64,000 nucleotides of DNA, taken from NCBI GenBank assembly GCA_013697245.1, contig JACCXH010000001.1, positions 62,001 through 126,000 of the forward strand. Reading direction: 5' to 3'. The notes under the pieces are model-generated. The model made no database searches, was not told the origin of the DNA, and saw only the letters and a program-made list of their open reading frames with translations. The translations under genes and the position numbers were made by a program. Positions 1-64,000 of this stretch are shown piece after piece; the stretch's first letter is position 1, and every line of letters begins with the position of its first letter. This DNA is from Bacteroidota bacterium. GTDB taxonomy: Bacteria; Bacteroidota; Bacteroidia; B-17B0; Aurantibacillaceae.

Positions 1-3000
1 AAAACATTACAGGGTTACCAGGTTAAACGCAAAGCCGGTTGGGATACGCACGGTTTACCAATTGAGTTAGGCGTTGAAAAACATTTAGGCATTACAAAAG
101 AAGATATTGGTAACGAAAAAAGTAAAAAATATATTTCGGTTGAAGATTACAACAAAGCCTGTCGTACCGAAGTAATGAAATATACCGATAAGTGGGAAGA
201 GGTAACTGAAAAGATGGGCTATTGGGTAGATATGAGCGACCCATATATTACTTACGAAAATAAATACATTGAAAGCGTTTGGTGGTTATTACAAAATCTA
301 TCTAAAAAAGATTTGCTATATAAGGGCTTTACCATACAGCCATACTCGCCGGCAGCAGGAACTGGTTTAAGTTCGCACGAATTAAATCAACCGGGTTGTT
401 ATAGAGATGTGAAGGATAGAACAGCTACCGCTCAGTTTAAAATTAAAGCCGGCTCTAAAATCCTCTCCTTTGGGGAGGATTTAGGTGAGGCTTATTTTCT
501 CGCTTGGACAACAACGCCTTGGACCTTGCCGTCGAACACTGCTTTGGCCGTTGGAAAAAATATTGAATATGTTTTTGTTAAGAGCTTCAATCCGTTTAGT
601 GGAGAAAAACAAACTTTTATTTTAGCGAAAGAGCTCTTAAATAAATTTTTTTCTGAAAAACATACCGACCTTAAATTTGAAGATTATAAACCCGGCGATA
701 AAAACATTCCATTTAAAATTGTTGGGCATGCTAAAGGTTCTGACCTTGCCGGTATTTCTTACGAGCAACTTTTACCTTTTGTGCAACCAACAGATGGCGA
801 TGCATTTAAAGTGATTGTAGGAGATTTTGTTACCACTACTGATGGTACAGGAATTGTACACATTGCGCCAAGCTTTGGTGCTGATGACTTTAGGGTTGCC
901 AAACAAAATGGAATTGGTTCTTTAACATTGGTAGATAAGCGCGGTAAATTTTTACCCGAAGTGCAGGATGGTGTTTTTCTTTATGGCGAAGAATTTGTAA
1001 AAGAAGCGTATTTGAATGATGCTGAAAAACAAAGTGAATTCGAAAAACAGAAAAAAGTATTAGAGGCCAATCACAAAATAAAAGAGCTTAAAGTTTATTT
1101 AAGTGTTGACGAACGTATAGTTTTAAAATTACAAGAAGAAGGTAAGCTCTTTAAAAAAGAAACTTACGAGCACAGTTATCCGCATTGCTGGCGTACCGAT
1201 AAACCTGTGTTATATTATCCTTTAGATAGTTGGTTCATTAAGTCTACGGCTATGAAAGACCGAATGATAGAACTGAACAAAACAATTAACTGGAAGCCGG
1301 AAGCTACCGGTACCGGACGTTTTGGCAATTGGTTAGAAAATTTAAATGATTGGAATTTATCCCGCTCGCGTTTTTGGGGAATTCCAATTCCGATATGGAC
1401 CAGTGAAGATAAAACTGAACAAATTGTAATTGGCAGCGCCGAAGAATTAAAAAAAGAAATTGATAACGCGGTAGCAAAAGGATTTATGCCAACAAATCCA
1501 CTGGCAAAATTTGTTCCCGGAAACTTTAGTAAAGAAAATTACGATACGTTCGATCTACATAAACCTTATGCAGATACTATTTATTTAGAGAAGAACGGTA
1601 AAAAATTAGTTCGCGAACCAGACCTTATAGATGTTTGGTTTGATAGCGGCGCCATGCCTTACGCTCAGGTACATTATCCATTCGAGAACAAAGAACTTAT
1701 TGATAATAAAAAATATTTCCCGGCAGATTTTATTGCCGAAGGCGTTGATCAAACCCGTGGTTGGTTCTTTACCTTGCACGCTATTGCAGTAATGAATTTT
1801 GATTCGGTAGCATACAAAAATGTTGTATCCAACGGTTTGGTGCTTGACAAGAATGGCAATAAAATGAGCAAGCGCTTAGGAAATGCTGTTGACCCTTTTG
1901 AGACCTTAGAAAAATATGGCGCTGATGCAACCCGCTGGTATATGATCGCTAATGCAGCACCATGGGATAATTTAAAATTCGATCTGGAAGGAATTGCAGA
2001 AGTACAACGTAAATTATTTGGCACGCTTTATAATACCTATGGCTTCTTTTCGTTGTACTCGAATGTAGATGGATTTGTGATCAACGAAAAAGAGCAAACA
2101 CCCGTAGAAAATAGAATAGAGCTTGATAAGTGGATCATTTCAAAATTGCAAACGTTAATAGAAGATGTAACGCTATATTATAATGAGTATGAGCCGCACC
2201 GTGCAGCCCGTGCTATTGAGGAGTTTGTGGATGAACATTTAAGCAATTGGTATGTGCGCTTAAGTCGCCGCCGTTTTTGGCGGGGTGAAATGAGCACAGA
2301 TAAAATTGCTGCTTACGAAACATTGCACACCTGTTTAATAACCGTATCGCAATTAATGAGCCCAATAGCGCCATTCTTTAGCGATTGGATGTACCAGAAC
2401 TTAACCATCAATAATGCATCGGTTCATCTTACGAAATTAGTGGAGGTTAAAAAACAATACCAGGATAAAGCCTTGGAAGAGCGAATGGAGTTAGCGCAAA
2501 AGATCTCTTCGATGGTACTGTCTATCCGTAAAAAAGAAAATTTAAAAGTTCGCCAACCCTTACAGCGTATACAAATCCCGATTTTGGATAAAGCCTTTCA
2601 GGAAAAAATCGAAGAAGTAAAAGATCTCATCCTTAGTGAAGTAAATGTAAAAGAAATTGATTTTGTAAATGAAAGTCAAACACAGATCGTAAAAAATCTT
2701 AAACTTAATTTTAAGACATTAGGAAAAAAATGTGGTACAAACATGAAAGCTGTGCAGGCTTTTGCAAATGATAACGGCGCAAATATCATTTCGGGAATAG
2801 AAAAAACCGGTGCTTTTACAATCGAACTAAATGGAATAAATATTGTTATAGAAGCAGAAGATGTTGAAATAATACCGGTTGATATTCCGGGATGGAAGGT
2901 TGCTAATAATGGTGCTTTAACAGTTGCCTTAGACGTTAATTTATCGGAAGAATTAAAGAATGAAGGATTGGCCCGCGAGGTAGTTAATCGCATTCAGAAT

Positions 3001-3222
3001 ATGAGGAAAGACGCTGGTTTTGAGGTTACTGACAAGATTTTGGTCAAAATTCAGCAAAATTCCGATCTTGATAATGCTATTAAAAACAATTTGAGTTATA
3101 TTTGTTCTGAAACTCTAACGAATGACCTGCAATTGGTGCAAAATTTGTCTGCCGCCAATGCCAGTAAAATTGAAGTAGACGAACTGATCACAACACTAAT
3201 CTTCATTGAAAAGTTAAATTAA
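1..3222 (+). CDS. ileS: isoleucyl-tRNA synthetase (5'-truncated by window start)
   Basis: Frame is open from base 1 (KTLQGYQVKRKAGWDTHGLPIELGVEKHLGI); class I aaRS motifs KMSKRLGNAVDP and WFDSGAMPYAQ; C-terminal anticodon-binding region. The listed ORF starts at an internal Met (175). Confidence 0.97.
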   Translation, partial: KTLQGYQVKRKAGWDTHGLPIELGVEKHLGITKEDIGNEKSKKYISVEDYNKACRTEVMKYTDKWEEVTEKMGYWVDMSDPYITYENKYIESVWWLLQNLSKKDLLYKGFTIQPYSPAAGTGLSSHELNQPGCYRDVKDRTATAQFKIKAGSKILSFGEDLGEAYFLAWTTTPWTLPSNTALAVGKNIEYVFVKSFNPFSGEKQTFILAKELLNKFFSEKHTDLKFEDYKPGDKNIPFKIVGHAKGSDLAGISYEQLLPFVQPTDGDAFKVIVGDFVTTTDGTGIVHIAPSFGADDFRVAKQNGIGSLTLVDKRGKFLPEVQDGVFLYGEEFVKEAYLNDAEKQSEFEKQKKVLEANHKIKELKVYLSVDERIVLKLQEEGKLFKKETYEHSYPHCWRTDKPVLYYPLDSWFIKSTAMKDRMIELNKTINWKPEATGTGRFGNWLENLNDWNLSRSRFWGIPIPIWTSEDKTEQIVIGSAEELKKEIDNAVAKGFMPTNPLAKFVPGNFSKENYDTFDLHKPYADTIYLEKNGKKLVREPDLIDVWFDSGAMPYAQVHYPFENKELIDNKKYFPADFIAEGVDQTRGWFFTLHAIAVMNFDSVAYKNVVSNGLVLDKNGNKMSKRLGNAVDPFETLEKYGADATRWYMIANAAPWDNLKFDLEGIAEVQRKLFGTLYNTYGFFSLYSNVDGFVINEKEQTPVENRIELDKWIISKLQTLIEDVTLYYNEYEPHRAARAIEEFVDEHLSNWYVRLSRRRFWRGEMSTDKIAAYETLHTCLITVSQLMSPIAPFFSDWMYQNLTINNASVHLTKLVEVKKQYQDKALEERMELAQKISSMVLSIRKKENLKVRQPLQRIQIPILDKAFQEKIEEVKDLILSEVNVKEIDFVNESQTQIVKNLKLNFKTLGKKCGTNMKAVQAFANDNGANIISGIEKTGAFTIELNGINIVIEAEDVEIIPVDIPGWKVANNGALTVALDVNLSEELKNEGLAREVVNRIQNMRKDAGFEVTDKILVKIQQNSDLDNAIKNNLSYICSETLTNDLQLVQNLSAANASKIEVDELITTLIFIEKLN

Positions 3223-3233
3223 AATTAATAATT

Positions 3234-4316
3234 ATGGCTAAAAAGAAAGACAGTAAAAAGGATAAAAAAGCCAAGCCTGTTGCTAAACCTGCAAAAAAAG
3301 CAAGTAAACCCGCTCCAAAAAAAGCGGTACAGCCTGCTAAAAAAAATACTCCAAAACCTGCTAAAAAAGCAGTTAAACCCGTAGAAAAGAAAGCGGCAAA
3401 ACCTGCAAAAGTTGCTGAAAAGAAAGCAATAAAACCTGTGGTAAAAAAGAAAGAAACCAAACCCGTACTAAAAACTAAACCTGTGTTGAAAGAAGCGCCA
3501 AAGGCAAAAAAATTAAGTGGAAAACCAATTGAAGCTATTGTAAAAAAAGGAAAAGATAAAAAAGCCGGAAAAGTAAAAGGAAAAAAGAAAGGCAAAGGAG
3601 GAGATGATGACGATGATGATGTTCCTGCTGAAGATGATGATGACTCGGATGTAGAAGTAAAAGACGATTACGAAAAACCAGAAGATGATGATGCGGCAGT
3701 GCTTGAAGGAGGATTAGACGAGGCAGGATTAGTGGATCTTGAAGGTGGCCCGCCTGAAATTGATGAAGATGATGATGAGGTTCCCGAAAAACGCGGTCGT
3801 GGCCGCAGAAAGAAAAATGATGGAAGATCGAGCGGTAATAGTATGGAAGCGTATATCCGCAACAGGCCTTTACAAATTGATATTAATAAACCATTAATCA
3901 AAAAAAGTAAAGAAGAAATCCCTAAACCGTTTGTAAATACAAAGGATAACCGCACGCGTTATTCTGATAAAGAATTAACAGAATTCAAAGAATTAATTCT
4001 ATCAAAATTAAAAGAAGCGCAAACCGATTACGATCTTTTAAAACAAACTTTAAGTAACGAAGATAATCACGGTACTGATGATACTTCCCCGACATTTAAA
4101 TTATTGGAAGATGGAAGTGATGTAATGAGCAAAGAAGAAACCGCGCAATTAGCATCCCGTCAGGAAAAATATATTGTTAATCTAAAAAATGCATTAGTGC
4201 GCATTGAAAATAAAACCTATGGTATTTGCAGGGTAACCGGTAAATTAATACCAAAAGAGCGTCTGCGCTCTGTACCTCACGCAACCTTGGGTATAGACGC
4301 TAAGCTAAGCCAATAG
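3234..4316 (+). CDS. TraR/DksA-family protein with Lys/Pro/Ala-rich N-terminal tail and acidic linker
   Basis: C-terminal YGICRVTGKLIPKERLRSVPHATLGIDAK resembles the Bacteroidota DksA/TraR-like tail; N-terminus has KPAKKA-type repeats followed by poly-Asp/Glu. Confidence 0.85.
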   Translation: MAKKKDSKKDKKAKPVAKPAKKASKPAPKKAVQPAKKNTPKPAKKAVKPVEKKAAKPAKVAEKKAIKPVVKKKETKPVLKTKPVLKEAPKAKKLSGKPIEAIVKKGKDKKAGKVKGKKKGKGGDDDDDDVPAEDDDDSDVEVKDDYEKPEDDDAAVLEGGLDEAGLVDLEGGPPEIDEDDDEVPEKRGRGRRKKNDGRSSGNSMEAYIRNRPLQIDINKPLIKKSKEEIPKPFVNTKDNRTRYSDKELTEFKELILSKLKEAQTDYDLLKQTLSNEDNHGTDDTSPTFKLLEDGSDVMSKEETAQLASRQEKYIVNLKNALVRIENKTYGICRVTGKLIPKERLRSVPHATLGIDAKLSQ

Positions 4317-4332
4317 TATAAATTAAATTCTT

Positions 4333-4362
4333 AAAAGGCTGTCCCATAAAGACAGCCTTTTT
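4333..4362 (+). terminator. intrinsic terminator
   Basis: aaaaggctgtc-ccataaa-gacagccttttt hairpin plus T-run, 17 nt after the stop codon. Confidence 0.85.
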
Positions 4363-4442
4363 AATTTACAATTCTTTCACAATCAACATTAATCCTCATC
4401 ATTAAAAAACTGTAAAAAAGAGTATCTTTATACCTTCAAAAA

Positions 4443-5156
4443 ATGCTTAAACGTTTTAAAATACCTTTAATAACTATTTTTTCAATTTTGTTTATCGATC
4501 AGTTTATCAAGATCTATATCAAATTACATTATCCTTTAGGCGAAGTTGGAAAATTAGGAGATTGGTGCATCATACATTTTACCGAAAACCCGGGCATGGC
4601 TTTTGGTTTTGAATTTGGTGGCGATTTTGGAAAGTTGGCTTTAAGTATATTTAGAATTTTGGCTTGTGTGGCAGGTGTTTTTTATATCAGGCACATTACA
4701 AAAAAGAGAGAGCATTGGGGCTTTGTACTTTCTGTGTCTTTGATATTAGCCGGGGCTATGGGAAATATTTTAGATAGCGCTTTTTACGGATTAATATTTG
4801 ATAAAGGCACTATGTTTAACCCTGAGTTTAATGAATATTTACCTTACGACGGTATTGCCAATTTTTCAAGTAATGGTTATGCGCCAACTATGTATGGCTG
4901 TGTGGTAGATATGTTTTATTTTCCAATAGTTAATGGTCATTTTCCTTCATGGTTTCCCATCTGGGGCGGAGAAGATTTTCAATTCTTTAGACCAATTTTT
5001 AATTTTGCAGATGCATCTATTTCCGGTGGTGTAATTATTATTATTCTTTTTCAAAAGAAATTCTCAAAAAAAACAGAAGCAGTTGAAGATGAAAATAGAA
5101 ATTCTACCGAGCCGGAAAACAGATCAGACGCAACACTTAACACCAATTCACAGTAG
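4443..5156 (+). CDS. lspA: lipoprotein signal peptidase (signal peptidase II)
   Basis: FIDQFIKIYIK, FTENPGMAFG and FNFADASISGG motifs of LspA. Confidence 0.93.
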   Translation: MLKRFKIPLITIFSILFIDQFIKIYIKLHYPLGEVGKLGDWCIIHFTENPGMAFGFEFGGDFGKLALSIFRILACVAGVFYIRHITKKREHWGFVLSVSLILAGAMGNILDSAFYGLIFDKGTMFNPEFNEYLPYDGIANFSSNGYAPTMYGCVVDMFYFPIVNGHFPSWFPIWGGEDFQFFRPIFNFADASISGGVIIIILFQKKFSKKTEAVEDENRNSTEPENRSDATLNTNSQ

Positions 5157-5170
5157 TTTTTATTTAAAAG

Positions 5171-6181
5171 ATGAAAGAAGCTATATTACTCATCAATCTT
5201 GGAACACCCGATGCGCCAACAACCGGTAAAGTTGGTAAATACCTCACTCAATTCTTAAACGACAGGCGAGTTATAGATATTAATCCGATCGGAAGATTTA
5301 TTTTAGTGAATTTAATTATTGTACCATTCAGAAGTTTTAAGTCCTCCAAATTATATCAAAAGATATGGATAAAAGAAGGTTCGCCACTTTTAACAAATAG
5401 CGTTGCTCTAAAAGAAAAATTACAAAAAGAAGTTGGCGATAAATATTTTGTTGAATTAGCCATGCGCTACCAAACGCCTTCCATTAAAAATGCATTAGAG
5501 AACATAAGACAACAACGCCCGTCTAAAATTCATGTTCTGCCATTATACCCGCAGTACGCTAGTTCAAGTACAGGCAGCACAATAGAAGAAGTATTAAAAC
5601 AAATTAAGGGTTGGGAAGTAATTCCAAATTTAAATATCATCAGTAAATTTTACGACCATCCAAAATTTTTAGAAGCCCTTTTGGTAGAAGGAAGAAAATA
5701 TAATACGAGTGAGTTTGATCACGTTGTATTTTCTTATCATGGTTTGCCTGAGAGACAAATATTAAAAGGTTCGGTACATTATGGCGGAAGTACTTGCCAA
5801 ATGGGAGGATGTTGTAACAGTATTACAAAAAATAATCAATATTGTTATCGCGCAAATTGCTTTGAAACAACAAGGCAATTAGTAAAAGCATTAAATATTC
5901 CTGAAGGAAAATACACTACAAGTTTTCAAAGCAGGTTAGATCAAAAATGGTTAAAGCCGTTTAGTGATAAAGTAATAGAAGAACTTGCTAAGAAAGGAAA
6001 TAAAAAAGTACTCGTTTTTTCTCCGGCATTTGTGGCCGATTGTTTAGAGACCATTTATGAAATTGGAACCGAATATAACGAGATTTTTAAAGAACACGGA
6101 GGCGAAGAAATAACCCTGGTTAACAGTTTAAATGCTAACGAAGTTTGGGTAAAATCTCTAAAAGGGATCATTTCTAATTAA
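5171..6181 (+). CDS. hemH: ferrochelatase
   Basis: LLINLGTPDAPT start, FSYHGLPER motif, SFQSRLDQKWLKP. Confidence 0.95.
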   Translation: MKEAILLINLGTPDAPTTGKVGKYLTQFLNDRRVIDINPIGRFILVNLIIVPFRSFKSSKLYQKIWIKEGSPLLTNSVALKEKLQKEVGDKYFVELAMRYQTPSIKNALENIRQQRPSKIHVLPLYPQYASSSTGSTIEEVLKQIKGWEVIPNLNIISKFYDHPKFLEALLVEGRKYNTSEFDHVVFSYHGLPERQILKGSVHYGGSTCQMGGCCNSITKNNQYCYRANCFETTRQLVKALNIPEGKYTTSFQSRLDQKWLKPFSDKVIEELAKKGNKKVLVFSPAFVADCLETIYEIGTEYNEIFKEHGGEEITLVNSLNANEVWVKSLKGIISN

Positions 6182-6295
6182 AACTTGAAATTTTATTTAA
6201 TTGATTATCAAGTAATTAAGATATATTTTGCAAATTTATTATGGTTTATAAAATAAACTACTTTATATTTGTGATATATTTATAAAACATATAAA

Positions 6296-6898
6296 ATGAA
6301 AACAATAGAGAATGAAATAAACCAAAATTTAATGCCTGAAGAAAGTCTTCAGATAATTAACTCGATGATCAATGCCGCAAAAAATAAATTAGCAGATGAT
6401 GGGTTCCATTTAATTTTTTGGGGATGGTTGGTTACTTTTTGTGCTTTAACACAATACATTACTTTAAAATTAAATATCGAATGGGGCGGTTGGGTTTGGA
6501 TGTTGATGCCATTAGGTGGAATTGTTTCGGGAATATACGGACATAAACAAGGAAAAAAACAAAAAGTAAAAACACACATTGATTCTTATCTTGGATTTGT
6601 TTGGGGTGGTTTTATTATTGCAATGGCAATTACATTAGGTTTTGGATATGCACACGGAATAAAATCAACTTATTTTTTCCTGATGTTATTATATGGCTTA
6701 GCTACTTTTATTAGCGGTGGTATTTTAAACTTTAAACCATTAATTTATGGCAGTCTTTTTTCTTTTGCCTTCGCCATCCTATCAGTTTTTTTAGGAGAAA
6801 TAGATCAGTTCTTATGTATCTCTGCCGCTTTAATATTAAGTTATATTATTCCTGGCCACATGTTACGCTCAAAATTTAAATCGCAGCAACATGCTTAA
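6296..6898 (+). CDS. multi-pass membrane protein of unknown function
   Basis: ORF with several hydrophobic segments; overlaps the downstream wHTH gene. Confidence 0.75.
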   Translation: MKTIENEINQNLMPEESLQIINSMINAAKNKLADDGFHLIFWGWLVTFCALTQYITLKLNIEWGGWVWMLMPLGGIVSGIYGHKQGKKQKVKTHIDSYLGFVWGGFIIAMAITLGFGYAHGIKSTYFFLMLLYGLATFISGGILNFKPLIYGSLFSFAFAILSVFLGEIDQFLCISAALILSYIIPGHMLRSKFKSQQHA

Positions 6899-7181
6899 AG
6901 AGTTAGACCCACTATTGCATTCGCAGTTGCGGCTGGCCATTGTTTCGCTTTTGGTAGGTGTAAAAGAAGCAGAATTTACCTATCTCAAAGAACAAACAAA
7001 CGCAACAGCCGGTAACTTAAGTGTGCAGATCCAGAAATTAAAAGAAGCAGGTTATATTGAGATAGAAAAAAAATTCAAGGATAATTATCCGCAAACTATT
7101 TGCAAAATAACTACAACAGGAATAAAAGCTTTTGAACAGTACGTAGAAGTAATACAAAACTATTTAAAACCAAAAAAATAA
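6891..7181 (+). CDS. winged-helix transcriptional regulator (MarR/ArsR-like)
   Basis: LDPLLHSQLRLAIVSLLVG...ATAGNLSVQIQKLKEAGYIEIEKKF...TTGIKAFEQY. Confidence 0.85.
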   Translation: MLKELDPLLHSQLRLAIVSLLVGVKEAEFTYLKEQTNATAGNLSVQIQKLKEAGYIEIEKKFKDNYPQTICKITTTGIKAFEQYVEVIQNYLKPKK

Positions 7182-7226
7182 TCAATGAAGCTAAGCATCG
7201 CTTACTTCATTATAAAAAAAATAAAA

Positions 7227-7511
7227 ATGGAAAATATACAAACAGAAAAAGAAAGAATGCTTTGGAAAGAAGCAAAAAAAAGGGTAGGATTTAGAAATCA
7301 CCTAATCACTTATTTAGCTATTAACCTCCTGCTTTGGGTAATGTGGTACTTTACAGGCCGCCAAATGGAAGACGGTTTACCTTGGCCTACATTTTGCACA
7401 TTGGGTTGGGGCTTTGGTATATTCTGGCACTTTATGGGATCTTTTGTTTTTAATAACAAATTAAGCCAGGTAGAAAAAGAGTTTGAGAGATTAAAAGCAA
7501 AAAGTAATTAA
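7227..7511 (+). CDS. 2TM domain-containing protein
   Basis: Two TM segments flanked by KRVGFRNHLITYLAIN and EKEFERLKAK. ORF track starts at 7185; ATG at 7227 (MENIQTEKERM) is the likely true start. Confidence 0.75.
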   Translation: MENIQTEKERMLWKEAKKRVGFRNHLITYLAINLLLWVMWYFTGRQMEDGLPWPTFCTLGWGFGIFWHFMGSFVFNNKLSQVEKEFERLKAKSN

Positions 7512-7519
7512 TTTTTTAC

Positions 7520-7592
7520 AGCCGCAGATTTCACAAATTCACGCAGATTTTTTAATATTGATTAATAAAAAAAATCTGTGATTTCTGCGGCT
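7520..7592. repeat. intergenic palindrome, 'AGCCGCAGATTTCACA' family
   Basis: agccgcagatttcacaaattcacgcagatttt ... aaaatctgtgatttctgcggct, between convergent genes. Confidence 0.8.
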
Positions 7593-7606
7593 TAATTTTT
7601 AAGGAT

Positions 7607-8869
7607 CTAGTTTCCGGCAATTGGTTTTTCGTCAATCGATCGTGTATCTAAGGCATCCCGCAAACCGTTACCAACCAACATAAAAGCAAGTACTAAGATC
7701 ATAATAGCAATACCCGGTATAAAAGCCAGATATGCTTTATCCATCAAAATATAACCGTGATGCGCGTTGGTCATTTCGCCCCATGATGGAACAGGAGGTT
7801 GTGCACCAATACCTAAAAAGCTTAAACCGGCCTCGGTTAAAATAGCAGAGGCAAAATTACTGGCTGCCATAACAACTACAGGCCCCATTACGTTAGGTAA
7901 AATATGACGTAAAATAATACGCATGTTTCTAAAGCCTAGAGCCCTTCCGGCCTCAACAAATTCTTTTTCGCGAATACTTAAAATTTGTCCGCGCACAATA
8001 CGCGCAACATCTACCCACATAGTTAAACCAACAGCTATAAATACCTGCAAAATTCCTTTACCTAATACCAATGTAATGGCAATAACCAATAATAAAGTTG
8101 GGATACTCCACACAACATTAATTAACCACATAATGGCCGAATCTGTTTTGCCCCTGTAATACCCGGCAATGGCACCCAACAAAATTCCAATAAAAATAGA
8201 GATGATAACCGAAACTAAACCAACACTTAAACTAATACGCGTCCCGATCAATAATCTGCTTAAAAGATCACGACCTAAAAGATCGGTGCCTAATAAATAC
8301 GATTTTCTAATAATGTTATTTTTTTTAATTGTCTCCTGTAATTCTGAAACTGATTTTGTGATTTGGTTTGGATTGCCAACCTCGTAAAATGATAATTGGT
8401 TCTTTAATGAATCGTAAGTTATTGGCGAACGTGTATCAATTGCATAAACCACATCGGCTAAATTGAAAGTTGAAAAAGTGGCACCTTTATTATCTTTATT
8501 ACCCGTAAATTCTTCAACAACAATATCCTTTCCTTTAAACTTATAATCGTGAATAGTATAATGCGAGAACGTTTCGTTCTTCCCAAATATCATGGTTGAA
8601 AAAAATCCTGTTGTGTTTTTTTCTTCGTTCTTTTGAACGGCTAACATTTCAACGCTAAAACCGGGCTCTTTAATATGTAACTCAGGTTTTTGATCATTTG
8701 CATAAGGCGTTTGATCGGGAGTAATTAAATATCCGAGAATAGAAATAAGACAAGCGGTTCCAATAACCCATAAGCCAAGCAAGGATAGCTTGTTACGTTT
8801 AAACCTTCGCCATGTTTGAACGCTTAAAGATTCAGACTCAAAATTTATAGATCTCTTCTTAAAAAACAC
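7607..8869 (-). CDS. ABC transporter permease (OppC/DppC-like)
   Basis: GTDLLGRDLLSRLLIGTRISL, EAGRALGFRNMRIILRHILPN and GLSFLGIGAQPPVPSWGEM motifs. Confidence 0.92.
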   Translation of the reverse strand: MFFKKRSINFESESLSVQTWRRFKRNKLSLLGLWVIGTACLISILGYLITPDQTPYANDQKPELHIKEPGFSVEMLAVQKNEEKNTTGFFSTMIFGKNETFSHYTIHDYKFKGKDIVVEEFTGNKDNKGATFSTFNLADVVYAIDTRSPITYDSLKNQLSFYEVGNPNQITKSVSELQETIKKNNIIRKSYLLGTDLLGRDLLSRLLIGTRISLSVGLVSVIISIFIGILLGAIAGYYRGKTDSAIMWLINVVWSIPTLLLVIAITLVLGKGILQVFIAVGLTMWVDVARIVRGQILSIREKEFVEAGRALGFRNMRIILRHILPNVMGPVVVMAASNFASAILTEAGLSFLGIGAQPPVPSWGEMTNAHHGYILMDKAYLAFIPGIAIMILVLAFMLVGNGLRDALDTRSIDEKPIAGN

Positions 8870-8872
8870 AAA

Positions 8873-9985
8873 TTATAATTTCCATTTTGGTTTTATAAAA
8901 ACCGAAGCTATTGCAACTACACAGGCATACATGGGGTATACACAACCCACGGGTAAGCCAAACCAACCCAAACCCTTGTTTTTAACAAAACGTGATGCTA
9001 AAAATAGCAACAAAATGTCAATAATCAACTTAAAAATCACGAAAAATAAGATAAATCCCCCGTTTTGCGGGACAAAAAAGCAATAAAATAGCGAAAACAA
9101 CCACAATAAGTTTATCCCAAAACTTAATATAGCAAGCGTCAAATTCAACATGTTTTTATTGTGTTTGAATTTAGAGGCCCATCTTATTTTTTGATTTATT
9201 AATTGTTTGAACGAGAAAGAAGGATAAGTATAAACAATTGCTTGCTCTGATTTTAAATAATTGATCTTTGCAGACGGGATCTTTTTAACGTCCTCTAAAA
9301 ATAAAACATCATCGCCGGATGCAATTGCTAAATGCGACGCATAGCCATTTACTTTTTCGAATATTGCTTTTGTGAAAATTAAATTGGCGCCATTGCACAA
9401 AAAAGGTTTTTTGTAATAAGCGCTTCCGCAATTTAATAATGCCAATACATTATTTTCGATAGCTTGCAAGGCCCATAAAATTCCGAAGTTATTGGCAATA
9501 ACAATTGGCGCAATAATAAGATCGGAAGAAGTTGTTTTATAAAAATCAGAAATAGTTTGCAACCAAAGTGTTGAGGTGGTAAATGTATCGGCATCTCGCA
9601 AAACCAACAACTCTGAATTTGCTTGCGAGATGGCATAAGTGATACTCAATTTTTTTCCTTTTTGCTGCGGGTTAGTAATTATTTTATAATTTAAGTTTGT
9701 GTTCTTTAAAACCGACTCGGCCTGCAGCACAGTTCTATCGCTACTTGCATCATTAATTAAAATAAGCTGTACTTGGGTAAGATCGTAATCTTGTTTTAAA
9801 ATGCCTGTTAAACAACGGGCAATTGTTTTTTCTTCGTTACGCGCACAAATAATAATTGTTAGCGCTGTTGTACTTTCATAATCTGAACTGAAATAATGTG
9901 TTTTAATAAAACCAATAATAAACCAGGCCATTATACCGGCATAAATTAGCAAGGCGCCAAACAATATGTAAGAAAGCAAGGTCAC
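8873..9985 (-). CDS. family 2 glycosyltransferase
   Basis: TIIICARNEEKTIARCL, ASGDDVLFLEDVKK, QKIRWASK motifs plus C-terminal TM segments. Confidence 0.9.
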   Translation of the reverse strand: MTLLSYILFGALLIYAGIMAWFIIGFIKTHYFSSDYESTTALTIIICARNEEKTIARCLTGILKQDYDLTQVQLILINDASSDRTVLQAESVLKNTNLNYKIITNPQQKGKKLSITYAISQANSELLVLRDADTFTTSTLWLQTISDFYKTTSSDLIIAPIVIANNFGILWALQAIENNVLALLNCGSAYYKKPFLCNGANLIFTKAIFEKVNGYASHLAIASGDDVLFLEDVKKIPSAKINYLKSEQAIVYTYPSFSFKQLINQKIRWASKFKHNKNMLNLTLAILSFGINLLWLFSLFYCFFVPQNGGFILFFVIFKLIIDILLLFLASRFVKNKGLGWFGLPVGCVYPMYACVVAIASVFIKPKWKL

Positions 9986-10953
9986 TTTTTTCCAAATAAT
10001 TTAAAATCAAAATTTTGTTTCAATAAAATACTGTAACCATATATGCTGGGCACAATTATATTAATTAACCAGATTAATACCGAAGACAATGCGATGGCAG
10101 AATCGGAAATACCTGAATCGCGAAAAACTATTAAGGCTATGGCAGCCCTTATTGGGCCCTCAAGTACGCTAATCATGGGAATGGTTGTAATAACAAGATA
10201 ATAAAGTGCAATACCTGTAAATATAGAAAAATTAAAATTACTTGGGTTGAATAAATAAAGTAATAGAACAAATTGAAATGAGAACACAAGATAACGGATT
10301 AACGATAAGCCAAAAAGCTGGATCAATTTTTTAGCCGTAAAAGAATATTTGAAATTTTCGAGGACCTGTTGTTTGTTTATTTTTTTTGTAATGAAGTTTA
10401 AAATAAGATCGACCTTTATAAGTGAAAAAATAAATACCCCAAAAACCAAAATAGCAATGGCGCTTGTTGTATAGGCCAACCAAAGATGCCCATCTTTAAA
10501 TTCTTGCAATTGTAATACTAAAGCAGTTAAACCAAACAGATAAGTCATACACAATTGAAACATACCATTAATAAAATGCAGTGCAGTAATTTTTGGGCGA
10601 TTTTCTATTTTGAAAAATATTATTTTCGCTAAAAATTCAGTAGCTCGCCCCGGCGCTAAATTTCCTAAACAAATACCACTGTAAACAGAATGGTTGGCAG
10701 TTTTAAAACTGATGTTTTCAACCGGCGCTGTTATTAATTGCCATTTATAAGATTCAATACCCCAGTTGATGGGAATAAGAAATAAACAAATACTAAAACA
10801 CAAAACACCTTTTGACGAAAGTATCAGGTCTGCCAGGAGGTCTATTTTTTCGGGAGTAAGATCGCTTTTTAAGCGCAGATAAATGATAAAAAAACTTCCA
10901 AGGCCTATCAGCACTTTAATAATGGTGGAAATTATTTTTTTTCGCTCTTGCAA
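9982..10953 (-). CDS. lysylphosphatidylglycerol synthase TM region / flippase-like membrane protein (TTG start)
   Basis: Multi-TM protein with GICLGNLAPGRATEFLAKIIFFK; 4-bp overlap with the downstream GT2 gene. Confidence 0.75.
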   Translation of the reverse strand: MQERKKIISTIIKVLIGLGSFFIIYLRLKSDLTPEKIDLLADLILSSKGVLCFSICLFLIPINWGIESYKWQLITAPVENISFKTANHSVYSGICLGNLAPGRATEFLAKIIFFKIENRPKITALHFINGMFQLCMTYLFGLTALVLQLQEFKDGHLWLAYTTSAIAILVFGVFIFSLIKVDLILNFITKKINKQQVLENFKYSFTAKKLIQLFGLSLIRYLVFSFQFVLLLYLFNPSNFNFSIFTGIALYYLVITTIPMISVLEGPIRAAIALIVFRDSGISDSAIALSSVLIWLINIIVPSIYGYSILLKQNFDFKLFGKK

Positions 10954-10976
10954 ATTACGCTAAATTTACATTATTA

Positions 10977-11534
10977 ATGCCAGTTAACGATAGAATTATA
11001 TTAGGAATTGACCCCGGAACAGTGGTAATGGGCTATGGCCTTATTCATATAAAAAACAACGTGGTTAAGCCAATTGGCATTGGTGTAATCAAGCTTGATA
11101 AATTTGATGATCATGCCATTCGATTAAAAATGATCTTTGAACGCACGGTTGCTATTATTGAAGAATATAAACCGGATGAATTGGCCATTGAAGCACCTTT
11201 TTTTGGCAAGAACGTTCAATCGATGTTAAAATTGGGCAGGGCACAGGGTGTGGCTATTGCAGCGGCATTAAGTAAAAATATTCCGGTTACAGAATACTCA
11301 CCCAAAAAAATAAAAATGAGTATTACAGGTAATGGTAACGCCAGTAAAGAACAGGTGGCAGCCATGCTTGTACAAATTTTAGGAATTGAAAAAGAACAAC
11401 AATTTTTAGATGCAACTGATGCTATTGGCGCCGCGCTTTGTCATTACTATCAAAATAAAAAATCCGGCGCAGGAGCTAAATCATACACGGGTTGGAAAGC
11501 TTATCTAACAGACAATCCGAAAAGAAAAGTTTAA
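10977..11534 (+). CDS. ruvC: Holliday junction resolvase RuvC
   Basis: ILGIDPGTVVMGYGLI, EAPFFGKNVQSMLKLGRAQG, DATDAIGAALCHY. Confidence 0.96.
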   Translation: MPVNDRIILGIDPGTVVMGYGLIHIKNNVVKPIGIGVIKLDKFDDHAIRLKMIFERTVAIIEEYKPDELAIEAPFFGKNVQSMLKLGRAQGVAIAAALSKNIPVTEYSPKKIKMSITGNGNASKEQVAAMLVQILGIEKEQQFLDATDAIGAALCHYYQNKKSGAGAKSYTGWKAYLTDNPKRKV

Positions 11535-11616
11535 CCAGTCACAAAAGCGACCAATTATAAAGCTATAAGGTTAAATCGCTATAAATTGGTTATTTTTACA
11601 GGTAAATCCAGACTAC

Positions 11617-14600
11617 ATGATCAAAAAACTTTTATTAATAGTTTCTATATTTATTATTACACAATGCTACGCGCAGGTAAATCTTGGCCTTATATCTGCA
11701 CAACGTATTGGCGACGGTTATGGAGGCAACGATGTTGGCTATTGCGCAAAATTAGATGCTGTAGGAAATATTTATGTAATTGGAACCTTTGAGGGAATGG
11801 TGGATTTTGATCCATCTCTGTTATCATCATATTTGTCAACATCTTTAGGGGCGCCAACTGGCCCGAATAACAAAGATGTTTTTTTTGCGAAATATAGCCC
11901 TACCGGAAATTTGATATGGATAAAAAGTATTGGTTCAATATCCGATGAAGATGGAAATTATTTAGACATTTCGCCGAATGGTAATATCACCATTGCAGGT
12001 AGCTTTTATGGGACAGTTGATTTTGACCCGTCTCCTGCAACTGCAAATCTAACAGTTCCAGCGCCAAAGTTTTTTTTAGCTCAATATGATGCCAACGGAA
12101 ATTATCTTTGGGCAAATGCAATTTGTTATACATCTATTGCTGGTTTTACAGGCTTAAATTCGGATGCTTCCGGTAATTTATTGGTCTCAGGTTTTTTTTC
12201 CAGCTCTAACGATTTTGACCCATCGGCTGCTGTTGCTACTCTTAGTCCTACAACAAATGCATTTAGCGATGTTTTTATAGCTAAATACGATGGGTCGGGT
12301 AATTATTTATGGGCGAAAAATGTTGGCGGGACTAGCTATGACCAATGTAATTCACAAGTAGTTGATAACCTTGGTAACTTATATATAACAGGTACCTTTT
12401 CAAGTACAGCTGATTTTGATCCGTCGACCGCAACATCAAACCTTGTGTCTGCTGGCCAAAAAGATATTTTTATGGCAAAGTACGACGCCGCAGGAAATTA
12501 TCTTTGGGCAAAAAGCATTGGTTCAGCAAACTATGAAGCGTGCGGCATGATAACAAAAGACAATGCCGGGAATATTTATTTAACGGGGGTTTATACAACT
12601 TCGCTGGATTGCGATCCTTCTGCCGCAGTGGCAACGTTAACATGTTCCAGCTCAAGTATTTTTATCGCGAAATACGATTTCAATGGAAACTATTTAATGT
12701 GTTTCAATGCTTTTTACACACCTTCAGGCCCGGGCATGTACTCTTTGGAGGTGGACAATTTCAATAACATTTTTTTAGCCGCAGTTGGTTCGGTAATCAA
12801 ATTCAACTCATCAGGAATTTTTCAAACCAGCACTTATTATGGACCAACTTCAACCTTTGCGCCAATGCAACTTCTTGCAAACAGCAATAATGATATTTTA
12901 GTAATTGGATCTTGCACCGGTGTATTGACTATTAATTCTTCCACAACCACTTTAAATTCGTTAGTCGGCACTTCGTTTTTCTTGATCAACTATTCCAATT
13001 CGTTGAATTACAATTGGGGTTTTGTTTCCAGAGATTGTCAAAGCGCCGGCACAGAAGGCGGCACATCTATTAAAATTGACGCTGCCGGAAATGTTTTTGT
13101 AGCAGGAACATATGGTGGGATAGTAGATTTTGATCCGTCAGCAGCTAGTGTAATTGATTCATCCAAAAATGGCTCGCCAGATATTTTTTTATCAAAATAT
13201 AATGCAGCCGGAAATCTTTTGTGGAATAAAACCTTTGGTAGTAAATCGGCGGATGGTGGAAAAGTACTATTGGAACTAGATGCGGCCGGTAATATTTACC
13301 TGGCAGGCAATTTTTCTGACACGATTGATTTTGATCCATCACCTGCGACTGCAAATTTAATTGCGAACATGGCTTCGGGTTCGAACAGGGTATTTTTTGC
13401 AAAATATGATAATAACGCTAATTATATATGGGCAAAAGCAATAGATGGTTACAATAATACAGGATCTGATGCAACTGCCAATGGTATTGGAGTAGATGCA
13501 AGCGGAAATGTTTACCTGGCAGGCCAATTTCAAGGTGTTACAGATTTTGATCCTTCCACTAATAATATATTTCAGGTATCTCAGGCAGGATATAGAGATG
13601 TTTTTTTTGCGAAGTACGATGCCACGGGAAATTACGTTTGGGCAAAAAAAGTAGGAGGTTATTTATATGATGATTACGGAGAGGGTCTAAAATTGGATCA
13701 AACCGGAAATTTAATTTTAGTGGGTGAATTTACTTCAACCTGTGATTTTGATCCCTCCCCTGCTACAGCCACTATTGCTTCAAGCGGCAGCGGCGGCGCT
13801 TCTGGCTTTATGGCAAAATACGATCCCTCGGGTAATTATATTTGGGCAAAAGCAATTGCCGGGCCTTCTGCATTTAATAATATTCTTTCAGTGGCTTTAA
13901 ATAGCAACGATGAAATTTTTATAACCGGAGTTTTCTCAGGCACTTGCGATTTTGATCCTTCTACAGCTGTAGCTAATTTATATTGTAACGGTGGTTATTA
14001 CGATATTTTTATTGCAAGATATGATGCTGCCGGCAATTATATTTGGGCTAAAAGTATAAGTGGACCAGGTATCGATCAAAGTTATGCCCTCTGCCTGGAT
14101 GGCAACCAAAATGTTTATGTTACAGGCTATTGTACAGGCACGCTCGATTTTGATCCATCTGCTGCTACAGTAAACATTTCAACAAACGCCGGCACCCAAG
14201 ACATCTTTATTGCAGAGTATGATCAGAGTGGTAATTATTTATTTGCCAACACTATTGGTGGCGCTTTTAATATTGAAGCCGGAACGGCAATAGCCGCTGA
14301 CCCTAATAATAATGTAATATTTACCGGTGGTTTTAGGGGTACAGCGGATTTTGATCTTGGACCTTCAGTTAATAATCTTGTATCTCTTGCAGATGGAGTA
14401 GATATTTTTATCGCAAAATATGCAAGTTGCTCTTCCGCTATTCCGGCTTCTTCTCCATCACTTACAGCAATATCACCATCAATTTGTATTAATTCAAATA
14501 GCAATCTGATTGTCAGCTCAGGAACACTAAATGCCGCAGCTAATTGGCAATGGTATACTAACTCATGCGGAGGCTTGTCAGCTGGTTCAGGAACTTCCAT

Positions 14601-15909
14601 TTCTGTTTCACCAACTACAACAACAGTTTTTTATGCGCGTGGTGAAGGCCCTTGTGTATCAGCTGGTCCTTGTGCAACTGTTGCGGTTAACGTAAATAGT
14701 TTACCTATAATAAGCATTGCGGGGCCTTCGTCAGTTTGTGTAGGATCAAGCGCAAATTTCACGGCAAGTGGCGCCACTACTTATACCTGGAATACAAATG
14801 CTAATACAACAACTGTAAACGTTTTACCATCGGTAACAACGACTTATAGCGTTAATGGTACGGATGGTAACAATTGCGTCAACACACAAACCGTTACTTT
14901 AAATATAAATACTACCTGCGCCGATGTTTGGCCGGGAGATGCCAATAGCGATGGTATGGCAGATAATTTGGATATACTGGAATTAGGTTTACATTTTACT
15001 CAAACAGGTGCAGTAAGGACTCCTACAAGTAATAACTGGCAATCTTATTTTGCAAATAACTGGACAGGGCTAATAACTAACGGAAAAAACTTAAATAATT
15101 CAGATTGTGATGGAAACGGATTAATTGATCAAAATGATACGCTTGCTATTTTTAATAATTATGGTTTCTTACATGCATTTAAAGAAACCTCGCAAACGGT
15201 AACTAATCCACAGTTGTATTTAGTACCAGATCAAAATTTTGTAAATAAAGATACTTGGGGAAGCGCTTCTATTTATTTTGGAGACAGCCTAAATCAAATA
15301 AATAATGTAAATGGTATAGCATATACACTGGCTTTTGACAAAAATTATATTGAACAAGATAGCGTTTACATTACATACCCAGCTTCATTTTTAAATCTAA
15401 GTAATCAAAATTTAAATTTTAGAAAGAGAAATTTTAATAACGGTGTAATTTACACGGCAAGTACTCATACCAATAATTTAAATGTTAATGGTTATGGTAA
15501 AATAGCAACCTTTTATTTTAAAGTAAAGGCAAGTTTAAATATTGATACGGCCTTTAATATGAATATCTTACAGGCAAATCAATCTTCTGCAAATGGCTTT
15601 ATTATACCTTTAACAACCGGTTCTGCAAGTTTAATGGTCATAGGCGCATCTGTAAATATTAAGGAGAATTTAGCGTCAACTAAAATTTCTATTTTCCCAA
15701 ATCCAACAAAAAATAGTTTAAAGATTAATAGTAGTAAGGAAATACAAAAAGTAGAGATCCTAAGTATTACCGGCCAGATTTTATTGAACGAAACAGGAAA
15801 AGGAAATTCAATGCAGTTTAATTTAGATCTATTTGCAAACGGCACTTATTTTGTTAAAGTTCATATTGCAAATGAATCTCCGGTTCAAAAAATTATTATC
15901 AAAAACTAA
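11617..15909 (+). CDS. giant secreted protein: about 12 DFDPS beta-propeller-type repeats, dockerin-like Ca-binding motifs, cohesin-like domain, T9SS type A sorting domain
   Basis: Signal peptide MIKKLLLIVSIFIITQCYAQ; recurring DFDPS...DIFIAKYDAAGNYLWAKSIGG; GDANSDGMADNLDILELG and DCDGNGLIDQNDTLAIF; C-terminal SIFPNPTKNSLKI...GTYFVKVHI. Confidence 0.9.
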   Translation: MIKKLLLIVSIFIITQCYAQVNLGLISAQRIGDGYGGNDVGYCAKLDAVGNIYVIGTFEGMVDFDPSLLSSYLSTSLGAPTGPNNKDVFFAKYSPTGNLIWIKSIGSISDEDGNYLDISPNGNITIAGSFYGTVDFDPSPATANLTVPAPKFFLAQYDANGNYLWANAICYTSIAGFTGLNSDASGNLLVSGFFSSSNDFDPSAAVATLSPTTNAFSDVFIAKYDGSGNYLWAKNVGGTSYDQCNSQVVDNLGNLYITGTFSSTADFDPSTATSNLVSAGQKDIFMAKYDAAGNYLWAKSIGSANYEACGMITKDNAGNIYLTGVYTTSLDCDPSAAVATLTCSSSSIFIAKYDFNGNYLMCFNAFYTPSGPGMYSLEVDNFNNIFLAAVGSVIKFNSSGIFQTSTYYGPTSTFAPMQLLANSNNDILVIGSCTGVLTINSSTTTLNSLVGTSFFLINYSNSLNYNWGFVSRDCQSAGTEGGTSIKIDAAGNVFVAGTYGGIVDFDPSAASVIDSSKNGSPDIFLSKYNAAGNLLWNKTFGSKSADGGKVLLELDAAGNIYLAGNFSDTIDFDPSPATANLIANMASGSNRVFFAKYDNNANYIWAKAIDGYNNTGSDATANGIGVDASGNVYLAGQFQGVTDFDPSTNNIFQVSQAGYRDVFFAKYDATGNYVWAKKVGGYLYDDYGEGLKLDQTGNLILVGEFTSTCDFDPSPATATIASSGSGGASGFMAKYDPSGNYIWAKAIAGPSAFNNILSVALNSNDEIFITGVFSGTCDFDPSTAVANLYCNGGYYDIFIARYDAAGNYIWAKSISGPGIDQSYALCLDGNQNVYVTGYCTGTLDFDPSAATVNISTNAGTQDIFIAEYDQSGNYLFANTIGGAFNIEAGTAIAADPNNNVIFTGGFRGTADFDLGPSVNNLVSLADGVDIFIAKYASCSSAIPASSPSLTAISPSICINSNSNLIVSSGTLNAAANWQWYTNSCGGLSAGSGTSISVSPTTTTVFYARGEGPCVSAGPCATVAVNVNSLPIISIAGPSSVCVGSSANFTASGATTYTWNTNANTTTVNVLPSVTTTYSVNGTDGNNCVNTQTVTLNINTTCADVWPGDANSDGMADNLDILELGLHFTQTGAVRTPTSNNWQSYFANNWTGLITNGKNLNNSDCDGNGLIDQNDTLAIFNNYGFLHAFKETSQTVTNPQLYLVPDQNFVNKDTWGSASIYFGDSLNQINNVNGIAYTLAFDKNYIEQDSVYITYPASFLNLSNQNLNFRKRNFNNGVIYTASTHTNNLNVNGYGKIATFYFKVKASLNIDTAFNMNILQANQSSANGFIIPLTTGSASLMVIGASVNIKENLASTKISIFPNPTKNSLKINSSKEIQKVEILSITGQILLNETGKGNSMQFNLDLFANGTYFVKVHIANESPVQKIIIKN

Positions 15910-15964
15910 ATCTTACACCGGCTGGAAAGCTTTTTTAATTGATAATCCTAAAAGGAAAGCTTAG
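15908..15964 (+). pseudogene. displaced second copy of the ruvC 3' end (18 codons plus stop)
   Basis: Encodes KSYTGWKAFLIDNPKRKA*, versus the RuvC C-terminus KSYTGWKAYLTDNPKRKV* at 11478-11534; 45/57 nt identical. Confidence 0.85.
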
Positions 15965-15981
15965 ATAATTTCTTTAGTTTT

Positions 15982-16122
15982 GGCCACGAATTTCACGAAA
16001 CTCACAAAACAAATTTCTAAAAAAACTATTCGTGTAATTTATTTTTCTTAAATTTTTATGAAAAATTAAATTAACACAAATCAATATAATGCACCTTATT
16101 GATATTTGTGAAATTAGTGGCC
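15982..16122. repeat. intergenic palindrome, 'GGCCACGAATTTCACGAA' family
   Basis: ggccacgaatttcacgaaactc ... gatatttgtgaaattagtggcc. Confidence 0.7.
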
Positions 16123-16144
16123 GATTTTATTGCGAAAAGTAAAA

Positions 16145-16207
16145 GCCACAGATTTCGCGAATTACACAGATTAAAATTTTTCTGCGAGTATCGGTGAAAT
16201 CTGTGGC
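16145..16207. repeat. intergenic palindrome, 'GCCACAGATTTCGCG' family
   Basis: gccacagatttcgcgaattacacagatt ... ggtgaaatctgtggc. Confidence 0.8.
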
Positions 16208-16224
16208 AAAAAATTCAGAGTATT

Positions 16225-18873
16225 CTAAAACTCAAAAGTGATTTGTCCGTCACCGTCCAAAAAATCTTTATTATTGGCTTTGCTTAATTTTTCCATAGCC
16301 CTGCGATGTAATTCTACAGGAGACAATCCTGTTTTTTCATCATCAGAACCTTTCTTTAAAAATTTACGCGCAGCTTTTATTTCTTCGGGTTCTTTTAAAT
16401 TAATTTCTTTTACTTTATAAGAACTTAATTTTTTTCCTTTTGCTTTAAAATTCACTGCAGGACTAAACTCCACCATGTTAATGGTTTCTTCAGGAATTTC
16501 TACACCTTTTTCTTTTGCAAATTTTACTTCTATAATAGGATTGATCTGTGTAGTGATCAATTCAATACGCGATTGTTCGTTCTCGGTAATAATTAAGGTC
16601 TTATTAGTTGTATTCTCCGGCGCAAAACGTTTGGTAAAATACGATTTACTTTGGCCGTCAAAATAAATACAAGTTAAAGTTTGATTTGGAAAATATTTTT
16701 CGATCAATACTGTATCCTCATCAAAATGATTTAAGATATCGTAAGTATATAACTTGTAAAAACCTTTACTGGTAACGGTTAATATTCTATCGTCGCCACT
16801 AAAATTGCCAAGGTAAGTTCCTTTTTCATTTTTATTTAAACGTAAAACACTTTCATCAAACCAATAATCTTCGCCACTTAATGTTGAAGCACCTTTTTCT
16901 TTTAATACTACTTTTTTAATGGCGTATTTGGTAACAATATTTCCAACAGAGGTTCTTGCTTTAACCGGAATCTCCGTAAAATCAATATCCAATTCTAATT
17001 TACGCACCCCGCTCAATGGTTTTAAAATTACCAGTACTTTTTCAGCTTCGCCGTTTGGATTAATAGTAAACCAATGTACGGTTGAATTAGCTGTGCCTTT
17101 TGTAAGATCGTATTCTTTCTCGCGGGTAACACCGGTAACATTAAAGCGTTTAATAAACGTAATACCTTTTGGTCCATCGGTATAAATCATATTATAAGTT
17201 GTGCGCTCATCATTCTTTTTAAAGATGGCCACATAAATAATATCTTTACCGATAAATGATTTGTCTGCTACTTTGCAAACCTTCATTTTACCGTCTTTGG
17301 TAAAAGCAATAATATCGTCAAGTGCAGAGCAATCGGTAACAAACTCATCTTTCTTTAAGCTAGTACCAATAAAACCTTCGGTACGGTTAACATACAATTT
17401 TTCATTGGCCATTATTACTTCTGTTGCAATAATAGTTTCCAGTTGTTTTGTTTCTGTTTTGCGTTCGCGACCGGTACCGTATTTCTTTTTTAAATTCTTA
17501 AAATATTCAACCGCGTAATCTGTAAGATGTGCTAAATGATTTTTTACTGTTGCTATTTTTTCTTCCAGATCCTTCATTTGCGCCTCGGCTTTAATACTGT
17601 CGAAGCGTGTAATACGGATCATTGGAATTTGTGTTAAACGGTGAAGATCATCATCGTTAATATCGCGAATTAATTTTTTCTTGAAGGGTTTAAACGCCGC
17701 GTATAAATATTCAAATAAGGTTTCTTTATTAGTATATTTTTTAAAGTCGATATACATTTCTTCTTTAATGAATATCTTTTCTAAAGAAGCAAAATGCCAT
17801 TTTTCTTCTAATTCAAGTTGCTCAATTTCTAATTCGCGTTTTAAAAGCGCCAGTGTTTGATGTGTAGAAATTTTTAGGATCTCGCTTACACCTAAAAACC
17901 TTGGCTTGTCGCTTTCAATGATACAGGCATTTGGAGAAATGCTCATTTCACAATTGGTGAAAGCATATAATGCATCAATCGTTTTATCGGTAGAAATGCC
18001 GGGTTGTAGATGAATTAAGATCTCAACATTTTCCGCAGTATTATCTTCAACCTTTTTTACTTTTATTTTTCCTTTATCATTCGCCGCTAAAATAGAATCT
18101 ATTAAAGAACCTGTTGTTGTACCAAAAGGAATTTCGGTAATAATAATTGTTTTTGGATTTAATTCTTTGACGCGTGCGCGGATCTTAATTTTGCCACCGC
18201 GTAATCCATCTTTATAATCACTAAAATCGGCAATACCGCCGGTCATGAAATCAGGGTAAATAGTTGCTTTTTTTCCTTTTAAGATCTGGATGGAAGCATC
18301 AATTAATTCATTAAAATTATGCGGTAATATTTTTGTAGCTAAACCAACGGCAATACCTTCAACGCCTTGCGCCAATACTAACGGGAACTTTACCGGTAAA
18401 GTAATTGGCTCTTTATTTCTGCCATCGTAACTTAAGCCCCAATTGGTAGTTTTTGGGTTAAAAATAACTTCCTGTCCAAATTTAGAGAGGCGGGCCTCGA
18501 TATAACGCGGGGCTGCGGCATAATCGCCGGTTAAAATATTACCCCAGTTTCCCTGACAATCAATTAAAAGATCTTTTTGCCCTATGGCTACCAAGGCATC
18601 GCCAATACTGGCGTCGCCATGGGGGTGGTATTTCATGGTGTTACCAATAAGATTAGCCACCTTGTTGTAACGCCCATCCTCCAACTCCCACATACTATGC
18701 AAAATTCGGCGTTGCACGGGTTTAAGCCCATCTTCCATTGCCGGCACTGCACGTTCAAGTATTACGTAGCTGGCATAATCAATAAACCAATTCTTAAACA
18801 TCCCACTCACATGGGTTATTTTATTAACCTCGTTGTGGTTCTCCTTATCCATTCCGTCAAAAATATCGCTCAT
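16225..18873 (-). CDS. parC: DNA topoisomerase IV subunit A / gyrase A family
   Basis: FIDYASYVILERAVPAMEDGLKPVQRRILHSMWELEDGRYNKVANLIGNTMKYHPHGDASIGDALV. Confidence 0.92.
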   Translation of the reverse strand: MSDIFDGMDKENHNEVNKITHVSGMFKNWFIDYASYVILERAVPAMEDGLKPVQRRILHSMWELEDGRYNKVANLIGNTMKYHPHGDASIGDALVAIGQKDLLIDCQGNWGNILTGDYAAAPRYIEARLSKFGQEVIFNPKTTNWGLSYDGRNKEPITLPVKFPLVLAQGVEGIAVGLATKILPHNFNELIDASIQILKGKKATIYPDFMTGGIADFSDYKDGLRGGKIKIRARVKELNPKTIIITEIPFGTTTGSLIDSILAANDKGKIKVKKVEDNTAENVEILIHLQPGISTDKTIDALYAFTNCEMSISPNACIIESDKPRFLGVSEILKISTHQTLALLKRELEIEQLELEEKWHFASLEKIFIKEEMYIDFKKYTNKETLFEYLYAAFKPFKKKLIRDINDDDLHRLTQIPMIRITRFDSIKAEAQMKDLEEKIATVKNHLAHLTDYAVEYFKNLKKKYGTGRERKTETKQLETIIATEVIMANEKLYVNRTEGFIGTSLKKDEFVTDCSALDDIIAFTKDGKMKVCKVADKSFIGKDIIYVAIFKKNDERTTYNMIYTDGPKGITFIKRFNVTGVTREKEYDLTKGTANSTVHWFTINPNGEAEKVLVILKPLSGVRKLELDIDFTEIPVKARTSVGNIVTKYAIKKVVLKEKGASTLSGEDYWFDESVLRLNKNEKGTYLGNFSGDDRILTVTSKGFYKLYTYDILNHFDEDTVLIEKYFPNQTLTCIYFDGQSKSYFTKRFAPENTTNKTLIITENEQSRIELITTQINPIIEVKFAKEKGVEIPEETINMVEFSPAVNFKAKGKKLSSYKVKEINLKEPEEIKAARKFLKKGSDDEKTGLSPVELHRRAMEKLSKANNKDFLDGDGQITFEF

Positions 18874-18892
18874 CTAAAAAATAAAATAATTG

Positions 18893-18900
18893 CAAATATA
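18893..18900 (-). promoter_or_regulatory. Bacteroidota -7 box TATATTTG upstream of parC
   Basis: caaatata on + strand = TATATTTG on -, 19 nt upstream of the parC ATG. Confidence 0.5.
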
Positions 18901-18976
18901 CATTACGAAATCACAAAAAAGTTGGAAATAGTGGCTTTGGGGGTAAAAATCTGCACTAAATATTCACAAATGGCTG

Positions 18977-20383
18977 CTAATAAACCAATATTTTCCTTTT
19001 TAAAAAGAAAAGTGCCTCCGAAAGTTTGGTGTTAAGCTTTGGATTAGAGTAAGCATTCATGCCGGCCTTTTCTAAATTATTAGCGTAACCGTACACATCA
19101 TTTACCTGGGTTTTAAAAATTACCTCTTGGGTAACATTATTTTTTAATTGTAACGAGATCACCAAAGCAGCTAATTTAATTTTGTAATTGCTTTCTAAAA
19201 TATCGCTGCTAATATCTTCTTGTGTTTCTGCAACCGACTCAATAATATAATCGGCATCGGCGGGCTTACTTACTATCTGCACTTCCTGGCCATTAAATTT
19301 TTGGCTAATGATGGCTTCTACCAAATTTAAATTGGTTGGTTTACCAAAGTTCTTTTCGCTGGCGCTTACAAAAATATAAATGTTGTTTACTTTTGCCTGT
19401 ACCTTTAAAGATGGCGTTTGAATGAATTGTTTTAATACAGTAATACCGGCACGGCCTAAAGAATCAGAACCCATCAGGCTTGATATATCGGGGCTTAAAG
19501 CAAAAGCAGCTGTTTGATTAATAGGCTCAACATAATTTACTTTTAACTGCAACTCGCCGTTATTATTGGTGGTTGTTTTTTCGCTGATCTTAATTTTTTC
19601 TTCATCACTTGTTACGATGAACGGAAAGTTTTGTAATGGCGTTTTTGTTTTTAACTCCAAACCATATACTATTGGCGCATACGTTAACTGGTATGGTTTT
19701 AAAACCGGAAGATTTTTTTGTTGTACTAAACTAATGGATTGTAATTGTTGCTGAATAATTGCCGTTAGGTCAAAAACAGTTTTAATGCCATTTGTTTGCG
19801 CAGCATCAAAACTAATTTCCTCGCTTAAGTAGGGAGTTAATACGCCAAATGCCTGAATGCGTTTTTTTAAACAGGATGAGAAATCTTTATTTTTTTCATC
19901 GTTAAAACTTAAATTAATTAAGTTGGTGGCTTTTGAAATGATCTGTTGTTTTTTTTGCGCCTTTTGATTGGCGTATTCTGCTTTATCTAATTGGTAATAA
20001 ACCCAATATTGCTTTTCGTTCTCATAAGAATCAACTAATTGATAACCTTCAATATTATCGGTATTTGTAAGGTTAATTAATGAGTTAAAGTTCTCGTTAA
20101 AATTATTATTGTTTTGTACCGTATATAGAACGGAGTTACTTGAAATATTTACTTTTATTTCTGAAGACAGATCGTAAAGCGCATTTTTTTTTGCGTCAAT
20201 TTGATAATTGCCGCCCTTGCCTTTATCAGACACGCCAATACCAACATATTTAAAACCATTGTTTGGCCTACTGCTAACCCATAGTGGCACTTTTACTTCA
20301 ACAGCGGCTACGGCAGCTTCTTTTTTGCTTTTGCAAGCAGTTAAAACGCCAAACACTAAAAATATGTAAATAATATACTTCAA
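18977..20383 (-). CDS. lipoprotein with LPP20-like domain
   Basis: Lipobox FGVLTACKSKK; WVSSRPNNGFKYVGIGVSDKGKGGNYQIDAKKNALYDLSSEIKV. Confidence 0.7.
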   Translation of the reverse strand: MKYIIYIFLVFGVLTACKSKKEAAVAAVEVKVPLWVSSRPNNGFKYVGIGVSDKGKGGNYQIDAKKNALYDLSSEIKVNISSNSVLYTVQNNNNFNENFNSLINLTNTDNIEGYQLVDSYENEKQYWVYYQLDKAEYANQKAQKKQQIISKATNLINLSFNDEKNKDFSSCLKKRIQAFGVLTPYLSEEISFDAAQTNGIKTVFDLTAIIQQQLQSISLVQQKNLPVLKPYQLTYAPIVYGLELKTKTPLQNFPFIVTSDEEKIKISEKTTTNNNGELQLKVNYVEPINQTAAFALSPDISSLMGSDSLGRAGITVLKQFIQTPSLKVQAKVNNIYIFVSASEKNFGKPTNLNLVEAIISQKFNGQEVQIVSKPADADYIIESVAETQEDISSDILESNYKIKLAALVISLQLKNNVTQEVIFKTQVNDVYGYANNLEKAGMNAYSNPKLNTKLSEALFFLKRKILVY

Positions 20384-20386
20384 TTT

Positions 20387-21772
20387 TTATTTTATGTTAT
20401 TGGTAACAGAGCTTGTAAAAAAATTAATTGCCTTGCCGTTAGTTTCACCTTTAAGGTCATCAAACGATTTTAATGTATTCTTTGCCTGAAACATACTGCG
20501 CCAGTTACGTGGATTGTACTGTGCCGATGGTGCGGTTTGTTGCGGGTTGTATGGAAAAAGATTGTTGATATTGCCATTAAAGCTTTTTGAAAATTCATTA
20601 TACTCCATAGCATCCTGGCTCATCATGTTTTGTGTTTGTGAAGAAACTATTTGGTTTGAGAACGCGTTTATTATTTTATATCTATAATCATAAGAATAAG
20701 TTCGCGACCCTTTTACAAGGTTGTAATTAACAGGTTGATATTCTGTAATTACCAATGTATCGTTTTTACGTATTTTAACTTCAAGATAAGATGTATACGA
20801 ACTTTTTGTTGGACCGGTATTTAATTCTTTTTTATTGGAAACATCGTAAGTGTAAAAATAATCAGCTCCGGTTGCTTTACGGATGGCTTGTATAAGATCA
20901 ACATTGGTGTTATTGCTTAAGAGATCGGCCGAACCATTTGTCTCTTCAAAGGGAGTATTATTAATGAGTTTGATATTAGAGAGTTTTTGAGTAGCTGTTT
21001 GCGTAAAATTATTAAACAAGTATTCTTCAATTTCTTTTTCAGAATTGTCTACTGAATTTTTTGGTTGGATCAAAATAAACTCTTTTGTTTGTTCTGCAGA
21101 TGATAGTTCATATAGCTCTTTAAAGTCTTTATAGTTTTCAGTCCTGGCTTTTATTTTAGATAAGCTAACTAATGCGCTGGCATAGTTCTTGTTCTCTAAA
21201 CTACTAACTGCGGTTTGGTATAGTGGTTCGCAATTTGAGATGGTCTCTAATTGTTGAGTTGTTTTATAATTAGGGTTGTATTTTTTAATATTGGTAATGT
21301 AAGTTAATGCCTCATTATATTTTTTTTGATTAACCATATTATAGGCCTGGTTATAATTTTTTGAGCAATAACTTTCAACCGATTTTTGATAATCGTCTTC
21401 GTAAGACTTTGGATAATCCAGCACAACATTTAATGCAGCACTTTTTGACGTAAAATCCTTTAGTTTCTCAAAACTCTCTAAGGATGATTCTGTTTGTTGT
21501 GTATTAAAATTTCTGAAAAAATCAGAGGACATATTTGAGACATGTTTTTGGCCAACACTTTGTAATTTAACGCGGGCATCAACACTGGTGGGTTTTCTTT
21601 GTAAAGATTCCAAGTAATATTCTGCCGCCTCATTAACAAGTCCTTTTTTTTCTAATGCTTCGGCAGCCTTGAAATATTTTTTAGAGCCGGTACAACCGCA
21701 AAGAAGCAGCGATCCAATTAAAATCAATATGGGATAAATTAGTTTCAAAAAGTTGGGGTAAAAAAAGAGCAT
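20387..21772 (-). CDS. lipoprotein with TPR-like N-terminus
   Basis: Lipobox GSLLLCGCTGSKKYFKAAEALEKKGLVNEAAEYYLESLQRKP. The listed start overlaps a terminator hairpin, so the true start may lie downstream. Confidence 0.7.
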   Translation of the reverse strand: MLFFYPNFLKLIYPILILIGSLLLCGCTGSKKYFKAAEALEKKGLVNEAAEYYLESLQRKPTSVDARVKLQSVGQKHVSNMSSDFFRNFNTQQTESSLESFEKLKDFTSKSAALNVVLDYPKSYEDDYQKSVESYCSKNYNQAYNMVNQKKYNEALTYITNIKKYNPNYKTTQQLETISNCEPLYQTAVSSLENKNYASALVSLSKIKARTENYKDFKELYELSSAEQTKEFILIQPKNSVDNSEKEIEEYLFNNFTQTATQKLSNIKLINNTPFEETNGSADLLSNNTNVDLIQAIRKATGADYFYTYDVSNKKELNTGPTKSSYTSYLEVKIRKNDTLVITEYQPVNYNLVKGSRTYSYDYRYKIINAFSNQIVSSQTQNMMSQDAMEYNEFSKSFNGNINNLFPYNPQQTAPSAQYNPRNWRSMFQAKNTLKSFDDLKGETNGKAINFFTSSVTNNIK

Positions 21773-21793
21773 CCTTTTAGAGATGCTCTTTTT
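21761..21793 (-). terminator. intrinsic terminator after the 21802-22377 lipoprotein gene
   Basis: aaaaaagagcatc-cttttaga-gatgctcttttt, symmetric A/T runs. Confidence 0.75.
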
Positions 21794-21801
21794 AGGTTTT
21801 T

Positions 21802-22377
21802 TTATTTTCCTTCGTCAGCTAATTTTTTCATTTCAGCATCAAAAATACTTTGGAATTTTTGTTTGTCGTAGTCTAATTTCAATTTAGCGTCGTTAGAGAT
21901 CTTAGCGTCTACTTTATCAAAAATAGTTTTCTTGTTAGCTTCGATCGCGATCCAATAGCTAAATGAACCATCAGTTTCTTTAAAGATCTTCTCGCCAATT
22001 TCTCTTACGTTAGAAATCTCTAAGTTTACAACCTCACGAGCTAATTCTTCAAATTTATTTTCGAATTCCTGAGTGTTACCAACCGTACGTTGATTGGTAT
22101 ATTGATCAGTTACTCTTTTTATAGTACTGTTAATGTTGGCAGCCATTTCAGATTTAGCATTTTGAAATGCAATTTTCTTAGCTGTTGCAAGATCAGGAGA
22201 TTTTCCAACTTGTTTTGCTCTAAAGTTATCTTCGTCTGAACGGAATTCTTTTGTGCTAAATGGAACTGAGATCTCTACAGCACCAGTTTCTTTTTGAATG
22301 GGTTTCTTTTTTGATTTACAACCTGCCAGAGTTAAAACTGCAATAGCCGGAATTAATAGTAAGTTAATTGTTTTCAT
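21802..22377 (-). CDS. LPP20-like lipoprotein
   Basis: Lipobox VLTLAGCKSKKK; KSPDLATAKKIAFQNAKSEMAANINSTIKRVTDQY. Confidence 0.75.
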   Translation of the reverse strand: MKTINLLLIPAIAVLTLAGCKSKKKPIQKETGAVEISVPFSTKEFRSDEDNFRAKQVGKSPDLATAKKIAFQNAKSEMAANINSTIKRVTDQYTNQRTVGNTQEFENKFEELAREVVNLEISNVREIGEKIFKETDGSFSYWIAIEANKKTIFDKVDAKISNDAKLKLDYDKQKFQSIFDAEMKKLADEGK

Positions 22378-22458
22378 TTTTTATGTTTTTTTTGTGTATA
22401 CTAAGGTGGGTTTCAAACCGCGTTCCAAATTTATCAAAATTTCCGAAATTAACGTTTG

Positions 22459-24315
22459 TTAACCTATTAATTCTTTTTCAGTGTCCTTTTCAATACGCAA
22501 ATTTTCAATAATAAAGTCCTGCCGGCCTTGCGTATTTTTACCCATATAATAGTTCAGAAGCTCTGTTATACTTGACTTTTGGTCAATTAACACCGGCTCT
22601 AAACGAATGTCTTTTCCTATAAAATGCTTGAATTCGTCCGGTGAGATCTCACCTAAGCCCTTAAATCGGGTAATTTCGGGTTTTGGGCCCAATTTTGCTA
22701 CTGCGGCCTTTCTTTCTTCATCGCTATAACAATAGGCAGTCTCTTTTTTGTTCCTTACCCTAAATAAAGGTGTTTGCAAAATCTTCACATGATTGTTCTT
22801 TACAAGATCAGGAAAGAACTGTAAAAAAAAGGTTAGTAATAATAAACGAATATGCATTCCATCCACATCGGCATCGGTAGCAATAATTACATTATTATAA
22901 CGCAGCTCTTCTAAATTATCTTCAATATTTAAAGCAGCTTGTAATAAATTAAACTCTTCGTTCTCGTAAACCACTTTTTTTCCTAAGCCAAAACAATTCA
23001 AAGGTTTTCCTTTTAAACTAAATACAGCTTGTGTGTTTACATCACGTGTTTTTGTAATAGAACCACTGGCAGAATCTCCCTCACAAATAAAGATAGAAGT
23101 ATCTAAACGTCGTACGTCTTTAGTATCATCCAAGTGTACGCGACAGTCGCGCAATTTTTTATTATGTAAAGAAGATTTTTTAGCGCGCTCTCTGGCTAAT
23201 TTTTGTATTCCTGAAAGCTCTTTACGCTCACGTTCGTTAGCAACAATTTTAGCTTCAATTAATTTTGCAGTTTCCGGATTTTTGTGAAGATAATTATCCA
23301 GATGTTGTTTCATAAAATCTGTAATAAAACTCCTAACACTTTGTCCGCCCGGGGCTATTTCTGATGAACCTAATTTTGTTTTTGTTTGCGATTCAAAAAT
23401 TGGCTCCTGCACTTTTACAGAGATGGCCGCAACAATTGATTTTCTTATATCAGCCGGATCAAATTCTTTTTTGTAGAATTCTCTAATGGTCTTTACTAAA
23501 GCCTCTCTGAATGCGGCTTGATGTGTACCGCCCTGAGTGGTGTATTGTCCGTTAACGTAACTGTAATATTCTTCACTGTAATGCTCGTTGCTATGAGTCA
23601 TTGCTAACTCAATATCTTCAGCCCTTAAGTGAATAATAGGATAAATAATTTCGCCGGTAATATTTTTTTCTAAAAGATCCTTTAAGCCATTATCGGATTT
23701 ATATTCTGCGCCGTTTAAATATAATTTTAACCCGGTATTCAAGAACGCATAATTCCACACCATCTTATCAATGTACTCATGTACAAAGTGGTATTTTTTA
23801 AAGATGGTATCATCCGGACGAAACTCAACAAGCGTTCCGTTTTTTTCGCTGGAAGCTGTAAGCTTATGTTCTTTTATTAATTCACCTTTACTAAACTCGG
23901 CTGTTTTTGATTGTCCGTCGCGGTAAGCAGTTACTTTAAAATTAATAGATAATGCATTTACAGCCTTTGTACCAACACCATTTAAACCAATAGATTTTTT
24001 AAAGGCTTCGCTATCGTATTTACCACCGGTATTCATTTTTGAAACAACTTCAACCACTTTTCCCAGAGGAATACCACGGCCAAAATCGCGAATAGAAACA
24101 ACACCTTCTTTTACGTTAATGTCAATTCTGCTTCCTTCACCCATCATAAATTCGTCAATACAATTATCCATTACCTCTTTTAAGAGCACGTAAATACCAT
24201 CGTCAAAAGCGCTACCATCTCCCAATTTGCCAATATACATGCCGGGGCGCGTACGAATGTGTTCTTTCCAGTCTAACGACTTAATATTATCCTCTGTATA
24301 ATTTGATTTTGCCAT
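22459..24315 (-). CDS. parE: DNA topoisomerase IV subunit B
   Basis: [68 protein letters not shown]. Confidence 0.93.
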
Positions 24316-24318
24316 TCC

Positions 24319-24354
24319 AATGTTTCTAGTTTAAGGTTTTTTGTTCCTTGTTAT
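24319..24354. repeat. left inverted-repeat arm of S23 element 1
   Basis: Reverse complement ATAACAAGGAACAAAAAACCTTAAACTAGAAACATT matches 24757-24785 ATAACAAGAAACTAAAAACAAGAAACATT with a 7-nt gap. Confidence 0.7.
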
Positions 24355-24362
24355 TGTATATT

Positions 24363-24758
24363 TTAATCTTTTTTAAATTTATTTCCTTTAAATTCTGTAT
24401 TTCTTAAATAGGCTATGAATTTAGCAATTTTACCAGCTAAAAGTAAACAATCGTTTTGTAAGTTTTCAAATGCTTCTTTATCAAGCATATTTCTATCAAA
24501 CACTCGGTATAATTGTGAACTAACTTCGCCTAATGACCCTTTTGAAATTGCTAAAAATTGAATGAATTCTCTATTTTCGTCTCTTTCAAACCCCTCAGAA
24601 ATATTATCCATTACTGAACCCGCTGAAGAGTCAAGTTGATTTTTTAATTCGTAATTTCTTGTTTCATTTAATATTTGAAGTAGTGGATATATTTTAGCAT
24701 TTAATTGTCTTGCTAATTGCCAGACTTCAAGATCTTCAAATTTTGTAATTGTTGCCAT
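24363..24758 (-). CDS. four-helix bundle protein (23S rRNA IVS / S23 / bAvd-like)
   Basis: KFEDLEVWQLARQL...LKNQLDSSAGSVMDNISEGFERDENREFIQFLAISKGSLGEVSSQLYR. Confidence 0.92.
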   Translation of the reverse strand: MATITKFEDLEVWQLARQLNAKIYPLLQILNETRNYELKNQLDSSAGSVMDNISEGFERDENREFIQFLAISKGSLGEVSSQLYRVFDRNMLDKEAFENLQNDCLLLAGKIAKFIAYLRNTEFKGNKFKKD

Positions 24759-24785
24759 AACAAGAAACTAAAAACAAGAAACATT
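24757..24785. repeat. right inverted-repeat arm of S23 element 1
   Basis: See 24319-24354; ends immediately before the stop codon of the 24786-25568 gene. Confidence 0.7.
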
Positions 24786-25568
24786 CTAATCCCCGTCAAT
24801 TAGATTTCCGAGACCTCCAAGGATAGAGCCCTCTTCTTTTCTTGAGCCGCGGCCGTATGATAAAATTCTTCCCGCTAATCTGCTAATTGGTAATGATTGG
24901 ACCCAAACTTTTCCGGGACCGGTTAAGGTAGCGTAAAACAAACCTTCGCCACCAAAAATAGCATTTTTTACACCTTTCACAAATTGAATGTCGTAGTTTA
25001 CAGTGCCCGTAAAAGCTACAACGCAGCCGGTATCTATTTTTAATCTTTCCCCTGCCTGCAAAGTTTTTTCAACCACATAGCCACCCGAATGTACAAAGGC
25101 CATCCCGTCACCTTCCAACTTTTGCATAATAAATCCTTCGCCACCAAATAAACCTGTACCTAATTTTTTTTGAAACTCAATACCAATTGAAACGCCTTTT
25201 GCTGCGCATAAAAAACTGTCTTTTTGGCAAATGATCTTCTCTCCAAGTTCTTTTAAGTTCATAGGAATAATTTTACCTGTATATGGCCCGGCAAAAGTTA
25301 CCTGTTTTTTTTGCGAAGATGAGTTGGAGTAAACCGTCATAAATAAACTTTCGCCGGTAAGCAAACGTTTACCTGCAGTAAATAATTTATCCATGAAACT
25401 ACTTTGTTGTTTACTTCCATCGCCAAACATTGTTTCCATGTCAATGCCATCCGTCATCATCATAAAACTGCCGGGTTCTGCTATTACTGCTTCCTGTGGA
25501 TCGAGCTCAATTTCTACACATTGTAACTCTTCACCAAATATCTTATAATCTATTTCGTGATTTTTCAT
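24786..25568 (-). CDS. TIGR00266 / AIM24 family protein
   Basis: AVIAEPGSFMMMTDGIDMETMFGDG, GEGFIMQKLEGDGMAFVHSGG, IFGGEGLFYATLTGPGKVWVQSLP. Confidence 0.9.
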   Translation of the reverse strand: MKNHEIDYKIFGEELQCVEIELDPQEAVIAEPGSFMMMTDGIDMETMFGDGSKQQSSFMDKLFTAGKRLLTGESLFMTVYSNSSSQKKQVTFAGPYTGKIIPMNLKELGEKIICQKDSFLCAAKGVSIGIEFQKKLGTGLFGGEGFIMQKLEGDGMAFVHSGGYVVEKTLQAGERLKIDTGCVVAFTGTVNYDIQFVKGVKNAIFGGEGLFYATLTGPGKVWVQSLPISRLAGRILSYGRGSRKEEGSILGGLGNLIDGD

Positions 25569-25578
25569 CTTCTATTTT

Positions 25579-26679
25579 TTAAACATTAAACCTAAAATGC
25601 ATGACATCTCCATCATTCACCACATATTCTTTTCCTTCAATTTTTAATTTTCCTGCATCGCGGCAGGCAGCTTCAGAACCTAAAGTAATAAAATCATTAT
25701 AGCCTATAACTTCTGCTTTAATAAATCCTTTTTCAAAATCGGTATGTATAACACCTGCGGCTTGTGGGGCTTTCATGCCTTTGGTAATCGTCCATGCGCG
25801 CACCTCTTTTACACCTGCTGTAAAATAGGTTTCTAATTTCAACAATTTGTAAGCCGATTTAATTAATTTGTTTACGCCCGGTTCATCCAATCCCATATCG
25901 CCTAAAAACATTTGTTTTTCTTCAAAGGTTTCTAGCGCTGCAATTTCACTTTCCATTTGAGCCGTGATAACTAAAATTTCAGAGTTCTCATTTTTTACAG
26001 CTTCTTTAACAGCATCAACGTGTTTGTTCCCTGTTTTTGCAGAGGCTTCGTCCACATTGCAAACATACATTACCGGTTTAATGGTTAATAAATGCAGGTC
26101 GGCAATAAAAGGCAATTCATTTTCTTCAATAGCGCAGGCTCTTGCAGACTGGCCACTTTCCAAAGTTTGTTTTAAGCGCGTTAGTACATTAAATGTTTTT
26201 ACCGCGTCTTTATCGGCGCCAACTTTTGCCAATTTTTCGTATTTTTTCATTTTGGCCTCAACGCTTTCAAGATCTTTTAGTTGAAGCTCTGTATCAATGA
26301 TCTCTTTATCCTTTACAGGATCTACCTTCCCATCCACATGCACAACATTATCATCATCAAAGCATCTTAAAACATGAAGTATGGCATCGCACTCGCGGAT
26401 GTTTCCTAAAAATTTATTACCTAGGCCCTCTCCTTTGCTGGCACCTTTTACAAGGCCGGCAATATCTACTATTTCAACAGTGGTAGGTAAAATATTTTGT
26501 GGTTTTACAATGTCGGCCAGCTTGGTTAAGCGCTCATCGGGCACGGTAGTGGTTCCAACATTTGGATCGATGGTGCAAAAAGGAAAATTTGCCGCCTGGG
26601 CTTTTGCATTACTTAAACAATTAAACAAGGTCGATTTTCCAACATTTGGTAATCCAACAATTCCACATTTTAGGGCCAT
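25579..26679 (-). CDS. ychF: redox-regulated ATPase / GTPase YchF
   Basis: [37 protein letters not shown]-terminal TGS domain. Confidence 0.96.
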   Translation of the reverse strand: MALKCGIVGLPNVGKSTLFNCLSNAKAQAANFPFCTIDPNVGTTTVPDERLTKLADIVKPQNILPTTVEIVDIAGLVKGASKGEGLGNKFLGNIRECDAILHVLRCFDDDNVVHVDGKVDPVKDKEIIDTELQLKDLESVEAKMKKYEKLAKVGADKDAVKTFNVLTRLKQTLESGQSARACAIEENELPFIADLHLLTIKPVMYVCNVDEASAKTGNKHVDAVKEAVKNENSEILVITAQMESEIAALETFEEKQMFLGDMGLDEPGVNKLIKSAYKLLKLETYFTAGVKEVRAWTITKGMKAPQAAGVIHTDFEKGFIKAEVIGYNDFITLGSEAACRDAGKLKIEGKEYVVNDGDVMHFRFNV

Positions 26680-26711
26680 AATAATTACAAATTAATAATA
26701 AATAAAACGTG

Positions 26712-26719
26712 CAAATATA
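26712..26719 (-). promoter_or_regulatory. Bacteroidota -7 box TATATTTG upstream of ychF
   Basis: caaatata on + strand. Confidence 0.45.
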
Positions 26720-26852
26720 CTAATATCAGAGGCTTTTTGGCGAAAGGCCTAAAAACAATATTTTTTTAGTTTTTAACATCCTGTAATTATTATCAACATT
26801 AGACTTATAAGCTATAGGCAAATGCTAATTTTGCCGCAAATACATTATACAA

Positions 26853-27701
26853 ATGGCCAATATCGACGCTTTAAAAAAATTATCTGCCCAGGTTAGAAGG
26901 GATATTGTTAGAATGGTGCATGCTGTTAGTTCAGGGCATCCGGGCGGTTCTTTAGGCTGTGTAGAGTATTTTGTGGCCCTTTATAAGGTGGTATTGAAAC
27001 ACGATCCTAAGGTTTTTACCATGGATGGTAAGAATGACGACCTTTTCTTTTTAAGTAATGGCCATATTAGTCCGGTATTTTACAGTGTTTTAGCACGCTG
27101 CGGATATTTTCCAATAGCAGAACTAAAAACGTTTCGCAAATTAAACTCGCGTTTACAAGGTCATCCAACCACACACGAAGGTTTGCCGGGAGTAAGAATT
27201 GCCAGCGGTTCATTAGGGCAGGGCATGAGCGTTGCTATTGGCGCGGCTTTAGCAAAAAAATTAAATAAAGATAATGCTATCATATACAGCTTGCACGGCG
27301 ATGGCGAACTACAGGAAGGACAGATTTGGGAAGCCGCCATGTATGCTGCAGCCAATAAAGTAGATAATCTCATCTCAACAGTGGATTATAACGGAAGACA
27401 AATTGATGGCGATGTTGAAAAAGTTTTATCGCTTGGAAATTTAAAAGCAAAGTTTGAAGCTTTTGGATGGACAGTTTTAGAGAACAATTACGGTAACGAT
27501 ATTGAAAAAGTAATTGCTTCTTTTAACGAGGCAAAAAATTTAATTGGCAAAGGAAAACCAATTATGATCTTAATGCGAACAGAAATGGGCATGGGCGTTG
27601 ATTATATGATGGGAACCCACAAATGGCATGGTTCTGCACCTAATGATGAACAACTCGCAAAAGCTTTATTGCAACTGGAAGAAACTGAAAAAGATTACTA
27701 A
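26853..27701 (+). CDS. transketolase N-terminal subunit
   Basis: HPGGSLGCVEYFVALY, SNGHISPVFYSVLA, ASGSLGQGMSVAIGAALAKK, GDGELQEGQIWEAAMYA. Confidence 0.93.
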   Translation: MANIDALKKLSAQVRRDIVRMVHAVSSGHPGGSLGCVEYFVALYKVVLKHDPKVFTMDGKNDDLFFLSNGHISPVFYSVLARCGYFPIAELKTFRKLNSRLQGHPTTHEGLPGVRIASGSLGQGMSVAIGAALAKKLNKDNAIIYSLHGDGELQEGQIWEAAMYAAANKVDNLISTVDYNGRQIDGDVEKVLSLGNLKAKFEAFGWTVLENNYGNDIEKVIASFNEAKNLIGKGKPIMILMRTEMGMGVDYMMGTHKWHGSAPNDEQLAKALLQLEETEKDY

Positions 27702-27732
27702 TAATTTAAGAGTTCAGATTTAAGATTTTAGA

Positions 27733-29100
27733 ATGAAGGTGATCAAAAAATATTTATTTTTTATACTTCTAACTTCTGCAACCTTAAATGTTAGATCACA
27801 GGTAACCAATCGCATCCTTTTTATTTTTGACGACTCCTACAGCATGTATGCGCCATGGAACAGCAATATAAAAATTGAAGTTGCCAAAAAAGTCATGGGC
27901 GAATTTCTAGACAGTCTTAAAAACCTGCCTGATCTTGAATTGGCATTACGTTGTTACGGACATACTACTTTTTTTAAAGAAAGGAATTGTAAGGATACAA
28001 AACTGGAAGTGCCTTTTGCTGATGCAAGTATAAACTCTTTAAAAATAAAACAACGCATTCAGAAGCTTGAGCCAATGGGAACCACACCCATTGCTTACTC
28101 GCTTGGCGAGTGCGCTGCAGATTTTACCACTAAAGCAAACTGCCGCAACATAGTTATTTTAATTACCGATGGTATTGAAGAGTGCAACGGTTATCCTTGT
28201 GCGGTAAGCGCCGAATTACAAAAGAAAGGGATCTTTTTAAGGCCCTTTGTTATTGGTGTTGGGCTTGATGCAAAGTTTGCCGATGTGTTTGCCTGCATGG
28301 GAAAATTTTACGACGTAAGTAACGAAGCAAATTTTAAAGATGTATTGAAATTGGTTTTAACCGAAGCAATTACGCAAACAACCGTGCAGGTAGATCTGTT
28401 GGATATTCTGAAAAAACCAACCGAGACCGATGTTGACATGACTTTTTACGAAGCAGGAACAAGCAACATTAAATACAATTACCTGCATACGATCAACCAT
28501 CGCGGCAACCCGGATACTTTAGTTTTGGATCCGGACCTCAAGTATGATCTGGTGGTGCATACCATTCCTGTTCAGGAAAAAAAGAATATCTCTATTGTAA
28601 AAGGTAAACACAACATAATAAAGCTGGATGCGCCGCAAGGCTATTTAAAATTAGATCTGGATGGTACCATCAATAAATACTACCCTACAACTTTAGTAAG
28701 AAAAGGCGGAGAGCTGCAAACTCTGAATGTACAAGACTTTGGGAAATTAGAAAAATACATTATCGGTAAATATGATCTGGAAGTGTTAACGTTGCCCAGA
28801 ATAAATATAAAAGATGTGGAGATCAAACAAAGCACTACCAACTCCATTAAGATCCCCACCAGCGGTAATATATTATTTAGCAAGCAGGGTACTGGGTATG
28901 GCAGTATTTATGTGGACGATGGAAAAACTGTGATTTGGGTTTGTAATTTAAATCCAACACTCCAAAGCGAAATTATATATTTACAACCCGGTAAATACAA
29001 AGTGGTGTTCAGGTATGAATTTGCAAAAGAAACCATCAAAACAATTGAGCGAAACTTTGAAGTTAAGTCCGGCATTGCACAAACCGTTAGGTTATTATAA
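27733..29100 (+). CDS. secreted VWA-domain protein
   Basis: Signal peptide; RILFIFDDSYSMYAPW (MIDAS DxSxS), MGTTPIAYSL, NIVILITDGIEEC. Confidence 0.88.
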   Translation: MKVIKKYLFFILLTSATLNVRSQVTNRILFIFDDSYSMYAPWNSNIKIEVAKKVMGEFLDSLKNLPDLELALRCYGHTTFFKERNCKDTKLEVPFADASINSLKIKQRIQKLEPMGTTPIAYSLGECAADFTTKANCRNIVILITDGIEECNGYPCAVSAELQKKGIFLRPFVIGVGLDAKFADVFACMGKFYDVSNEANFKDVLKLVLTEAITQTTVQVDLLDILKKPTETDVDMTFYEAGTSNIKYNYLHTINHRGNPDTLVLDPDLKYDLVVHTIPVQEKKNISIVKGKHNIIKLDAPQGYLKLDLDGTINKYYPTTLVRKGGELQTLNVQDFGKLEKYIIGKYDLEVLTLPRINIKDVEIKQSTTNSIKIPTSGNILFSKQGTGYGSIYVDDGKTVIWVCNLNPTLQSEIIYLQPGKYKVVFRYEFAKETIKTIERNFEVKSGIAQTVRLL

Positions 29101-29109
29101 AAGATACAT

Positions 29110-30066
29110 ATGAAAAAATATACATACACTGAAAAAAAAGACACACGTTCGGGCTTTGGTGCCGGTTTATCGGAACTTGGAAAATCAAATCCAAATGTGG
29201 TAGCACTTTGTGCCGACCTTACCGGTTCGTTAAAAATGGATGCGTTCCAGAAAGAACATCCTGACCGATTTTTTCAAATTGGTATTGCAGAAGCCAATAT
29301 GATGGGCATTGCAGCAGGTTTAACTATTGGCGGCAAAATTCCTTTTACCGGAACCTTTGCCAATTTTAGTACCGGCCGTGTTTATGACCAGATCCGTCAA
29401 AGCATTGCCTATTCAGGAAAAAATGTAAAAATCTGTGCATCGCATGCCGGACTTACTTTAGGAGAAGATGGCGCCACTCACCAAATATTGGAAGATATTG
29501 GTTTAATGAAAATGTTACCGCACATGGTTGTAATTAATCCTTGCGATTACAATCAAACCAAAGCGGCAACTATTGCCATTGCTGCATATGAAGGCCCGGT
29601 GTATCTACGTTTTGGCCGTCCAACTATTCCAAACTTTACACCTGCCGATCAAAAATTCGAAATTGGTAAAGCAGTGATGTTGAATGAAGGAACCGATGTC
29701 ACCATTCTTGCAACAGGCCATTTAACCTGGAAAGCCATTGAAGCAGGAGAGGCTCTGGCGGCAAAAGGTATCAGTGCAGAGATCATCAATATTCATACCA
29801 TTAAACCATTAGATACTGACGCTATTTTAAAATCAATTTTAAAAACAAAATGTGTTGTAACGGCCGAAGAACATCAAATGAATGGAGGCTTGGGAGATAG
29901 TGTTGCCCAGTTCTTAAGTCGCAATAACCCAACACCACAGGAGTTTGTAGCCGTTAACGATTCGTTTGGAGAAAGCGGAACGCCGGATGAGCTTATGAAA
30001 AAGTATGGCTTAGACAGTGTGGATATTGTTAAGGCAGTTGAAAAAGTAATAACCCGTAAAAAATAA
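29110..30066 (+). CDS. transketolase C-terminal subunit
   Basis: LCADLTGSLKMDAF, RFFQIGIAEANMMGIAAGLT, GEDGATHQILEDIGLMKMLP, YLRFGRP. Confidence 0.93.
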   Translation: MKKYTYTEKKDTRSGFGAGLSELGKSNPNVVALCADLTGSLKMDAFQKEHPDRFFQIGIAEANMMGIAAGLTIGGKIPFTGTFANFSTGRVYDQIRQSIAYSGKNVKICASHAGLTLGEDGATHQILEDIGLMKMLPHMVVINPCDYNQTKAATIAIAAYEGPVYLRFGRPTIPNFTPADQKFEIGKAVMLNEGTDVTILATGHLTWKAIEAGEALAAKGISAEIINIHTIKPLDTDAILKSILKTKCVVTAEEHQMNGGLGDSVAQFLSRNNPTPQEFVAVNDSFGESGTPDELMKKYGLDSVDIVKAVEKVITRKK

Positions 30067-30070
30067 ATAA

Positions 30071-30235
30071 ATGAAAAAAGTAGCAGTGTATTTTATTCTT
30101 GCAGTAGCATTTGTTGCCTGCAATGTACCAAAGGATGGCGAACAGGAAAACATACCAACTAGTAAGTTAGAGGTGCTCACTAATTTGGGTGAAGATTCTA
30201 CAAATGTAATTATAGACACAACTGCGAAAAAGTAA
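30071..30235 (+). CDS. small lipoprotein (54 aa), absent from the ORF track
   Basis: MKKVAVYFILAVAFVACNVPKDGEQENIPTSKLEVLTNLGEDSTNVIIDTTAKK; lipobox FVAC; resembles the N-terminus of the next gene. Confidence 0.7.
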   Translation: MKKVAVYFILAVAFVACNVPKDGEQENIPTSKLEVLTNLGEDSTNVIIDTTAKK

Positions 30236-30244
30236 ATAAGGTGC

Positions 30245-30733
30245 ATGAAAAATATAGTAGCTTGTTCTTTATTAATTATAGCATTAGTATCCTGCAATAC
30301 CCCTAATAGTAGCGAACAAGAAAGCATTCCAAGAGGTAAGCCCGATGTATTGACGGCTTCAGCCAATGACGATAGTATAAAAGCAAATGAGAAGAAAGAC
30401 GAACTATCCAGGAAAGAAAATAGCAGATCGGCCGATAAAGCAAAGCCGCTTTTAATTGCCAGGGGTAGCGAACCAGGTTGGTATGCCGAATTTTTTATTG
30501 ACCATTTACGTTTGTTAATTGATAACGGAACGGATAGTTTGATCCTAGAAAAAGATTTTAGTGGTGTAGACAATGATCTTTATAGCACTACAATTGCTGA
30601 AAAGAACATTGCAATTTCTATTAATGACAAAACCTGTACCGAAGAAGGAAGCGGCGAAAAAAGAGAAAGAAGCATTTCTATAAAATACAACAATAAAAGC
30701 TACAAGGGTTGCGCAACTATTAATACAAAATAA
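30245..30733 (+). CDS. lipoprotein with COG3650-like domain
   Basis: Lipobox ALVSCN; ARGSEPGWYAEFF...AISINDKTCTEEGSGEKRERSISIKYNNKSYKGCA. Confidence 0.65.
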   Translation: MKNIVACSLLIIALVSCNTPNSSEQESIPRGKPDVLTASANDDSIKANEKKDELSRKENSRSADKAKPLLIARGSEPGWYAEFFIDHLRLLIDNGTDSLILEKDFSGVDNDLYSTTIAEKNIAISINDKTCTEEGSGEKRERSISIKYNNKSYKGCATINTK

Positions 30734-30749
30734 TTCATATCTTTAGTTA

Positions 30750-31589
30750 ATGAAGGTTGAAGTATTCCTGGCTTTTTTATTTCTATTCAGTTTAAATTTT
30801 CTCTCGCAGAATCAAAATTTATCTAACGGATATTTTGTGATTAAAACCAATGCTTCTTGTTTTATCGACTACGATCAGCAAAGATACGATCACGGTAATC
30901 CCAACTATAAAAGTCTGGGTAGCGGTAGTCGTGGTTTCCAGGAGCCATTTCTTATTTATACACAACTAAAACCTTTAAGATCCTACTTTCCTGGGGGCGA
31001 AATTAATTACTACTTAAGCCGTGATAATTTTTTTGGAATTAATGTGGGTTTGGCATTTTCTTATGATCAAACTTTTTATAGCGTTTCTTCTACTAAAAAA
31101 ATTTATACAGGGTCATCAGAAAGCTATCAACGCATAAACGCAAATGGCAAGGGTTGTTTGCTAAACAAAATGTTTAAATTTGTTTACGGATTTAATTTTA
31201 ATTCAAAAGGCGGATTTAATTTTTGTATACAGCCAATTAACCCTGAGTTTAGATTTATAAAAACTGGAAATTCTTTTATAACTAATGAAACACTTGAAGT
31301 ATTACTTTCCAAAAAGGTAAATTCTTACGGCGCAAGATTAGATTCAACTTCAACGGTCATTTCCTCCGAAAGAACAGACATTCAATTTATGAATTATAAA
31401 ACAAGATCAAATGTTAGCATATCCTTTCCAACATTATTTGGTATTGAACAAAAATTTAAGATGAAAAAAATAAATTATGTTGCAGGTTTAAGCGCTTCTT
31501 TCTCATTTCTTGAAACTTATGCGGTATTTAGGGTGTATTTTGGAATTTGTTTCGGTAACTTTAAAGAATCTTCACAACCCGGATATTAA
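30750..31589 (+). CDS. secreted / outer-membrane hypothetical protein
   Basis: Signal-like N-terminus VFLAFLFLFSLNFLSQNQ; alternating polar/aromatic strands. Confidence 0.6.
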   Translation: MKVEVFLAFLFLFSLNFLSQNQNLSNGYFVIKTNASCFIDYDQQRYDHGNPNYKSLGSGSRGFQEPFLIYTQLKPLRSYFPGGEINYYLSRDNFFGINVGLAFSYDQTFYSVSSTKKIYTGSSESYQRINANGKGCLLNKMFKFVYGFNFNSKGGFNFCIQPINPEFRFIKTGNSFITNETLEVLLSKKVNSYGARLDSTSTVISSERTDIQFMNYKTRSNVSISFPTLFGIEQKFKMKKINYVAGLSASFSFLETYAVFRVYFGICFGNFKESSQPGY

Positions 31590-31711
31590 CTACTGGATTT
31601 TTTTAGATATAGCCTTAAATCAGGCTTATATAGCAATAAAATAACCATTAAATAATTTCAAAGCTGTTCTAATTTTTTTACCTTAGATGTCGTTATTTTA
31701 AGAACTACACT

Positions 31712-33139
31712 ATGAGTCACTTTAATCGTACAAAAATTGTTGCAACCATGGGCCCTGCAACTGCTGATATTAACGTTTTGGAAGGAATGTTTAAAGAAGG
31801 ATTGGATATTTGCCGGATCAATTTTTCGCATGGCGATTATGAAGCCGTTTTACATACCGTTAAAAACATTCGCGAACTAAATAAAAAATTAAACCGTCAT
31901 GTTGGAATCTTAGCCGATCTACAAGGGCCAAAATTACGCATTGGTGTAATGAAAGATAATAGTGCCAATCTTATAAACGGCAATTTAATTTCTATTACAA
32001 CTAAAGAATGTGAAGGCGATGAACATACAATTTATATTACCTATCCGCAATTTCCGCAAGATGTAAAAGTTGGCGAAACTGTTTTAATAGATGATGGAAA
32101 AATTCATTTAAAAGTTATTGATACTAATGGAAAAGATCTTGTGCGTTGCGAAATTTTAGTAGGTGGAATTTTGTCTTCTAAAAAAGGAGTTAATTTACCA
32201 AACACAAAAATATCGTTGCCCTGTTTAACTATAAAAGATATCCGCGATCTTGAATTTGCATTGGAACAGGATTTTGACTGGATAGGTTTATCATTTGTAA
32301 GAAGTGTTACAGATATTGTTGAGCTAAAAGATATTATTAAACATAAAGGTAAACGCGCCCGTGTTATTGCAAAAATAGAAAAACCGGAAGCTATAAAAGA
32401 AATTGACAACATTATTGATGTAACCGATGGTATTATGGTGGCTCGTGGAGATCTTGGCGTCGAGTTGCCTATGGAGCAAGTGCCCTTATTGCAAAAAATG
32501 ATCGTTCAAAAATGTGTAGAGATTGGTAAGCCGGTTATTATTGCTACGCAAATGATGGAAAGCATGATCACCAGTTATACGCCTACACGCGCTGAGGTAA
32601 ATGATGTTGCCAATGCCGTGATGGATGGTGCAGATGCAGTAATGTTAAGTGCTGAAACCTCTGTAGGAAAATATCCTGTAAAAGTAATTGAAATGATGCG
32701 CCGTATTATTACACAGGTTGAAGAATTGGATAGCATCTATTACAAGGAGCACACGCCCCAAATTAAAACCATCACATATATAACCGACAGTATTTGTTAT
32801 AATGCCTGCTCACTGGCTCATCATGCCGGCGCGCAAGCTATCATCAGCATGACAAATAGTGGTTATACTGCTTTTAAATTATCGAGTCATCGGCCAAAAG
32901 CACATATTTTTATTTTTACAGATAACCAGCCGCTGCTAACTACGCTAAGTTTAGTTTGGGGCATCCGTGGGTTTTATTATAACAAATATGAAAGTACAGA
33001 TGATACTATAACCGACCTAAAAGATTTTGTGAAGACCAGGGGTTTTGTAAAAGATGATGATCTTGTCATAAATATTGCAAGTATGCCTATGAAAGAAAAA
33101 GGTAGAACCAATATGATGAAATTGAGTTATATAAATTAA
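31712..33139 (+). CDS. pyk: pyruvate kinase
   Basis: RTKIVATMGPAT, DICRINFSHGDY, VARGDLGVELP, VIIATQMMESMI, MDGADAVMLSAETSVGKYP. Confidence 0.97.
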   Translation: MSHFNRTKIVATMGPATADINVLEGMFKEGLDICRINFSHGDYEAVLHTVKNIRELNKKLNRHVGILADLQGPKLRIGVMKDNSANLINGNLISITTKECEGDEHTIYITYPQFPQDVKVGETVLIDDGKIHLKVIDTNGKDLVRCEILVGGILSSKKGVNLPNTKISLPCLTIKDIRDLEFALEQDFDWIGLSFVRSVTDIVELKDIIKHKGKRARVIAKIEKPEAIKEIDNIIDVTDGIMVARGDLGVELPMEQVPLLQKMIVQKCVEIGKPVIIATQMMESMITSYTPTRAEVNDVANAVMDGADAVMLSAETSVGKYPVKVIEMMRRIITQVEELDSIYYKEHTPQIKTITYITDSICYNACSLAHHAGAQAIISMTNSGYTAFKLSSHRPKAHIFIFTDNQPLLTTLSLVWGIRGFYYNKYESTDDTITDLKDFVKTRGFVKDDDLVINIASMPMKEKGRTNMMKLSYIN

Positions 33140-33849
33140 TGTGGTTAATAGCACCTAACATCAATTGTGTGCATGGCTTCTCTACCAGGCACCATGGTGT
33201 TTCCAAAGCACCATTCAATTCTCTTAACCTGGGTGGCTCTGAAGATGAGCCTCAAAATATTTTTAGTAACAGAAGATCGGCATTAGAGGCATTAAATTTA
33301 TCTATTGATAATTTATGTTACCTCAAACAAATTCATAGCAGCAAAGTAAATGTTGCAAAAGTCGGACAGCAGGAAGGCGATGCCTTGGTTAGTGATCAAA
33401 AAAAACTAGTGCTTGCTGTAAGTATTGCAGATTGTTACCCTTTATTATTTCACGATCCTATAAATAATATTATTGGTGCAGCGCATGCCGGCTGGAGGGG
33501 AACCGTGAATAAAATAGCAGAGAACACCATTAAAGAAATGCAAAAATTGGGCGCAGATGTAAAAAATATTAAAGTAGCTATTGGGCAAGGAATTTGTCAA
33601 ACCAATTTTGAAGTTGGAAACGAAGTAATAGAACAGTTTATAAATGCAGGTTTTCCTTCATACTGCTGGAAAGAAAATAAAATAAATCTTATTGCCTGTA
33701 ATAAATTTGTGCTGTTACAAAATGAAATTACTGATGAAAATATTTGGACTCTGAACCGTTGTACCTTCGAAGACGATTTTTTTAGTTATCGACGGGATAA
33801 GGGAAAGACCGGCAGAATGTGGGCTGTAATTGCCCTTTCAACACATTAA
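33139..33849 (+). CDS. pgeF: peptidoglycan editing factor / polyphenol oxidase (laccase domain)
   Basis: GFSTRHHGVS, QIHSSKV, ADCYPLLFHD, AAHAGWRGTV, NLGG. Confidence 0.94.
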   Translation: MWLIAPNINCVHGFSTRHHGVSKAPFNSLNLGGSEDEPQNIFSNRRSALEALNLSIDNLCYLKQIHSSKVNVAKVGQQEGDALVSDQKKLVLAVSIADCYPLLFHDPINNIIGAAHAGWRGTVNKIAENTIKEMQKLGADVKNIKVAIGQGICQTNFEVGNEVIEQFINAGFPSYCWKENKINLIACNKFVLLQNEITDENIWTLNRCTFEDDFFSYRRDKGKTGRMWAVIALSTH

Positions 33850-33881
33850 GATCAAAAATTGCCTTAAATGATTTTTTTTAT

Positions 33882-33889
33882 TATCTTTA
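33882..33889 (+). promoter_or_regulatory. TATCTTTA -7-like box with TTG 20 nt upstream (33859-33861), next to the TPR gene start
   Basis: Bacteroidota-type spacing; box ends 4 nt before ATG 33894. Confidence 0.4.
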
Positions 33890-33893
33890 AAAC

Positions 33894-34589
33894 ATGAGAT
33901 CGATCTTTTTATACTTACTTGTAATAGTTGGTTTGTTTGGCCAAGGGCAAACGGTTTTCTCTAAAGTAAGAGAATGTATACTTGTTAGCGCTTTTAAAAC
34001 CTCTTTGCATCAAATGGATTCTTGCATTGTAAAAAATTACCATAAAGACAGTGCTTTATATTACAAAGGGCTGATTTATTTAAAAATAAACAATTTAAAG
34101 GAAGCGCAAATCAATTGTGGTTTACTAATTAAAGGTTACCCCAATTTTTTAGAAGCACATTTTTTAAGCGGATCGATCTATTTTTCCGAAAAAAATTATC
34201 AAAAAAGTATAGATGAATTTAATATTGTTTTAACCAAACATCCAAACCACGTAAACGCTTTATATAATCGTTCGCTGGCTTTTGGCGCTTTGTCAAATTA
34301 CAAAAAAGCTATTGAAGACTTAAACACCTGCCTGTCTTCAAAACCTATGTATTCGCAGGCTTATTGCTACAGGGCTTCCTGCCACGAATCATTAGGCGAT
34401 CATACAAAAGCGATAAAAGATTACGAAACAACCATCAACATTGATCCAAAAAATTTTGATGCATATATAGACCTTGCTTACATCTATCATAAACAAAAAG
34501 ATAATGTAAAGTCCTGCGCAATAATTAACGACGCGATTAAATCCGGCTCGCAGGTAGCAGAAGAGATAAAAGAAACTTTTTGTAAATAA
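33894..34589 (+). CDS. secreted TPR-repeat protein
   Basis: Signal peptide; LYYKGLIYLKINNLKEAQINC, AYCYRASCHESLGDHTKAIKDYETTINIDPKNFDAYIDLAYIY. Confidence 0.85.
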   Translation: MRSIFLYLLVIVGLFGQGQTVFSKVRECILVSAFKTSLHQMDSCIVKNYHKDSALYYKGLIYLKINNLKEAQINCGLLIKGYPNFLEAHFLSGSIYFSEKNYQKSIDEFNIVLTKHPNHVNALYNRSLAFGALSNYKKAIEDLNTCLSSKPMYSQAYCYRASCHESLGDHTKAIKDYETTINIDPKNFDAYIDLAYIYHKQKDNVKSCAIINDAIKSGSQVAEEIKETFCK

Positions 34590-34592
34590 GAA

Positions 34593-35036
34593 TTATTTTT
34601 TTCCGGTACTCCCAAAGCCGCCTTCGCCGCGGTTAGATTCTTCCAGAACGGAAACTTGCTGCCAGCTAACTTGCTCATGTTTGGCAATTACCATTTGCGC
34701 AATGCGTTCACCATCATTAATAGTAAAATCTTCATTAGATAAATTCACCAACAAGACTTTTACTTCTCCTCTATAATCGGCATCAATTGTTCCGGGAGAA
34801 TTAAGCACAGTAATGCCATTCTTAAAAGCTAAACCGCTACGAGGTCTTATTTGTGCTTCATAACTATTAGGCAATTCAATAAATAAACCGGTTGGCACTA
34901 ATTGGCGCTGCAGAGGTTTTAAAATAATTGCTTCGGTAATATTTGCTTTAAGATCAAGCCCCGCTGCTTGTATGGTTGCATACTCGGGTAAGGCATGTTT
35001 TGATTGATTGATGACTTTAATTTGAAGAGTTGCCAT
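34593..35036 (-). CDS. dut: dUTP diphosphatase
   Basis: [48 protein letters not shown]. Confidence 0.96.
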
Positions 35037-36519
35037 TTGCGCGCAGTTTTTTCAGGTTAGGAAATTCTAATTTATAAACGAACCATGCAAATAAGATTAC
35101 AAACAAATTATTCAGTATTACCCTTAAAATTGTGTTTTCCATTCCGCTGTACGTTAACGAAATAAAATAAAAACCTAAGGCAATAACAAGATAGACAGTT
35201 ATTGCTTTTATATTATATTTTATAGGAAAATATTTTTGACCAAGAATGTAAGAAAGTACCATCATGCCTGCATAAGCTGCTAATGTTGCCCAGGCCGAAG
35301 CCACATAAGAATAGGTTGGCACAAAAATTACATTTACAGTAATGGTTATAATGGCGCCGACGATTGCAATAATGGCTCCGTATTTTGTTTGTCCGTTTAA
35401 CTTATACCAAATAGCTAAATTATATACCACACCCAAACATAAATTGGCGATCAATAAAATTGGCACTACACTTAAACCACTTCTAAAATTTGGGCCTATA
35501 AAAAGTTTTATCCAATCTAAATTTAAAGTGGTTGCCAAAAAAAGAAATAAACAAAAAATAATAAAGTACTTCATAATTGCTGCGTAAGACTTTGTTGAGT
35601 CTTTTTCTTTTGCTTTATTAAAAAAGAAAGGTTCTGCGGCAAACCTAAATGCCTGGATAAAGATCGTCATTAAGATGGCTATTTTATAACAGGCGCCATA
35701 AACACCCTGTGCTATCTGGGCTTCAGACTTATCTACAATTAATTTTTTAAGAATGATCCTATCAAGTGTTTCGTTGATCATGCCTGCAAAGCCTAAAATA
35801 ATTAATGGCCAGGCATAGCTTAGCATTTTTTTAAGCAACGCTGTATTTAAAGAAAATTTTAAGCCGGCAAATTGTTTTGATAAAAGAATTAATGTAAAGC
35901 AATTGGCTAAAAGATTGGCAAGAAAAGCATAACCAATGCCAATCTCGGGATTATAAATCGAGGCCATAAAATTTGTTTCGCCATTATCATAACTTGCTTT
36001 ACAAACTTTTAAGAAGAAAATAGTCAATCCAAAATTTACAATAACGTTGCTTAATTTTAAAATAGAAAATTTTAAAGCTTTATTTTCCAGCCTTAATTTC
36101 GCAAAAGGTATTGTAGTAATGGCGTCGCTACTTACGATCAGCACGCTCCAAATAATAAACTGCGGCAAATACAACGAATTTGGAGTTGATAATCCTTGTG
36201 CAATGGAGCCTGCAAATACCAGGAAGAGCAAACTAAAAAATACAGACGAAAGAATTAAAGAAAGCAGTGCGGTATTATAAACTTCCTGTTTGTTTTCGAG
36301 CTTAGAGCTGAAATTAAAAAATGTAGTTTCCATACCATAGGTAAAAATTACATTTAGAAAGGAAATGTAAGCGTATAGTTCACTATTAATTCCATATTCG
36401 GCTGCGGTAAAACCGTAAGTTAAAAGTGGCGTTAACAGGTAATTTAAAAACCGGGGAACAATTGTGCCCAAGCCATAAATAACAGTTTGTCCTGCCAGTT
36501 TTTTTATCCCGTCTGCCAT
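35017..36519 (-). CDS. polysaccharide biosynthesis / oligosaccharide flippase (MOP family)
   Basis: 12+ TM segments, [27 protein letters not shown]; overlaps dut by 20 bp. Confidence 0.88.
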
Positions 36520-36672
36520 TTTATTAGCTCCAACTAATAAAGGTAAAGAATATGAGAAGATGCATTTTTGATTTAAACGTAAGATATCAACTAAAGATTG
36601 TAAACAGTAAATAAAGTGTTGCCCCTTCCGGGGTTAATGCCGTATTTCCGAAACCCTGGAGGGAGTCTTCTG

Positions 36673-37602
36673 TTACTTTTCCATTTCTTTGATCTGGTCT
36701 TCCAGGATTTTAATGCCTTCGGTAAAACTATGCGGGTTATAACCCAATTCTTTCTTTGCCTTATCAATAATAAAACCAGTTATTGGCGGGCGTTTAGCGG
36801 GTTGTTTAATATCTGCACTTTTACTGGGTTTAATTAAGCTTTTATCTAATTTATAATAATCTGCCACAACATGCGCTAACTCTAAAATGCTGTAATAATC
36901 TTTTCCGGAAATATTATAAATGCCTTTTGCTCTTTTTTGAGCAATTAAAATACAGCCATCTGCCAAATCCTCGGCTAGGGTTGGTGTTCTAAACTGGTCA
37001 TCTACAACATTAATGGTTTTACCCTGTTCTAAGTTAGATTTTACCCAAAGCACAATGTTACTGCGGCTCATATTATCTACAATACCATACACAAGTACCG
37101 TGCGGGCTATAGCCCAATCTATGGAACAAGCCATAACAATTTCTTCTGCGGCGAGTTTACTTTCTGCATAATAACTTAAAGGATTTGGCACTTCGTTCTC
37201 ATCCAGTGGACCATGCGTACCATCAAAAATAAAATCGGTGCTTAAATGAATAAAATGTGGTTTATAAAATGGCTCATTTATTTTTAATTCTTCCAACGCT
37301 TTTACCTGGTTGTGAACAGAGGTAACGTTCATGGCCCAGCAAGTTTCCTTCTCGGTTTCGCAGGCATCTACGTTGGTCATGGCAGCGGTATTAATAACAA
37401 CATCGGGTTGGTGTTTCGAAAAAACTTCTTCCACATTTTTAAGGCTGGTAATATCAAGGGTCTCATAAACATAACCGTCCTGTTTTACCAGCCTATTCCC
37501 TCCACGGGCAGTGGCAATGCAGGTTAAAGCTTTATTGTTTCTTAATTTATAAACCAGTTTTTGGCCAAGTAATCCGTTAGAACCTGTTATTAATATTTTC
37601 AT
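36673..37602 (-). CDS. SDR-family NAD(P)-dependent sugar reductase (dTDP-4-dehydrorhamnose reductase-like)
   Basis: ITGSNGLLGQKLV, DVVINTAAMTNVDACE, STDFIFDGTHGPLDE, YAESKLAAE. Confidence 0.88.
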   Translation of the reverse strand: MKILITGSNGLLGQKLVYKLRNNKALTCIATARGGNRLVKQDGYVYETLDITSLKNVEEVFSKHQPDVVINTAAMTNVDACETEKETCWAMNVTSVHNQVKALEELKINEPFYKPHFIHLSTDFIFDGTHGPLDENEVPNPLSYYAESKLAAEEIVMACSIDWAIARTVLVYGIVDNMSRSNIVLWVKSNLEQGKTINVVDDQFRTPTLAEDLADGCILIAQKRAKGIYNISGKDYYSILELAHVVADYYKLDKSLIKPSKSADIKQPAKRPPITGFIIDKAKKELGYNPHSFTEGIKILEDQIKEMEK

Positions 37603-37609
37603 TCTTTAA

Positions 37610-38185
37610 TTATTTTTTTAAAAAAAGTTTGGCGCTTTGTTCTAATTCTTTGAACCAGTTTTTACCATATTTACGGATCAAAGGTTCCTTTAAGAATTTA
37701 TAAACGGGTACATCTAACTTTGTGCCACATTCGCAGGCGGGTTTGCAAACATCCCATTTATCATAATTTACAGCATCGTAATCTTTATGTTTTGTAATGC
37801 GCACGGGATATAGATGACAACTAATAGGTTTTTTCCATTTAATTTCCCCGTCATAATACGCTTGTTCTATAGCACATTTAGCAATTTTATTTTCGTCAAA
37901 AAAAACAAAAGCGCATTCAGCGCCCGGACTAACTAAGGTTGTGGTATAATCGCCATCACCATCTATTACATAAGGCCCATGTTTTTCAATAGCTTTAATT
38001 CCTTTTTTAACCATGTAGGGTTTTACTTTATCTACAATAGATTCAAGTATCGAAAGTTCTTCTTTATCAAGTGGGGCTCCACTGTCGCCGGCAACGCAGC
38101 AAGCGCCTTTACAGGCATTAAGGTCGCAAACAAATTTCTTCTCTAAAAGATCTTCGCTTATTAATGTTTTGTCAATGGCTATCAT
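37610..38185 (-). CDS. DUF3109 family Cys-rich protein
   Basis: FVCDLNACKGACCVAGDSGAPL, KKPISCHLYPVR, CKPACECG. Confidence 0.85.
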   Translation of the reverse strand: MIAIDKTLISEDLLEKKFVCDLNACKGACCVAGDSGAPLDKEELSILESIVDKVKPYMVKKGIKAIEKHGPYVIDGDGDYTTTLVSPGAECAFVFFDENKIAKCAIEQAYYDGEIKWKKPISCHLYPVRITKHKDYDAVNYDKWDVCKPACECGTKLDVPVYKFLKEPLIRKYGKNWFKELEQSAKLFLKK

Positions 38186-38766
38186 GTTTCGTTGGGTAAA
38201 GATACGGAAGTAGCCTCAATGTTATTTATTTTTTGTAGAAGTTTTAGTTCTTTTAAATCTTTTTTACGTATTACAAATGTATTGCTCCACGTATCATGCC
38301 ATCCGAGGGTTGAAAGGCATGAGAACGCTTCAAACGGTACAACTCGGGATATTGACCGTAAAAAAATTTGTTTCGGGCTGGGTTTATTACCATATTCATC
38401 AACCACTATTCTTCCTAGTATTGCTTTTGCGGGTGAGGCTTGCATTGCCAGTTCAAAGATAAAATAATATAAAGGCTGAAAAATTAACCAGCTTACAAGT
38501 CTGTTATAAATATTAATGTTGGGATCATTTAAAATACCAAGATTTTGTGTTAAAGCAAGTATAACGCCCAAAACAATACCAATGCCGGCTTCAAAAATAA
38601 CTCTAAAAACATAATCTAAAAGCCAATGTCCAAACCTGGCCCAACCATCTACATAATTTACATCACGAAATCTATAAAGTTTTTTTTCTATAAAAACAGC
38701 TTCCCCATTAACTCTTTGTTTTCGTTTTTCGGTGTAAAACTCTTTGATCTCTGTAATCTTTTGCAT
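38182..38766 (-). CDS. RDD family membrane protein
   Basis: ARFGHWLLDYVFRVIFEAGIG, SPAKAILGRIVVDEYGNKPSPKQIFLRSISRVVPFEAF. Confidence 0.85.
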   Translation of the reverse strand: MQKITEIKEFYTEKRKQRVNGEAVFIEKKLYRFRDVNYVDGWARFGHWLLDYVFRVIFEAGIGIVLGVILALTQNLGILNDPNINIYNRLVSWLIFQPLYYFIFELAMQASPAKAILGRIVVDEYGNKPSPKQIFLRSISRVVPFEAFSCLSTLGWHDTWSNTFVIRKKDLKELKLLQKINNIEATSVSLPNET

Positions 38767-38791
38767 GGAAAGAGGGGCAAATTAAGAATAG

Positions 38792-39601
38792 TTAATTAAC
38801 AGCCATTATTTGTCCCATATAGGATCCAAGGTGCTTTTCAAGGATCAGATGATAATTCTTGTTTTTTTTAAATGCGGTAAAAAACTCGTTAAATAAGATC
38901 TTTTGATTGCAGCCTTTTGGTAAAATAAAACCAAATTCTTCTTTTGTTTGAATTAATGGTTTTTGAATTTTTACAAACTTGGTAGGATTGTTTTTGACGT
39001 AGAACCAAAAAGTAATAGCATCTACATAGCCAAAATATAAAATATTACGCGCTATTTCATCCAGTATTTTTGTGCCGCTTGGTTCTGCAATTAATTTTAG
39101 TTCGGGCAGGTAACTTTTTTTAATTTCGTTTACGTATTTATTTAAAGTGGTATTTGTAACCGTTAAGGCTGTCATACTGCCAAAGGTTTTAATTATTTCA
39201 GGCTGTGTTTTTGCTTTTATATCTGTGGCATTTCCATTAGATATGCAGAAAGCAACATTTTTTAAATAAGAAGTTGTAAACTCTATCTCTTTAGATTTTT
39301 CGGGAGCTATGGTAACGGCCCCAAGACCAATGGTATTATGCGATGAATTTTTTACACTTGCATAAAACAGCTCAGGATCTGTAAAAGCAATATATTTTAA
39401 TATAGGATTTGTTTTTTTTACTGTTTTTTGCCATAGCAAATATTCATTAATGATATCCACCTCTATTCCTTTAGGGGAGCTACCTTCGAGAGTGGCAAAG
39501 GGTGGATGGTCCAGGTAATGAATATAAAGTGTATCATTCGCTTGTGAAAAGCAACAAATGCTACAAAAGCATACAAAAATTATGGCCGCTACACTTTTCA
39601 A
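38792..39601 (-). CDS. periplasmic substrate-binding protein (family 3-like)
   Basis: Signal peptide; LYIHYLDHPPFATLEGSSPKGIEVDIINEYL; GLGAVTIAPEKSKEIEFTTSYLKN. Confidence 0.8.
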   Translation of the reverse strand: MKSVAAIIFVCFCSICCFSQANDTLYIHYLDHPPFATLEGSSPKGIEVDIINEYLLWQKTVKKTNPILKYIAFTDPELFYASVKNSSHNTIGLGAVTIAPEKSKEIEFTTSYLKNVAFCISNGNATDIKAKTQPEIIKTFGSMTALTVTNTTLNKYVNEIKKSYLPELKLIAEPSGTKILDEIARNILYFGYVDAITFWFYVKNNPTKFVKIQKPLIQTKEEFGFILPKGCNQKILFNEFFTAFKKNKNYHLILEKHLGSYMGQIMAVN

Positions 39602-39769
39602 ATTAATTTATGAAATTATTCAAAATCTTTAAGGCAGGTTTGCTTAAACCAAAAGGTTATAATCAATTGATTGTTAATATAGAACAAGCGTTTTTTTAAC
39701 CGTCAATTTAAAACTCAAGGTTTTTTCATTCCTACAAGCGTTAAGCTTCTTTAATTTTTAGGTTTTATC

Positions 39770-39832
39770 TTGTAAAGATACCATTTTTATGGTATTTTTG
39801 TACTAATTTAGATTTAATCTAATTAAGATTAA
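39770..39832 (+). promoter_or_regulatory. predicted suf operon promoter and palindromic operator
   Basis: TTG (39770-39772), N20, TATTTTTG (39793-39800), then overlapping palindromes TTAGATT-T-AATCTAA (39808-39822) and TTAATCT-AATTA-AGATTAA (39814-39832). Confidence 0.55.
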
Positions 39833-39860
39833 TTGTTAAATAATTTAAAATCAAATAGTT

Positions 39861-40187
39861 ATGATAACAGTAACAGAAAACGCAAAAAATCATGCCATTG
39901 AATTAATCAAGACAGAAAACCGCCCGGTTGATACATTTATTAGGGTTGGGGTTGATGGGGGAGGATGCTCTGGTTTATCTTACAAATTGGAGTTTGATAA
40001 CCAGCTAAAAGAAGGCGACCAGATGTTTGAAGATAAAGGTGTAAAAATTGTAGTGGATAGAAAGAGTTTTCTTTACCTGATAGGTACTGAATTAGAATAT
40101 ACCGGAGGCCTTAATGGTAAAGGTTTTATATTTAATAATCCAAATGCTAACCGCACCTGCGGCTGTGGTGAATCATTTTCGGTTTAA
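39861..40187 (+). CDS. sufA: A-type iron-sulfur carrier / assembly accessory protein
   Basis: GVDGGGCSGLSYKLEF and CGCGESFSV (three conserved Cys). Confidence 0.92.
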   Translation: MITVTENAKNHAIELIKTENRPVDTFIRVGVDGGGCSGLSYKLEFDNQLKEGDQMFEDKGVKIVVDRKSFLYLIGTELEYTGGLNGKGFIFNNPNANRTCGCGESFSV

Positions 40188-40213
40188 AGTTCAAGATAGA
40201 AAATTTAAAGTTC
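40182..40213. repeat. left inverted-repeat arm of S23 element 2
   Basis: GTTTAAAGTTCAAGATAGAAAATTTAAAGTTC versus reverse complement of 40626-40657 GTTTAAAATTAAAGGTTCAAAATTTAAAATTC, 26/32. Confidence 0.75.
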
Positions 40214-40226
40214 GAAAAAGCAAGAA

Positions 40227-40625
40227 ATGGGAACAGCAAAAAAATTTGAAGACCTGGAAGTGTGGATTGCCACAAAAGATTTTTGCGTAAATATTTATAA
40301 GATCACTGAAAATGAATTTTTGAAAAAAGATTTTGGACTTAAAGATCAAATTAGAAGAGCTTCAATCTCAATATTATCAAATATTGCGGAAGGTTTTGAA
40401 AGAAATGGTAATAAAGAATTTATTCAATTTTTGAGCTATTCAAAAGGCTCGGCTGGCGAGGTAAGAGCGCAGTTGCATATAATTAAAGAACTGGATTTTA
40501 TAACAGATAAAGAGTTTATAGAGTTGAATGATAAAATTACCCAGATAAGCAAAATGCTTTCTGGCTTTATTAATTACTTAAAACAATCAGATCTAAAAGG
40601 AACAAAATATAAAATTGAGAATTAA
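40227..40625 (+). CDS. four-helix bundle protein (23S rRNA IVS / S23 / bAvd-like)
   Basis: KKFEDLEVWIATKDF...LKDQIRRASISILSNIAEGFERNGNKEFIQFLSYSKGSAGEVRAQLHI. Confidence 0.93.
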   Translation: MGTAKKFEDLEVWIATKDFCVNIYKITENEFLKKDFGLKDQIRRASISILSNIAEGFERNGNKEFIQFLSYSKGSAGEVRAQLHIIKELDFITDKEFIELNDKITQISKMLSGFINYLKQSDLKGTKYKIEN

Positions 40626-40657
40626 GAATTTTAAATTTTGAACCTTTAATTTTAAAC
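40626..40657. repeat. right inverted-repeat arm of S23 element 2
   Basis: See 40182-40213. Confidence 0.75.
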
Positions 40658-40664
40658 TAATATA

Positions 40665-42119
40665 ATGGCAAACGAGATCTTACAGGAACATATTAATAAG
40701 GATTACGAATTTGGCTTTACTACCAATATTGATTCTGATACTTTTGCGCCTGGTTTAAACGAAGAGGTTGTAACAGCACTCAGTAAAAAGAAAAATGAAC
40801 CAGAGTGGCTACTTGAGTTTAGACTAAAAGCTTTTCGCCATTGGCAAACCTTGGCTGAGCCAAGCAATTGGGCACATTTAAATTATCCAAAAATAGATTT
40901 TCAAAATATCAGTTATTATTCTGCGCCAAAAGTTAAACCCGAATTAAAAAGTTTGGATGAAGTTGATCCGGAACTTTTAAAAACCTTTGCAAAGTTGGGC
41001 ATCTCTCTCGAAGAACAAAAACGTTTAAGTGGTGTACAATCAAACATAGCAGTTGACGCGGTTTTTGACAGCGTATCTGTTAAAACAACTTTTAGAGAAA
41101 CCCTTTCTGAGAAAGGAATTATTTTTTGTTCTTTCAGCGAAGCTGTTCAGGAATTTCCAGACCTTATTAAAAAATATATGGGTACCGTTGTTCCTTATAC
41201 AGATAATTATTTTGCCGCACTTAATAGTGCTGTATATAGCGATGGCTCTTTTTGCTACATACCCAAAGGCGTTAGATGCCCTATGGAGCTTTCTACTTAT
41301 TTTCGGATTAACGCAACAGGTACCGGTCAGTTTGAGCGCACATTGATCGTTGCTGACGAAGGAAGTTACGTTTCTTACCTGGAAGGTTGTACTGCGCCGC
41401 AGCGCGACGAGAACCAATTACACGCGGCAATTGTTGAAATTATAGCGCATAAGAATGCGGAAGTAAAATACAGCACAGTTCAAAACTGGTACCCCGGTGA
41501 TAAGAATGGAAAAGGCGGCATTTTTAATTTTGTTACCAAGCGCGGTATTTGTTTAGAAGATAATTCAAAGATCAGCTGGACACAAGTTGAAACCGGTTCG
41601 GCCATTACCTGGAAATACCCATCTGTAATTTTAAAAGGGAATAATAGTGTTGGCGAATTTTATTCGGTGGCTTTAACCAATAATCGGCAGGAAGCGGATA
41701 CGGGTACAAAAATGATCCACATCGGAAAAAATACCAGGAGCACAATTATTTCGAAAGGAATAAGTGCTGGCTTTAGTAATAATAGTTATCGCGGCTTAGT
41801 TCAGATCCGCAAGGGAGCTACCAACTCACGTAATTTTTCGCAATGCGATAGTTTATTAATGGGCGATAAATGTGGCGCACATACTTTTCCATACATAGAA
41901 ATTAAAGATAAAACGGCGGTTGTTGAACATGAGGCCACAACAAGCAAAATTGGTGAGGACCAACTTTTCTATTGTAAACAACGCGGTATTGATAATGAAA
42001 AAGCAATTGGTTTAATTGTAAATGGTTATTGCAAAGAGGTTTTAAACAAACTTCCGATGGAATTTGCAGTTGAAGCCCAAAAATTATTAGCTGTAAGCTT
42101 AGAAGGCAGCGTGGGATAG
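40665..42119 (+). CDS. sufB: Fe-S cluster assembly protein SufB
   Basis: [70 protein letters not shown]. Confidence 0.96.
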
Positions 42120-42129
42120 TATTTAAATT

Positions 42130-43842
42130 TTGAATTCATTCGTAAAAAATAATTATTTAGATCTTGTTATAGCATTTTGTGTTGTTGTACTTTTTTCTGT
42201 TGTATTTAGTTTTGACAGAAAAATTTCAATTGATGGCGATGCAAAAGATTATTATTCTTATTTGGTTTCATTTTTTATAGATCATAATTTTACACACCAA
42301 ACCGGCAATAGCTGGTACCTTTTAGAAACCCCAACGGGTATAATTAATGTGCATACAATTGGTGTTTCCTTATTAATGGCCCCTTTCTTTTTCCTGGCGC
42401 TTCTTTCTGCCAAAATATTTGATTTCGACATGAATGGTTTTTCTTTACCATTTCAAATGGGAGTTTATTGTGCCGGTATTTTTTATTGCACAATTGGTTT
42501 GATCTTTATTAAGAAATTGTTGCTTCAACTAAATATCCATAAAGGTTATGTTGCAGCTCTTATTATTTTAAGTTGTTTAGGCACCCATTTATTCAGCTAC
42601 ACCGTTAATGAGCCTGGTATGGCCCATGTTTATGCCTTTGCATTAACAAGCATGTTCTTTTATTTTATTTTAAACCTGTTTCAAAAAAGAAAAGCAAAAT
42701 ATTTTTACTTAAGCGCTATTGTTTTAGGTTTAATTATTTTGGTACGGCCGGTAAATATTATTTTATTAACCTTTATTCCTTTCTTTTTTCAGAATAAATA
42801 CGATCTTATTAGTACGTCAAAAGTGATCTTACGTACAAAACATTTTTATCTCTCAATAATTGCCCTTTTTTTAATTTGTTCTATTCAAAGTATCGCCTGG
42901 TATGCGCAAAACGGCAAACTTATTCAGGATTCGTACGTCGGAAATGGATTTTATTTTAATCATCCTCAAATTTTAAAAATGTTATTTGGCTTTAATAATG
43001 GTTTATTTATTTATGTGCCCCTTTGTTTTTTATCGCTTTTCGGTATAATTCCCATGTTTGTAATTAATAGGTTTAAAGGTTTTGTATTTGTTGTATCACT
43101 GGCACTTATCATTTATGTATTTGCTTCGTATTGGGCCTACAATTATTTTGATGGTTTTGGAATAAGAACGTTTGTGGATTTTTTACCAATGTTCATCATC
43201 GCGGGCGCTTATATGCTCCAGAATTTTAAACCTAAATTAAAATATGCCGTAAGCGGAATAGCTTTGCTTTTTTCGGCACTAAACCTCTTTTACATTTATC
43301 AATATCGTAGCGGAATTATTAAAGGCAATGGCATGAATTTTGAAAAGTATAGTTACATTTTCTTAAAAGGCAATAAAGCTTATGCCGATAGTTTAGGTGG
43401 AAGTAACGACCTGCCTCTTTACTCTAAAAAAAACCCACCTCTTGTTTTTGAAAATAAAATGGAGAATAAAGAAGTTGACGTACAAAACAACGACACCACT
43501 ATTATATTTAATTACAATATAAATACCAAACGTTCCAATGGCTTTTATACTTTAATAGAATTTGAAAGGAAGGAATTAAATTTAAATTCTTCTTTCAGAA
43601 GTTTTGTTGTTCTTAATGCAACGGATTCTATAGGCACTCGAAAGAATTACCAGTCTTTTCGTTTAAATGAAATACCGTCAGAAACTTGCTGCGATTGGAA
43701 AAAATATTCCTATTCCATTGCATCAACCGGTAAATTTATGAAGGATGATAAATTAAGTTTAATGATCTTAAATCCTGACAGAATGCCTTTTTTTATTAAA
43801 AATTTTAATGTAAAAATATTTGATTACAGCAATAATATTTAA
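42130..43842 (+). CDS. GT-C-like multi-pass membrane protein of unknown function (TTG start)
   Basis: About 10 hydrophobic segments; SFDRKISIDGDAKDYYSYLVSFFIDHNFT resembles the first periplasmic loop of GT-C proteins; lies inside the suf gene string. Confidence 0.7.
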   Translation: MNSFVKNNYLDLVIAFCVVVLFSVVFSFDRKISIDGDAKDYYSYLVSFFIDHNFTHQTGNSWYLLETPTGIINVHTIGVSLLMAPFFFLALLSAKIFDFDMNGFSLPFQMGVYCAGIFYCTIGLIFIKKLLLQLNIHKGYVAALIILSCLGTHLFSYTVNEPGMAHVYAFALTSMFFYFILNLFQKRKAKYFYLSAIVLGLIILVRPVNIILLTFIPFFFQNKYDLISTSKVILRTKHFYLSIIALFLICSIQSIAWYAQNGKLIQDSYVGNGFYFNHPQILKMLFGFNNGLFIYVPLCFLSLFGIIPMFVINRFKGFVFVVSLALIIYVFASYWAYNYFDGFGIRTFVDFLPMFIIAGAYMLQNFKPKLKYAVSGIALLFSALNLFYIYQYRSGIIKGNGMNFEKYSYIFLKGNKAYADSLGGSNDLPLYSKKNPPLVFENKMENKEVDVQNNDTTIIFNYNINTKRSNGFYTLIEFERKELNLNSSFRSFVVLNATDSIGTRKNYQSFRLNEIPSETCCDWKKYSYSIASTGKFMKDDKLSLMILNPDRMPFFIKNFNVKIFDYSNNI

Positions 43843-43851
43843 AACAAGAAC

Positions 43852-44613
43852 ATGATAACAATTAAAAATCTACACGCGTCAATTGGCGATAAAGAAATAC
43901 TAAAAGGTATTAATTTAGAAATTAAAGCCGGCGAAATTCACGCTATTATGGGGCCAAACGGTTCGGGTAAATCAACATTGGCCAGCGTTTTAGCCGGACG
44001 CCAGGATTACGAAATTACACAAGGCGAAGTGACCTTTAATGGAAAAAATTTGTTAGATCTATCACCTGAAGATAGGGCGAGAGAAGGATTGTTTTTAGCA
44101 TTTCAATATCCGGTAGAAATTCCAGGAGTTAGCAATATCAATTTTTTAAAAACAGCGTTAAACGAAATTCGTGCTTATCACGGACAAGAAGAAATGCCGG
44201 CAAAGGATTTTTTAGCATTAGTAAAAGAAAAACAAAAATTGGTTGAATTAGATGGTAAGTTAACCAACCGTAGTGTGAACGAAGGATTTAGCGGAGGAGA
44301 GAAAAAAAGGAACGAGATCTTTCAAATGGCAATGTTAAACCCAAAACTAGCAATACTTGATGAAACGGATAGTGGCTTGGATATTGATGCGTTACGCATT
44401 GTTGCAACTGGTGTTAACGCGCTAAAGAATAAAGAAAATGCTTTTGTTGTGATCACGCATTACCAACGTTTATTGGATTATATAGTTCCTGATTTTGTAC
44501 ATATTTTGTATAACGGAAAAATTGTAAAATCCGGAGGAAAAGAATTGGCCCTCGAATTGGAAGCAAAAGGTTACGATGAGATCAAAAGCAAATTTGAAAG
44601 TTTAGAAAAGTAA
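43852..44613 (+). CDS. sufC: Fe-S cluster assembly ATPase SufC
   Basis: IMGPNGSGKSTLASVLAGR, FSGGEKKRNEIFQMAMLNPKLAILDETDSGLDIDALRIV. Confidence 0.97.
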   Translation: MITIKNLHASIGDKEILKGINLEIKAGEIHAIMGPNGSGKSTLASVLAGRQDYEITQGEVTFNGKNLLDLSPEDRAREGLFLAFQYPVEIPGVSNINFLKTALNEIRAYHGQEEMPAKDFLALVKEKQKLVELDGKLTNRSVNEGFSGGEKKRNEIFQMAMLNPKLAILDETDSGLDIDALRIVATGVNALKNKENAFVVITHYQRLLDYIVPDFVHILYNGKIVKSGGKELALELEAKGYDEIKSKFESLEK

Positions 44614-44614
44614 T

Positions 44615-45889
44615 ATGATAGTTGAAAAATCAAATACTGCACAATTAATAATTGATAAGATCTCTTCTACCGCCGGTAAAGTTAATTTTATTGATAATGA
44701 TCAGCTTTCTAAAGCATTATTGTATTTAGAAAATAAAGGTATTCCAAATAATAAACACGAAGATTATAAATACTGTAATGTTGATGGCGTTTTTAAAAAG
44801 GAATTTAAGAATATTGAGCAGAAATTAAATACCGTAACTGATGTTACCAAATTTAAACTTGAGAATGCGTTAACGATTGTTGTTGTAAATGGTAATTATT
44901 CTGAAAGCTTAAGTGATAAATTAATTTTAAAAGGTTTACAACTCACTGCTTTTTCAAGTTTGGAAAATGAAGAGAAAAGATGGATCGGCTCTATAGCCAA
45001 TGTTGAATCGGATGCATTTATTGCACTAAACACAGCTTTTAGTGGAAACGGTTTCCATTTAAAAATTATGGATAACGAGCAATTACAAATGCCCATCCAT
45101 ATTTTATATGTTTCAAGCGCCGACTCAGAAGCTTTGGTGAATCCAAGAAATGTAATCGAGCTCGGAAAAAATGCTGAAGCAACTATTATTGAAGAACAAA
45201 TTTGCATTGGTAAAGGAAAAGTGTTCACTAATTTTTTAAGCGAAAAATTTGTCGGCGAAAATTCAAAGCTAACTTCTTACACTTTTCAGAACGAAGGTTC
45301 AAATGGCTTTTCTGTAAATACCAATCAGGTAACTATTGCCCGTTATGGTAAGTACGACAATACTACAATCACCTTTAGTGGTTCCTTGGTGCGTAACAAT
45401 CACAATGTTGTTTTAGCTGCACAAAATTGTGAGGCACATTTAAACGGTTTATTCACGACTAAAAATAACCAGTTAGTAGATAATCATACATTGATGGATC
45501 ATCAAATGCCAAATTGCGAAAGCAACGAATTGTATAAAGGGATTATTAATGATAAAAGCACTGGTGTTTTTAATGGCAAGATCTATGTGAGAAAAGATGC
45601 TCAAAAAACAAATGCTTATCAAAGCAGTAAAAATATTTTATTGAGCGATGATGCCACCATTAATACAAAACCACAATTAGAGATTTATGCCGATGATGTG
45701 AAATGTTCTCATGGCACATCTACAGGTAAAATAGATGAAGTGGCAGTTTTTTATCTAAACGCAAGAGGTATTGGAAAAGAAAGCGCAAAAAAATTATTAT
45801 TAAATGCTTTTGCGCAAGAAGTAATTAATAAAATTGAAGTAGACGAATTAAAAGATAAAGTACTTAATTTGTTTGAGAACGAATTGTAA
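44615..45889 (+). CDS. sufD: Fe-S cluster assembly protein SufD
   Basis: SufBD C-terminal core: ADDVKCSHGTSTGKIDEVAVFYLNARGI. Confidence 0.94.
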   Translation: MIVEKSNTAQLIIDKISSTAGKVNFIDNDQLSKALLYLENKGIPNNKHEDYKYCNVDGVFKKEFKNIEQKLNTVTDVTKFKLENALTIVVVNGNYSESLSDKLILKGLQLTAFSSLENEEKRWIGSIANVESDAFIALNTAFSGNGFHLKIMDNEQLQMPIHILYVSSADSEALVNPRNVIELGKNAEATIIEEQICIGKGKVFTNFLSEKFVGENSKLTSYTFQNEGSNGFSVNTNQVTIARYGKYDNTTITFSGSLVRNNHNVVLAAQNCEAHLNGLFTTKNNQLVDNHTLMDHQMPNCESNELYKGIINDKSTGVFNGKIYVRKDAQKTNAYQSSKNILLSDDATINTKPQLEIYADDVKCSHGTSTGKIDEVAVFYLNARGIGKESAKKLLLNAFAQEVINKIEVDELKDKVLNLFENEL

Positions 45890-47107
45890 TTGAAAGAACA
45901 AAATAAAATACGCGAACAATTTCCTATCCTTAACCAAAAGATAAATGGGTATGATCTGATTTATTTTGACAACGGCGCAACCAGTCAAAAACCACTTTCT
46001 GTTATTGAAAGTATTTCTGATTATTATAAAAATTCAAATTCAAACATTCACCGCGGTGTTCACACGCTTAGCAGGAAAGCAACAGAGTTGTTTGAACAGG
46101 CACGTAAAACAATAGCCAAACATTTTAATGTAAAGAACGAGCAGCAGGTTATTTTTACTGCAGGTACAACAGACTCTATAAACATAGTTGCACAGGGACT
46201 TGCAAAAAATTATTTACAAGCCGGCGATGAAATTATTTTATCTACTTACGAGCACCACTCTAACATATTACCCTGGCAGTTGTGGGCGCAGGCAAACGGC
46301 GGCAAATTAAAAGTTATTCCTTTATTAGAAGATCAAACACTCAATCATCATGCGATAGAGGGTTTAATTTCTGCCAAAACAAAATTAATTGCCGTTACCC
46401 ATGTTTCAAATACTTTGGGATTAATTACAGATCTTGAAAAGATCAAAATAATTGCACAAAAAAATAATATCCCCATTTTAGTGGATGGGGCTCAATCAGC
46501 ACCGCACATGGACGTTGATCTGCAAGAATTAAATGTTGATTTTTTTGTTTGTAGTGCGCACAAAATGTACGGACCAACAGGTATTGGGTTGTTATACCTT
46601 TCTGAAAAATGGTTGAAAGAATTACCAATTTCAAAACCGGGCGGCGGTACCATTAAAACTGTTACGTTCGAAAAGACTGAATATGCTGAAGGCGCTTTGC
46701 GTTTTGAACCCGGTACACCAAATATTTCTGGCGCAATTGGTTTTGCAACGGCAATTGATTTTATGAATTCTGTAGGTATTAAAACTATTTTTGATCATGA
46801 ACACGAACTCGTGCAATATGCTCAAAAAATGATGAGTGAAATGCCGGAAATAATTATTTATGGAAAAAGTGATCATAAGGCTGGCGTAATTTCCTTTAAT
46901 GTAAAAGGTCAACACCCTTTTGATGTAGGAACTTTATTAGATAAATATGGGATCGCTGTGCGAACCGGCCATCATTGCACACAGCCATTAATGAGTTGTT
47001 TAAATGTACCCGGCACAATTAGAATTTCATTTGCAATCTATAATACAAAAGAAGAGATAGATTTTTTTATTGAGAAGTTGAAAAAAGTAATAGCAATGTT
47101 AAGTTAG
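45890..47107 (+). CDS. sufS: cysteine desulfurase SufS (TTG start)
   Basis: YFDNGATSQKP, NIHRGVHTLS, DGAQSAPHMDVDLQELNVDFFVCSAHKMYGPTGIG, RTGHHCTQPLM. Confidence 0.96.
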   Translation: MKEQNKIREQFPILNQKINGYDLIYFDNGATSQKPLSVIESISDYYKNSNSNIHRGVHTLSRKATELFEQARKTIAKHFNVKNEQQVIFTAGTTDSINIVAQGLAKNYLQAGDEIILSTYEHHSNILPWQLWAQANGGKLKVIPLLEDQTLNHHAIEGLISAKTKLIAVTHVSNTLGLITDLEKIKIIAQKNNIPILVDGAQSAPHMDVDLQELNVDFFVCSAHKMYGPTGIGLLYLSEKWLKELPISKPGGGTIKTVTFEKTEYAEGALRFEPGTPNISGAIGFATAIDFMNSVGIKTIFDHEHELVQYAQKMMSEMPEIIIYGKSDHKAGVISFNVKGQHPFDVGTLLDKYGIAVRTGHHCTQPLMSCLNVPGTIRISFAIYNTKEEIDFFIEKLKKVIAMLS

Positions 47108-47140
47108 ATAAACAGACCAATGACAAAAGATTAAGGGCTA

Positions 47141-47557
47141 ATGAGTATAGAGGAAATAGAAAAAGAAATAATTGAAGAGTTTGAGATCTTTGGTGATGAT
47201 TGGGAAGGTAAGTACGAGCACTTAATTGATCTTGGAAAATCACTTCCAATAATTAAAGAAGAATTGAAAACAGAAGATAGAATTATAAAAGGATGCCAGA
47301 GCAGGGTATGGTTAAATTCTGAATTAAAAGATGGTAAGATAATTTATACAGCAGATGCGGATGCAATTATAACTAAAGGTATGGTTGCATTAATGGTAAG
47401 AGTTTTATCAGGGCATAAGCCGGAAGAAATTATAAAAGCAGACCTGAAATTTGTTGATGAAATAGGATTAAAAGAACATTTAAGTCCAACACGGGCAAAT
47501 GGATTGGTAAGCATGATCAATAAAATGAAAACAGATGCACTAACGTTAAGTCGATAG
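47141..47557 (+). CDS. sufE: SufE family sulfur acceptor
   Basis: KYEHLIDLGKSLP, RIIKGCQSRVWL. Confidence 0.94.
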   Translation: MSIEEIEKEIIEEFEIFGDDWEGKYEHLIDLGKSLPIIKEELKTEDRIIKGCQSRVWLNSELKDGKIIYTADADAIITKGMVALMVRVLSGHKPEEIIKADLKFVDEIGLKEHLSPTRANGLVSMINKMKTDALTLSR

Positions 47558-47581
47558 AGTTTAGTCTTTAGAAGATAGTCC
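47546..47581. repeat. left inverted-repeat arm of S23 element 3
   Basis: TTAAGTCG(atagag)TTTAGTCTTTAGAAGATAGTCC versus reverse complement of 47976-48004 TTAAGTTGTTAGTCGTTAGATTTTAATCC; best block 16/21. Confidence 0.6.
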
Positions 47582-47603
47582 AGTATAGATAAAAAAAGTA
47601 AAA

Positions 47604-47966
47604 ATGACTGCATTTAAAAGTTTTGAAGAAATAATTTCTTGGCAAAAAGCGAGAGTTTTGTGTAAGGAGATCTATGTTCTTTCTTCAAACAATAAATTTG
47701 CAAAAGATTTTGGGCTGAGAGATCAAATTAGAAGAAGCGCAGTTTCTGTCATGGCGAATATCGCCGAAGGCTATGAAAGAAAATCCGATGGGGATTTTAA
47801 GCGATTTTTGAATATTTCAAAAGGCTCTTTGGCTGAAGTAAAGTCTCATTTGTACATTGCTTTAGACCTAGAATATATCACAGACGATAAGTTTAAAAAA
47901 TTAGCATCTGAAATAGATGAAATTAATAAAACATTGTACGGATTAATAAATTATTTAAAACAGTAA
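47604..47966 (+). CDS. four-helix bundle protein (23S rRNA IVS / S23 / bAvd-like)
   Basis: SFEEIISWQKARVL...LRDQIRRSAVSVMANIAEGYERKSDGDFKRFLNISKGSLAEVKSHLYI. Confidence 0.93.
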   Translation: MTAFKSFEEIISWQKARVLCKEIYVLSSNNKFAKDFGLRDQIRRSAVSVMANIAEGYERKSDGDFKRFLNISKGSLAEVKSHLYIALDLEYITDDKFKKLASEIDEINKTLYGLINYLKQ

Positions 47967-47975
47967 ATTAGCTTA

Positions 47976-48004
47976 GGATTAAAATCTAACGACTAACAAC
48001 TTAA
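47976..48004. repeat. right inverted-repeat arm of S23 element 3
   Basis: See 47546-47581. Confidence 0.6.
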
Positions 48005-48017
48005 GACTGACAGAAAA

Positions 48018-48347
48018 ATGAGTGCAATAATAGTTACAAAAAATACAGAATTAATGCAACGCATTATCGAAGAGATCAAAACCTGTTTCGATCCTGAGAT
48101 CCCTGTGGATGTTTGGGAACTGGGTTTAATTTACGAACTGCATTTGGATGAGGAGGATAATTTAAAGATTGTGATGACACTAACATCACCAAACTGCCCG
48201 GTAGCAGAGAGCTTGCCGGCTGAGGTAGAAAATAAATGTAAATTAGTGGCCGGTGTAAAGTCGGTTGAATTAAAATTAACCTTTGAGCCAACCTGGGAAA
48301 AAGAAATGATGAGCGAAGTTGCCCAATTGGAATTAGGATTTATGTAA
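48018..48347 (+). CDS. MIP18/DUF59 family Fe-S assembly protein (SufT-like)
   Basis: IKTCFDPEIPVDVWELGLIYELHLDEEDNLKIVMTLTSPNCPVAESLPAEVENK. Confidence 0.93.
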   Translation: MSAIIVTKNTELMQRIIEEIKTCFDPEIPVDVWELGLIYELHLDEEDNLKIVMTLTSPNCPVAESLPAEVENKCKLVAGVKSVELKLTFEPTWEKEMMSEVAQLELGFM

Positions 48348-48351
48348 AAAG

Positions 48352-48423
48352 AGCCACAGATTTAACAGATGGTGCAGATTATTTTTTATAATTTATTAGC
48401 ATAAATCAGCGAAATCTCTGGCT
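48352..48423. repeat. intergenic palindrome, 'AGCCACAGATTT' family
   Basis: agccacagatttaacagatggtgcagatt ... aatcagcgaaatctctggct. Confidence 0.75.
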
Positions 48424-48436
48424 AAAAGAAATAGTA

Positions 48437-48943
48437 ATGGAAAATGAAATAACAAATAAAGTAGCCGGTAGTGGAATTGTTACCATCGACCTGGAAGAAT
48501 TTTATGTTTCGGGAGAGCGTGTTTTATTTGATATTAAACCACATTTGTTTCAGGAAATAATTCTAAAGGAAAAAGATTTTAGGGAATTTATTAAAACAAA
48601 CGATTGGAGCATTTATGAAGATAAGATTGTTGGTTTAGTTTGTACAGCCGATGCGATTGTACCAACATGGGCATATATGCTGCTAACATTAGCATTAGAG
48701 CCTTTTGCAAAAAAAATAATTTTTGGTAATTTAAATGAAATAGAAAATATTTTATTTGCAGAAAAATTAAACGCTTTAGATCTTTCTCAATTTAAAGATG
48801 CCAGAATTGTAATTAAAGGTTGTGGCGAAAAAGATGTACCTAAAAATGCCTATGTGCAATTAACGTCTTTATTAAAACCACTAGCTAAAAGTATTATGTA
48901 TGGGGAACCTTGTAGCACCGTGCCTTTGTATAAAGCAAAATAA
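48437..48943 (+). CDS. DUF2480 family protein
   Basis: GIVTIDLEEFYVSGERVLFDIKPHLFQEIILKEKDFREF...DAIVPTWAYMLL...KGCGEKDVPKNAYVQLT. Confidence 0.85.
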   Translation: MENEITNKVAGSGIVTIDLEEFYVSGERVLFDIKPHLFQEIILKEKDFREFIKTNDWSIYEDKIVGLVCTADAIVPTWAYMLLTLALEPFAKKIIFGNLNEIENILFAEKLNALDLSQFKDARIVIKGCGEKDVPKNAYVQLTSLLKPLAKSIMYGEPCSTVPLYKAK

Positions 48944-48960
48944 TAATTTTAAGTTAGCGA

Positions 48961-50256
48961 TCACAAGTTTTGCTGGTACAAATAACGTGTATCATCCCAC
49001 TCTTTTTCTTTTACCAAATAATAAATATGGCCATTAAAAACCTGAACATTTTTGGCAAATGGTTTTTCTAGTTTTATTTTTTTTGAGACAAAGCCTGTAT
49101 ATACGTTCAATAAACCGATCATTTGTTTATCGCCTTCTTTGTCTTTTAAATAAAAATTTTGTTTAGGAGCATCGTAAATTATTTCAAAATCACCTGATGG
49201 AGGAAAATCTTTTTGATTGAGTGAGACTTCCCGCAAAATCTTCCCGGATTTATCTAAAAAAATCACCAGATTTTCCTGAAAATTTAGGATAATAACGGTA
49301 TCATTCTTTAAAAAAACCGGCGCATATATTTTTGCTACTTTTGTATAAAAAAGATCTACCAGCGCTTCACGCGCCTGTTCGCTTATTTTTAGCTTTTTTG
49401 AATCCTCTTCTTTATGCACATACATTTCCTGCATAAGCTTGTTAAAAGTTACGGTATAAAAATTTTGCCGGTAATTTTTGGAAACTTTCATGTATGTTAG
49501 AAAGGGAGAGTTCTTGGAATAATTAAGATATTGTTGTTTTACTATGATAGGTGAGAGTGTATGCTTGATCAAAAGCTGAGTATCTAGCTTTAAAGCGCAC
49601 TTAGCAAGTGTGCTGTCAAATTTTGATCTTTTATTGATATCCAAAAATTCAAATGCACCGTTGGATATAAAAAATATTTGCCGCGAGAAATTATTTGTAA
49701 CGAGATGAATGTTCTTAAAGCAATCCACAAAAAAATGTTCGTCTTTTTCTAGTTTTATTTTTTTTAAACAGGTAATCCCTTTATCTTTTTTAAAATAAGC
49801 TACTTCAAACCCTTTAAAGTTGATCTTTGAAGAGAGTATTAAAAAATCATTATTAGGCAATATAATATAATCATTCACATAAAAGCGTTTGTCATGCACA
49901 ATGGTATCAATTAAATGCGGTGTTACGGTGATTTCTTTTAAACCAATGTAATCTTCTTCTAAAAAAATAGTGTCTTTTTTTACAAGCTCAACTTTCTCAA
50001 TGGTTTTAGGGTAGTAACCAATTTTATAAAACAGGAATGATTTGGAAGGGTTATCGCTGAGTAAAATAAATTTCCCATCTTTTGTGCTTAATAAATTTAT
50101 TTTTTTATCATCAGAACTTATGTAAACAAAATCTATCGGAAATCTTGTTTTTGAATCGAGTATTATTTTGGGTTTATTGGTTTGTGATAAAAAATAAAGT
50201 GGCAAACAAATAAGGATAACGATCGCTTTACAATGTAAATTGTGTTTTGCCTGCAT
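48961..50256 (-). CDS. secreted hypothetical protein with carboxypeptidase-regulatory-like N-terminus and possible beta-propeller body
   Basis: Signal peptide; KIILDSKTRFPIDFVYISSDDKKINLLSTKDGKFIL; repeated beta-strand pattern. Confidence 0.6.
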   Translation of the reverse strand: MQAKHNLHCKAIVILICLPLYFLSQTNKPKIILDSKTRFPIDFVYISSDDKKINLLSTKDGKFILLSDNPSKSFLFYKIGYYPKTIEKVELVKKDTIFLEEDYIGLKEITVTPHLIDTIVHDKRFYVNDYIILPNNDFLILSSKINFKGFEVAYFKKDKGITCLKKIKLEKDEHFFVDCFKNIHLVTNNFSRQIFFISNGAFEFLDINKRSKFDSTLAKCALKLDTQLLIKHTLSPIIVKQQYLNYSKNSPFLTYMKVSKNYRQNFYTVTFNKLMQEMYVHKEEDSKKLKISEQAREALVDLFYTKVAKIYAPVFLKNDTVIILNFQENLVIFLDKSGKILREVSLNQKDFPPSGDFEIIYDAPKQNFYLKDKEGDKQMIGLLNVYTGFVSKKIKLEKPFAKNVQVFNGHIYYLVKEKEWDDTRYLYQQNL

Positions 50257-50345
50257 TGCAACTAATTTTTTGGTATAATTAAAGATAATAAATATAGCTG
50301 AATGATCACATTCAAGGCAAATCCTTACTAATAAAACTTAGTGAT

Positions 50346-50690
50346 TTAATTATCCCTTCTTTCGTATTGGCAAGCCTCTGGTAAATTAGAGTACGCGTAA
50401 TCATTGCCAAAAAATAATTCGTTATCGTAACCGGCACTTGCAACTGATTTTAAAACAGCGTCGGTATTTAAGATGGCAGTATCTATTTTAAATTTTAAAA
50501 GTTTAGAGTCGGTATTCCAACTGGCATCAGTAACACCGTTTAATTTACAGGCTTTTTCAATATTGTGTTTGCAAATTTCGTTATTACCCCAAACATGAAA
50601 AGTTTTTTCAACTACTGTATTAGAATTAGAGCCACATGATATGCACAGTAAAAAAGAGAAAAAGAACATAAACTGTAATACTCGCCTCAT
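50346..50690 (-). CDS. lipoprotein with HMA-like fold and altered metal motif
   Basis: Lipobox LLCISCGS; HVWGNNEICKHNIEKACKLNGVTDASWNTDSKLLKFKID...VLKSVASAGYDNELF. Confidence 0.7.
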   Translation of the reverse strand: MRRVLQFMFFFSFLLCISCGSNSNTVVEKTFHVWGNNEICKHNIEKACKLNGVTDASWNTDSKLLKFKIDTAILNTDAVLKSVASAGYDNELFFGNDYAYSNLPEACQYERRDN

Positions 50691-51310
50691 GATTCTATAA
50701 CATTAAATTTGTAGTGCAAATGTGCGAAATGTTTCAGATATAACGGCAAAGAATAGCGTAAATTTTTTTCAGCCTTGTAATTGTCGTGAAACAGCACAAT
50801 ACTGCCGGGTTTGGTGTTGGTAATCACGTTATTAACACAGGCTTTTTCGCTTATTTTCTCGTAATCATAACTGATCACATCCCAAAAAATAATTTTAAAG
50901 CCCTTATCCAGCAAAACCTTGTACTGGCTGCGTTTTAGCTGCCCATAAGGTGGTCTGAAAAGGTCGTTTTTAACAATTTTTCGACACTCTTCCGCTTCAT
51001 TTATATAATTTAATGTTTCTGTATTAAAGCCTTTTGGATGATGCATGGTATGGTTTGCAACCCGGTGGCCTTCGGCTTTTATACGGTCAAAAATAGCAGG
51101 GTTTTTAAGGATATTTGAACCCACACAAAAAAAAGTAGCCTTTGCATCGTACTTCTTCAATTCGTCTAATACCCACTCTGTAAGACCCGCTATGGGCCCG
51201 TCATCAAATGTTAAATGAATGATCTTTTCGGAAGTTTTAATTTTCCATACAGCTTTTGGATAGATCAGCTTTAAAAATGATTTGGGCTGTATGAGCAAAA
51301 TATTTTTCAA
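50687..51310 (-). CDS. polysaccharide deacetylase family protein
   Basis: IHLTFDDGPIAGLTEWVLDELKKYDAKATFFCVG, RVANHTMHHPKGF, FRPPYGQ, VLFHDN. Confidence 0.95.
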   Translation of the reverse strand: MKNILLIQPKSFLKLIYPKAVWKIKTSEKIIHLTFDDGPIAGLTEWVLDELKKYDAKATFFCVGSNILKNPAIFDRIKAEGHRVANHTMHHPKGFNTETLNYINEAEECRKIVKNDLFRPPYGQLKRSQYKVLLDKGFKIIFWDVISYDYEKISEKACVNNVITNTKPGSIVLFHDNYKAEKNLRYSLPLYLKHFAHLHYKFNVIES

Positions 51311-51333
51311 TCTAAATATTTTAGTTACAAAAA

Positions 51334-51403
51334 TTAACCACTAAGAACAAAAGAAAATTAGAGCATTGTGTGCTTGGTGCTTTCTTTTGTGCTTGGTGGT
51401 TAA
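51334..51403. repeat. intergenic palindrome, 'TTAACCACTAAGAACAAAAGAAA' family
   Basis: ttaaccactaagaacaaaagaaa ... tttcttttgtgcttggtggttaa; 21/23 complementary. Confidence 0.85.
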
Positions 51404-51407
51404 AAGA

Positions 51408-54400
51408 TTATTGCATCTGCGGCAATTGTTGCTGTTCTTCCGGCACTAATTCTTCCGGCGGAATAATTGCCGACATACGTTTAATGAAATCTTTAGAAAC
51501 CTCTTCTTGTTTAAATTGTTGCGACATGCCAGCTAATCTTTTTAATAATTCTTTACACTGATTAACTTCTCTGCCAAACGCAATTCTATGTTTAGGTTTT
51601 TGAGCGTTGTATATTTTAAGGTCGCCTTCAAAAATATCAAATAATTTTTTTGCCAGGTCGTTTGCTTTTTTCATTTCGCCAACTTGGTAATAGCCAGCGC
51701 AAATTGTAAAGATGGTTGCATCGTAAGGGATATTCTCATCAGGCATAACTTCCAAACACTTATCTAAAATAGCTTTTGCTTTTTTATTCTTGCCTTCGTT
51801 AATTAATGCGCCGGCCAATACACCCATTTGCATGCGTAAATTACCGGTCATACGTATACAGTTTTCATCTAAATTAATTCCTTTTTTATCCATACCGCCC
51901 CACAAGAATTTATTCATAATGTTGTCATACATGGCATCAGTATTTACACGGCCGCCTTGCGACTCTTCCATTTCAGTTTGGCGTATGGGTACAAACCTGT
52001 AAGCTAATCCTTCCAGTTGAAAGTATTTTTTTAATCCTACATAAGCTTCATCGCCGGTTGTAACGGCAAAATAAATAGGACGATCCCATTTACTGTTCGC
52101 AACAAGATCCAATACCATTAGATCATTTTTAGTGATGTAACTTCTACCACCCATATCCCAACTTATTCTTTTTACTAAGCGCGCTGTATCTTTTACAGCA
52201 ATCACTTTGTTCTTCATGATCCTTAAACTATCTACATTCACGTAAAAGTTTTTTGTAGGGATTACATCAATTAGGTCGCCACCATTATCATACTTGCTTG
52301 CCGGATCATCACTAATGGCTTGCTCTAGCGCTTCTTTTAAATTCATCGGTTTAGAGTTTTGGCCGTTAATAACCAAATATTCTAATTTGGAAGCTTCCAG
52401 TTTTTCTTCAGGAATTGTAAATGGCACCGGTTTGCTATCATATGCAGCCCTGCGCATTTGTTTAATATACCAATCGGTTTGCAATAAACTTAAATTTACT
52501 ACGCGCACATCAGTTCTAATACCTTCAACTTCCTGTGCATACCAAAGTGGGAATGTATCGTTATCACCATTTGTAAATAAGATCGCATTTGGTGCACAGC
52601 TTTGTAAATAATTTATGGCGCAATCGCGCGACATGGTTCTTAAAGAACGGTCGTGGTCATTCCAGCCTTCTTTTGCCATAATGCCCGGAATTACCATGCT
52701 TAAAGCTGTTGAGCCTATGGCCATGCCCATCGTTGCAGCTTTCCTGCTTAAAAGATCATATATGAACAATACACCAAAACCTATCCAAATGGCAAAGGCA
52801 TAAAAACTGCCGGCGTATGCGTAATCACGTTCACGCGGTTGATAAGGTGTTTGATTAAGATAAATTACAATTGCCAAACCTGTAAGTAAAAAGAAACTTA
52901 ATACAATCCAGGCATCGGGCTTATTGCGTTTAAAGTGAAAGAACATTCCCAGCAAACCTAAAATAAATGGTAAAGCATAAAAATGGTTAGCAGCAAAATT
53001 ATTTTTATCGCGGTAGATTTTTTGCGAAGTATCCGTTTCAAGCATAAAGTCATCAAAGCCTTTTATACCGGTAACCCAGTTACCTTCCATGGTATTGCGC
53101 ATTAAACCCTGCACATCATTTTGTCTTCCAATAAAATTCCAGAAAAAATAACGCAGGTACATATACTTAACCTGATAAGCAATAAAATAAGTAAAGTTGG
53201 CACCAAAGGTTGGAATCTCTATGGTAGAGGGCTCTCCATCTCTTCCTTCAACTGTTTTTGTACGGTGATGATCGGCTACATCGCCCCAATATTTGTAAGC
53301 AGATTCGTGATGGCTTTGACTACTCCACATACGCGGAAAAACAGTACAGAATTCTTTTTGATATTTTGGGATCGAATTTTTTCTTGAATCAATGACCTTG
53401 TAATTTTTATTTTTTTCATCCTTGGCAAAAATAGGATCGCCACTACCAAATTCGCTTTTTGAAACTGTTGGTGCATTATAATACTGTCCGTATAAGATCG
53501 GCCAATCACCATATTGCTCACGTAATAAATACGATAACATGTTTGGCGCATTCTCCGGATCGTTCTCATCCATTGGTGTATTTGCCTGCGAACGAATAAC
53601 TAATACAAAGAAAGAAGAGTAACCAATTAATAACGTTGCAAAACTTAAGAACACAGCGTGCAACGTAACGGTTTTTGTTTTAAATTTTTGAATGGCATAA
53701 AGAATTCCGCCAAGAACAAGTAAACGTGTAAACATGCCGCTGCCGCTTGGCGCAGTAAGTATGGCAAATACCGAAAGAATAACACCGGCATAAAAACCTA
53801 TTTTATAATGCTGTTCTTTTTTATTTACAGTATAAAGAATTAAAAAAGTTAGCGATATAATTAAAAGCAAAAAGAAAAAGATGGTGCCGGTGCTAAAGCC
53901 CATGCTCATTTTATTGGTAAAGAAAACTTCGTAGTCACTTACAAATTTTACAACCTTAGGAATGATAAGATTTTGAACAAAACCCAGTACCAAAACAGAA
54001 GAAATGCCGGCTATAAAAAAACCTTTCCAACTGAATGTGTATTTTTTAAAGTAGATCACAAAACCGATCGCAGGAATCACCAATAAGTTTAGTAAATGGA
54101 CACCGATAGAAATACCAACTAAATAACTGATCAAGATCAACCAACGTAAAGCGCTTGTTGGGTTAACAGAATCTTCTTCATCCCATTTTAAAATAGCCCA
54201 AAATACAATAGCTGTAAATAAGGCCGACATAGCGTAAACCTCGCCCTCAACAGCACTAAACCAAAACGAATCAGAAAATGTATAGGCTAATGCACCAACT
54301 ATACCTGCACCTAAAACAGCCCATTGTTGCGGTTTGGCAAGCTCTGCCACTTTTTTACCGTAAACTTTTATAGCTAAACGCGTAATGGTCCAGAATAAAA

Positions 54401-54683
54401 ATAAGATCGTGAATGAGCTGGATAAAGCGCTCATAATGTTTACCATCATGGCCGCATGCGAAGGGTCGCCGCCACCCAATAAAGAGAAAAATCTTCCTAA
54501 AAGCAGGAAGAAAGGAGCTCCCGGAGGGTGCCCTACCTCTAATTTATACGAACAGGCAATGTACTCACCGCAGTCCCAAAAGCTGGCTGTTGGCTCTATT
54601 GTACAGCAATAGGTATACGTGGCAATGGCCCAAACAACCCAGCCAATAATGTTATTTAGTTTTATAAACTCCTTTGTCATCAT
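51408..54683 (-). CDS. DUF2723 family membrane protein (GT-C/PMT-like)
   Basis: EPTASFWDCGEYIACSYKLEVGHPPGAPFFLLLGRFFSL; YQPRERDYAYAGSFYAFAIWIGFG; TNGDNDTFPLWYAQEVEGIRTDVRVVNLSLLQTDWYI. Confidence 0.93.
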   Translation of the reverse strand: MMTKEFIKLNNIIGWVVWAIATYTYCCTIEPTASFWDCGEYIACSYKLEVGHPPGAPFFLLLGRFFSLLGGGDPSHAAMMVNIMSALSSSFTILFLFWTITRLAIKVYGKKVAELAKPQQWAVLGAGIVGALAYTFSDSFWFSAVEGEVYAMSALFTAIVFWAILKWDEEDSVNPTSALRWLILISYLVGISIGVHLLNLLVIPAIGFVIYFKKYTFSWKGFFIAGISSVLVLGFVQNLIIPKVVKFVSDYEVFFTNKMSMGFSTGTIFFFLLLIISLTFLILYTVNKKEQHYKIGFYAGVILSVFAILTAPSGSGMFTRLLVLGGILYAIQKFKTKTVTLHAVFLSFATLLIGYSSFFVLVIRSQANTPMDENDPENAPNMLSYLLREQYGDWPILYGQYYNAPTVSKSEFGSGDPIFAKDEKNKNYKVIDSRKNSIPKYQKEFCTVFPRMWSSQSHHESAYKYWGDVADHHRTKTVEGRDGEPSTIEIPTFGANFTYFIAYQVKYMYLRYFFWNFIGRQNDVQGLMRNTMEGNWVTGIKGFDDFMLETDTSQKIYRDKNNFAANHFYALPFILGLLGMFFHFKRNKPDAWIVLSFFLLTGLAIVIYLNQTPYQPRERDYAYAGSFYAFAIWIGFGVLFIYDLLSRKAATMGMAIGSTALSMVIPGIMAKEGWNDHDRSLRTMSRDCAINYLQSCAPNAILFTNGDNDTFPLWYAQEVEGIRTDVRVVNLSLLQTDWYIKQMRRAAYDSKPVPFTIPEEKLEASKLEYLVINGQNSKPMNLKEALEQAISDDPASKYDNGGDLIDVIPTKNFYVNVDSLRIMKNKVIAVKDTARLVKRISWDMGGRSYITKNDLMVLDLVANSKWDRPIYFAVTTGDEAYVGLKKYFQLEGLAYRFVPIRQTEMEESQGGRVNTDAMYDNIMNKFLWGGMDKKGINLDENCIRMTGNLRMQMGVLAGALINEGKNKKAKAILDKCLEVMPDENIPYDATIFTICAGYYQVGEMKKANDLAKKLFDIFEGDLKIYNAQKPKHRIAFGREVNQCKELLKRLAGMSQQFKQEEVSKDFIKRMSAIIPPEELVPEEQQQLPQMQ

Positions 54684-54751
54684 AGTTAAAATAGTGTTGC
54701 GAAGATAGTATTTTACTTGGTTTATTTTAGAACGTTTTTTTGTAAAAAATA

Positions 54752-54781
54752 TTTGAAAGAACTAAAAAAGTTGTATTTTTG
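54752..54781 (+). promoter_or_regulatory. Bacteroidota promoter of tRNA-Gln
   Basis: TTTG (54752-54755), N18, TATTTTTG (54774-54781). Confidence 0.65.
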
Positions 54782-54796
54782 CATTCTTAAATTAAT

Positions 54797-54867
54797 TGCC
54801 CGATCGTCTAATGGCAGGACTTCGGTTTTTGGTACCGACTATGTAGGTTCGAATCCTGCTCGGGCAA
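54797..54867 (+). tRNA. tRNA-Gln (anticodon TTG)
   Basis: Acceptor TGCCCGA/TCGGGCA, D-arm GTCTAATGGCAGGAC, anticodon arm TCGGT-TTTTGGT-ACCGA, T-loop TTCGAATC. Confidence 0.95.
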
Positions 54868-54872
54868 CAACA

Positions 54873-54904
54873 AAACCCGCTTCACAATTGAAGCGGGTTT
54901 TTTG
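54873..54904 (+). terminator. intrinsic terminator after tRNA-Gln
   Basis: aacccgcttc-acaatt-gaagcgggttttttg. Confidence 0.85.
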
Positions 54905-55180
54905 TTTTACCCCAACGAACGAAAGCTTGCTTTGGGTGAGGAGCGATAAAACAAAAAACCCAATTTTCGCAAAGCAAAAATGGTTTTGTTGGGCATCAAG
55001 CTCCTTGTGGATCAACGAGTAATCCATTCAGTAATAAGACTTATTAGATTTTACAATTTGCGAATATAAATATGACAGCTTTCTCGAAATGACAGCTAGT
55101 AAACAACTTCGTTAATCTGTGTTAAATTAAAACATTAAAACAAATATTGCTTTCCGGAAAAGGTGTTAGATTTTTTGTAA

Positions 55181-56488
55181 TTAACTCTTTTTACGCAAGC
55201 TGATCACAATAGGAACACCGCTAAAATCATACTCTTCACGGATCTTATTCTCTAAAAAGCGTTTATACGATTCAGTTACATATTGCGGTAAATTGCAATA
55301 GAAAATAAACAAAGGCTCTGTTTTTAATTGTGTAATGTATTTAACCTTTATGTATTTACCTTTTACAGCAGGTGGTGGGTATGTTGCCATAACGCCTTGC
55401 AAAAAATCATTCAACTGGCGGGTTGGAATATGTTTCATTTTATTCTCATACACCATCATAGCCACTTCTACGGCTTTCATGATGCGCTGTTTATCTAAAA
55501 CAGAAATAAAAATAATAGGGATATCGTTAAAGGGCTTAATACGTTCTCTTATTTTTTCTTCGTATTCTTTAGCGGTTTTAGTGTCTTTTTCAACTAAATC
55601 CCACTTATTTACAATAATAGCAAGGCCTTTACGGTTCTTTTCAATAAGACTTAAAATGCTTAGGTCCTGCGCCTCTACACCATCTTGTGCATCTATCATT
55701 AACAGACAAACGTCACAGTCCTCAATAGCTTTTATAGTCCTTAAAACACTATAAAACTCGAGATCTTCGTGCACTTTCGCTTTTTTACGCATGCCGGCAG
55801 TATCTACCAGGTAAAAATCATGTCCAAATTTTGTGTAGCGCGAATTAATGGTATCGCGTGTGGTGCCGGCAACATGGGTTACAATGTTACGTTCTTCCCC
55901 TAAAAGCGCATTGGTTAAAGAAGATTTTCCAACATTTGGGCGGCCAACAATGGCGATCCTTGGAATGTCTGCATCTTCAATAGCCCTTTCATCTTTAGGT
56001 AAAATTTTAATTAAAGCGTCCAGCAGATCCCCGGTACCGCTGCCTGTAATGGCCGAGATAGGGAATACCTCTCCTAACCCAAACTGGTAAAACTCTGCAG
56101 AATAAGCCGCTTTATCGTGGCTATCTACCTTATTGGCAATAACCAAGGCCGGTTTTTTACTTTTACGAATAATATTGGCAACCTCGGTGTCAAACTGAGT
56201 AACACCATCTGTAACATCCGAAACAAATAAAATAGCGCTGCATTCTTCAATCGCAATTACAACTTGTTTACGAATTTCTCCTTCAAAAATATCATCACTC
56301 CCTTTAATGTAGCCGCCGGTATCAATTAAACTAAATTCAACTCCTCCCCATTCAGATTTGCCGTAATGACGATCACGGGTAACACCCGACACCTCGTCAA
56401 CAATGGCTTGGCGGGTTTCTGTTAAACGATTGAACAGGGTTGATTTTCCAACATTCGGTCTTCCTACTATTGCAACTATATTTGGCAT
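55181..56488 (-). CDS. der: ribosome biogenesis GTPase Der (EngA)
   Basis: Two G domains: [32 protein letters not shown] and [34 protein letters not shown]-like C-terminus. Confidence 0.97.
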
Positions 56489-56495
56489 ACGGCTG

Positions 56496-56503
56496 CAAAA
56501 ATA
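56496..56503 (-). promoter_or_regulatory. TATTTTTG -7 box of der
   Basis: caaaaata on + strand; 7 nt before the der ATG. Confidence 0.45.
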
Positions 56504-56526
56504 CTAAAAAAGGCGGGATGGATGTA

Positions 56527-56557
56527 TTGCAAAACAAACTAGTTTAATGTATATTTG
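56527..56557 (+). promoter_or_regulatory. predicted promoter of the giant gliding-motility-type gene
   Basis: TTG (56527-56529), N20, TATATTTG (56550-56557); overlaps the listed start codon. Confidence 0.5.
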
Positions 56558-56561
56558 GTTA

Positions 56562-59500
56562 ATGCTTAAAAAAGGGCTGATATTACTTTTTTTTATGGGG
56601 TGTTTTGTGGAAATATTCCCACAGGTCGATTCTATTCGTCATGCAGCTATTACAATTCCCCGTGTCAGTCCGGCCTTAAAGTTTACCGAAAATCTTGGGC
56701 AGTGGGATGATAAGATATTATTTCGCGCCCAGTTGGATGGTGGGGGTTTATTTATAGAAAAGAACTGCTTGACCTTTAATTTTTACGATAAAAAAAAATA
56801 CAGGGCTTTGCATCATGGCAGGGTTCCCCAAGATCAAATAAAAGATTTTTTTATAAAAGCGCATACATATAAGGTTAATTTTCTTGGCTGTAACGCTTCA
56901 TTACTGGTAGAAAAAAAACAACAAGGCCCTGATCATGAGAATTTTTTTATTGGTAATGATAAAGCAAAATGGAAAGGAAATGTTAGAAATTATCACCAGT
57001 TCTATTTACGAAACTTATATAATAATGTCGATTACGAAGCCTATACAAGCGCAACTGGTATAAAATATAATTTTTATGTAAAACCTAATGCAGATGCCAA
57101 TGCTATTCAATTAAAATACGAGGGCGTTGAAAACATTAAATTAAAAAACGGCACGTTAATTTTAAAGTTAGAAGTAAATGAAATTGTTGAACAAAAACCT
57201 TTTGCATACCAACAAATTAATGGCACAACAAAAACAGTTAAGTGCCGATATGTATTTAAAAACAATGTATTGGGTTTTGAATTTCCAAATGGTTACGACA
57301 AAAATTACACACTTGTAATTGATCCTGTTATCATTTTTGCTGCCCAGTCTGGCTCTACTTCCGATAATTTCGGTATGACCGCTACATATGATAAACAAGG
57401 TAATTTATATTCAGGCGGAACTTGTTTTTTCCAAGGCTATCCTACAACGACAGGGGCATATAATATAAATTTTTCCGCACAGCCCACCCAAACTGCGGCA
57501 ATTTCCGGCTTAACGGATGTGGTAATTACAAAATATAATTCTATTGGCACATCGTTAATTTATTCAACCTACCTGGGAGGAACCGGAACAGAAATCGTTA
57601 CAAGTTTAATTACAGATTCTTTAAATAATTTATATTTATATGGGGCCACAAGTTCAGTAAATTTTCCAGTGCCAAATGGTTTTGATCAATCGTTTAATGG
57701 GGGAACAAATATTAGTTTTGTTTTTAATGGAACAAATTTTAGCGGGGGTACAGATATTTATGTAAGTAAATTTAATGCCGCCGGAACCTCTTTATTAGCT
57801 TCAACCTATATGGGCGGTAGTGGAAATGACGGCATTAATTATAATAATTATGCACCACCGGTTCACACTGTGTTTCCATGTCTCCAGCCTGCAGGGTATA
57901 ATTTATTTAACGAATATCCTGCCGATTCTTTACAATACAATTACGGTGATCAATATAGAGGGGAAATTCAGTTAGACAAAAATCTGGATGTTTATGTAGT
58001 TAGCTCTACTAAGTCAACAAACTTTCCAATATTAGGCGGTTTTCAGGCAGCGCTTAACGGCGTGCAGGACGCAGTTGTTTTTAAATTGGCGAATAATCTT
58101 TCAGGTATTATTTACAGCACCTATTTAGGCGGAAATAAAAATGATGCCGGTTACTCTTTAATAGTAGATGATACATTGCAGGTTTATGTCACAGGCGGAA
58201 CTTACAGTACTAATTTTCCGGTTAAACCAGGTTGCTATCAAACTACACCAGGTGGCGGTAAAGCTGATGGGTACTTGGCCAAAATAAATGCTGCAGGAAA
58301 CCAATTATTAAAAGCTACGTACATTGGAACAAGTAGTTACGACCAAAGTTATTTTGTTCAAAGCGATAGAATAGGGCGTATTTATATATTCGGACAATCG
58401 TTAGGCAATATGCCAGTAAGTCCTGGAATATATTCAAATCCGAACTCGCATCAATTTTTAATGCGGTTTAATAATCAACTTACCACACTAGATAAATCTA
58501 CTGTTTTTGGAAGCGGTTCTCCAACCCTCGACATTTCGCCATCGGCTTTTAGTGTTGATAAATGCAGCGGCTCTATTAGCTTAACAGGATGGGGCGGAAA
58601 TTTTATAAACTGCTCTTACATTAATAATATGCCCGTTACTACCGGCGCTTTTCAAACTACTCCGCCTGATGGACACGATTTTTATTTTATGGTGTTACAA
58701 CCTAATTTTTTGAGTTTAAAATATGGAAGTTATTTTGGAGGTAATTTATCTGAAGAGCATGTTGATGGCGGAACTTCAAGAATTAGTGAGAGCGGAGTTT
58801 TGTATCAGTCTATTTGTGCTGGTTGCGGTGGTAATGATGATTTTCCAGTTACACCAGGGGCATGGCCGGGCACGCCTGGTAATCCAAACCACAACTCTAA
58901 CTGTAACAATGGCGTTGTTAAATTTGATTATCAACCCAAAGTTACGGCCGCTATAGTTACTAATACTATTGCAGGTTGTGGCTCCGCAAATATTACTTTT
59001 ACGAATTTATCATCTCCGGGTTTAATATATTTATGGAATTTTGGCGGCGGCCCTAATGACACTGCTTCCGCATTACTTAATGCTGTTCAAACGTATACAA
59101 CCCTTGGAACACATACCATCACATTATTGGTAATAGAAAACAAGTACTGCCATACCAGAGATAGTACACAAATAATTATTACTATTTATCCGAAGCCAAT
59201 AGCAGCATTTACTTCAACTATTCTACAGTGTCAAAGTACCTTCAGCACAACAAACAATTCAACCGGCCTTGGTAATTTATATTCCTGGAATTTTGGTGAT
59301 GCTACATCAACAACAACTTTGTCAAACCCGGTGCATACATATTCTGCATCGGGAAATTATACAGTAACTTTAATCACTACTAATTCTTTTGGTTGTAAAG
59401 ATTCAATAAAAAAACCTGTCACTGTTTTTATTTTTAATCCTGGTGTAGCAAGCGGCTCAATTATTTGTTCTGGAGAAACCGCAACTATTTCTGCTAGCGG

Positions 59501-60674
59501 TGGTACAAGTTATACATGGTCGCCAAGTTCGCAGGTAAGTAATACAAGTATTGCAAATCCTGTTGTATCGCCAACCACAAGTACAATTTATACTGTTACC
59601 ATCTATAATAATACCGGCGGTAATAATTGTATTGCTACTTTAACAACAAATGTCACCGTAAATCCAAAGCCAACTGCCAATTTTAATTTTACTATTAATC
59701 CATGCGGCGGCGGTGTTTTTTTTAATGATCTTTCTAGTGCAAACATCACAGCATGGCAATGGTCTTTATCTTCTACCGCAACAAGTACAATACAAAACCC
59801 GTATTATTTTTACACCAACGGAGGCACACATACCATTTCTTTAATTGCCACCAATAGTGATGGTTGTAAAGATACGTTGGACCAGGTAATTACTGTTCCT
59901 GCTCCACCTCCTGTTGCCATCAATGCGCCAAAAATAATTTGTAAAGGATATAGCGCTCAATTAAGTGCAAGTGGCGGAGTTTCTTATGCCTGGACGCCAA
60001 CACTTACTTTGGATCTGCCAAACATAGCCAACCCTAGTGCCACGCCAACTATTAGTACTCAATACTCGGTGGTTATCACATCTACATTATTGGTAGGTGG
60101 TATTCCCTGCCAATTTTTATTAACCACCAGCGTAAATGTTACACAACTTTCTTCTATACCTATTAGCGCCAACGCTAACCCAATAGTTGTTACAACCGGC
60201 AGCGCTACAACATTAACCTACATTGGCGATCCGGGGGCTACAGTTATGTGGTTGCCGCCAAACAGTACAATTCCTGCATTTGGTTATACTGTAACTGCTT
60301 ATCCCGACAGGCCTACAACTTATACGGCTGTAGCAACACTTGGCGCCTGTAAAGATCAAGCTGTAGTTACTGTAGAAGCATTTTCGCCGGGCTGCATAGA
60401 TAATGATGTTTTTGTACCAAATACATTTACACCAAACGGCGATGGAAAAAATGATATTTTATTTGTGAGAGGTATAAAAGTAGATGAGGTTTATTTTGCT
60501 GTTTACAATCGTTGGGGCGAAAAGGTTTTTGAAACCACCGATAAAACTAAAGGTTGGGATGGCATATATAAAAGCCGCGCGGCAGATGTGGGCGTTTTTG
60601 GCTGGTATTTAAAAGTAAAATGTATTAACGGCGAAGAAAATTTTAAAAAAGGCAATGTAACCCTTATACGTTAA
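56562..60674 (+). CDS. giant secreted protein with SBBP-type repeats, PKD domains and gliding-motility/T9SS type B C-terminal domain
   Basis: FTENLGQWDDKILFRAQL N-terminus, repeated YSTYLGG, PKD repeats (YLWNFGG, YSWNFGDATST), C-terminal FVPNTFTPNGDGKNDILFVRGI...YNRWGEKVFET...GWDG. ORF track starts at 56547; ATG 56562 preferred. Confidence 0.92.
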   Translation: MLKKGLILLFFMGCFVEIFPQVDSIRHAAITIPRVSPALKFTENLGQWDDKILFRAQLDGGGLFIEKNCLTFNFYDKKKYRALHHGRVPQDQIKDFFIKAHTYKVNFLGCNASLLVEKKQQGPDHENFFIGNDKAKWKGNVRNYHQFYLRNLYNNVDYEAYTSATGIKYNFYVKPNADANAIQLKYEGVENIKLKNGTLILKLEVNEIVEQKPFAYQQINGTTKTVKCRYVFKNNVLGFEFPNGYDKNYTLVIDPVIIFAAQSGSTSDNFGMTATYDKQGNLYSGGTCFFQGYPTTTGAYNINFSAQPTQTAAISGLTDVVITKYNSIGTSLIYSTYLGGTGTEIVTSLITDSLNNLYLYGATSSVNFPVPNGFDQSFNGGTNISFVFNGTNFSGGTDIYVSKFNAAGTSLLASTYMGGSGNDGINYNNYAPPVHTVFPCLQPAGYNLFNEYPADSLQYNYGDQYRGEIQLDKNLDVYVVSSTKSTNFPILGGFQAALNGVQDAVVFKLANNLSGIIYSTYLGGNKNDAGYSLIVDDTLQVYVTGGTYSTNFPVKPGCYQTTPGGGKADGYLAKINAAGNQLLKATYIGTSSYDQSYFVQSDRIGRIYIFGQSLGNMPVSPGIYSNPNSHQFLMRFNNQLTTLDKSTVFGSGSPTLDISPSAFSVDKCSGSISLTGWGGNFINCSYINNMPVTTGAFQTTPPDGHDFYFMVLQPNFLSLKYGSYFGGNLSEEHVDGGTSRISESGVLYQSICAGCGGNDDFPVTPGAWPGTPGNPNHNSNCNNGVVKFDYQPKVTAAIVTNTIAGCGSANITFTNLSSPGLIYLWNFGGGPNDTASALLNAVQTYTTLGTHTITLLVIENKYCHTRDSTQIIITIYPKPIAAFTSTILQCQSTFSTTNNSTGLGNLYSWNFGDATSTTTLSNPVHTYSASGNYTVTLITTNSFGCKDSIKKPVTVFIFNPGVASGSIICSGETATISASGGTSYTWSPSSQVSNTSIANPVVSPTTSTIYTVTIYNNTGGNNCIATLTTNVTVNPKPTANFNFTINPCGGGVFFNDLSSANITAWQWSLSSTATSTIQNPYYFYTNGGTHTISLIATNSDGCKDTLDQVITVPAPPPVAINAPKIICKGYSAQLSASGGVSYAWTPTLTLDLPNIANPSATPTISTQYSVVITSTLLVGGIPCQFLLTTSVNVTQLSSIPISANANPIVVTTGSATTLTYIGDPGATVMWLPPNSTIPAFGYTVTAYPDRPTTYTAVATLGACKDQAVVTVEAFSPGCIDNDVFVPNTFTPNGDGKNDILFVRGIKVDEVYFAVYNRWGEKVFETTDKTKGWDGIYKSRAADVGVFGWYLKVKCINGEENFKKGNVTLIR

Positions 60675-60720
60675 GCCAATTAAATTTCTATTTTATTATT
60701 CCTTTTATTTAAAAAATTAT

Positions 60721-60728
60721 TACATTTG
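60721..60728 (+). promoter_or_regulatory. TACATTTG -7 box of tRNA-His
   Basis: TAnnTTTG match 12 nt upstream of the tRNA. Confidence 0.45.
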
Positions 60729-60739
60729 CCGTCTCAAAT

Positions 60740-60814
60740 GGTAGATGTAGCTCAGTTGGTTAGAGCATCGGTTTGTGGTACCGAGGGTCGTGGGTTCGAG
60801 CCCCATCATTTACC
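60740..60814 (+). tRNA. tRNA-His (anticodon GTG)
   Basis: G-1, acceptor GTAGATG/CATTTAC, anticodon arm TCGGT-TTGTGGT-ACCGA, T-loop TTCGAGC, discriminator C. Confidence 0.94.
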
Positions 60815-60825
60815 CAACAAATTTT

Positions 60826-60852
60826 AAACCTTGCGTCAGCAAGGTTTTTTTT
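60826..60852 (+). terminator. intrinsic terminator after tRNA-His
   Basis: aaaccttg-cgtcag-caaggttttttttt. Confidence 0.85.
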
Positions 60853-61032
60853 ATTTAGCTGCAAAAAATACAAACATCTAACGCTACGTAAAACAATTAC
60901 TTTGTGGCATTTGTGTTTTTATTGCGGTCTTTGCGGTTAAATTTATAAAAAGTTCGCTGGCACCAAATTTGCAGTATATTAACGGTTATATAAGCAAAAA
61001 TTTATCTATCTTTTTCTCTCTCAATATCCTTC

Positions 61033-63411
61033 TTGAAATATAAAATATATATTAAACGTTTTTTTATCGGATTACTAACCTGTATTCTTTTAATAGCTAC
61101 GAGTGTATTTATATTAGTTACCTTTTATAAAAAAGAGCTTACAACTGCATTAATAGATAATTTAAAGGAAGATCACGGACTAATCTTAAAAGTAGAGGAT
61201 GTTAGCGTTTCATTTTTTAGTAATTGGCCAAACGCATCTATCCAATTACGAAAAACAGTACTTGCAGGAGAGCTCTATTTAAGCAAACCAATTTTAACCG
61301 CTGGCTCTATCTCATTTTCTCTCGATTTGATGCGTTTATTAAAAAAACAATTTATAATTGAATCAATAAGCATTAAAGATGCCAAAATAGATCTTGAAAA
61401 ATTTGAGGACGATACTAAAAACTTTGAATTAAAAAAGAAGATTACAAATGGATCCGCCCAACCTATAAAATTTGAGATCAAGAAAATAAGCATTAAAAAC
61501 ACCCAGTTTAATTTTTCAGATAAAGGACGAGGATCAAATATTGATGTTTTGTTTATGGAAAATACAATTAAACTTATTCACGCCCAGGATGGCTTTGAAG
61601 CAGAGTTTTTTGGAGATGTAAATATTGGCGGTTTATTATTTAAAAAACAGAAAGGTGCTTTTTTACAGCACACAAGAGCCACTTTAAATTTACATGCCAG
61701 CGTATTTACTAAAAGTAAAACTATATTTATTCACCCTCCTTCTTCAGTTATAATTGGCAATCATCCTTATATTTTAAATTCATTTATAGAATTGAACGAT
61801 AAAAGGCAATTAATGCTTTCTATTAAAAGTGATAATATTGATTATGAACAAGGGAAAAGTATATTAAATACTAATCTTCAAAAGATGCTTTCTAATTTTA
61901 AGGTCACTAAATCCATTGATGCAAAAATTATAATAATTACTAAACTGGGTGTAAAACAAGATCCTATTATCATCGCGAATATTAACGGTAAAAATAATAA
62001 CATAACCATTGGTCATAGTAAAATTCCTTATTCTAATGTTTCTTTCAAAGGGCTTATTGTAAGTCTTGACTCAAGCAGAACACAAGGAAATACAGAGAAA
62101 GCAAAAATTATTTTTACAGATGTAAAGGGAAATCTTTATGATTTTCCATTTACAGCATCTATTACTGTTTCTAATTTTGATCATCCTTACATTAACATTA
62201 ACTCCAAATTATTTATTACAGCTTCTAAAATTAATTTTAAGCCTGGCGAAGACCTTATTTTAAAGGGAAACTGCGTTGCCAGTGTTAAATACGAAGGGCC
62301 AACAAATAAATTAAATAAAAAAGAATTTTTGGATGCGCCCATGATATTAAACGCAGGTTTATTCTTTAATGCTTTAAGTTACCAGGAAAAAGGTAAACCT
62401 TATGTATACACTGTAAATGGCAATGCCAACATTTTTAATAAGGACCTACAATGCGAGAACTTATATTTAACTACCGACGCCGGTAATGTTATTTTACAAG
62501 GTAACATTAAAGATTTTACAAATTATGCCCTTGGCTTTAGTAATGGGTTTAAAACAACACTCACTGCAAGGTCAGAAAGCTTTAATTTAAATCCCTATCT
62601 AACCACCAAAAAGTCAGAAAAAAGTAAGGAAGCAACAACAAAGGCTGTAAAAAAAACCATAAAAGAAGAGCAGAGCAATTTTGATTTTAATGTTTCTTTA
62701 TTTGCAAAAAAACTGTTTATTCGTAATGTAAAGGCTACAAACGCAAGCATTAATCTTTCATATAAAAACCAATTATTGGATGTTAAGTCTTTAAACATGA
62801 ATGCGTGCGACGGCAAATTAGCTGCGAAAGGCACAGTATATGACCTTAATAAAATTACCGCTGAAGTAAAAATTGAAGGAATGGACGTGAATAAATTATT
62901 TAAAGAATTCGAAAATTTTGGCCAAAAAGCAATAACCAGTGAGCAATTACAAGGCAATATTTTTATTGACGCAAATTTTAATACCGAACTGGACAATAAT
63001 ATGGAAGTAATAGGCAGCTCAATGGATGGGAAGATAAAAGTAAAATTAACGGATGGGCACTTGCTAAATTTCGAACCAATACAAAATATATCAGATTACG
63101 TTTTCCGTAACAGGGATTTTAAAGACGTGTCGTTTAGTGAAATTAATGAAACATGCACCATTAAAGGTTTTGAAATGCTGATACATGAAATGGAGATAGG
63201 CTCGAACGTTTTAAATTTATTTGTGAGCGGCAATTATAATTTTAAAGACAACTCAAATATTAATATCCTGGTACCGTGGAGTAATTTAAAAAAGCGCGGT
63301 AAAAATTTTATTCCAAAAAATAGCGGGCAAACAGCCGAAAACTCTAAAGGATTAAAACTTAATTATTCCGGTCCGCCAAAAAAATTAAAATTAAGTTTGG
63401 GGTATAAATAA
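61033..63411 (+). CDS. AsmA-family protein (TTG start)
   Basis: N-terminal TM then LKVEDVSVSFFSNWPNASIQLRKTVLAG; C-terminal KVKLTDGHLLNFEPIQNISDYVFRNRDFKDVSFSEI. Confidence 0.88.
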   Translation: MKYKIYIKRFFIGLLTCILLIATSVFILVTFYKKELTTALIDNLKEDHGLILKVEDVSVSFFSNWPNASIQLRKTVLAGELYLSKPILTAGSISFSLDLMRLLKKQFIIESISIKDAKIDLEKFEDDTKNFELKKKITNGSAQPIKFEIKKISIKNTQFNFSDKGRGSNIDVLFMENTIKLIHAQDGFEAEFFGDVNIGGLLFKKQKGAFLQHTRATLNLHASVFTKSKTIFIHPPSSVIIGNHPYILNSFIELNDKRQLMLSIKSDNIDYEQGKSILNTNLQKMLSNFKVTKSIDAKIIIITKLGVKQDPIIIANINGKNNNITIGHSKIPYSNVSFKGLIVSLDSSRTQGNTEKAKIIFTDVKGNLYDFPFTASITVSNFDHPYININSKLFITASKINFKPGEDLILKGNCVASVKYEGPTNKLNKKEFLDAPMILNAGLFFNALSYQEKGKPYVYTVNGNANIFNKDLQCENLYLTTDAGNVILQGNIKDFTNYALGFSNGFKTTLTARSESFNLNPYLTTKKSEKSKEATTKAVKKTIKEEQSNFDFNVSLFAKKLFIRNVKATNASINLSYKNQLLDVKSLNMNACDGKLAAKGTVYDLNKITAEVKIEGMDVNKLFKEFENFGQKAITSEQLQGNIFIDANFNTELDNNMEVIGSSMDGKIKVKLTDGHLLNFEPIQNISDYVFRNRDFKDVSFSEINETCTIKGFEMLIHEMEIGSNVLNLFVSGNYNFKDNSNINILVPWSNLKKRGKNFIPKNSGQTAENSKGLKLNYSGPPKKLKLSLGYK

Positions 63412-63999
63412 TTATTTGAAGAAATTATTCAGCGGCTCGGCAACGGTTGAGTTAGGCTGATTGATCTTTAATAATTCACAAATGGTTGGCGCAATTTGCG
63501 TAATTGAAATGTAATTATAAGAAACACCTTTTTTTATACCGTTACCATAAAATAAAATTGGGATATGTGTATCGTAATTATAACCGGCACCATGCGTAGT
63601 GCCTTTTTCAGCATTGTTCATCCATGCTGGGGCAAACGAAAAACAAATATTGCCGCTTAGTTTATGATTATAACCGTTTTGTAAAAGTGACCGAAGATCA
63701 TTTTTCTCGAAAGATTCATTTTTCATAACTTTTGATGGATAAGCTTCAGCAATTCCATTTATGGTAATTAAAAATTCAGCCAGATTATCTTCTACTTCGT
63801 CTTTATTTAATTTTAAAGCCGCTAGTTTTTTTTCATTAATATAAACCTGTTCATTAATAACATGCGCTAAAAGCAAACTGTCGCCATAAGTAGTTTGAAG
63901 ATATGTTTTTAATTTTTTAATTACCTTCTCTTCTTTTAAATAACCTGCAGGAATCTTATTGTCAAGTAAGTGGTTTGGCACATCAGCTCCACCATGATC
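63412..63999 (-). CDS. alkaline phosphatase / sulfatase-superfamily protein, C-terminal part (continues past window end)
   Basis: Frame open to the window edge reading DHGGADVPNHLLDNK; THGAGYNYDTHIPILFYGNGIKKGV...ISITQIAPTICELLKI. Confidence 0.85.
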   Translation of the reverse strand, partial: DHGGADVPNHLLDNKIPAGYLKEEKVIKKLKTYLQTTYGDSLLLAHVINEQVYINEKKLAALKLNKDEVEDNLAEFLITINGIAEAYPSKVMKNESFEKNDLRSLLQNGYNHKLSGNICFSFAPAWMNNAEKGTTHGAGYNYDTHIPILFYGNGIKKGVSYNYISITQIAPTICELLKINQPNSTVAEPLNNFFK

Positions 64000-64000
64000 G

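Follow-up and report, generated by a model that had tools for sequence, protein, structure and literature searches.

The suf operon in the window analysed here, by which we mean the whole stretch of 64,000 nucleotides, carries an S23 gene between sufE and a sufT-like gene and another between iscA and sufB, and a third copy lies beside parE (Table 1). This raises the question of what kind of element places such genes in the spacers between protein-coding genes, and whether the three copies descend from one another. We consider it rather probable that element 3, at the sufE|sufT junction, belongs to a widespread and probably selfish kind of element that spreads horizontally and in which a single S23 gene lies between inverted arms made of degenerate 7-base repeats (heptads).

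Table 1. Window positions of the S23 elements, their arms and the host genes of element 3
Feature	Position	Strand	Remarks
S23 gene, element 1	24363..24758	-	Between TIGR00266/DUF124-like gene (24786-25568) and parE (22459-24315)
Left arm, element 2	40188..40217	+	AGTTCAAGATAGAAAATTTAAAGTTCGAAA; directly past the iscA stop
S23 gene, element 2	40227..40625	+	PF05635, E 8.1e-37; between iscA (39861-40187) and sufB (40665-42119)
Right arm, element 2	40626..40660	+	Strongest period-7 array of the window at 40604-40659, score 0.658
sufE, upstream host gene	47141..47557	+	PF02657, E 4.4e-44; 3' end overlapped by left arm
Left arm, element 3	47546..47581	+	Degenerate heptads TTAAGTCG ATAGAGT TTAGTCT TTAGAAG ATAGTCC
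S23 gene, element 3	47604..47966	+	120 aa; four-helix-bundle protein of the 23S rRNA-intervening-sequence type
Right arm, element 3	47976..48004	+	Reverse-complement heptads (GGATTAAAATCTAACGACTAACAACTTAA)
sufT-like FeS_assembly_P/SUF_assoc gene, downstream host	48018..48347	+	PF01883, E 2.5e-14; TIGR02945

The S23 protein of element 3 belongs to its family by both curated models, PF05635 (E 9.6e-39, 132.3 bits against a cut-off of 33.8) and TIGR02436 (E 9.9e-39, 131.9 bits against a cut-off of 24), and its homologues with solved structures are 2gsc and 2rld. These matches confirm the S23 element that the earlier note, written from the letters of the sequence, had placed at 47546-48004 between sufE and the sufT-like gene. 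The imperfect inverted arms that it described are real as well: the left arm starts among the final codons of sufE and includes the stop of that gene, and the next start codon follows 13 nt past the end of the right arm. Taken alone, the inverted arms give a modest signal: their local score is 27, dinucleotide shuffles give 17.1 ± 3.2, and P is 0.0115. The note had overlooked that both arms consist of 7-mers in degenerate tandem array, and this period is the stronger signal, with a mean lag-7 match of 0.53 versus 0.28 and none of 2000 shuffles as high (P < 0.0005). The same left arm is present at two other loci (L007 and L009), between which the right arm is near-identical, and relics of it occur at L011 and L031. 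Among the sufE genes of L006-L012, the last residues of SufE read ...LSR, ...FSR or ...LCR where the element is present, being encoded by the left arm (47546-47557), and ...FIK, ...FIS or ...SFS where it is not.

All three elements of the window follow one design, that of inverted heptad arrays, with heptad sequences that differ from element to element. The earlier statement that element 3 has different arms is right as regards sequence. Element 1 bears heptads in both flanks, with a peak at 24316-24371. Period-7 arrays are scarce in the window, and the S23 elements own two of the four strongest. The window also contains an intergenic hairpin at 51320-51402 (TTAACCACTAAGAACAAAAGAAAATTAG...GTGCTTGGTGCTTTCTTTTGTGCTTGGTGGTTAA), whose arms have period 7, and, between sufB and sufC of the suf operon, a 570-aa membrane glycosyltransferase-like gene with a weak PMT_2 match (42130-43842).

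The heptad-arm design is found at many junctions and in many bacteria. S23 genes were located in 40 genomes of the genus, and 97 non-redundant elements were analysed on the basis of draft genomes and simple ORF gene calls. In the 70 nt upstream of these elements the lag-7 match is 0.425 versus 0.315 in shuffles (z 20), and in the 70 nt downstream it is 0.378 versus 0.299 (z 17), with harmonics at lags 14, 21 and 28; at 230-300 nt from the elements period 7 is absent and the coding period 3 alone is left. Other Bacteroidota S23 loci have period-7 flanks too (z 7-19), as do 32 loci from at least six other phyla (z 13-16), among them Acidobacteria, Verrucomicrobia, Nitrospirae, Proteobacteria and Ignavibacteria, and 15 loci on cyanobacterial plasmids (z 11-13), where the tandem units include GGGAGTA, AAAAGCT and GTCAGGA. 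The wider genome scan used a narrower S23 alignment, the nine-row alignment being too diverse, and the FEDLEVW subfamily, to which element 2 belongs, is consequently over-represented in the wider set. Period 7 is the rule and not an absolute one, since a few S23 arms depart from it, such as the upstream flank of L060 with period 9 (GGGACTAAAGGGATTGAA) and L070 with a period of about 6.

The elements lie mostly between genes that run in the same direction as S23 (87 of 95 in the genus and 92 of 105 in the wider set), and in the genus the typical distance to each neighbouring gene is about 40 nt. Recurring junctions are pdhB|pdhC, miaB|sigma54 regulator, parE, sdhA|sdhB and nuo, several of these names having been read from protein ends. 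Most prominent in the data set are five junctions of the suf operon, which are also occupied in Flavobacteriaceae, Cyclobacteriaceae and Chitinophagaceae. The suf share is higher than it should be, because an S23 from a suf operon served as the reference when the wider set was ranked by similarity.

Arm sequence varies between elements of the genus, even at one site, and complementarity is kept despite the change: an element's own pair of arms is more complementary than mismatched partners from the same site (z 8, with the miaB group counted as 14 where it is really 13, L062 being no miaB-site element). This pattern bears on whether the element is a transposon of the conventional kind, or a MITE, whose terminal inverted repeats a transposase recognises in sequence. 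Inverted arms, dispersed copies and presence/absence polymorphism would all fit such an element, but the arms of related same-site S23 genes differ, so that the terminal inverted repeats conserved throughout a DNA transposon or MITE family are not found, and junction fidelity is strong. Moreover, profile searches with the S23 protein returned no transposase, reverse transcriptase or nuclease domain, and no target-site duplication is definable, the empty sites being too diverged. We regard a conventional transposon as very improbable. The same two observations, a protein lacking all three of these domains and the want of a definable target-site duplication, also count against the selfish reading. 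Neither the PADLOC anti-phage models nor phage records gave a match.

Two comparisons address the level at which the arms are maintained. A wobble test for selection on the sense-strand RNA gave 233 G-U against 235 A-C mismatches, that is, no G-U excess. Sense duplexes appeared more stable than antisense ones, but swapped arms gave an equal difference, which is thus compositional. From the null wobble test we tentatively favour a process that acts on DNA, for example copying templated by a hairpin.

At the sufE|sufT junction the element shows presence/absence polymorphism with scars. Within the genus and among its nearest relatives, 30 genomes were compared: six have S23 there, and a gap that is empty measures 1-28 nt. 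Others keep remnants, namely arms together with a degraded S23 C-terminus in L031, one arm by itself in L011, and hairpin-only forms (L027; 69 nt in G041). In G035 and G010 (L013, L015) the junction holds two other repeat families, of the CACATAGG/ATGTATCTATGTGG type and the GCGCCAGGGATGGAGCGGC...GGAATAACAAAAAGAGC type.

The association between S23 and heptads is strong without being exclusive. Heptads occur at 130 of 207 S23 elements and in 19 of 75 other operon spacers, a 2.5-fold difference in frequency, the controls being operon spacers of the same loci with all S23 neighbourhoods excluded and hence drawn from near S23 loci. As 19 of these S23-free spacers carry heptads, S23 is not required for the arms. 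Several of them are short heptad hairpins, and such S23-free hairpins are dispersed after stop codons in the relatives G019 and G026; in G000 a simple hairpin test found few in 400 kb, so they are not abundant there. Two further nuo junctions of G000 (C23, ~53520-53590 and ~54670-54745; L278) bear S23-free heptad hairpins, and the same nuo operon has an S23 element at nuoD|nuoE.

Hairpins of this sort suit a different order of events, in which STRR-like heptad hairpins came first, through a process of the host such as slippage and template switching, and S23 invaded them later, as homing-endonuclease genes invade introns. The dispersed hairpins near S23 loci and in G019 and G026 agree with it, as does the hairpin-only form in G041, and 7-nt-repeat hairpins without S23 are described for the Nostoc trnL P6b stem and for STRRs (PMC4476775, PMC2670836). 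On the other hand, heptads are markedly commoner at S23 genes than in other spacers, and some of the sufE|sufT forms are clear relics of an S23 element, as the C-terminus in L031 attests. We judge this order of events unlikely. It overlaps the explanation preferred here, from which it differs in which part arose first.

As to the origin of the three copies, the earlier note argued against simple tandem duplication and proposed a phylogeny of the S23 proteins as the check. In trees built on about 130 columns, the three proteins of the window fall in three separate clades. Their mutual identities are 46% (elements 3 and 2), 37% (3 and 1) and 38% (1 and 2), whereas the closest match of each is the homologue at its own site in another species, with 92-95% identity: 94% for element 3, to the same-junction S23 in two other species, 92% for element 2 and 95% for element 1. 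Tandem duplication within one genome, an idea that two S23 genes in the same operon might invite, is refuted by these trees and retains next to no chance of being correct. The argument has been borne out. Because arms turn over fast even at one site, their difference alone is weak evidence.

Junctions are mostly kept, yet they have repeatedly been reoccupied. Site predicts S23 clade, with 16 changes versus 57.7 when labels are shuffled, so that vertical descent or homologous recombination accounts for much of the inheritance, true transposition being rare. Nevertheless, the well-supported part of the trees requires a minimum of 4 label changes at sufE|sufT, 4 at iscA|sufB and 5 at sufB|sufC, in a count that may score one gain followed by losses repeatedly. 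These changes indicate that several S23 lineages have held sufE|sufT and that junctions were occupied anew. The earlier proposal had been repeated targeting, or else tolerance, of transcribed spacers; repeated occupation stands, and either targeting or tolerance may lie behind it. The S23 of element 3 has its sister at sufS|sufE, and a further pair from sufE|sufT has its sister at sufB|sufC, relations that suggest hops between neighbouring junctions. In homologous clusters of the Nostoc plasmids pNsp_c and pC052_D (L284, L285), S23 lies after the WP_104899637 gene on one plasmid and before it on the other, an apparent hop by one junction.

Horizontal transfer at an unchanged junction is observed at sufE|sufT. 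Between G021 and G012, dS (by NG86, which is rough near saturation, some pairs being saturated at synonymous sites) is 0.17 for S23 and 1.40, 1.67, 0.67 and 1.44 for sufS, sufE, sufT and DUF2480, respectively. Two sister species that join G021 with 100% bootstrap, G006 and G019, are without S23, one having an empty site and the other an arm-only scar. The low dS of S23 relative to its flanks, together with its absence from the sisters of G021, leads to the conclusion of transfer. The tract of high identity between G021 and G012 covers the inner left arm, S23 and the right arm and grades into sufT; same-junction transfer can also run by homologous recombination through the flanking genes. A miaB-site outlier has an S23 dS of 0.06 against 0.68 and 0.44 in its flanks, and at the parE site window element 1 and G026 differ by 0.29 in S23 against 1.58 and 0.68, so that the S23 of element 1 is, to judge from these values, horizontally transferred relative to G026. 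These are outliers, for in 254 of 280 pairs the flanks are better conserved than S23.

The S23 gene is under purifying selection, with dN/dS of 0.03-0.19 in usable estimates and 0.03-0.08 among the sufE|sufT orthologues. Strong constraint combined with easy loss, regain and scars is probably the trace expected of a selfish element, the alternative being a dispensable host function; strong purifying selection by itself could equally reflect a host function. An alternative would be a domesticated regulatory module, whose arms form an mRNA hairpin that serves as an RNase III site or as a stability or translation-coupling element, and in which the host uses S23 to bind RNA and so to tune the operon. 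Co-directional placement, paired arms and purifying selection would be in keeping with such a module; RNase III cuts the hairpins of rRNA intervening sequences (PMC4990558), and STRR hairpins were proposed to act on transcript stability or coupling (PMC2670836). However, the element is sporadic among close relatives at one junction, with the very short empty gaps given above, S23 is transferred horizontally, and the mismatch counts and swapped arms give no sign of selection on a sense RNA. A regulatory module thus appears quite unlikely to be the explanation.

Under the selfish-element explanation that we prefer, the role of S23 and the mechanism of movement are inferred from sequence patterns. 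The S23 gene occupies the loop between two inverted heptad arms, and the element is placed in the stop-to-start gap of a same-strand pair of operon genes, a position in which insertion would be tolerated and co-expression of S23 possible. An S23 oligomer may recognise the paired arms through their shape and period rather than their sequence. S23 relatives with solved structure include a homopentamer of four-helix bundles (PMC4990558), and contact based on shape or period would explain why arm sequence drifts while pairing and period are kept. Such recognition may aid the persistence or spread of the element. Spread at the same junction would proceed at least partly by recombination through flanking genes, which supply the homology, so that no enzyme is required; hops do require one, and rare events may carry S23 from one junction to others nearby in its operon. 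Loss of the S23 gene would leave the arms behind as hairpins.

By analogy, element 3 is probably the operon counterpart of rRNA intervening sequences and would work like them, in protein operons. The intervening sequences of Leptospira, Coxiella and CPR bacteria likewise lie in transcribed DNA and have complementary arms on either side of an S23/IVP ORF. Those with an S23 ORF are sporadic and thought to be horizontally acquired, and in Coxiella tandem GACAGAT heptamers precede the S23 start (PMC4990558); in CPR bacteria, IVP ORFs lie in rRNA inserts (PMC11270868). Element 3 shares their stem-forming complementary borders (P = 0.0115; group test, z 8). It is set apart by its location between protein genes of an operon, by heptad arrays on both sides, by several copies per genome and by recurring junctions. 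Lying between sufE and the sufT-like gene, in a window in which no rRNA family is found, it is not itself an rRNA intervening sequence.

Similar comparisons can be made with repeats of other bacteria. Cyanobacterial STRRs are usually 7-bp tandem repeats able to form intergenic hairpins (PMC2670836), and the Nostoc trnL P6b stem keeps its structure when its 7-nt repeats give way to those of another class (PMC4476775). Element 3 also has tandem repeats of ~7 bp in intergenic hairpins, a likeness of form, and S23 genes of cyanobacterial plasmids are flanked by 7-nt tandem repeats. The portions cited describe STRRs and P6b without a link to S23 genes, and a literature search outside which many journals lay gave no connection of either with S23; nor did the search, with subscription papers mostly beyond it, give any account of S23 genes outside rRNA that are flanked by heptad arms. 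The TAACTGA arrays found in Beggiatoaceae, Cyanobacteria and Bacteroidetes are likewise intergenic 7-mers, mostly near start codons; some close relatives have shorter spacers that lack them, and a regulatory role was proposed for them in a paper that does not mention S23 (PMC4679880). The bAvd/Avd accessory protein of diversity-generating retroelements is a distant relative of S23. An assignment of element 3 to that family was rejected, with 24.9 bits (E 2.9e-5) for bAvd against a cut-off of 40 and 19.8 for Avd against 80, suf genes as neighbours and no reverse transcriptase identified among them. REPIN/RAYT and other pairs of autonomous and non-autonomous families also comprise hairpins with and without a linked protein gene, but S23 elements are without a RAYT-type transposase and their arm sequence is not conserved.

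The S23/IVP proteins have been on record since the early 1990s and, to our knowledge, have no assigned function, and we know of no explanation for the intergenic heptamer repeats described in bacteria. Heptad-framed, travelling S23 genes outside rRNA in many phyla link these two old puzzles and make both testable. A broader proposal is that S23 and inverted heptad arrays constitute one phylum-spanning class of minimal selfish elements, with S23 as the sole encoded factor recognising hairpins by their 7-base period, and that rRNA intervening sequences, STRR hairpins and the Nostoc P6b stem are special or decayed cases of it. This generalisation is a tentative one, and we rather doubt that it holds in full. 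If true, these would be among the smallest selfish elements known, with recognition by period and pairing instead of sequence. On the cyanobacterial plasmids, S23 genes with heptad arms also occur within CRISPR-cas operons, twice at cas6|cas4 and once at cas10|cmr3 (L289, L293, L297).
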